NCBI GenBank assembly: GCA_937951625.1
Contig: CALFBP010000021.1
Span: forward strand, 1-32,720
Direction: 5' to 3'
DNA length: 32,720 nt
Source: an uncultured Thermoguttaceae bacterium
Lineage (GTDB): Bacteria > Planctomycetota > Planctomycetia > Pirellulales > Thermoguttaceae
This document shows, one piece after another, positions 1-32,720 of the stretch; within the stretch, counting starts at the first letter, position 1, and the number at the start of each line of letters is the position of its first letter. Below the pieces are notes generated by a model. It had not been told where the DNA came from and did not search any database. It was given only the letters and a program-made list of their open reading frames with translations. Both the position numbers and the translations under genes were made by a program.

Positions 1-747
1 TGACGCCTCGCCACGCACGGAAGCTTTCCAGGCTTCGTCAGAAATCCCAGCCAAGCGCGTGGCCTCGAAATGTCGCTCTGCGTCCGCATCTTCGGCGAGG
101 ATGGCTTCGACGCGGGGAAAATCGTCGATCCCAGGAAAATAGCGCGGCAGGAGGTGACGGGCGAAAAAACGCAATTCCCAATACACCGCGGCGAACTCAG
201 CATAGACGCTGAAATCGCTCGCCGACGGCAATAGAAACGCCTCTTGCACGAGAACCGTGCGGATCTCGTCAAACTCGGCGCCCCCAAAGCTACGGATTCG
301 ATCCGCGACCGTCTCCGAGGTCAATCGCCCCTGGGCCGCACGCTGCTCCATCTCCAAGTGGATCTGCGCATGAAACAACAAGCGCCAGTAATAGAGCCGC
401 ACAGCGCTACCCGACGTATGGGCCAATCTGGCCTCGCTCGGCTGCGGCAGCAAGATGACTTGCTCGGGCACAGCGTCCGCCGAATCCATCCCCAATTCAT
501 CGGGATCGACGATGGCCAGCAAGGCCTGGCGTCCGAGGACGCAACTCTTGCGATGGGGAATCCGCAACGTGAGCCCGACAAGATCATAGTGCTCTACGAG
601 GACACGGCGCAATATCCGTGGAGGCACCAAAAGCGCCCTCGGCTCCACGGCGCGGATGGCCTGCTCCAAATCCCCAAGCGCCTCGGGCGATGTCTCGCGT
701 TGAACATCCGTTACTGGTTGCCCCGTCGCGTTCACCCGGCTTTCCAT
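1..747 (-). CDS. Unrecognised protein, N-terminal part, cut by window start
   Basis: A minus-strand frame stays open from a TAA near 868-870 to base 1, so the C-terminus lies outside the window. The translation looks like a genuine soluble, mixed alpha-helical protein with varied composition, for example LRIPHRKSCVLGRQ, EQVILLPQPSEARL and AVYWELRFFARHLLPRYFPG. I do not recognise the family and see no catalytic motif, signal peptide or membrane segment. The start is uncertain. ATG at 747 is the first ATG, with a GGAG lying immediately before it, which is too close for a normal ribosome site. In-frame sequence up to about 867 also looks codable, and a TTG at 765 is possible. It lies about 150 bases downstream of the polyhydroxyalkanoate-like gene on the same strand and may share its transcript. 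The plus-strand and other minus-strand frames here look like antisense shadows. Confidence 0.6.
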   Translation of the reverse strand, partial: MESRVNATGQPVTDVQRETSPEALGDLEQAIRAVEPRALLVPPRILRRVLVEHYDLVGLTLRIPHRKSCVLGRQALLAIVDPDELGMDSADAVPEQVILLPQPSEARLAHTSGSAVRLYYWRLLFHAQIHLEMEQRAAQGRLTSETVADRIRSFGGAEFDEIRTVLVQEAFLLPSASDFSVYAEFAAVYWELRFFARHLLPRYFPGIDDFPRVEAILAEDADAERHFEATRLAGISDEAWKASVRGEAS

Positions 748-897
748 CTCCGCAAAGCTTTGCAAGCCGATACCATCCGTCGGTTTCTCGCGGGCAAGAG
801 GGCCACGGCGCCGCGAGGTCGCCTGAATCGGAGCCCCCCCTCGACGAGCGGCCGTGGCCCCGGCTTCTTACCGGCCGGGACGTTGCCGCATCATGAG

Positions 898-1203
898 TCA
901 AGTGGCCAAGAGTCGGGAAATTTCCTCGCAGGTTCGGGCCTCGATCGCGCTGCGAAACATCATCGCAAGCAGCGGCAATTCCAGGACAATCTGCACCTCA
1001 CCCGGAAAAACCCTCATCGCCCCTTCGACCCTTTGGCCCATGACGGAAAACCGACATGTCATCGAATCGCCGTCCCAAGACTCGACCAGGTCCGCGACGT
1101 GGGACTGATACGCGGCTCGAATCGAGTCGGCGCGGCTACGCAACCGCGAGATGGCTTCTGCGACGCCAAGTGGGTGGGGCACCCGGAGGGTCAGCCGCGG
1201 CAT
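898..1203 (-). CDS. Small polyhydroxyalkanoic-acid-system-like protein
   Basis: The 101-residue product begins MPRLTLRVPHPLG, followed by a helix rich in Arg/Ala (AISRLRSRADSIRAAY) and a beta-rich centre (DSMTCRFSVMGQRVEGAMRVF). This is the pattern of the small PHA_gran_rgn family (putative polyhydroxyalkanoic acid system protein, about 90-100 residues), in which the helix is followed by strands carrying a G-x-v-xG-x-(l/m)-x-V motif. The family's biochemical role is not established, and its occurrence outside PHA loci means the name is weak. The start codon overlaps the stop of the upstream isomerase gene by one base (TGATG), so the two are almost certainly translationally coupled. No PHA synthase or phasin gene is visible in the window. 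Confidence 0.7.
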   Translation of the reverse strand: MPRLTLRVPHPLGVAEAISRLRSRADSIRAAYQSHVADLVESWDGDSMTCRFSVMGQRVEGAMRVFPGEVQIVLELPLLAMMFRSAIEARTCEEISRLLAT

Positions 1204-2045
1204 CAGCCGATCCTCGCTTTCAGTTCTTCGATCAAACGCACGGCCTGACCGATCTCGGTCTTCTGACGCGCGGGTTCCTCGGGGATTTCACGTTCGATCG
1301 TCAACGGGCCGGTGTAGCCCAGTTCTTTGAGCGTCCGCAAGAAGTTCTCCGCGCCTACGTCGCCTTGGCCGAAAGGCACTTCCCGCCCCCACTCCTTGCC
1401 GGGATTGGCCGCCCATTTGGCGTCCTTGCAGTGGACGCTCCGCACGTATTTGCCCACCTTGCGCAAAGCCTCGATCGGCTCGCCCGAACCGTAGAGGATC
1501 ATGTTGGCGGGATCGAAGTTGATGAACAGGTTGTCGCGGGCGACGTCGCCGATGAATCGCAGCAAGGTATCCGCCGCTTCCTGGCCCGTCTCCAAGTGCA
1601 GGCGCTGACCGTTGTGCTGACAATGGTCGCACGCTTCCCGCGTCACCGCGACCACCTCCTGGTACAGAGGGTCTGTCGGCTCGTGAGGCACAAAGCCGAC
1701 GTGCAACCCAATCGCGTCCACCTCCAAAAGCCGAGCAAAGTCCGAAATTTCCTTGAGTTCCTGGGTTCGCTCCTTTCGGGTTTCCGGGGGAACCAATCCC
1801 ACCGTCCGCGCGACCGTCGGGATGTCGGCGTAGCTTTCGCCCTCGAACCCGGCAAAAACCACGGTGATCTTCACGCCCATCGCCCGAAGCGTCTCGAGGA
1901 ACGAGCGGGCACGCTCTGGCGTGCGGGTAGAACGGTGAGGGGCGTGCAGATGGATGGTCGGGATACCCAACTCCCGAACCACCTCCAACTTGACCCCGAG
2001 CCCAGCGTCGATGCTTGCAAACACTCCGATCGGCCACTTGTCCAC
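1203..2045 (-). CDS. Sugar phosphate isomerase/epimerase (TIM barrel)
   Basis: The product has 280 residues with the AP-endonuclease-2-like TIM-barrel fold of xylose isomerase/IolE/tagatose epimerase relatives. Putative divalent-metal ligands stand at the usual strand ends: E152 (LHLETGQE), D178 (NFDPANMI), H205 (SVHCKDAKW) and E252 (TIEREI). Such enzymes isomerise or epimerise sugars or inositol derivatives in the cytoplasm; the substrate cannot be read from sequence. I chose GTG at 2045 because AAGGAG stands seven bases upstream and the product then starts VDKWPIGVFASIDAG, the normal first beta strand. A longer in-frame start at 2150 would add 35 poorly conserved-looking residues. It is the first gene of a minus-strand cluster with the PHA-like gene. 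Confidence 0.88.
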   Translation of the reverse strand: MDKWPIGVFASIDAGLGVKLEVVRELGIPTIHLHAPHRSTRTPERARSFLETLRAMGVKITVVFAGFEGESYADIPTVARTVGLVPPETRKERTQELKEISDFARLLEVDAIGLHVGFVPHEPTDPLYQEVVAVTREACDHCQHNGQRLHLETGQEAADTLLRFIGDVARDNLFINFDPANMILYGSGEPIEALRKVGKYVRSVHCKDAKWAANPGKEWGREVPFGQGDVGAENFLRTLKELGYTGPLTIEREIPEEPARQKTEIGQAVRLIEELKARIG

Positions 2046-2702
2046 GACTGGTCTCCTTGTTGGCTGATCCAACCCTCGTTCGTTCCGCGGCTGTTCGTCT
2101 AATGTGTCGTCGCTGAGGAACAACCTTTGCCGCCAAACGTATGACGGCAAACCGAGATTCGAGCAAGTCCGCGCCCGTCTTAAGAGCGGTTCTCGCCTTT
2201 GCGTCCCACTAGCCTATCCCCTATCTCACGGCAATTCAACCCGCGCCCAACTCCCCATCGTCGCTGCGAACCATGCGGTTCGAAAGCTCAGCAGGGGCGT
2301 GCTTAGGTGATGCAGCTTTGCAACGTTGTTGGCGACGACCACATTGCCAAACTATTCCAAAACCCTTCGTCCGCCGCCCGGTGAGACAGGTTCCGGGTGG
2401 AGAGCAACTCGAATCATGACCGGCTTCTTCCTCGACACGTTCACTGCGTGGGAACCGCATCCCCGGTTAGTAGGGGAACAAGGACGTTTGGCGATAGACT
2501 CCAAGCATTCTCGCGAAAATTTTTTTGTCCAAGACGATGACCCACCGCAATCCAGCACCGCGTCCGAGGAAAATGCCCAACTCGTGGTCAGTCAGCGACT
2601 TAGGAAAGGAACCCGGGAGGTCGCAGCCCACCTGGCCGCCAAGGGCAAGAGGCCGCAAGTCGTGTAGCCATAACCATTTCAAAACCGTTTTGAGACGATT
2701 GC
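2046..2702. other. Intergenic region between isomerase gene and nrdJ promoter
   Basis: About 650 bases separating two divergently transcribed genes. Several short frames exist on both strands, including a 115-codon minus frame ending near 2467, but none shows a recognisable domain, a good ribosome site or coding-like composition. The right-hand end leads into the nrdJ promoter. Confidence 0.5.
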
Positions 2703-2730
2703 TTGACGGATCAGGAGCAGCCGATAAACT
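2703..2730 (+). promoter_or_regulatory. Putative sigma-70-type promoter of nrdJ
   Basis: TTGACG at 2703-2708 is followed after 16 bases by TAAACT at 2725-2730. The first hexamer matches the -35 consensus in five of six positions and the second is a moderate -10. Transcription would begin near 2737, placing both NrdR-like boxes just at or downstream of the start, where a repressor would block initiation. The long leader (about 220 bases) to the nrdJ ATG carries no B12-riboswitch signature that I can recognise. Confidence 0.45.
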
Positions 2731-2739
2731 GGTCATTCT

Positions 2740-2755
2740 GCCATGTATGTTGTAG
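2740..2755. promoter_or_regulatory. Degenerate NrdR box (distal)
   Basis: This 16-base stretch is a partial match to the NrdR consensus acaCwAtATaTwGtgt, keeping the central TAT and the TTGT half. Its centre lies 31 bp from the centre of the strong box at 2771-2786, three helical turns, which is the usual spacing of paired NrdR boxes. By itself it would not be convincing; the spacing is what supports it. Confidence 0.45.
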
Positions 2756-2770
2756 TCAACGGGGCGTCGA

Positions 2771-2786
2771 CTACAATATATAGGAG
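2771..2786. promoter_or_regulatory. NrdR box (proximal, strong core)
   Basis: The core CAATATATAG matches the ten-base centre of the NrdR consensus (CwAtATaTwG) at every position; the outer bases are less conserved. NrdR is the ATP/dATP-sensing zinc-ribbon repressor that controls ribonucleotide reductase genes in most bacteria. The site lies upstream of a ribonucleotide reductase gene, which is exactly where it is expected. No nrdR gene lies in the window. Confidence 0.7.
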
Positions 2787-2955
2787 TCAGAGACAGTTGA
2801 TCTCGTCCCCTCACTCCAAGGGATTTCTGCGGCTTGCCAAGCTTGCTCAGGTTTTCCTAGCAAAGAGGAGGAGGGACGTTGCGGCGCGGTGTCGATGTGC
2901 TTGTGTACATCATTTGGTAAGGATGCCCCAGACATTCCGACTGGAGGAGCCTGCA

Positions 2956-5900
2956 ATGGAAAAGCAATTTCTTGAATCTCGAAACTCCGTGACGACAAAA
3001 GCGGCCGACGTCAAAGCCAGCAGACACGACAGCGGTCCTCGTCGCGGTTTGACCATAACTTCCCAGTTTTGTCCCGAGGACGTAGCCAGCCCGTTCGACA
3101 CCGTGGCTTGGGAGCTTCGCACCGCCTCGATCAAGGGAGAGGGCGGGGAGTTAGTGTTCGAGCAGCGGGACTGCGAGATCCCTGCTTCGTGGAGTCAATT
3201 GGCCACGAATGTGGTGGCAAGCAAGTATTTTTACGGGGAATTGGGGACGCCGCAGCGGGAATCGAGTGTGCGGCAGTTGATCCATCGGGTCGTCCGCACG
3301 ATTGCCGACTGGGGGATTGCCGACGGCTACTTCGCCACTCCTGAAGACGGCGAGCGCTTTTACCGCGAATTGGCTTGGCTGTGCCTGCACCAGTGCGTGT
3401 CGTTCAATTCGCCGGTGTGGTTCAATGTAGGGCTTTATCACCAATACGGCGTGAAAGGCGCGACGTGCAACTGGCACTGGGATAAAGCTAGCGCCTCGGT
3501 CCGACAGCCTGAAAACCCTTATGAGTATCCCCAGGCCTCGGCCTGCTTTATCCAGAGCGTCCAGGACAACATGGAAGACATCATGGAACTGGCCCGCAGC
3601 GAGGCCATGTTGTTCAAGTTCGGCTCTGGCACCGGCACCGATTTGTCGACGCTCCGGTCGCATCGGGAGAAGCTTTCGGGAGGGGGCAAACCTTCAGGGC
3701 CCCTGTCCTTCATGCGGGTGTACGATCAGATTGCGGCCGTGGTGAAAAGCGGCGGCAAGACCCGTCGCGCCGCCAAGATGCAGTCGCTGAAGGTCTGGCA
3801 CCCCGACATTCTTGAATTCATCGAGTGTAAGTGTAAAGAGGAGGCCAAGGCCCGGGTCCTCATCTCCAAAGGATATTCTCCCGACGAGGCGTACAGCTCG
3901 GTGCTCTTCCAAAACGCCAATCTCTCGGTTCGCTTGACCGACGAGTTCATGCATGCCGTGGAGACCGACCAGGAGTGGACCACGCATTGGGTCACGGAGC
4001 CGGATCGGCCGGGCCCAACGTACAAGGCCCGGGATTTGTTCAACCGCATGGCCGAGTGTGCTTGGCAGTGCGGCGACCCGGGCGTGCAATACGATACGAC
4101 CATCAACCGCTGGCATACCTGCCCGAACTCTGGGGCCATCAACGCCTCGAATCCCTGCTCCGAGTACATGTTCCTTGACGACTCGGCTTGCAATCTGGCG
4201 AGCGTGAACCTGATGCGATTCCGCCGCGAGGATGGCAGTTTCGATGCGGACGCCTTTGTGACTGCCTGCCGCCTCACTTTCATCGCTCAGGAAATCCTTA
4301 TCGATCACGCCAGCTATCCCACGCCAAGGATCGCGCTCAACAGCCACCGTTTCCGGCCGCTCGGCCTGGGGTACTCGAATCTCGGCAGTCTGATCATGGC
4401 CAGCGGGTTGCCCTACGATTCCGACGAAGCCCGCGGGCTGTGCAGCGTGGTGACGGCCTTGTTGCACGGGGCGGCTTGCCGCACGAGCACGGAGTTGGCG
4501 GCGGCGATCGGGCCCTTCGAGGAGTTCGAGAAGAACCGCGAGACGATGCTCCATGTCATGGAAATGCACTGGGAAAAGGTCAACCAGATCCAGCACGCGC
4601 CCGACTATCTCAAGGCCGCCGCGCTGAAGATTTGGGACGAGGTGCTCGTGGGCGGTCGCCGCTACGGGTTCCGCAATGCCCAGGCCACGGTGCTCGCCCC
4701 CACCGGGACGATCAGCTTCATGATGGACTGCGACACCACGGGCATCGAGCCCGACATCGCCCTGGTCAAGTACAAGCAGCTTGCCGGCGGCGGGATGATG
4801 AAGATCGTCAACCAGACGGTGCCGATGGCCCTGCGGACCCTCGGCTATGGCGAGGCCGAAATCGAATCGATCCTGGCGTACATCAATCGAGAGGACACGA
4901 TCGAGGGCGCCGCCGATCTCAAGCCCGAACACCTGCCGGTCTTCGATTGCGCTTTCCAGGCTGCGCACGGCACGCGCTTCATTCCCTGGCGGGCCCATGT
5001 GCTGATGATGGCCGCCGCGCAACCGTTCCTCTCGGGGGCGATTTCCAAAACGGTCAACATGCCCAAGGACAGCACGCCGGCCGACATCGCCGGCGCGTAC
5101 CTCGAAGGCTGGAAGCTGGGCCTGAAGGCGTTGGCCGTGTATCGCGACGGCTCGAAGGAGTGCCAACCGTTGTCGACGAAGAGCGACGAGAAGACCGAAA
5201 AGACCAGCTCCGCCCCGCGGCGCGAGCGCTTGCCCGATACCCGACAGTCGATCACCCACAAGTTCAGCGTTGGCGGGCACGAAGGGTACATCACCGTGGG
5301 CCTGTATCCCGACGGTCGCCCCGGCGAACTCTTCATCACCATGGCCAAGGAAGGCAGCACGATTGGCGGCTTGATGGATTGCTTTGGCACGGCGGTCTCG
5401 ATGAGTCTGCAATATGGGGTGCCGCTGGAGGTCTACGTCAACAAGTTCTCCCACACCCGCTTCGAACCCATGGGCTATACCAAGAACCCCGATATCCGCA
5501 TCGCTAAGAGCGTGGTGGATTACATCTTCCGCTGGCTGGGAATCACGTTCCTGCCGGGGTATCGGGAGGCGAGCAAGTTGTTGGACGGGCCGGGGGAGGA
5601 GGCGGCCAAGACCGGCGCGGGTGAAGCGGAAAAAGAGTCCTGGCCCGCCGCCATGAAGGCTGGCGGGCCGATCTTCGGGCCGGGATCGCCCACGAAACAG
5701 GCCGCGGCCCCCGCCAAATCGCCGTCGGTCCGTTCCTCCCAGGGCTTGGCCAGTGGGGCGAAAGGCGGCCCCAACGGCCAGGCGAACGGTGCGGCAAAGC
5801 GGGGGGCCTCTCCTTCGGCAACAGCCGCCTCCGCCCCGCGACCGAGCCAAGCCCCATCCTTCAACCGAGCCAGCAACGCTTCGCTTGGTGTCTCGGTCGA

Positions 5901-6048
5901 AGCCGAGGCGGCACTCAGCGCCCTGGGTGAGCAGTTCGCCGCTTTCCAAACCGATGCTCCCGTCTGCGGAAGGTGCGGCGCGATCACCGTGCGCAACGGC
6001 AATTGTTACCTGTGCTACGTCTGCGGTACCAGCCAGGGCTGCTCGTAA
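2956..6048 (+). CDS. nrdJ: Vitamin B12-dependent (class II) ribonucleotide reductase
   Basis: This 1030-residue enzyme reduces ribonucleotides to deoxyribonucleotides using adenosylcobalamin to make the thiyl radical. The finger-loop motif N399-P400-C401-S402-E403 carries the radical Cys401 and the catalytic Asn and Glu. C197 (ASACFIQS) and C412 (SACNLASVNL) are the expected redox pair. A TSCPD-type domain covers about residues 766-865. An Ala/Pro/Ser-rich linker of roughly 115 residues then leads to a C-terminal cysteine-rich tail (C1004, C1007, C1017, C1020, C1023, C1029) that probably forms a zinc ribbon and relays reducing equivalents. No N-terminal ATP-cone is visible. ATG 2956 is chosen because GGAGG lies just upstream; the frame is open further 5' but that part looks like untranslated leader. 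Transcription is probably controlled by the NrdR boxes upstream and ends at the terminator downstream. Confidence 0.96.
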   Translation: MEKQFLESRNSVTTKAADVKASRHDSGPRRGLTITSQFCPEDVASPFDTVAWELRTASIKGEGGELVFEQRDCEIPASWSQLATNVVASKYFYGELGTPQRESSVRQLIHRVVRTIADWGIADGYFATPEDGERFYRELAWLCLHQCVSFNSPVWFNVGLYHQYGVKGATCNWHWDKASASVRQPENPYEYPQASACFIQSVQDNMEDIMELARSEAMLFKFGSGTGTDLSTLRSHREKLSGGGKPSGPLSFMRVYDQIAAVVKSGGKTRRAAKMQSLKVWHPDILEFIECKCKEEAKARVLISKGYSPDEAYSSVLFQNANLSVRLTDEFMHAVETDQEWTTHWVTEPDRPGPTYKARDLFNRMAECAWQCGDPGVQYDTTINRWHTCPNSGAINASNPCSEYMFLDDSACNLASVNLMRFRREDGSFDADAFVTACRLTFIAQEILIDHASYPTPRIALNSHRFRPLGLGYSNLGSLIMASGLPYDSDEARGLCSVVTALLHGAACRTSTELAAAIGPFEEFEKNRETMLHVMEMHWEKVNQIQHAPDYLKAAALKIWDEVLVGGRRYGFRNAQATVLAPTGTISFMMDCDTTGIEPDIALVKYKQLAGGGMMKIVNQTVPMALRTLGYGEAEIESILAYINREDTIEGAADLKPEHLPVFDCAFQAAHGTRFIPWRAHVLMMAAAQPFLSGAISKTVNMPKDSTPADIAGAYLEGWKLGLKALAVYRDGSKECQPLSTKSDEKTEKTSSAPRRERLPDTRQSITHKFSVGGHEGYITVGLYPDGRPGELFITMAKEGSTIGGLMDCFGTAVSMSLQYGVPLEVYVNKFSHTRFEPMGYTKNPDIRIAKSVVDYIFRWLGITFLPGYREASKLLDGPGEEAAKTGAGEAEKESWPAAMKAGGPIFGPGSPTKQAAAPAKSPSVRSSQGLASGAKGGPNGQANGAAKRGASPSATAASAPRPSQAPSFNRASNASLGVSVEAEAALSALGEQFAAFQTDAPVCGRCGAITVRNGNCYLCYVCGTSQGCS

Positions 6049-6052
6049 CGGA

Positions 6053-6092
6053 CTGCTGGGCCAAGCGGCCCACGAGCAGCCCTCCCTTTTTT
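6053..6092 (+). terminator. Rho-independent terminator after nrdJ
   Basis: A stem of CTGCTGGGCC against GGCCC-acg-AGCAG, with a three-base bulge and an AAGC-type loop, is followed within eight bases by six Ts. It starts five bases after the nrdJ stop codon, as expected for an intrinsic terminator. Confidence 0.75.
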
Positions 6093-6545
6093 GTCGTGCC
6101 GTGCGTGGGGCAGGGCAACTGCCTTCTCCGTGACATTGCCCTGCTCCGCTGCACGCGGTTTCACCCTCTCCGACGATACAGCTCGGTCGCTGCGAATGGT
6201 CCTAAAGACCCGCCACTCGACCTCGGCCACGAACGCCTTGGTCAAGCGGGCTGTCAACGAGGCGCCCTTGTGACCCAACGAACGGGCGACATTGCAACGC
6301 GCGAGGATAGCCCGCTTGGCGAGCAGCAACATGGGCTCTCCACCACGGGACTCGTCTCACCCATCTTCGACATCAGCCGTTTGGTAGCTTCGAGGCAAGG
6401 AGTTGGAGCGTTGCAGAGGGATAATGCCATCCGATCGCGAGGTTCCGTGCGCGGTAGACGTGTTGCGCCGCTATTCGGCGCGTGGAGCTTCTGATAGGAT
6501 GGATCGGGTCGGGACGATGTCGGAATTTTTCTCGGAGATACTCTC
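6093..6545. other. Intergenic region
   Basis: About 450 bases without a convincing gene. Short frames on both strands have no recognisable domain. A perfect six-base hairpin (GCGCCG-ctatt-CGGCGC, 6465-6481) lies 65 bases before the next gene; with no T-run after it, its role is unknown. Confidence 0.5.
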
Positions 6546-7142
6546 ATGAGCGATGAGACGAATGGCCCTCCGCAACCGTCGGGCGATCCTGGGCTTTACA
6601 GCCAGCAAGTGCAGCACACGCCGGTCAGCGCTCGGTTGCCAGAGCGCGTGGCCCCGGGAGTTTTTTGCACGGGGGTGATCGTGGTCGAGGGGGCGGAGGA
6701 ATTCGTCTTGGACTTTGTGCAGGGGCTGCATCGGCCCCCGCGCGTCGGCGCCAGGGTGGTCATGACGCCCAACGTGGCGGCCCAGTTCGTCGCCGCGCTG
6801 CGGGAAAACCTTCAACGCTACGAACAGGTCTTCGGCCCGCCCAAACCGCTGCCGCAGCCTCCTGCGGATCGGCGTCCCACCGTACAGGAAATCTATCAAG
6901 ACCTTCGTTTGCCGGACGAGATTCTCAGCGGGGTGTACGCCAACACCGTGATGATTGGCCACTCGCCCTCGGAGTTTTTCTTCGACTTCATCACGCGGTT
7001 CTTTCCCACGGCCGCCGTCTCGGCCCGGGTGTACATGTCCGCCTCGCAGGTGCCGAAGATGCTTGCGGCGGTCGCCAGCTCCGTGCAGAACCGAATCAAC
7101 CGGGGCTCGGAGCCGCGGCGAGGCCCCCCGACCGCTCCCTGA
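6546..7142 (+). CDS. Tandem DUF3467 protein
   Basis: The 198-residue protein contains two copies of a roughly 60-residue DUF3467-like unit, at about residues 38-97 and 129-187. The copies align as GVFCTGVIVV...EEFVLDF against GVYANTVMIG...SEFFFDF, then R-V-(V/Y)-M-(T/S) and a closing amphipathic helix. Single-copy DUF3467 proteins of about 100 residues are common and uncharacterised; a two-copy form suggests an internally paired pseudodimer. The N-terminus and the linker are Pro-rich. There is no signal peptide or membrane segment, so it is probably cytoplasmic. The ATG has a GGAGAT a few bases upstream. It is monocistronic in this window, converging on the ThiF-like gene. Confidence 0.85.
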   Translation: MSDETNGPPQPSGDPGLYSQQVQHTPVSARLPERVAPGVFCTGVIVVEGAEEFVLDFVQGLHRPPRVGARVVMTPNVAAQFVAALRENLQRYEQVFGPPKPLPQPPADRRPTVQEIYQDLRLPDEILSGVYANTVMIGHSPSEFFFDFITRFFPTAAVSARVYMSASQVPKMLAAVASSVQNRINRGSEPRRGPPTAP

Positions 7143-7289
7143 AGCGCCGTCGCCTCGGCCACTACTTGCCGATCCCCAGTCCTAGCCACGCTCCGATCCT
7201 ACGACGCATCAACGATTATTGGGAGCCGTCAGACGGTATCCGCTCCTCGGCATCGGGTCGAGCTGCCGGGATCATCGTGTCTTGACAAC

Positions 7290-8342
7290 TCAATGCCCGA
7301 TGTATTTGGCGTAGAGGGTCCGGGCCACGGCAACGTCGTTTGTGCCCCCGACGATGGCTCGGCCGTCGGGGAAGACCGTCAGTTCGTAGGCGTCGACCTT
7401 GAGCCGCAAAAGATACGCGTTGCGCGTGACCTCCCCCACGCCCGACAACTGTTGGGCAAGCTGATCCAGCGCGATGCGCGTGCCTGGCTGGGTTAATTGC
7501 ACGGCGTTCCGTCCGCAGAGCACGGCCGAGCGGCTGCCCTCCTTGCCCGACAGCCAAGAAAATTCCCGGCGTTTGCACACCGGGCAATCCACCTGATCGC
7601 GGAGCGACGCGATGTTGACCTGCCGAATACAACTATCCCAGAGTTCCACGACGGTGAGCTGACGGGAAACGGCGGCACGGTTCCCGCTGAGGATCTTGAT
7701 GGCCTCCACGGCCTGGATCGAGGCGATCACACCCACGGCGGGTCCTAAGATTCCGGCTGTGTCGCACGTGGGCATCGTGCCAGGTGGGGGGCACTCGGGC
7801 AGGAGACACCGAAGGCACGGAGTTTCGTCGGGCAGGATCGTCATCGTTTGCCCTTCCGCCCCCACACATCCGCCATAGACCCAAGGGACCCCCCGCGCTA
7901 CGGCGAAATCGTTCACCAAGAACCGCGTCTCGAAATTGTCGGTGCCGTCGACGATGGCATCCACGCCCTCGGCGAGTTCGCCGAGGTTGGTGAAATTCAC
8001 GTCGGCGACCACGGCCTCGACGCGAACTTCGGAATTGATGCGGCGGAGTTTCTCGGCGGCGGCCACCGCCTTAGGAAGTTGGGCCGCGACATCGTCTTCG
8101 TCGAAAAGCATCTGCCGCTGAAGATTGCTCGTCTCGACGAAATCGCGATCCACGATCCGCACCCATCCCACGCCGGCCCGCACCAGCGTGTTGGCCAACA
8201 CGCTCCCCAAGGCCCCGCAGCCGCAAACGAGCACCCGGCTCGCGGCGAGGCGCTCCTGGCCGGCGCGGCCCAGCGGGGCATACCGCATCTGCCGTATGTA
8301 GCGATCGAGGTTCGCAGGATCGGGCCGTTGGACTTGGGACAT
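7290..8342 (-). CDS. ThiF/MoeB/HesA-family adenylyltransferase
   Basis: This 350-residue E1-like enzyme would adenylate the C-terminal glycine of a ubiquitin-like sulfur carrier (ThiS or MoaD type). The nucleotide-binding loop is GCGALGS near residues 41-47 and the SNLQRQ motif is at 72-77. Zinc ligands are C176, C179, C253 and C256 (CLRC and CPVC). C193 in the MPTCDTAGILGP segment is the probable acceptor cysteine. Beyond the core, residues 268-350 form an extra beta-rich domain (VLCGRNAVQL, FPDGRAIVGGT) seen in a subset of MoeB/ThiF proteins instead of a rhodanese domain. The ATG at 8342 follows AAGGAAG; a start 12 codons upstream is possible. No thiS, moaD or thiazole/molybdopterin gene is nearby, so the pathway cannot be assigned. 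Confidence 0.92.
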   Translation of the reverse strand: MSQVQRPDPANLDRYIRQMRYAPLGRAGQERLAASRVLVCGCGALGSVLANTLVRAGVGWVRIVDRDFVETSNLQRQMLFDEDDVAAQLPKAVAAAEKLRRINSEVRVEAVVADVNFTNLGELAEGVDAIVDGTDNFETRFLVNDFAVARGVPWVYGGCVGAEGQTMTILPDETPCLRCLLPECPPPGTMPTCDTAGILGPAVGVIASIQAVEAIKILSGNRAAVSRQLTVVELWDSCIRQVNIASLRDQVDCPVCKRREFSWLSGKEGSRSAVLCGRNAVQLTQPGTRIALDQLAQQLSGVGEVTRNAYLLRLKVDAYELTVFPDGRAIVGGTNDVAVARTLYAKYIGH

Positions 8343-8752
8343 GTCTTCCTTGCCGCTCGAAAAGGATGAGGCCGCCATCCACCTTGGTCTCGATTATAAC
8401 GCCATCGAGCCACGTGGCGAGGGCCCGCCTTACCGTGCCTCTCCTCCTCGACGCCGCCCCGACGGGAAGAGCCGCAACGCGACCGGCTCTTCGCCCAGGG
8501 CCGGGAATTCGCCGTCCCTGTTCTGCCGCGGTAGAAATCGTTGGGACCCGTCTCGCGAACGGCGGCAACCTCAGCGTTCACGGCGAACAGCGGCAGACTT
8601 GGGAACAAGAGGCGGCACTGAAAATCGCGGGCGTCGATACCGCCCGCAAGAACTCGTGGCGTGCAAGCAACGAGACACTTCGGTTGGGCGGAGCCTGCAT
8701 TGCTGCCGCCACGTCCCGAGCCGTTGCCATGTTGCTCAGGGGGTTCGCCGCC
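8343..8752. other. Intergenic region
   Basis: About 410 bases between two minus-strand genes. I find no frame with a recognisable product and no clear hairpin followed by a T-run on either strand. It must contain the promoter of the ThiF-like gene and the 3' end of the upstream signalling gene's transcript. Confidence 0.4.
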
Positions 8753-10471
8753 TCAAGCCGAAGGTTGAGCCACGGCCCGCGGCGCGGCGACGACCTTTTC
8801 CACCGTGGAAAGAAGCTGGTCGAGCCGGAAGGGTTTGTAGAGCACGTTAGTTACGCCGGCCTGCCGGGCCTTGACGATGGTATGGCTGGGATCGTAGCCG
8901 AAACCGGTCATTAGGATCAGCGGCAGCGGCTCCACGTCGACCACGTCTTGTAGCCTCAAGAGGAATTCGTAGCCGCTCATATCGGGCAGGCGAATATCGG
9001 TGATGATCGCCGAATATCCTCCCTGCTCGCGCATCGCCCGGACCATGGAGAGGGCCTGCGCTCCGTTGGGCGCCGCCTCGACAATGCAACCGTAACGCTC
9101 CAGAAGGGCATGCGCCGCGGAACGCACAGCGGCATCCTCGTCTACGAGCAGGATTTGGGCTCCGAGGAGGGCCTCTCGTTCCGGTTGCGGCGGCGAGGGA
9201 AGGGCCGTGGCCGGCGCCATCGTTTGACCGACTTTCTGAATGGTCTGCTTGATGTCGCGGGCGTTGCGGAGTATACGCTGCAAGCGCTCCACCACCTCCG
9301 GTTCGTGGCCAATGTAGCGCTCCATGACGTTCACGGCGTCGTTGAGGATTTCATCGACGGGCAAGGCCACGGCGCTGTGGATCGCCTCGACACTGGCTGC
9401 GGCCGTAGACGCCTTTTCGGCGACCAGGAGTTCCAGCGTGTTGAGGGCCGCAGCCACGCCGCGAGCGAAAATCTCCAAAAACTGAAGATCGTTTTCATTG
9501 AACGCCCGGGGCTTGTCGCTCTCCACGTTGAAGGTCCCGATCACCTCGTCGTGCAGCAGAAGGGGCACGGTCAGGGAACTCTTGGCTCCCTTGGCACCAG
9601 GCAAGTAGAGCGGATCTTCGCTCGTGTCCTCGCAAAGATAGCTCTTACCCGTTGCCGCGACGAAGCCGGTGACCCCATTGTCCTGAGGCTTGGCGTAAAG
9701 CACCCGCTCAGCCGCGTCCGGCTCCATGCCCTCTGCCAGCAACGGTTCCAGGCGGCCGGTCTTTGGGTCCAGAAGCCGAATCTCTACGACCTCGTATTTG
9801 AGCAAGTCCTTGGTGAAGTGAAGGATGTTGGACTTCAGCAGCTCGATCCGCTCGTCCACCGACATTTCCAGGAGCTCTTCCGCGGTGAGATCCGCCAACT
9901 GCCGGCCCGCCTGGTGGATCGCGGCCAACTTCTGCTGTTGCTGGACCTCGACCGTAACGTCGCGAAGCGTGACGATCTGGTGCGCCGAGGCCTGACGCTC
10001 CACCGGGGCGACGTGAATTTGAAAATAACGATTTTCCAGGACGCGCAAAGTCGTGCATGTCGCCGCCCCTGTCGCCCACGCCGTGTGAAACGGACAGAAA
10101 TCGGGACCCAAGATCTCCGGATTCCCGAGCACCGCGTAAAACTTGCGACCGACCGTCTTATCTTGGCCCGTCCACTGCTCCAAACGGCCGTTACTCCAAA
10201 GGATCACGCCCTCCTGGTCCAAAAGCACCACTCCGGAAGGCAATCCTTGCAGGATCTGTTCGTTCCGAAGCACTCGCCCGATTTCCAAAGCCTCGGTCAA
10301 ATGCTCCGAGCCAAGGTAGACCCCATCGAATCGCTCTTTACCAAGAAGCTCCAGGGCCGCTGCCGGATCTGGCTCGCGAATCACCTCACACGAATCTTCG
10401 AACGATCCAAAAAGTCGCTGCACGACTTCCGGATTGCCGCCGACAACCAGAATTCGCTGTTTTTCCGACAA
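8753..10471 (-). CDS. PAS-GAF-receiver signalling protein without kinase domain
   Basis: The 572-residue protein begins with a receiver-like fold (about 1-65) that lacks the acidic pair and the phospho-Asp. A PAS domain (about 73-175, LPSGVVLLDQEGVILWSN), a short coiled coil (QQQQKLAAIHQAGRQLA) and a GAF domain (about 195-345) follow. Residues 355-415 form a helical segment reminiscent of a dimerisation bundle. The C-terminal receiver (about 438-560) has all key residues: D444 and D446, phospho-acceptor D492 (TDIRLPDMSG), T522 and K546. No HATPase domain is present, so it is not a self-sufficient histidine kinase and must receive phosphate from elsewhere. TTG at 10471 is taken as start because GGAGG lies nine bases before it; an ATG in between is out of frame. 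Confidence 0.88.
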   Translation of the reverse strand: MSEKQRILVVGGNPEVVQRLFGSFEDSCEVIREPDPAAALELLGKERFDGVYLGSEHLTEALEIGRVLRNEQILQGLPSGVVLLDQEGVILWSNGRLEQWTGQDKTVGRKFYAVLGNPEILGPDFCPFHTAWATGAATCTTLRVLENRYFQIHVAPVERQASAHQIVTLRDVTVEVQQQQKLAAIHQAGRQLADLTAEELLEMSVDERIELLKSNILHFTKDLLKYEVVEIRLLDPKTGRLEPLLAEGMEPDAAERVLYAKPQDNGVTGFVAATGKSYLCEDTSEDPLYLPGAKGAKSSLTVPLLLHDEVIGTFNVESDKPRAFNENDLQFLEIFARGVAAALNTLELLVAEKASTAAASVEAIHSAVALPVDEILNDAVNVMERYIGHEPEVVERLQRILRNARDIKQTIQKVGQTMAPATALPSPPQPEREALLGAQILLVDEDAAVRSAAHALLERYGCIVEAAPNGAQALSMVRAMREQGGYSAIITDIRLPDMSGYEFLLRLQDVVDVEPLPLILMTGFGYDPSHTIVKARQAGVTNVLYKPFRLDQLLSTVEKVVAAPRAVAQPSA

Positions 10472-11099
10472 GGTCCATGTCCTCCGCAGGGGGGCTTACG
10501 TATCCCAGCGTCCGATGCTTCCGTCGGAATTATAGTTTCTTTCGGCATTCCCAACAACTGAGAATATGCCACAGTTTGTTTTCACTTGAAAATTCAGAGA
10601 AACTCGGTAGCGGACTCCCGCTCATTCCAAAAAACCTCAACCGCCTTTCACCCGATCGCGCCGACACCCCGGAACCATTGTGCTCAACCGAACTTATGCC
10701 ACATCGTCCGAGGTCGCTGTGCCTTCCATTCCCAGAAACGGACGGCTTCGATGCGCCCCAGGACCAATCACGCCGAGTTATACACAGTTTGCAAGACTCG
10801 CATTCCACTGTGTCTGAACTGTGGCAAACACCGGGACCCGAGCGGCCCGGACAGCGAAAACGGCCACCTCCTTCGCCGAACAACCGCGAATCTCGGTTCA
10901 TAAAGCCCCAACAGAGCTTATTCGATCGCTTTGATCCCACCCTTCTAACACGTCCTGCAAACGAACGAAGCGGTATCACCTGGAACGGTCTATGTCATGG
11001 TGCCGATGAACGAAAAGGACAGGTCTTGCTCAGGGATACTCGCCTTGGGAGTGGTGCGAATATAGCTCTTACAACTACCTCTGAGCGAAAGGGCTCGTT
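10472..11099. other. Intergenic region
   Basis: About 630 bases between divergent genes. It is less GC-rich than its surroundings and contains repeated short GCCACA/TGTGGC words. Frames up to about 150 codons exist, but they have the composition of random sequence (many Arg, Pro, Ser and Cys) and no recognisable domain. No RNA gene was recognised. Confidence 0.4.
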
Positions 11100-11357
11100 A
11101 TGTGGCGGACGCTCTTCATGGCCTTTGGTTTTTTTGTGTTTCTCGTCGGTGCGCAATGCCTAGTTGTGGACAAATTTGTCCTGAAGGCGTCCCCCCCAAA
11201 AGTGCAGACAAATTGGGCAGGTCAGCCTCAAATCGTACCTGTCCCCCGGCGGGAAATTACTCCTACCGAATGGGCACCGTTCAGTCTTATGGCGGGTGGA
11301 GCAGTGATCTGGCTTTACGCCGTCTCCATTTCAAACCGCCTGAAAATGAAAAAGTGA
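11100..11357 (+). CDS. Small two-helix membrane protein
   Basis: An 85-residue protein with two hydrophobic segments, residues 3-23 (RTLFMAFGFFVFLVGAQCLV) and about 61-78 (FSLMAGGAVIWLYAVSI), separated by a polar stretch containing a PPKVQTNWAGQP segment. Both ends are likely on the same side of the membrane, with the short basic C-terminus (NRLKMKK) in the cytoplasm. I do not recognise a named family. An AAAGGG lies about eight bases before the ATG. It stands alone between a long intergenic region and an oxidoreductase relic, so context gives no function. Confidence 0.65.
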   Translation: MWRTLFMAFGFFVFLVGAQCLVVDKFVLKASPPKVQTNWAGQPQIVPVPRREITPTEWAPFSLMAGGAVIWLYAVSISNRLKMKK

Positions 11358-11514
11358 CGGGACCGGCTCCGCTCCGGAGGCCACGAAGAGGCCAGCCTTT
11401 TCAGAAAAAAGGTGGCATTGCCGAGTTGGCGGGCGGCAATGGGAATCCGAAATCCTTGCACGGCTTCGCCAAAATGGAATACCCTCTCCGCTGGCCGAGC
11501 TCAGCCGTGAAAAG

Positions 11515-11847
11515 TCAGTACGGTTTGTAAACGCCGGGAAGGGCAAAGGGGTAACGGCCGCCGGGCCCCGGCAGGTGGCGTGGTTTTGTGTCCCAGGCGA
11601 TGCGTTCGGGGCTTTCCTGCGGGCCCTTGGAGACCGCATCATCCCAGTGGACGACCTGGCCCGAGTAGGTCGCCATACGGCCGAGAACGGCGGTCATGCT
11701 GCTGATCGCCCCGAACCACCCCTCGTTGAGCCGCGTGCCGTTAAGGATTGCCTTAATCAGGTCCACGTGCTCCTGACTTATGGGACTGCGAAAACTGCCC
11801 ATGGACCCGTGCTTGCGGCCCCGAGGCCAGTATCGATGTCCTTGAAT
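11515..11847 (-). pseudogene. C-terminal relic of a Gfo/Idh/MocA-family oxidoreductase
   Basis: The minus frame encodes about 110 residues that match the C-terminal end of planctomycete-type Gfo/Idh/MocA dehydrogenases: HRYWPRGRKHGSMGSF, then LIKAILNGTRLNEGWFGAIS, MTAVLGRMATYSGQVVHWDDA, and the typical ending with WDTKP, LPGPGGRYPFALPGVYKPY. The reading frame is blocked by TAG at 11848-11850, and the N-terminal Rossmann domain plus most of the substrate domain, about 300 residues, is absent upstream. An ATG at 11802 could start a 95-residue fragment, but without the nucleotide-binding domain it cannot be an active enzyme. I read it as a decayed gene left by deletion. Confidence 0.75.
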
Positions 11848-12023
11848 CTACGCAGCACGCGCGGCCGACGCACATGGTGCAGAAAAAGAGGGTCGGGGCC
11901 AATCCTGTTCGGCACCATGATCGCTCGGGCCGCTCCGCTGGGGGCTTGCAGTTGCGGCAGCTTGTTTCCAGTGCGGGATATGCTTCGCAGTTTGGAATGG
12001 GGATTGAGCCTGCTTTCAGCTTC
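11848..12023. other. Intergenic region before the nik promoter
   Basis: Short stretch between the oxidoreductase relic and the nik promoter. It may include scrambled remains of the deleted oxidoreductase, but I could not recover a convincing frame in it. Confidence 0.35.
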
Positions 12024-12052
12024 TCGACAGCCTAGCCCCAAGGTATTACAAT
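12024..12052 (+). promoter_or_regulatory. Putative sigma-70 promoter of the nik operon
   Basis: TCGACA (12024-12029) and TACAAT (12047-12052), each one base away from the consensus, are separated by exactly 17 bases. The -10 lies inside the left arm and spacer of the NikR-type operator, so bound repressor would exclude RNA polymerase. Confidence 0.65.
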
Positions 12053-12069
12053 GGCCCATATTGTAACAC
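12043..12069. promoter_or_regulatory. Probable NikR operator
   Basis: The sequence is GTATTAC-N13-GTAACAC, a near-perfect inverted repeat; the inner bases extend it so that ten-base arms pair with one mismatch. It corresponds to the GTGTTAC-N13/14-GTAACAC operator form described for NikR of Desulfovibrio, differing by one base in the left arm. It lies 78 bases upstream of the nikK start and overlaps the promoter -10. NikR represses nickel uptake genes when Ni(II) is sufficient. No nikR gene is within the window. Confidence 0.75.
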
Positions 12070-12147
12070 TTGCCACGGAGACCGACGGAAGAAGGCGGTC
12101 CGACCGTACCTGCCGGCGCCCTCAACCTTGATTTCGGAAACTGCATC

Positions 12148-12924
12148 ATGAGCAGGATCTTTCCGATCACGTCGATCGTGCTGAGTCTTTTGATCATTGT
12201 CCCGCGCCCCGCCACAGGACATTTTTTGGTACTGCGCCCAACGAGCGACGTGATTAACGGAGGCGCACGGAGCGTCGGCTTTCAGATCGCGTTTACCCAC
12301 CCCATGGAAAACGGGCCGATCATGGAATTGGGCCCACCTGAGCGGTTCGGCGTCCGCGTAGCCGGAAAGGACCGCGATCTGAAGGATCGCCTTCGGCCCA
12401 AAAAGGTGCAGGGCAAGACAACCTACGAAGCACTCGTGGAACTGGAACGGCCGGGCGATCACGTCTTCTACTTCCAGCCGGCACCCTATTGGGAATCCGG
12501 TGAGCAAACGATGATCGTGCATTACACCAAGGTGGTCGTGAACTACGCGGGCGTGGAGAAGGGCTGGGACGCTTTGGTGGGTTTTCCCGTCGAGATTCAA
12601 CCCTTGGTGCGGCCCTATGGGCTTTGGACTGGCAACACCTTTCGTGGCGTCGTCCTCCACCGCGGTAAGCCGCTACCTTTTGCCACGATCGAAGTGGAGT
12701 ATCTCAACGAGGGCGGTCGGGTCAAAGCGCCCAACGACGCCTTCGTGACCCAAGTCATCAAGGCCGATGCCTCGGGAACTTTTTCTTACAGCATGCCGAA
12801 AGCAGGCTGGTGGGGCTTCGCCGCCTTGGTGCCCGGCGAAGAGAAAATGAAAAGCCCCTCCGGAGAAGTGGTGGACGTGGAGCTGGGCGGCGTTTTTTGG
12901 GTGCAAGTGGTCGACATGCAATAA
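12148..12924 (+). CDS. nikK: NikK: periplasmic DUF4198 component of nickel ECF transporter
   Basis: A 258-residue secreted protein of the DUF4198 type, the NikK component found beside nickel ECF transporters. Residues 1-24 form a signal peptide (basic start, hydrophobic IVLSLLIIV core, then PRPATG), and the probable mature protein starts at His25 (HFLVLRP). The rest is beta-rich, including LVELERPGDHVFYFQ and a C-terminal ADASGTFSYSMPKAGWWGFAAL segment typical of the family. It presumably captures Ni(II) outside the membrane and passes it to NikM. ATG 12148 is chosen because it places the signal peptide at the N-terminus; the frame extends 26 codons upstream without a plausible leader and would run into the operator. 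It is the first gene of the nikKMLQO operon. Confidence 0.85.
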   Translation: MSRIFPITSIVLSLLIIVPRPATGHFLVLRPTSDVINGGARSVGFQIAFTHPMENGPIMELGPPERFGVRVAGKDRDLKDRLRPKKVQGKTTYEALVELERPGDHVFYFQPAPYWESGEQTMIVHYTKVVVNYAGVEKGWDALVGFPVEIQPLVRPYGLWTGNTFRGVVLHRGKPLPFATIEVEYLNEGGRVKAPNDAFVTQVIKADASGTFSYSMPKAGWWGFAALVPGEEKMKSPSGEVVDVELGGVFWVQVVDMQ

Positions 12925-12963
12925 ATCCAGTGCGCCGACACGTCATGAATCGCGAGGCTTACC

Positions 12964-13614
12964 ATGCATATCCCTGAAGGCCCCTTGTCGGTCTCCACGA
13001 CGGGGATCAGCATCCTTGGCGCTGGGGCGGTCCTGGCAGCCGCTGGCGTGGCGTGGGGATTGCGCAAAATGGACTACGAGCGCGTGCCGCAAGTGGCCCT
13101 GCTCAGTTCCGCATTCTTCGCCGCCTCACTGATCCACGTGCCTTTGGGGGGCACCTCGGTTCATCTGGTGTTGTCGGGGCTGGTCGGCCTGATCCTGGGC
13201 TGGGCAGCCTTTCCCGCAATCTTTATCGCCATCGCGCTTCAGGCGGCGTTCTTCGGCTTCGGAGGCTTCACCACCTTGGGCCTCAATACCGTGCTCATGG
13301 CCTTACCCGCCGTGGCTTGCTACGGACTGTTTCATCCCCTGGTTCGCTGGGGACGCGAGGGTGTGGCTGCCATTGCCGGTTTTGCGTGCGGCGCCGTGGC
13401 GATTCTCCTCGGTGCTATCTTGTTAGCAGGCATTTTGATGGCTGCCGGCTATGAATTCCGGAGCCTTGCTGTCACTGTGTTGCTCGCCCACGTGCCCGTC
13501 GCCGTGGTCGAGGGCTTAGTGACCGCCAGCGCCGTGCTCTTTTTGCGAAAGGTTCGCCCGGAGCTCCTCGACGCCCCGTATTTGCCGCTGGAGGTACGGA
13601 CCTCCGATGCTTGA
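12964..13614 (+). CDS. nikM: NikM: substrate-binding membrane (S) component of nickel/cobalt ECF transporter
   Basis: The 216-residue polytopic membrane protein starts MHIPEG, the diagnostic N-terminus of CbiM/NikM, in which the Met1 amino group and His2 coordinate the metal in known family members. His46-type residues such as the LIHVPLGGTSVHLVLSG segment supply the second characteristic motif. About six hydrophobic segments follow. Cobalt and nickel versions are hard to separate by sequence; the NikR-type operator and the NikK/NikL partners argue for nickel. No CbiN/NikN domain is fused or adjacent, as expected for the NikKMLQO subtype. GAGG six bases before the ATG is a fair ribosome site. 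It lies 39 bases after nikK. Confidence 0.92.
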   Translation: MHIPEGPLSVSTTGISILGAGAVLAAAGVAWGLRKMDYERVPQVALLSSAFFAASLIHVPLGGTSVHLVLSGLVGLILGWAAFPAIFIAIALQAAFFGFGGFTTLGLNTVLMALPAVACYGLFHPLVRWGREGVAAIAGFACGAVAILLGAILLAGILMAAGYEFRSLAVTVLLAHVPVAVVEGLVTASAVLFLRKVRPELLDAPYLPLEVRTSDA

Positions 13615-13662
13615 GACAGGGGACGGTTGAAGTGGATCCCAAGAAACAACGCTTCGTTGGGA

Positions 13663-14439
13663 ATGAACAACAACGTTGCTAAAACCCGAAGTTCGCTTTT
13701 GGGGTACGAATGGGGTTGGATCATCGCCACCGCGCTGGTCCTTAGCAGCCTGGCCGCCACGCCTGCCTGGGCACACAAGGCGAGCGTGTTCGCGGCGGTG
13801 CAAGGCAAAATGATCTCGGGCGAGGCGTATTTCCGCGATGGAACGCCGCTCCGCAACGCCAAGGTTACGGCCTTCGACCCCGACGGCCAACCGCTCGCCG
13901 AGGCGCAAACAGACGCCCAAGGCAAGTTCTCTCTCCCCATCGCCCGCCGATGCAATCACCGCCTGGTGGTCGACGCGGGCGACGGCCACGCCGCGGAATA
14001 CACCGTTCGGGTCGAGGAGATTCCCGCCGATCTGGATGGAGAGAAACCCGGGACAGTGGCCTCCGCCGCTCCGCCTGCCGATCCCGCTGGCCAGATCGAC
14101 GAGAAGCCGAGAGCAAGCCGTTCGGTTCCCTCCAGTGATACCCCCGCCGCTCGCTCAGGGCGCGATGCCTCGACCGTTTCACCAGCGAGCGACGCGGTAG
14201 CCGAACTGCGGGGGGAGATTGCGGCCCTGCAAACGCAACTGGTGCAGCTCCGCCGGGACCTCGCCGCGCGAGAGGACCGGGCGCGTTGGAGCGACGTGTT
14301 GGGAGGAATCGGCTACATTCTCGGTCTGATGGGACTGGCGTTTTACTTCCTTGGGGTGTTGTCGAGGAATCGGCGGAATGCACCACTCCTCGACCCGCCA
14401 CGGGCGCGACCAGTCACCCAAGCGGATGTCCCCCCTTGA
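13663..14439 (+). CDS. nikL: NikL: periplasmic, membrane-anchored nickel transporter component
   Basis: A 258-residue protein with a signal peptide ending ATPAWA at residue 37, so the mature chain would start at His38 (HKASVF). A carboxypeptidase-regulatory-like beta domain (about 41-110, FRDGTPLRNAKVTAFDPDG) follows, then a Pro/Ala/Ser-rich linker, a coiled coil (about 170-205, ELRGEIAALQTQLVQLRRDL) and a single transmembrane helix (about 212-232, IGYILGLMGLAFYFLG) with a short Arg-rich tail. This is the layout of NikL in nikKMLQO loci, where K and L take the place of NikN. ATG 13663 is chosen for a normal leader length; TTG at 13627, twelve codons upstream and preceded by AGGGGA, is an alternative. 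Confidence 0.78.
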   Translation: MNNNVAKTRSSLLGYEWGWIIATALVLSSLAATPAWAHKASVFAAVQGKMISGEAYFRDGTPLRNAKVTAFDPDGQPLAEAQTDAQGKFSLPIARRCNHRLVVDAGDGHAAEYTVRVEEIPADLDGEKPGTVASAAPPADPAGQIDEKPRASRSVPSSDTPAARSGRDASTVSPASDAVAELRGEIAALQTQLVQLRRDLAAREDRARWSDVLGGIGYILGLMGLAFYFLGVLSRNRRNAPLLDPPRARPVTQADVPP

Positions 14440-14582
14440 TGCCGTGGCTCGGCTGCGGTCCATTCATGGCGCCGCTGGGACCAGTGTGGGCAAGGTCCAC
14501 GCCCCCACGTTGGTACAAAAGACGCCCCTGTCCGATGACGTGGATCGCAACCGAGCCCCCCCGGAGGGTTAAACTACTCTTC

Positions 14583-15329
14583 ATGTTTCAGACTGCCAAC
14601 TTTGTCCCGTCGGTGCTTGACCGATTCGATCCCCGCGCGCGGATCGTGGCAGCAGCGGCCTTCTGTTTAATCGACACGCTCGTTAGGCAATGGGAATCGC
14701 TCGTTCTGGCGTTCGCCGGGGCCGTGGTGGCGGCCACCCTGGCCGGTTTCTGGCCGCGGACAATCCTGGCCCGATTGGCGCCGCTCAACCTCTTCATGGT
14801 GTTGGTCTTGGTCATCGTGCCGTTTACCACGCCAGGCACGCCGATTGCATTTTTTGGCTCATGGGCATACTCCTGGGAAGGGCTGCTCGTGGCGGTGGAG
14901 GTGGTTCTTAAAGGCAACACCATGGTGTTGGCGGTTATGGCCTTGGTGGCCAGTATGGACCCCATCGTGCTCGGCCACGCCCTTCATCATTTGGGGGTGC
15001 CAGAAAAACTGGTCCACCTTATGCTCTTTGCGGTTCGCTACTTCGAGGTGCTCCGCCGGGAATACCTGCGACTGGCGGCGGCAATCAAGGCGCGTGGATT
15101 TCGTCCCCGGATGAACCGCCACACGTATCGTACCTATGGCTATCTGGTAGGCATGTTGTTGGTGCGGGGACTGGACCGGTCGGAGCGGATCGTGGCCGCC
15201 ATGAAATGCCGCGGCTTCCGCGGCCGGTTCTTCCTACTCGACCACTTCGCGCTGACGCGCCGCGACCTGGGATTCGCGGCGGTGACGACGTTGTTCTTCG
15301 CCTTCGTGGCCTGGGTGGAATGGATGTGA
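14583..15329 (+). CDS. nikQ: NikQ: transmembrane coupling (T) component of ECF transporter
   Basis: The 248-residue EcfT/CbiQ-family protein links the metal-binding membrane subunit to the ATPase. It has several hydrophobic segments and the two cytoplasmic coupling signatures of the family: A170-R171-G172 (AIKARGFRPR) and C209-R210-G211 (AMKCRGFRGR), the latter with Cys in place of the usual Ala. ATG 14583 gives the usual CbiQ N-terminus (VLDRFDPRARI); the frame extends upstream through sequence overlapping nikL and is not considered coding. GGAGG lies fifteen bases upstream, further than usual. A 143-base gap separates it from nikL, and its end overlaps nikO by ten bases. Confidence 0.92.
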   Translation: MFQTANFVPSVLDRFDPRARIVAAAAFCLIDTLVRQWESLVLAFAGAVVAATLAGFWPRTILARLAPLNLFMVLVLVIVPFTTPGTPIAFFGSWAYSWEGLLVAVEVVLKGNTMVLAVMALVASMDPIVLGHALHHLGVPEKLVHLMLFAVRYFEVLRREYLRLAAAIKARGFRPRMNRHTYRTYGYLVGMLLVRGLDRSERIVAAMKCRGFRGRFFLLDHFALTRRDLGFAAVTTLFFAFVAWVEWM

Positions 15330-16012
15330 ACGAACCGCTCATTTCGCTTTCCAACGTCAGCTTCGCCTACGAGCCGAGTCGACCTGTTCTCACCGGCCTG
15401 GACCTGGAGCTTGCGCCGCGAGAGCGCGTGGGTCTGGTAGGTCCGAACGGGAGCGGAAAGAGCACGATCCTGGCCCTCATTGTGGGACTGCTGCGGCCCT
15501 CGGCCGGGCAAATCCGAATTTTCGGCAAGCTGCGAACCAGAGAAACCGATTTTCATGAGGTCCGCGGTCGGGTCGGCTTATTGTTTCAGGATTCCGACGA
15601 CCAGTTGTTCTGCCCGACCGTCGCCGAGGACGTGGCCTTTGGGCCATTGAACCTGGGGGTACCGCGAACAGAGGTCCGCCGCATCGTGGCGGAAACACTA
15701 CAAGTGCTCGGGCTGGCGGGATACGAAGACCGGATAACCTACAGGCTGTCCGGCGGTGAAAAACGTCTGGTGGCCTTGGCCACGGTGCTCGCCATGCAGC
15801 CGGAGGTCTTGCTCCTCGACGAACCGATCGCTGGACTGGACGAAGAGGCCACTGCGCGCGTCATGGAAGTGCTCGCACGGTTGCCGCTTGCCATGTTATT
15901 GATCTCCCACCAACGCGAAATCCTCGATCGCTTGACCAATCGAACCTTACGGCTGACGAACGGCCGCCTCCGGCCCGAACTCTCTTGCCGAGGGGAAAGC
16001 CCTCCTGCATAA
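15320..16012 (+). CDS. nikO: NikO: ATPase component of nickel/cobalt ECF transporter
   Basis: A 230-residue ABC ATPase of the CbiO/NikO group that powers metal uptake. Walker A is GPNGSGKST (41-49), the Q-loop Gln is Q90 in the family-typical LLFQDSDDQLF segment, the signature is LSGGEK (143-148), Walker B is LLLDEP (164-169) followed by AGLD, and the switch histidine is H197 (LISHQ). It is slightly shorter than stand-alone CbiO proteins of 270-280 residues, with a short C-terminus. The ATG lies inside the last codons of nikQ (ten-base overlap), so translation is probably coupled. It is the last gene of the operon. Confidence 0.94.
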   Translation: MDVNEPLISLSNVSFAYEPSRPVLTGLDLELAPRERVGLVGPNGSGKSTILALIVGLLRPSAGQIRIFGKLRTRETDFHEVRGRVGLLFQDSDDQLFCPTVAEDVAFGPLNLGVPRTEVRRIVAETLQVLGLAGYEDRITYRLSGGEKRLVALATVLAMQPEVLLLDEPIAGLDEEATARVMEVLARLPLAMLLISHQREILDRLTNRTLRLTNGRLRPELSCRGESPPA

Positions 16013-16106
16013 TGATTAGCAGGGGTGCCTTTTGGGGGCTGTTATGCGAATGTCCGAGTCGGCCGTTTCAAGCCGTCGTCCATGTGCCCCGCGACTGCGG
16101 ACTTAG

Positions 16107-18374
16107 ATGCCGGAAGCTTTCGATCCGTATCTTCAGTGGTTGGGGATCCGCGATCCACAACGCCCGCCGAACCATTACCGGTTGCTCGGCGTGGAGTTGT
16201 TCGAGAGCGATCCGGAGGTGATCAGCAATGCCGCCGATCGGCAAATGGCCCACGTCCGCACCTTTCAGACGGGCCGCCATTCGGCCGAGTCTCAGAAGCT
16301 GCTGAATGAACTCGCCGCGGCCAAGGTCTGCCTGCTCCATCCCGAAAAAAAGGCCGCCTACGACTCTCAGTTGCGAGCGGAACTCGCCGCTGCGGCCGCC
16401 GTATCTCCTGGGTCGATCGAAGCCAAAGGCACCGCCAGTCCGCCGCCTAAACTCTTTCGGTCAAGCCCCGCCGCGAGCCCTTTGGTTTGGCTGGTCGCTT
16501 CTGGTTTTTTGGCTGCCGCGGTGCTCTTGGCCCTCGTGCTGACGCGGGGTGGCGGTCGCGGGAGCCCCTCTGACACCGTCGGCGAAGTGGCTCAAAGCTC
16601 AGTTGGCGCGGAACCCCGGAGCGATGAAATAGTCAAACCATTAAATCCCATGCCACAGGCGGCATCGGCCGAGGCCAAGGGCGATTCTTCTCCAGCGTTC
16701 TTTTCGAGCAAGACTCCGGACGGCGATCCGTCGCTGAAATCGCAGGGACAGGCCCCTACCAGAGGGAAATCACCCAAAGAGGAAGCAGCGAAAAAGTTCA
16801 GGCCTCCTCCGCCGTCGATCGCTCCCCAGACCGGCCAGGCCCAACTGGCTCCGCCAACCCCCGAAAAGACTCCAGAGAAGCCGCATGATGATCAGATTCC
16901 ACCCTTAACGCAGTCCCTCGCCGCGATGCGGCAGGCCATGCAGCAGCGAGATTTGGCGGCGGCCAGGCAGCATTTTTCCTCCGCCGAGAAGGTTGGCCTG
17001 TTGCAAAACCAGGATCAGGTTCTTCGCTGGAGCGACGTGTTCAAGCCGTGGGAAGAGTTTTGGGAAGCGGTCCACCTGGGCATCCGGGAATGCCGACAAG
17101 GCGAGGTCCTCCGCGGCTCGGGCGGGATGGTCGAGGTGGTCGCAAAAACCGATGAAACGATCACGATACGGGGAATCCAGGAAAAGGGTGTTTCGAGCAC
17201 TTACTCCCTGCGGACCCTCCCTGTCTGGATGGCTGTGACGCTCGCCGAGAAGAAGTTGCCGGAACAGACCGCCGATTTGGCCAAAGCGGCGTTTTTCCTC
17301 GTCGATCCCGAGGGAGATCCGCAGCAAGCGGCGGTCCTTTGCGAGCAATCCGAGCGGCAAGGCACGCCGCCTGGGCCGGGCCTGATGGCTGCGGTGCAGG
17401 AGGCCTTGGCCGCGGCTCCGCCCGCCAAACCCCCGGCCACCGCGGCCGGGAAGCCCCGCCTGCCCGTCCCCGACAAGCAGACCCAGGAAGACGAGAGAAC
17501 CAAACTCCGCGAGACGTTGCGTGCCCGACTTGCCCAGGCCAGGACCCCCGCCGATAAGGGCGTTCTAGCCGGCGAGTTGCTCGAGGAAGCCAAAGAGGTC
17601 CAGAATCAGCCGGCGGCTTGCTTTGCGCGGCTGGCCTTGGCCCGCGACCTGTCGCTGGAGGCGGGCGAGCCACGGCGCTTCCGCGAGGTGACGGAGGAAA
17701 TGGCCCGGCGGTATGACTTGGACCTGGTCGCAGAACAGCGGCGGGCAGTGATCGAGGCAGCAGACGAGAGGTTCCCTGCCGCCGTCCGCTCGGCCTTGGC
17801 CCATCTGGCCATCGAGCTGGCCCTGGAAGCGGTGCAGTCCGACTCTTTCGAGGACGCCGAACGATTGGCGAAAGCCGCTCGACAATACGCCAACATGCCG
17901 TTGGGCATCAAGGGTCGGGACCCGAACGCCATCCGCCAGGCCAACGAATTACTCGAGAGAATGGCCTGGTACGCGCAACAGCGGGAAATGGCCCTGGAAG
18001 CCGAAAAAAAACTCGCGCAAGACCCTGCCGACGCCAAGGCTGCCCACACTCTCGGCATGCATCTGGCCCTGATCAAGGAGCAATGGGAACGCGGCCTCCC
18101 CTTGCTGGTGAAGAGCGACGATGCGACGATCCGAGACCTGGCCAAAGCAGAACAAGCGACCCAGCGATCGGTGACCGCTGCGGAGATGGTGAAGTTGGCC
18201 GATCAATGGTCGGCGGCCGCTGCCGCGCTCGATGCCCCTTACCAACGCGCCGCTCGCCGTCGCGCGGTGTACTGGTATGAAATGGCGTTGCCGTTCCTGA
18301 AAGATAAATTGCGGGCCCGGGTGCTGAGCGATATGGGCATGTTACGGCAGGGCGAAACCCCGCGGCGAAACTAG
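16107..18374 (+). CDS. Planctomycete-type membrane protein with degenerate J-like domain
   Basis: The 755-residue protein opens with FDPYLQWLGI and PPNHYRLLGVELFESDPEVI, then ADRQMAHVRTFQTGRHSAES and LHPEKKAAYDSQLR, a J-like three-helix domain (about 1-92). The HPD tripeptide that activates Hsp70 is missing; HSA stands in its place. A single transmembrane helix follows at about 126-145, then a low-complexity Pro/Ala/Lys region to about 265, a small beta-rich segment (about 320-375, VVAKTDETITIRGI) and a long alpha-helical, TPR-like C-terminal region rich in Ala, Glu and Arg. This is known to me as a planctomycete-restricted type of uncertain role, perhaps a membrane-bound scaffold. The ATG is preceded by no strong ribosome site. 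It lies 94 bases after nikO but is unlikely to belong to the transporter. Confidence 0.88.
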   Translation: MPEAFDPYLQWLGIRDPQRPPNHYRLLGVELFESDPEVISNAADRQMAHVRTFQTGRHSAESQKLLNELAAAKVCLLHPEKKAAYDSQLRAELAAAAAVSPGSIEAKGTASPPPKLFRSSPAASPLVWLVASGFLAAAVLLALVLTRGGGRGSPSDTVGEVAQSSVGAEPRSDEIVKPLNPMPQAASAEAKGDSSPAFFSSKTPDGDPSLKSQGQAPTRGKSPKEEAAKKFRPPPPSIAPQTGQAQLAPPTPEKTPEKPHDDQIPPLTQSLAAMRQAMQQRDLAAARQHFSSAEKVGLLQNQDQVLRWSDVFKPWEEFWEAVHLGIRECRQGEVLRGSGGMVEVVAKTDETITIRGIQEKGVSSTYSLRTLPVWMAVTLAEKKLPEQTADLAKAAFFLVDPEGDPQQAAVLCEQSERQGTPPGPGLMAAVQEALAAAPPAKPPATAAGKPRLPVPDKQTQEDERTKLRETLRARLAQARTPADKGVLAGELLEEAKEVQNQPAACFARLALARDLSLEAGEPRRFREVTEEMARRYDLDLVAEQRRAVIEAADERFPAAVRSALAHLAIELALEAVQSDSFEDAERLAKAARQYANMPLGIKGRDPNAIRQANELLERMAWYAQQREMALEAEKKLAQDPADAKAAHTLGMHLALIKEQWERGLPLLVKSDDATIRDLAKAEQATQRSVTAAEMVKLADQWSAAAAALDAPYQRAARRRAVYWYEMALPFLKDKLRARVLSDMGMLRQGETPRRN

Positions 18375-18449
18375 CCGCGCCGTGATTGCATGGACGAGGC
18401 CACCGCGTACCCGGCCCGGCACTGCGGCACTTAGGGCTAACGCAGCGGT

Positions 18450-19616
18450 TCACGACGCCGGCATGAGGCCCTTCTCGCGAATCAGGGCCTCCAACTCGGC
18501 CTGGAGGCGAGGCAGGATCTCCGAGTAGCGATACGCGCCCAACGTCTGGCTGCCGCGTTTGAGGTTCACGAAGTTTGGACCGCACCAGAGGCCCAAATCG
18601 GCGTCGTCGGTTTCGCCAGGCCCGTTCACCCGACAGCCCATGACGGCAATCGTGATCGGATAATCGGCCCAGGGCCTGGTCATCCGATGCACCTGTTCGG
18701 CCAGCTCGACGAAGGCCTCGTTTTCGACGCGCGAGCAACTGGGGCAGCTAATGATGTTCAGCCGGGGAAGCCGAAATTCGGCATCTCCCGAGAATCGGCC
18801 CTCGGCCACGTCCTCGAGCAATTGTCGACCGGCTTCGATTTCTTCCACTTTTCGGGCGTTGGGGACCGTGAGCGACACGCGGAGCGTGTCGCCGATGCCG
18901 CGGCGGAGCAACTCTCCCAACGCGGCACGGCTTTTCTGAACGCCCCAGGGTGGCATCCCCGCCTCGGTCACCCCGAGGTGCAACGGTACGTCGGGCCGCG
19001 CGGCAGCGAACCGCTGGTTGACCTCGATCACCTTGGCCGGGTCCGAGTCCTTCAGGGATACGCAATAGCGCGTAAATCCCAACCGATCCAGCAATTCACA
19101 ATGTTCCAAGGCGCTGGCGAGCATCGGGCCGATCGTATCGTGCGCCTCGAATTTCGCTCGCACGGCAGGATCGACCGAGCCGCAATTCACTCCTACCCGC
19201 AACGCAATGTCGTGTCGTACCGCCACCTCGACCAAATAGCGGACCTTCTCTTGCCACGCCTTGCCCGGCTCGTGGTGATACAAGTGACCCGGGTTGTAGC
19301 GGATCTTGTCTACCCACGGGGCGATCTCCGCCGCCAAGCGATAGTTCTCTTGCAAATCGACGGAGAGATTGGCCCGCGTCCGCTGGCGAATGTCCGGAAG
19401 CGCGCGAGCCTCGCGAGAACTATCCACGGCAAGGCGAACCACCGCGGCGCCCGCCGCTGTCAGGTGATTCACCTGCGCGGCCGTAGCCTCCACATCGGCG
19501 GTCTTGGTCGCGCACATGCTCTGAATGGCAATCGGGTGACCAGCGCCGATGGTAATTGAACCGATGCGGACAGCGCGGGTCGGGTTCCGGGCTTTGACCT
19601 CTGCGGCGGTTTTCAC
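18450..19616 (-). CDS. ispG: 4-hydroxy-3-methylbut-2-enyl-diphosphate synthase (IspG/GcpE)
   Basis: The 388-residue iron-sulfur enzyme converts methylerythritol cyclodiphosphate to HMBPP in the MEP isoprenoid pathway. It has the N-terminal TIM-barrel substrate domain ([20 protein letters not shown]) and the C-terminal cluster domain with C291, C294 (ISCPSCSR) and C328 ([10 protein letters not shown]), and E335, the usual fourth ligand. Length fits the two-domain bacterial form, with no plant-like insert. The start is GTG at 19616, giving [20 protein letters not shown] see no strong ribosome site. It stands alone, so the rest of the MEP pathway must be elsewhere. Confidence 0.96.
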
Positions 19617-20034
19617 TGCAATACCGAACTTCGAACTGTTTTAAACGCCTTCCCAAACACTCACTCGCCCTAATCTTTCAAACGGACGGCGGAATGGGAA
19701 TCACAATCCAGGCAGACTTTTGGCCAACTAAGCCCATGTACCCTCGTTTGCCAGGCCGGTTTCGGATTCCTGGACGAATCTGTCGCTGGTCGCTCGCAGA
19801 ACTCATTCCCTTGGATTAACCAAACCGCATAAGGGTGTGCTTTTCAAAGGCGATTGTTCCGTTGCGGGCTTGGGGTTTCAACCCCACTCTTGGTCCAGCT
19901 CCGAGCAAATCAAGTGGAGAAATTGCACCGACTTTGCCGATAAAGCGGGCGCGGAAACGACTAAGCCGAAGGCCCATACTTATTTTGGCAAGTTTTCCGC
20001 GAATAAGGGGGGCTTGATACTTGAAGTCTGCACC
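19617..20034. other. Intergenic region between ispG and the lipoprotein gene
   Basis: About 420 bases between divergent genes. It must hold both promoters but I could not pick convincing hexamers. The lipoprotein frame is open upstream to 19837, yet that part would bury the lipoprotein signal peptide inside the chain and is therefore considered untranslated. Confidence 0.45.
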
Positions 20035-21078
20035 ATGCGCCTCCTTGTCTTTCTATGCGTTTTGATCCTCTCCGGCTGCTCGATGCTGCCAGAGGTCGCG
20101 CATCAGCCCACGTTGCATAACCCATTTCCCCAGCTCTCTAAAGTTGCGGTGGCCCCATTTTTCAACCTCAGCACGGAACCAACGGTCGACGGCACCCGCT
20201 TCGCTCTCGCCTATTTTAACCAACTTCAGCAAGTTCCAGGCTTTGAAGTAGTTCCAGTGGGGGTCGTCGAGCAGGCGATGAAGGAGCGGAACATCCAGCT
20301 CAAGGGCCCGCAGGACGCTCGACGCCTAGCTCAAGAGTTGGGCGTGGATGCGATTGTCATTGGAGCGGTAACAGATTACTCCCCCTATTATCCACCACGA
20401 TGTGCCCTTCAGGTGGAGTGGTATGCGGCCAATCCTGGTTTTCACGCCATTCCACCGGGCTATGGTCTGCCGTGGGGAACTCGAGAAGAACAACAAATCC
20501 CTGGCCCCTTGATTTTCGAGGCCGAAATGGCCTTGGCCAAAGCCCAGCTCGCCACCCAAACGCCTCGGTGTCAGCCTTTACCGCATAGCTCCGGTCCTGA
20601 GGTTTTACCGCTGCCGGAAGGAAAATCGCCGGAATCCCCTTCAGACCAAAAGTCAAGTTTCTCGGACCCTCGGTCGAGAGACGGCGTGAAACAGGCGTCG
20701 TACCAAGAGTCCTCGGGGCCGACGGTGGACAACCGTTCTATTGCCGGGGCGACGCCAGGACTTCCCCCCGATTGGCCAGACCCGAGAGGGTTCATTCCAT
20801 CCCCACCGATGGCGACCCCCTCACCCTGTATCCCGAACTATGGCCCGGTGATGCGGCACACGCAGACCTACAACGGCAACGACAGCCGCTTCACCGAGGC
20901 CCTGGCTAGCTACTATTTCTTCCAGGACGACGCCCGATTTGGTGGGTGGCAGAACTACCTGATGCGGAGCGATGATTTCATCGCCTTCTGCTGCCGGATG
21001 CACATTTGGGAGATGCTTTCGGCCAGGGGCGGGGCGGGCGAAACACGAGTGGTCTGGCGCTGGAAGAAAATCCGATAA
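20035..21078 (+). CDS. Predicted lipoprotein, CsgG/LptE-like N-terminal fold
   Basis: A 347-residue lipoprotein: the first residues MRLLVFLCVLILSGC form a type II signal peptide with lipobox LSGC and acylated Cys15. Residues 30-125 resemble periplasmic proteins that carry a nucleotide-binding-like alpha/beta fold (KVAVAPFFNLSTEP, FEVVPVGVVEQAMKE, ARRLAQELGVDAIVIGAVTDYSPYYPPR), a pattern shared with CsgG-like and related lipoproteins. A low-complexity Pro/Ser stretch (about 185-275) leads to a C-terminal part with SRFTEALASYYFFQDDARFGGW. The function is unknown. ATG 20035 is required for the signal peptide. The next gene starts 68 bases later, and the lipoprotein, small protein and xerC may share a transcript. 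Confidence 0.82.
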   Translation: MRLLVFLCVLILSGCSMLPEVAHQPTLHNPFPQLSKVAVAPFFNLSTEPTVDGTRFALAYFNQLQQVPGFEVVPVGVVEQAMKERNIQLKGPQDARRLAQELGVDAIVIGAVTDYSPYYPPRCALQVEWYAANPGFHAIPPGYGLPWGTREEQQIPGPLIFEAEMALAKAQLATQTPRCQPLPHSSGPEVLPLPEGKSPESPSDQKSSFSDPRSRDGVKQASYQESSGPTVDNRSIAGATPGLPPDWPDPRGFIPSPPMATPSPCIPNYGPVMRHTQTYNGNDSRFTEALASYYFFQDDARFGGWQNYLMRSDDFIAFCCRMHIWEMLSARGGAGETRVVWRWKKIR

Positions 21079-21146
21079 CAACAAGGACAAGCATCACCAC
21101 GGATTTCGAGCGTGCCGGATCGGTACGGTTGCCAACTGGGAGGCGC

Positions 21147-21386
21147 ATGCCCGTGAGTCAAGACATCAACGTATTGGCCTTGGTCAAGGGAGCGGAACGG
21201 TACGTGTTTTTGTATGACGACGCGAGCCGGGCCGAGGCATTGCGGGTGCTGGGGCGGTTCGCCTCGAATCCCGAGCTGAGCTTCACCTGGTACGACGCCG
21301 CCGTGCTCAGCCAGAAGATCCGCCAGGAGAGCCAGAAACAGGCCCTCGCACGCCGATTCAATCTGCCCGCGGCCAAGGACGACTAG
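21147..21386 (+). CDS. Small conserved protein upstream of xerC
   Basis: A 79-residue soluble protein beginning [25 protein letters not shown], then a helix ([16 protein letters not shown]) and [17 protein letters not shown] recognise no named domain, but the compact strand-helix-strand pattern with a charged centre argues for a real gene. GGGAGG stands three bases before ATG 21147 and nine before GTG 21153, so the GTG, six bases inside, may be the true start. It ends eleven bases before xerC, so the two are very likely co-transcribed. Confidence 0.78.
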
Positions 21387-21397
21387 GGCCAAGCGCG

Positions 21398-22345
21398 ATG
21401 CGCCACGCCGTGGACCGCTTTCTCACCTATCTCAAGGTCGAGCGCAATGCCTCGGATCTAACGATCAAGAGCTACCGGGAAGACCTGACGGCGTTGACGG
21501 ACTATCTGACCGAGGCCCGATCGGGCCGATGTCCCCAGCCCGCCGAAGTCACCGTGATGGAGCTTCGCGGCTACGTCTCGGCGCTTCACGAGGCCGGGTA
21601 CGCCCAGACGACCATCGCCCGACGTTTGGCCTCGCTACGGAGTTTTTTCCGATTCGGGCAGCGGGAGGGTTGGGTGACGAACAATCCAGCCAAACCCCTA
21701 CGAAATCCCCGCAAGCCTCGGCGGTTGCCGCACTTCCTTTCGACGGAGGAAATCGGTCGGCTGTTGGTGGCCCCTTCCAATAGCGATCCCATGGGGCTTC
21801 GCGATCGGGCGATCCTGGAAACGATGTATTCGGCCGGCTTGCGGATCAGCGAGACGGTGGGTTTGGACCAGAGCGATCTGGATTTCGAGGCGGGCATCCT
21901 CCGCGTGCGCGGCAAGGGTCGAAAGGAGCGGTTGGCTCCCATCGGCTCCTACGCCATCCAAGCCCTGCGGCGTTGGCTGGCGGTGCGGCGGGTGAGCCCT
22001 CGGGAACCCCAGGGGCCGCAGTCGCCCGTGTTCGTCAACAAGTTCGGTCGCCGACTCACCACCCGAAGCGTCGCCCGAATGCTGGAAAAATACCTCCGCA
22101 TCACGGGCCTGGATTCGCGAACCACGCCGCACTCGCTGCGGCACAGCTTCGCCACACACCTGCTCGATCGGGGGGCCGACATCCGCAGCGTGCAAGAGTT
22201 GCTAGGGCATAAAAGCCTGGTAACCACACAAATCTACACCCACGTAAGCACGGCGGGTCTGCGGGAGGCGTATCAGAAGGCCCACCCACGAGCCCAAGCG
22301 GCCTCCACCCCGATCGACCAAGACTCCCCGCCAACGTCGGGCTAG
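21398..22345 (+). CDS. xerC: Tyrosine recombinase XerC-like
   Basis: This 315-residue recombinase has the standard two-domain form: an N-terminal SAM-like core-binding domain (about 1-95, [21 protein letters not shown]) and the catalytic domain. Active-site residues are complete: R149 (GLRISE), K173 (RGKGRKER), H245 and R248 (HSLRH), H271 (LLGHK) and nucleophile Y280 (QIYTH). It would resolve chromosome dimers at dif with a XerD partner. Length and context (no att sites, no phage or integron genes) favour the housekeeping role over a mobile-element integrase. A 25-residue Pro/Ser/Thr tail extends past the catalytic domain. It follows the 79-residue gene by eleven bases and converges on fhs. 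Confidence 0.93.
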
Positions 22346-22476
22346 TTGCTGGTTTTCTGCCTGCTTCCGACGCGACCGCGTCACCCAAGGGAAAAGACCG
22401 TTCCCGCCCCCCCTTTCGCCGACGCTGGGAAAAGGGTGCGCAAGCGATCCGCTGCCGGGTTTTTTCGGCCAAAAGG

Positions 22477-24249
22477 TCAGAACAGCCCTTTAACGCGGCC
22501 TGTCTCCACGTCGATGTCCACCCGCCGAAAAGCCGGGTCCGAGGCCGTGCCGGGCATGAGCGAGATGTTGCCGGCCACGGGACAAATGAACTTCGCCCCG
22601 CCGTAAATGAGAAAGTCGCGGATGGGCAGCGTCCAACCCTTGGGCACGCCTTTGAGCGTGGGATCGTGGCTAAGACTCAAATGGGTCTTGACCATCATGG
22701 TGGCGAAATCGTTGTACTTCGGATCGGCCTCGATGCGTTTGGCCTTAGCCTCGGCCTCGGGCGTATAGGAGACGCCGTCGGCGCCGTAGACTTCCTTGGC
22801 GATCAGCTCGATGCGTTTGCGGAGGGGCGTGTCCATTTCGTAGAGGAACTTGAAATCGACTTTCTCATTGCAGGCGTCGAGCACGGCGTCGGCGAGTTCC
22901 AAAGCGCCTTCCCCGCCGTATTGCCAGTGTCGAGAGAGGGCGACGCGGGCCCCGGCCTGTTCGGCCAGTTTCCGCAGCAAGTCGATTTCGGCCTTGGTAT
23001 CGGTGTGGAAGGCGTTGATGGCCACGACGGGCTTGATTCCCGCCTTTTTCACGGTGGCGATGTGGTGCAAGAGGTTGCACGCCCCGGCCTCCAGCCAGGC
23101 AAGGTTTTCCTCGAAGTATTCCTTGGGGATGGGTTTGCCGGGCGGACAGGGTGGGGCGCCGGCCGCCACCCCGTGGTGCTTCAGCCCACGCACGGTCGTG
23201 GTGATCACCGACACGTTCGGCACATTGCCCGACACGCGGCACTTCACGTTCCAGAACTTCTCGAAGCCGATGTCGGCGCCGAAGCCCGATTCGGTAATGT
23301 GGTAATCGGCCAATTTCAAGCAGATCTTGTCGGCCACCACCGAGGACTGCCCCACCGCGATATTGGCGAAGGGGCCGGCGTGAACGAAGCACGGCTGGCC
23401 CTCGATCGACTGGAGCAGATTGGGATTGATCGCCTCACGCAGCCAAGCGGTCATGGCGCCGGCGACTTCGAGGTCGTTCGTGGTGACGGGATCGCCTTTT
23501 TTGTCGAAGGCGACCACGATGTTGCCCATCCGCTCGCGGAGGTCCTTCAGGTCCCGGAAAACCGCCAGGATGGCCATGACCTCGGACGAGACGGCGATCC
23601 CGAATTTGCTCTGCATCAGATAGCCGTCCATTTCGCCGCCGAGGCCGATGATGATGTTCCGCAGGGCCTGGGCGCAGAAGTCGATCACCCAGCCCATCTC
23701 CACCCGGTTGGGGTTGATGTCCAGCCGCCTCAACCCGATTTTCGCGAGCCGGGCGTCGTCATAGTTCCGCTCATGCTGCATCCGCGAGGTGAGGGCGACC
23801 ATGGCCAGGTTGTGGGCGTTCATCACCGCGTTGATGTCGCCGGTCAGGCCGAGCGAGAACTCGGTCAAGGGGATGCACTGCGAGAGCCCACCCCCGGCTG
23901 CCGAACCTTTGATGTTCATCGTGGGACCGCCCGACGGTTGGCGGATGCACGCCACGACCTTCTTGCCCCGTTTGCCGATACCCTGCAACAGCCCCATGGT
24001 GGTCGTGGACTTCCCCTCCCCGAGCGGCGTCGGATTGATGGCCGTGACCTCGATGAACTTGCCATCCGGCTTGTTTTCCAAGCGCTTGAGGACCTTCATG
24101 TAGTCGACCTTGGCGATGTAGTTGCCATGCGGCAGCAACTCATCCTTGGTCAGGCCCAACTCCTCGGCGAGCTGGTAGCAAGTCTTCATTCGCGATTCGG
24201 CTTCTTGAGCAATCTCCCAGTCGGCGTGTTTGGTGGGATCGAGCGGCAT
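22477..24249 (-). CDS. fhs: Formate-tetrahydrofolate ligase
   Basis: A 590-residue enzyme that makes 10-formyl-tetrahydrofolate from formate, ATP and THF. The phosphate-binding loop is [10 protein letters not shown] (73-82), and other family signatures are present: [31 protein letters not shown] and EVYGADGV. Length is about 30 residues above the common 555-560 through extra short insertions. The start at 24249 (ATG after AAGGA, nine bases upstream) gives [15 protein letters not shown]; the frame is open further 5' but crosses the promoter. It is divergent from a methyltransferase gene, suggesting a one-carbon neighbourhood. This enzyme serves either formate assimilation or purine/serine one-carbon supply; the window does not show which. 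Confidence 0.96.
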
Positions 24250-24297
24250 AGGCACTGTTCCTTGACTGCACGGTTGACAACTCGATGAGTCGATACC

Positions 24298-24324
24298 AGT
24301 ATCAGCTTCGCAGAAGGCTGTCAA
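24298..24324 (-). promoter_or_regulatory. Possible fhs promoter with short inverted repeat
   Basis: Read on the minus strand, TTGACA (24324-24319), a perfect -35, is followed after 15 bases by GATACT (24303-24298). The spacer is shorter than usual, which lowers confidence. The -10 overlaps an inverted repeat, GATAC-CA-GTATC at 24292-24303, that could be an operator. Confidence 0.35.
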
Positions 24325-24470
24325 TACGCTGGGACAGCCTGCCTCAGCCGCCGCGGGCCAACGGCCAGCATGAGTTGCTTTGAAAACGCTCCCCGCGGAT
24401 CGTTTGCGGAGGACACCGCCAACCGGTTCTGAGGGAGACGGTGCGTAAGCCTGGCCCCGCCGCCAAACCC

Positions 24471-24499
24471 TTGGGCCATGTTGGTTTAGCCGGTAGAAT
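24471..24499 (+). promoter_or_regulatory. Putative promoter of the homocysteine methyltransferase-like gene
   Basis: TTGGGC (24471-24476), 17 bases, then TAGAAT (24494-24499). The -10 is one base off consensus. The predicted start would leave a leader of about 30 bases with AGGGAG before the ATG. Confidence 0.5.
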
Positions 24500-24536
24500 G
24501 GGGGTTCGTGCCACAAGTCAAGGGAGATCTCGATCC

Positions 24537-25424
24537 ATGTGCAAGTCTTCTCTGGCTGAGCTTCTTGGCCGCGGAACGGTCGTCACCGACGGGGCTTGGG
24601 GAACGCAACTCCAGGAACGCGGTTTGGAAGTCGGGGCGTGTCCCGACGGTTGGAACCTCACTCGTCCGGAAAAGGTCGAGGAAGTTGCCCGCGCCTATGT
24701 CGAGGCGGGCAGCCAAGTCATCCTGACCAACACCTTCGGGGCCAACCGTTTCACGCTCGCCCGACACGGCCTCGACGGCAAAGTGGCCGAAATCAATCGC
24801 GCGGGCGTGGAGATCTCACGGCGAGCGGCCGCGGGCCAGGCCAAGGTGTTTGCCTCGGTCGGGCCGACCGGCATCATGCTGATGATGGGCGAGGTCAGCC
24901 CCGAGGAGGTCCAAGCCGCCTTCGAGGTCCAGTGCCAGGCCCTCGCCGAGGCCGGGGCCGACGCCATCGTGCTGGAGACATTTTCCGATCCGGCGGAAAT
25001 CCTTCTGGCAGTGGCCGCGGCGAAGAAGACGGGCCTGCCCGTCGTCGCCTGCATGACCTTCGATTCCGGCAAGGACCACGACCGCACGCTGATGGGCACC
25101 ACGCCCGAGCAAGCCGCGCAGAAGCTGACGGCCGCGGGCGTGGATTGCGTTGGCTCCAATTGCGGCCAGGGGATCGAAGGCTTCGTCAAGATCGCTCCGC
25201 GGCTCAAAGCCGCCACCGATCGGCCGATCTGGATCAAGGCCAATGCCGGCTTGCCTCAGATCGTCGATGGCCGCACCACCTACGCTCAAACGCCCGAGGG
25301 CTTCGCCGCCCTCGTGCCGGCGCTCATCGAGTCCGGCGTTCAATTCGTTGGCGGGTGCTGCGGGACCACGCCGGAGTTCATCCGGGCCGTTAAAAAGAAG
25401 GTGGAGGAAGCGGCTCGACGCTGA
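24537..25424 (+). CDS. Homocysteine S-methyltransferase family protein
   Basis: The 295-residue TIM-barrel protein has the zinc/thiol-binding cysteines of the betaine-homocysteine/MetH-N family: C209 (SNCGQG) and C274-C275 (GGCCGTTPE). It also has the N-terminal [10 protein letters not shown] and TNTFGAN motifs. It would transfer a methyl group to homocysteine or a related thiol. It corresponds in size to a stand-alone homocysteine-binding domain and lacks the folate, cobalamin and SAM domains of full-length MetH. The next gene, 72 bases away on the same strand, is a URO-D family protein, so the pair may act together in methyl transfer. ATG 24537 follows AGGGAG; the longer frame upstream spans the promoter. 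Confidence 0.88.
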
Positions 25425-25496
25425 CGCCCAAGCGACAGCGACCGGCCTCCTCTCCTGTGCCCCAGCGAATGCCTCTTGAGAACCGGCATCCTTGTC

Positions 25497-26690
25497 ATGA
25501 ATTCACGAGAACGAGTCCTCTGCGCCTTGGACCATCGCACGCCGGACCGTGTGCCGATCGATTTGGGTGGGACACGCCAGTCGGGTATCGCCGCCTCGAC
25601 GTATCACAAATTGAAGGAGCGTCTCGGGCTGAAGACGCCGACGCGGGTGTACGACGTGTACCAAATGCTGGCTGAGATCGAACGACCCGTCATGGAACGC
25701 TTTGGAGCGGACGTGATCGGCCTGCAACGGCCTGTGGTGGCCTTCGGGATCCGCAACGAGAATTGGAAGCCTTGGCAACTGTTCGATGGAACGCCGGTGG
25801 AAGTACCGGGCGGGTTCCAGCCCGTGCCCGACGAACGGGGCGATCTGCTCCTCTTCCACCCCGACGGCACCCCTATGGCCCGAATGCCCAAAGGCGGCTT
25901 CTACTTCGACCGATTGGACAAATACCCCGGCGCGGCCCACGCTGATCCTGAAACTTTGCAACTGCCGCTCCTCTCCCAAGAGGAGTGCGACCACCTCCAC
26001 GCCCAGGCCGAAGCCTACTACCAGAACACCGATCTGGCGATCATTGCGGCGATGGGCCCGCCCTACGAGCTGTTTTTCGGACTGGGCACGGGCGATTTCC
26101 AGTCGTGGATGATCACCCTGGCGACCGAACCCGAATATGTCGACGCCTTGCTCACCAAGATCGTCGACGCCTGGTTGGAAAACCTCCGCCGCTTCGTCGC
26201 TGCCGTGGGCGAGCGCGTGCATATCCTCCAATTCAACGACGATCTCGGCACGCAGGATGCTCCGTTCCTCTCCGTGCGGATGTTCCGGGAACGGATTTTT
26301 CCGCACTACAAGCGTGGGCTGGATTGGATCCACCAGAATACCAGAATGAAAGTCTTCATGCACAACGACGGGGCGATCGCCGATTTCGTTCCCACGTTGA
26401 TCGAAATGGGCGTCGACATCCTCAACCCGGTGCAAACGACGGCCAAGGGCATGGACCCCGCAAAACTCAAACGCGAGTTCGGCGATCGACTCGTGTTTTG
26501 GGGCGCGGCCTGCGATTGCCAGCATACGCTTCCCTTCGGCACGCCGGAGCAAGTCGCCCGCGAAGTCCGCGAGAACATCCGCATTCTCGGCGAAGGCGGG
26601 GGCTATGTGCTGGCCTCGGTTCACAACATCCAGGCCAATGTCCCGCCGGAAAACGTCATCGCCTTGTTCGACGCCGCGCTGAACGCGTGA
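25497..26690 (+). CDS. Uroporphyrinogen decarboxylase (URO-D) family protein, probable methyltransferase-like
   Basis: A 397-residue TIM-barrel member of the URO-D superfamily beginning MNSRERVLCALDHRTPDRVPID, the usual start of the non-heme branch (MtaA/CmuA-like methylcobamide-thiol methyltransferases and relatives). In MtaA-type enzymes zinc is held by His-x-Cys and a later Cys. Here H289 is kept but the Cys position is Asp (FMHNDGAI), while C339/C341 (AACDCQHTL) remain. It may therefore bind metal differently or use another substrate. It is unlikely to be HemE, whose N-terminal substrate motif is absent. It shares strand with the homocysteine methyltransferase-like gene; no corrinoid protein is nearby. 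ATG 25497 is chosen over TTG 25476. Its stop lies nine bases from that of the convergent SDR gene. Confidence 0.85.
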   Translation: MNSRERVLCALDHRTPDRVPIDLGGTRQSGIAASTYHKLKERLGLKTPTRVYDVYQMLAEIERPVMERFGADVIGLQRPVVAFGIRNENWKPWQLFDGTPVEVPGGFQPVPDERGDLLLFHPDGTPMARMPKGGFYFDRLDKYPGAAHADPETLQLPLLSQEECDHLHAQAEAYYQNTDLAIIAAMGPPYELFFGLGTGDFQSWMITLATEPEYVDALLTKIVDAWLENLRRFVAAVGERVHILQFNDDLGTQDAPFLSVRMFRERIFPHYKRGLDWIHQNTRMKVFMHNDGAIADFVPTLIEMGVDILNPVQTTAKGMDPAKLKREFGDRLVFWGAACDCQHTLPFGTPEQVAREVRENIRILGEGGGYVLASVHNIQANVPPENVIALFDAALNA

Positions 26691-26699
26691 ACCCGCTCA

Positions 26700-27461
26700 T
26701 CACCGCATCAACATCCCGCCGCTCACGTCCACGGTCGCGCCGGTCATATAGCTGGCCCGATCCGAGGCAAGGAAAACCACCACGTCGGCGATCTCGGACG
26801 TGTCGCCGATCCGCCCGAGCGGGATTCGGGCGAGGTACTTTTCGCGATTCGCCTCCAGGGTCTTGGCGGTCATGTCGGTGAGCATCATGCCGGGGGCCAC
26901 GGCATTGACGGCGATCCCATAGCGGGCGACTTCCCGGGCCATCGAGACGGTCAGCGAGACGATCCCGCCTTTGCTCGCATCATAGGGGGCGTGGCCGGTG
27001 GTCGAACCGCGGAAAGCCGCCTGACTGGAAATATTGACGATCCGTCCCGGTCGTCCCGCCGCGATGAGCTGCCGCACCATCTCGCGCGAGCAGAGGAACG
27101 CGCCGGTGAGATTGACCTCGAGGGTTCGTGTCCACTCGTCCAGGCTGAGGTCCTTGACATCGCACGTGGGACAAACGGCCGCATTGTTGATCAGCACGTC
27201 CAACTGTCCGAAATAATCCAGGACCGCGCGGAACATCGCCTGGACCTCATGCTCCCGGCTGACGTCGGCCGGAATCGCGAGGGCGTCGACGCAGTACCGC
27301 CGGCGAATCTCTTCGACCAAGACCTCGGCGTCTTGGAGATGGGCGCGGGCATTGATGGCGACGCGGGCCCCCTCGGCCGCAAAGGCCAAGGCGATCGCTC
27401 GACCCAGGCCCACCGCCCCGCCCGTCACCAGCGCAACTCGATCCGCTAGATGCAAATCCAT
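26700..27461 (-). CDS. Short-chain dehydrogenase/reductase (classical SDR)
   Basis: A 253-residue Rossmann-fold oxidoreductase with cofactor motif TGGAVGLG (13-20), NNAA (92-95), catalytic N117, S145/S146, Y160 and K164 (YDASKGG), and the C-terminal SYMTGATVDVSGGM typical of FabG-like SDRs. NARAHL after beta-2 lacks the acidic residue expected for NAD preference and has Arg39, hinting at NADP(H). The substrate cannot be assigned; FabG, glucose dehydrogenase and many others share this pattern. ATG 27461 (MDLHLADRVALVTGG) is chosen; 22 additional codons upstream look non-coding. It is on the same strand as carA, 86 bases downstream of it. Confidence 0.92.
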   Translation of the reverse strand: MDLHLADRVALVTGGAVGLGRAIALAFAAEGARVAINARAHLQDAEVLVEEIRRRYCVDALAIPADVSREHEVQAMFRAVLDYFGQLDVLINNAAVCPTCDVKDLSLDEWTRTLEVNLTGAFLCSREMVRQLIAAGRPGRIVNISSQAAFRGSTTGHAPYDASKGGIVSLTVSMAREVARYGIAVNAVAPGMMLTDMTAKTLEANREKYLARIPLGRIGDTSEIADVVVFLASDRASYMTGATVDVSGGMLMR

Positions 27462-27547
27462 AAACGTGAAACCTGATGGGGAACAGCCGATGCACTGCCA
27501 ATCAGGCAGGCCCGGTCGACCAGCCACGATGCCTTCACACCCGATGG

Positions 27548-28675
27548 CTAACCTAACAGTTTGCGGAACTCGGCGAACAGGTAATGGCTGTCGTGCGGTC
27601 CGGCCGAGGCCTCGGGATGGTACTGCACACTGAACGCCGGCAGCTTCCGATGCCGCATGCCCTCGACCGTGTTGTCGTTAAGATTGATATGGGTAATCTC
27701 CAAGTCGGCAGGCAGGGAGTCTGGATCGACGGCGAAACCGTGATTCTGGCACGTAATCTCCACACGGCCGGTCTGATAGTTCATCACCGGCTGATTGGCG
27801 CCGCGATGGCCGAACTTCAACTTGAACGTTTTGGCGCCGCAGGCCAAAGCCAAGAGTTGATGCCCCAGGCAAATCCCAAAAATCGGCTGCTTGCCCAACA
27901 GGCCGCGGATCGTGGCCTGGGCGTAATGGAGCGGCTCGGGATCGCCGGGGCCGTTGGAGAGAAACACTCCATCGGGCCGCAAGGCCAACACTTCCTCCGC
28001 CGTGGCCGTACCAGGCAGAATGGTGACGCGGCAGCCCAGGTCGAACAGGTGCCGGGCGATGTTCCACTTCAAACCATAGTCCAAGGCCACGACATGCGGG
28101 GCATCGCTCGGAATCTCTCGCCGGGGAATCGCTGAATCCCTCAAGCGGGTCCAGCGGCTCAAAGGTTCGTTCCACTGAAGCGGTTGGGCCGGAAGGACCT
28201 CGCGCACCAGATCGCGGCCTACCAACCCAGGGCTAGCTTGGGCCTTGGCCACCAGGCTCTCGTGATCCATGTCTAGGGTGGAGAGGACCCCCTTCATGGC
28301 GCCCTGAATGCGGATCCGACGGACCAAGGCCCGTGTGTCGATGCCCTCCATGGCCACGATCCCATGGCGGCGAAGATACTCGTCGAGCTCGCCCTCGGCC
28401 CGAAAGTTGCTCACTCGGCGGCTCCGCTCCCGCACAACAAAACCGGCCAGGTGCGGCTTCCAACTCTCCACATCCTCCGGATTGACGCCGTAGTTGCCGA
28501 TCTCCGGGTAGGTCATGGCCACGATCTGACCGCGATAACTGGGATCGGTGAGGATCTCCTGGTACCCGGTCATCGAGGTGTTGAAGCAGACCTCACCCTC
28601 CACCTCGCCCTCGGCCCCGAAAGCCGTTCCCGTGTAAACTGTCCCATCTTCCAAAGCAAGCTTTGCAATTTTCAT
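27548..28675 (-). CDS. carA: Carbamoyl-phosphate synthase small (glutaminase) subunit
   Basis: This 375-residue subunit hydrolyses glutamine and supplies ammonia to CarB for carbamoyl phosphate, the precursor of pyrimidines and arginine. The N-terminal CPSase-small domain has FNTSMTGYQEILTDPSY and EGIDTRALVR. The class I glutamine amidotransferase domain carries nucleophile C269 (GICLGHQ) with H353 and E355 (YHPEA). Length is normal. carB is not in the window. The upstream region contains no recognisable PyrR site or attenuator. Confidence 0.97.
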   Translation of the reverse strand: MKIAKLALEDGTVYTGTAFGAEGEVEGEVCFNTSMTGYQEILTDPSYRGQIVAMTYPEIGNYGVNPEDVESWKPHLAGFVVRERSRRVSNFRAEGELDEYLRRHGIVAMEGIDTRALVRRIRIQGAMKGVLSTLDMDHESLVAKAQASPGLVGRDLVREVLPAQPLQWNEPLSRWTRLRDSAIPRREIPSDAPHVVALDYGLKWNIARHLFDLGCRVTILPGTATAEEVLALRPDGVFLSNGPGDPEPLHYAQATIRGLLGKQPIFGICLGHQLLALACGAKTFKLKFGHRGANQPVMNYQTGRVEITCQNHGFAVDPDSLPADLEITHINLNDNTVEGMRHRKLPAFSVQYHPEASAGPHDSHYLFAEFRKLLG

Positions 28676-28794
28676 GCGGTCAAATCTCTCGTCGGCCGCT
28701 AAAGTCGCTCGGCACTCAGGCCCGATAGCTTCATTACGGCTGTGGGTCTTCGAAGGGGGTGATCTTCAAGGTCGCTCCGTTCGAACAGCCAAAC

Positions 28795-28828
28795 GAAGGG
28801 CTTCTGTGACGGCGAGCAGAAGCCCTTC
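28795..28828. terminator. Perfect 12-bp hairpin, possible terminator
   Basis: GAAGGGCTTCTG and its exact reverse complement CAGAAGCCCTTC are separated by ten bases. It sits between the aminotransferase stop (28911) and the carA start. Read on the minus strand it lies 83 bases downstream of the aminotransferase stop and could terminate that transcript, but only a short GTTT follows, so the case is moderate. Confidence 0.5.
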
Positions 28829-28910
28829 TTGCTTGCGATTCGTTTCCTTGGCGAGCCACCGCTACAGCCAGCGCTACTACGGAGCTACGCAACAATCTGG
28901 AGCGTCGTGC

Positions 28911-30191
28911 TTATTGCTTGGCCGCGGCGGTCATTTCTTCCCGCACGGCCTGGGCGGTGCGGCCACCTCCGAGACAGCGTCCAATCTGTCGCACTGCCTG
29001 CCGAAGCCGGTTTTCGTTCTCCACCAAGGCCAGCCGCACGTAGCCCTCGCCCGAAGGTCCGAAGGCAGCCCCAGGACTGGCGACCACATCCGCCTCTTCC
29101 AACAATTTCATGGCGAAATCGAACGATCCCATCGCCGCCCAAGGCTCGGGGATTTTGGCCCAGACGAACATCGTGGCCTTGGGGCGAGCGACAGGCCAAC
29201 CGATTCGCTCCAGCCCGTCACAGAGAACGTCGCGTCGGGCCTCGTAGACCTTGGCTTGGGCCTCGACCGCCGCGTCGCCGTGGCGCAAGGCCATGATGGC
29301 GGCAATCTGGATCGCTTGGAACATGCCGTAGTCATAGTAAGTCTTGATGGTGGCCAAGGCCCTGACGATCTCGGCGTTACCCGCGCAAAAGCCTACCCGC
29401 CAACCGGCCATGTTGTAGCCCTTGCTCATGGTCGTCATTTCCACGCCCACGTCCATGGCTCCCGGCGCGGCCAGGAAGCTTGGGGTCTTGTAGCCATCGA
29501 ATGTGACGTCGGCGTAGGCGAGGTCGCTGACCACCATGAAGCCGTATCGCTTGGCCAGTTTCACCACTTCTACATAAAACTCGGGCTCCACCACGGCCGT
29601 CGAGGGGTTATGGGGAAAGTTGACCACTAAGAGTTTCGGTCGTGGGTAAAGGTGCTGGCAGGTGTAAGCGATGTTGCTGAGAAAGGCCTCGGTATTGGCT
29701 ACATCCAGGGCGATGTGGTTACCCCCGGCCAAGGAGACTGCGAAAAGATGGGGTGGATAGGAGGGACTGGGGATTACGGCCGTGTCGCCGGGTCCCAACA
29801 ACGCCAAGCACAAATGGCTAAACCCCTCTTTGGAGCCCAGGCAAACCACGATTTCCCGTTCGGGATCCAATCGCACGCCGTAATGCTTAAAGTACCGGCT
29901 GGCCACCTCGCGCCGTAGGTTCAGTAGCCCCAAGGAATCGCTGTAGCCGTGGTTTCGCGGGTCCCGGGCAGCCTCGGCCAGCTTCTCGATGATGAAGTCC
30001 TCTGGGGGGTCGCTGGGGTTGCCCATCCCCAAGTCGATCACGTCATCTCCCCGCCGACGCTTCTCGTACTTCAATTTATTGATTCTGGCGAACAAATAAG
30101 GGGGGAGACGCTTAATGCGATCCGCCACCTCAATGGAGAATGGCCTACCCCGCTGGACTGGTTCACCTGCCCTTTGAAGATTCTCGTTCAT
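28911..30191 (-). CDS. Class I/II PLP aminotransferase (alanine/LL-DAP aminotransferase-like)
   Basis: A 426-residue fold-type I aminotransferase. The Schiff-base lysine is K257 ([16 protein letters not shown]), N195 (NFPHNPS), D223 and Y226 ([14 protein letters not shown]) hold the cofactor, and R265 and the later YVRLALV Arg bind carboxylates. The GMGNPSDPP and [13 protein letters not shown] segments are typical of the AlaC/LL-diaminopimelate aminotransferase-like group. Substrate could be alanine/pyruvate, a branched keto acid or LL-DAP; I cannot decide. ATG 30191 ([11 protein letters not shown]) is preferred; the extra 43 codons upstream look like non-coding sequence. It is divergent from the protease gene. 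Confidence 0.92.
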
Positions 30192-30451
30192 AGACTCGCG
30201 CCTCATGGCCCCACATCGCATCTCACGCATCATGAGACAAAAGGGCCATCGTGTAAAGATATCCCCGCCCAAACGCCCAACCCCATGCACTGGGCGGCGA
30301 AAAGCCGGCCGCATGTTCACGCGCTTGAACGAGGGCGGTCCCGCGTTGCCTTCCAGGGTTGATTGTTTTCTTGTCGTCCGATGAATACGCTAAAGATGTT
30401 GCGGGCCTATTCTCTTCACCGATTCTCGGTCTTTTTGGGGGAGGCGGAGCC

Positions 30452-31948
30452 ATGAATCTGACGGTTGCGCGAAATGCTGGGCTTTTGGCTGGTTTGACCG
30501 TGGGTCTCTTCGTCACGGGTCCCAGTGCAGGGCTGCGAGCTCAGGAAAACCAGGATTTGGCCCAGCTCGTTGCTCAGGTCGATCCGTCGGTGGTCACGAT
30601 CGCGATCTCCGACAAGTCGTTGGGAAGCGGCTTCGTGGTCGACGAGCGAGGCCTGGTGCTGACCAACTACCATGTGATCGAAGGAGCTAAGGAAGCGGCG
30701 GTGATCTTTCCCGACAAAAGCCGCTTCAAGGTCGAGGGCTTCGTTAGCATCGAGCCGAAAAAAGACCTCGCGCTGTTGCGTATCCAGCCGGGAACCAAAC
30801 GGCTTCAGGCGCTTCGCATCGCGGATCAGCCGCCGTCGAAGGGGGAGAAGGTGTACGCCTTCGGGGCGCCTTTGGGGTTGAGCGGCTCGATCTCCGACGG
30901 AATCGTGGCGGCGCTACGGGCTGGGGAGGATGTCCGCGACACTTTGAAGAAGTTGACGAATCGCGACCTTTACACCGAAATCTTGGACTACGACGTCGAT
31001 GCTCAATGGGTGCAGACCACGGCCCCGATCTCGCCAGGCAATAGCGGCGGGCCGTTGGTCAATGCCCGCGGCGAGGTGGTGGGCATCAACACCTGGGTCA
31101 ATGCGCTGGGCCAGAACCTGAATTTCGCCTTGTCCGCGACCCACATCAAGCCCATGATCGCCGCGGCCGGCGACGCGATTCAGCCCTTGACGGCCTTGCC
31201 CAAGCCGCGTCCCGACCGAGTTGATGAGCCAAGGGGCGACGGTAAGAAAACGTTGGCACTGTGGAATCGACTCAACGAACTCAAGGCCGAGTTGACCAAG
31301 AAGGTTGCGGCTCAGGACAAAAAAGTCAAGGAAAACTCGGTCCCAGTGGGCACGGGGGCTCGCGGTATCCGACCCAAGTTGAACCGAATGGCCAGCGCCA
31401 GGCGAGAACAAGCCAAGGCTTACTCCGACTACGCCAACGAGATCAAGAGCATGGAACTGGAGGGCACCGATCCCGATTTTGCCTTGATGGCAATCGCCGA
31501 GGCGGACCTCTCCCAGCGACTCGCTGCCGTTTACCAGGATTTCGCCACGGTGATCGCGGCCGACGCCGCCGAAGGTGTGGCCGTCGCAGAACACAATCTG
31601 AGGGTATTGGGTTCCAAACTCACAAGCCTCCGCTCTGCTGAAGACGTGCTTCGCATTGCCCTGAGCAAACGCTATGGCCTGAAGTTTCCTTCGTTCGAGG
31701 CGGCGCTCAAAGAGGGAGGAAAAGCTGGCAGCAACGCGGAAACAGATTCCGCGGCAACGGCAGATCGTTCCGCTCCCCGACTCTGGACCGACCGCACCGG
31801 CCAATTCCAGGTCCGCGCGAAATACGTTGGTCTCGACAATGGCAAAGTTCAACTCGAAAAGGCCGACGGGACGGTAATCTCGGTGCCGTTAGAACGGCTC
31901 AGCGAAGAGGACCAAAAGTTCGTCACTGCCGACAATCGCGTCGAATAG
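30452..31948 (+). CDS. Secreted trypsin-like (DegP-type) serine protease with C-terminal SHD1 domain
   Basis: This 498-residue protein has a signal peptide (about 1-30, LLAGLTVGLFVTGPSAGLRAQ). A DegP-like protease domain (about 32-265) follows with triad H74 (TNYHVIEG), D105 (KKDLALLRI) and S198 (SPGNSGGPL). No PDZ domain follows. Instead, a long helical, Lys/Glu-rich region (about 285-440) leads to an SLA1 homology 1 domain (about 448-495, RLWTDRTGQFQVRAKYVG, DGTVISVPLERLSEEDQKF). SHD1 tails on bacterial exported proteins are a planctomycete hallmark; their ligand is unknown. It probably degrades or checks proteins in the periplasm. The ATG at 30452 has GGAG closely upstream. An in-frame extension to 30359 would bury the signal peptide and is rejected. 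Confidence 0.93.
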   Translation: MNLTVARNAGLLAGLTVGLFVTGPSAGLRAQENQDLAQLVAQVDPSVVTIAISDKSLGSGFVVDERGLVLTNYHVIEGAKEAAVIFPDKSRFKVEGFVSIEPKKDLALLRIQPGTKRLQALRIADQPPSKGEKVYAFGAPLGLSGSISDGIVAALRAGEDVRDTLKKLTNRDLYTEILDYDVDAQWVQTTAPISPGNSGGPLVNARGEVVGINTWVNALGQNLNFALSATHIKPMIAAAGDAIQPLTALPKPRPDRVDEPRGDGKKTLALWNRLNELKAELTKKVAAQDKKVKENSVPVGTGARGIRPKLNRMASARREQAKAYSDYANEIKSMELEGTDPDFALMAIAEADLSQRLAAVYQDFATVIAADAAEGVAVAEHNLRVLGSKLTSLRSAEDVLRIALSKRYGLKFPSFEAALKEGGKAGSNAETDSAATADRSAPRLWTDRTGQFQVRAKYVGLDNGKVQLEKADGTVISVPLERLSEEDQKFVTADNRVE

Positions 31949-32446
31949 CAAGAGCGTTCGCGATGAGAATAGGCTCGCTTGAGGCAAGTGCCGACGGGCG
32001 GCCGTCCATCTGGAAGTACTGAGGAGCTTACCCCAGAAGCTCCCCGTCTCCCGCCAGCCGGGAGGAATTGGGGTTGAAGACAGCAACGGTGCTGCCGTTT
32101 TCTCTCGTCTACAAAGATCTTCGGCCCTCACCCTAGCCCTCTCCCAGGGGGAGAGGGAAGTGTAGGGACAGGGTCTGAATGTTGTCACCTCGGGAAAAAA
32201 ACCGGGATCGCCGTTCGACGTGATTCTCAGCCGCCTCCACGTGTGCAGCCATGGACGTTGTACGTTTCCTCCCCTCTCCGAGTTGCCGCAACAAACTGCG
32301 TAAGGTACGATGTTTCCTCGCTAGGGTTGCTATCTCCGGGGGATAGGGGAGCAAGCGGCCGGTTACAATCGGTGGAAAGATCGCGGGACCAGTGGAATGA
32401 TTCCCAATCCAAAGGCGTTTTCATCGTTCCTGAAAGGGAGGAAACG
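31949..32446. other. Intergenic region with hairpin repeat
   Basis: About 500 bases. It contains the GGGAGAGGG hairpin described separately at 32137-32157. Other frames are short and unconvincing. The last 30 bases supply a strong ribosome site for the next gene. Confidence 0.45.
32137..32157. repeat. REP-like palindrome (CCCTCTCCC/GGGAGAGGG)
   Basis: Nine-base arms with a three-base loop, preceded by CCCTCACCCTAG. This type of CCCTCACCC-TAGCCCTCTCCC palindrome occurs as an intergenic repeat in many bacterial genomes. Only one copy is seen in the window. Confidence 0.5.
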
Positions 32447-32720
32447 ATGCTACTGATGAACTTTCAACAGAGGCGGCCCCTCCGAGCGTGCGCTCGTGTA
32501 TTGATGGAGTCGATCGTGGCGGGGGCCGTGCTGGCGGCGGCAGAACTTCAGGCCGCCGCGGCCGCGGACGCTGAGCAAACCCCTGCCCACGTCAAACACG
32601 TGGACCTCGTCCATTTCTCTCACACCGACTATGGCTTTACGGACCATCCGGTGGTGTGCCGGGAGATGCAGCGGCGTTTCCTGGACATCGCCGTGGATGC
32701 GGCGTTGGCGACGCGAAACC
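32447..32720 (+). CDS. GH38-like glycosidase (alpha-mannosidase type), N-terminus, cut by window end
   Basis: Only the first 91 residues lie in the window. They include a leader (about 1-42, with AVLAAAELQAAAAA, consistent with an export signal after a long basic n-region), then HVKHVDLVHFSHTDYGFTDH, CREMQRRFLDIAVDAAL. The H-x-(S/T)-H-x-D-x-G-(F/W) pattern is the first metal/substrate loop of GH38 alpha-mannosidases and their DUF5054-type relatives. The catalytic nucleophile region is outside the window, so activity cannot be judged. GGGAGG lies six bases before the ATG, a strong ribosome site; a second in-frame ATG lies three codons later. Confidence 0.65.
   Translation, partial: MLLMNFQQRRPLRACARVLMESIVAGAVLAAAELQAAAAADAEQTPAHVKHVDLVHFSHTDYGFTDHPVVCREMQRRFLDIAVDAALATRN

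Follow-up and report, generated by a model that had tools for sequence, protein, structure and literature searches.

A predicted NikR operator on the promoter of a nikKMLQO nickel importer operon in a Pirellulales-type planctomycete

The stretch of planctomycete DNA analysed here, 32,720 nucleotides in length (the window), carries a five-gene ECF-type metal transporter operon preceded by two facing heptamers that overlap a putative promoter. A sequence-only reading of the window had proposed that the heptamers form a NikR operator and that the transporter imports nickel. The locus thus raises the questions of which protein would read the site and which metal the operon would serve. As judged from sequence comparisons, the site is very probably a NikR operator by which the nikKMLQO nickel importer of this Pirellulales-type planctomycete is repressed.

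Direct reading of the sequence places GTATTACAATGGCCCATATTGTAACAC, which has the form GTATTAC-N13-GTAACAC, at positions 12043-12069 of the forward strand, with the left half-site at 12043-12049 and the right half-site at 12063-12069. The inverted arms reach 10 bases with a single mismatch (GTATTACAAT / ATTGTAACAC), and the sequence and extended symmetry are exactly as first described. The cores of the two halves, TATTA and TAACA, both conform to TRWYA, and their centres lie 20 bp apart, inside the NikR range of 20 (to 21) bp. The site is annotated as a predicted NikR operator composed of two GTRWYAC boxes, 20 bp apart from centre to centre. The -35 hexamer TCGACA (12024-12029, forward strand) was assigned by direct reading and a promoter scan, and is found at the same distance in relatives. 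The -10 hexamer TACAAT (12047-12052, forward strand), read directly, is formed by the final bases of the left box and AAT. The two hexamers are spaced by 17 bp, and the promoter is the top one of 3 sigma-70-like matches in the 11800-16200 region (shuffle mean, 0.8). The overlap of the site with TACAAT of a 17-bp-spaced promoter, already claimed in the sequence-only reading, thus holds, and the operator covers the predicted -10 of nikKMLQO. A further 78 bases separate the end of the operator from the nikK ATG at 12148, again as first reported.

The five genes, all on the forward strand, were each matched to a family, and the operon is complete. The product of nikK (12148-12924; PF10670, E 3e-55) is a DUF4198 protein whose start looks, by eye, like a signal peptide. 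It is followed by nikM (12964-13614; PF01891, E 2e-50; above the NF004905 cut-off), which encodes the substrate-specific membrane subunit with the N-terminus MHIPEG, and by nikL (13663-14439; start codon picked by eye), which scores 163 bits against the NF058648 NikL family model (cut-off 100). The T component is encoded by nikQ (14583-15329; PF02361, E 2e-27; above the TIGR02454 cut-off), and the ATPase by nikO (15326-16012; PF00005, E 1e-29), for which ECF ATPase models score best, albeit below their cut-offs. The composition, an M, Q and O core with K and L and without N, is that of a NikKMLQO nickel ECF transporter. The gene located after nikO (16107-18374, forward strand) encodes a 755-aa protein that matches neither Pfam nor NCBIfam models.

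NCBIfam labels the M and Q subunits as CbiM and CbiQ, and the operon might accordingly import cobalt, with the palindrome serving cobalt or B12 control. We consider this highly improbable. PMC2667541 treats NikN and NikK/NikL as components specific for nickel and CbiN as specific for cobalt, and no cobalamin riboswitch is listed by Rfam in the 11000-17000 region, where the single match at E<=1 is unrelated and below its gathering score. Moreover, of the same-family genomes, 31 have a NikM match, and NikR occurs in 29 of these and in 33 of the 60 others; in six genomes (G003, G006, G011, G012, G038 and G039), nikR and nikM are no more than 3 kb apart. Both observations strengthen the earlier preference for nickel over cobalt, and the prediction of nikKMLQO as a nickel importer is supported by its K/L content and by its link to NikR. 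Since NikR is found in those 33 genomes, it must serve other genes there.

The genome has a demand for nickel, as it encodes three [NiFe]-hydrogenase large subunits, on contigs C11, C59 and C101. The best models are VhuA for the C11 subunit and sulfhydrogenase for that of C101, both below the cut-offs of those models; the C59 sequence resembles, by eye, the C11 one. The genes adjoining the C11 and C59 hydrogenases are presumably HdrA-like. A single [FeFe] hydrogenase is encoded on C78, and the genome search returned no match for urease.

A nikR gene, which the sequence-only reading had suggested looking for, is present in the same genome. A profile search revealed a NikR_C domain (PF08753, E 8e-28) at C40:50242-50469, on a contig other than that of the nik operon. 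The protein is 136 aa long, has the N-terminus MSKITRFSVSVEDDLLEKFDRF, and aligns over nearly its full length with the structures 2bj1 (E 6e-34), 2ca9 from H. pylori and 1q5v from E. coli, the last match spanning residues 6-129. Its DNA-reading ribbon is RFSVS, and its metal stretch reads QHDH...TLHVHLEHDLC, in which the HxH...C and QH residues are conserved. Residues within QHDH and HVHLEHDLC are what we take to be the His/His/Cys nickel ligands. In the alignments, the protein hence combines a ribbon-helix-helix ribbon with a C-terminal domain carrying the ligand residues. Of 147 related genomes, 39 have a NikM match and 63 a NikR match; 31 and 62 of these, respectively, belong to the same family. 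Autoregulation of nikR was considered and rejected, as the starts of nikR at 30 loci and at its own locus in this genome carry no box pair at one mismatch or fewer. A motif with 2 mismatches lies at C40:49338, 0.7 kb upstream of the genome's own nikR, and did not qualify as a two-box site in that scan.

Conservation of the site was analysed in 34 fetched nikM regions, 30 of which (L073-L102) belong to the same family. Two of these end inside nikK, leaving 28 loci with upstream DNA; the weak NikM relatives L103-L106 have no site near nikM. Pairs of boxes (GTRTTAC or GTAAYAC, either orientation) were counted if they had no more than one mismatch, and DNA within 400 bases was taken as upstream. 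At the N13 spacing, 20 pairs occur in 11,686 bases of upstream DNA and 0 in the other 229,359 bases of the 28 loci, and all other gaps from 5 to 25 together yielded one pair. The motif derives from the sequence-only reading and from the 2004 paper (PMC545781), and is independent of the loci examined. The site is present in 20 of the 28 loci, which are not all independent, since L097 and L099, as well as L081 and L083, are close relatives. Conservation of the palindrome in relatives, a check proposed at the outset, was thus obtained, at one spacing only.

Eight of the 28 loci lack the site at one mismatch. In L073 and L093, it is found upstream of nikK at two mismatches, and L087 is an additional fragment from a genome that carries the site in its other copy. 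In L090, L092 and L094, all from genus g32, nikK lies elsewhere, apart from MLQO, and this detached nikK carries the site in two of the three genomes (G067 and G031). L091 belongs to a genome in which NikR was not found, and L101 encodes a distant NikM.

These data bear on the view that the palindrome is accidental, or serves as an attenuator for the gene upstream, as might be suggested by its single copy in the window. GTRTTAC-N13-GTAAYAC has one exact match there, which is also the sole one in the 4.59-Mb genome. However, 0 of 100 dinucleotide shuffles of the window contain any match, the site is conserved across many genera at one spacing only, and it is absent from the terminator scan listing, so that this view is scarcely credible.

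Searches of the 147 genomes gave a similar picture. GTRWYACAAT-N10-GTRWYAC occurs at 17 places, 15 of which are before nik genes (backwards control, 1), a count that gauges specificity only, as the pattern was modelled on the nik sites. The exact GTRTTAC-N13-GTAAYAC occurs at 29 places, all in the same family and 8 before nik genes; controls gave 3 inside the family, and outside it 0 places were found versus 3 for the control. Outside planctomycetes, box pairs at N13 or N14 were detected in 7 of 43 fetched nikM loci, in one case far from the operon, and NikR was found in all six Desulfovibrionaceae probed. The NikR motif is looser or different outside planctomycetes. A NikM tree was built excluding matches shorter than about 150 aa or with E-values above 1e-20, and dropping L206, L207, L208, L212 and L213 (copies of genomes already in) and L253 (distant). 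The family rows form one clade with a Hydrogenedentota row (98/80), L101 standing apart, and this clade is near Kiritimatiellota and Thermodesulfobacteriota rows. The root of the tree is uncertain, and no claim of horizontal transfer from Desulfovibrio is made.

The organization of the operator was derived from the 21 nik promoters with a site, including that of the window, picked at one mismatch or fewer. TRWYA is found in both halves of all 21 sites. The orientation of the boxes varies: 8 sites are inverted, 8 direct, 4 everted and 1 reversed-direct. The window site is inverted, as the term palindrome used in the sequence-only reading implies, but the halves need not be, and a strict inverted-repeat model is ruled out. 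The mixed orientations indicate that the unit is a pair of near-palindromic 7-bp boxes two helical turns apart rather than one palindrome. On these sequence grounds, the operator rule calls for two GTRWYAC boxes with a centre distance of 20 bp, whatever their orientation. Such paired boxes would suit one tetramer with two ribbon-helix-helix dimers, each having its own two-fold axis.

In 16 of the 21 promoters, TACAAT overlaps the left box at its end, and in 11, TCGACA is found 17 bp upstream of the -10. The use of TCGACA, and not TTGACA, as the -35 of these 11 promoters (the window and loci among L074-L098) is kept across genera. When spacings of 10-25 were scanned in 324 kb of family DNA, TCGACA and TACAAT were found together at a spacing of 17 only. 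The 10 occurrences of TCGACA-N17-TACAAT equal the nik promoters carrying exactly that sequence in the same DNA (the window and nine relatives), and thus provide no support for TCGACA as a general -35 of the family.

We infer that NikR binds the nik site, that binding depends on nickel and that it represses the operon. When nickel is plentiful, the NikR tetramer would bind the metal, and its two ribbon-helix-helix dimers would hold one GTRWYAC box apiece, on the same face of the DNA and two helical turns apart. Bound NikR would then block RNA polymerase, since the left box overlaps the -10 hexamer; with the boxes placed on the promoter, repression by polymerase blocking is the natural reading. 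Without nickel, NikR would release the DNA and the importer would be made.

Alternatively, NikR could be a mere bystander and the boxes could be recognized by a different nickel or cobalt regulator, such as a Nur of the Fur family or a second ribbon-helix-helix protein. NikR was not found in 29 of the 91 family genomes, 10 of which still hold at least one two-box match. These 29 genomes contain 17 such matches (backwards control, 2), and in two of them, G001 and G027, sites are well placed before DUF1559 or secreted-protein genes. However, 6 of the 17 matches correspond to a GC-rich repeat of G021 and G074, and the G001 assembly is 82% complete. The 62 NikR-bearing family genomes contain 63 two-box sites (control, 17), and sites are commoner in them (42/62 with any) than in those without NikR (10/29; Fisher p 0.0035, uncorrected for kinship). 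The 56 genomes outside the family contain 6 two-box sites versus 9 for the control. The link between NikR and the site is real but not clean, and the two-box pattern is loose enough for chance matches. Also against another regulator, nikR lies near nik operons in six genomes, a site is located between nikR and the adjoining DUF1559 gene in G036 and G081, and the core and pitch of the boxes are those of the experimentally mapped NikR consensus of H. pylori (PMC5385501). Taken together, a regulator other than NikR is improbable, and NikR remains the preferred reader of the boxes. The GC-rich repeat, present in three copies in each of G021 and G074 and close to GTAATACCCGCCCCCCGTAAGTATTAC, probably represents an unrelated repeat family matching the pattern by accident.

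Exact GTRWYAC-N13-GTRWYAC sites are found at three places in the genome (backwards control, 0): before nik, at C23:45145 and at C23:45473. Further copies had been anticipated before urease or hydrogenase genes, but none of the three lies before the genome's own hydrogenases, which, like urease, were rejected as targets. The two C23 sites are each 27 bp before the start codon of one gene of a divergent pair. One gene of the pair (L011:6258-7118, reverse strand; PF00590, E 3e-43) encodes a tetrapyrrole-methylase-fold protein which is apparently exported, having by eye a Sec signal-peptide-like start, and whose nearest solved relative is precorrin-4 methyltransferase. An exported S-adenosylmethionine enzyme would be odd, and the protein might bind nickel or nickel tetrapyrroles instead of acting as a methylase. 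Relatives of this gene in L126, L270, L272 and L280 are also under two-box sites. The other half of the pair is a DUF1559 pseudopilin gene (PF07596, E 3e-48), which is followed by a DUF4198 (NikK-family) gene (PF10670, E 2e-11). Members of the DUF1559/tetrapyrrole-methylase set are preceded by sites in eleven further genomes, among them G001, which has no NikR match.

Non-nik loci were found via their sites, and the 30 promoters displayed were chosen because a gene lies downstream. By eye, the boxes start right after a -10-like hexamer in many of them. Some sites precede genes for secreted proteins, some of which bear dockerin or PEP-CTERM marks. In L284 (G005:C296), the site at 195 lies roughly 250 bases upstream of a gene whose product has a class-II glutamine amidotransferase domain and is glutamate-synthase-like by eye. 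Two-box sites also precede [FeFe]-hydrogenase genes at L275:361-2202 (forward strand) and L282:1252-3075 (reverse strand), in genomes G039 and G053. Among the matches listed, the site is found at 0 of 30 fetched [FeFe]-hydrogenase loci. As only G039 and G053, which were found via their sites, have it, [FeFe] hydrogenase is a minority target and was rejected as a general one. We put forward only tentatively, as a somewhat doubtful extension, that NikR in this family might also run an as yet undescribed envelope module for surface nickel capture (DUF1559 pseudopilin, exported tetrapyrrole-methylase-fold protein and NikK-like DUF4198 protein), alongside a nickel-repressed [FeFe] hydrogenase in a few genomes.

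An early survey recorded a Nik or Cbi importer in none of three planctomycete genomes (PMC2667541, Table 2). Our literature search, in which a paper on Nur and superoxide dismutases surfaced, retrieved no description of a planctomycete NikR regulon. What is predicted here is an ordinary NikR operator in a host group for which it is unreported as far as that search reached. Control of the transporter is what a specialist would expect; the envelope-gene targets are unexpected. For planctomycetes, this yields a concrete predicted nickel regulon consisting of NikR, the operator rule GTRWYAC-N13-GTRWYAC at the -10 and a list of predicted targets. The DUF1559 and exported tetrapyrrole-methylase-fold envelope genes are flagged as probable nickel genes.

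The operator was compared with known systems. In E. coli, the NikR operator of nikABCDE is GTATGAT-N13/14-ATCATAC, as quoted in PMC545781. The protein family is the same, and the two half-sites are equally spaced, whereas the half-site sequence and the regulated transporter differ.

Sites in Desulfovibrio and Geobacter have the form GTGTTAC-N13/14-GTAACAC and precede nikMQO or nikKMLQO (Rodionov 2004, PMC545781), so the Desulfovibrio motif cited in the sequence-only reading is as given there. The half-sites of the window are identical to those of the D. desulfuricans hydAB site, listed as GTaTTAC-N13-GTAACAC in Table 4 of that paper, and the distance of the window site from the start codon, -105, compares with -104 for the D. 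desulfuricans nikKMLQO site in the same table. The [FeFe]-hydrogenase sites of two relatives echo the 2004 prediction for D. desulfuricans hydAB (PMC545781). Reversed halves had already been noted in the same source, for Desulfotalea psychrophila and for one gene of D. vulgaris. In contrast to the N13/14 spacing of Desulfovibrio and Geobacter (PMC545781), the gap is 13 at 20 same-family nik sites; only 8 of 21 sites here are inverted repeats, and the host is a planctomycete. NikR of this genome is 42-47% identical to six Desulfovibrionaceae proteins and differs from them at one ribbon position (S for G), their ribbon being RFGVS in five and RLGVS in the sixth.

The consensus mapped for H. pylori NikR consists of TRTTA and TAWTA, 15 nt apart with centres 20 nt apart, in a TRWYA dyad (PMC5385501). 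TRWYA-N15-TRWYA is the core of GTRWYAC-N13-GTRWYAC, at the same 20-bp pitch, and the H. pylori NikR ribbon is RFSVS, as in this genome. Here, by comparison, the core is flanked by a kept G before and usually a C after, and the predicted targets comprise an ECF importer together with envelope proteins of planctomycetes. The designation of the site as deltaproteobacterial-type is thus only partly apt: the half-sites are shared with D. desulfuricans hydAB, and the core and the pitch equal those of the H. pylori consensus. The operator rule joins the delta- and epsilonproteobacterial NikR motifs via one core and one pitch.
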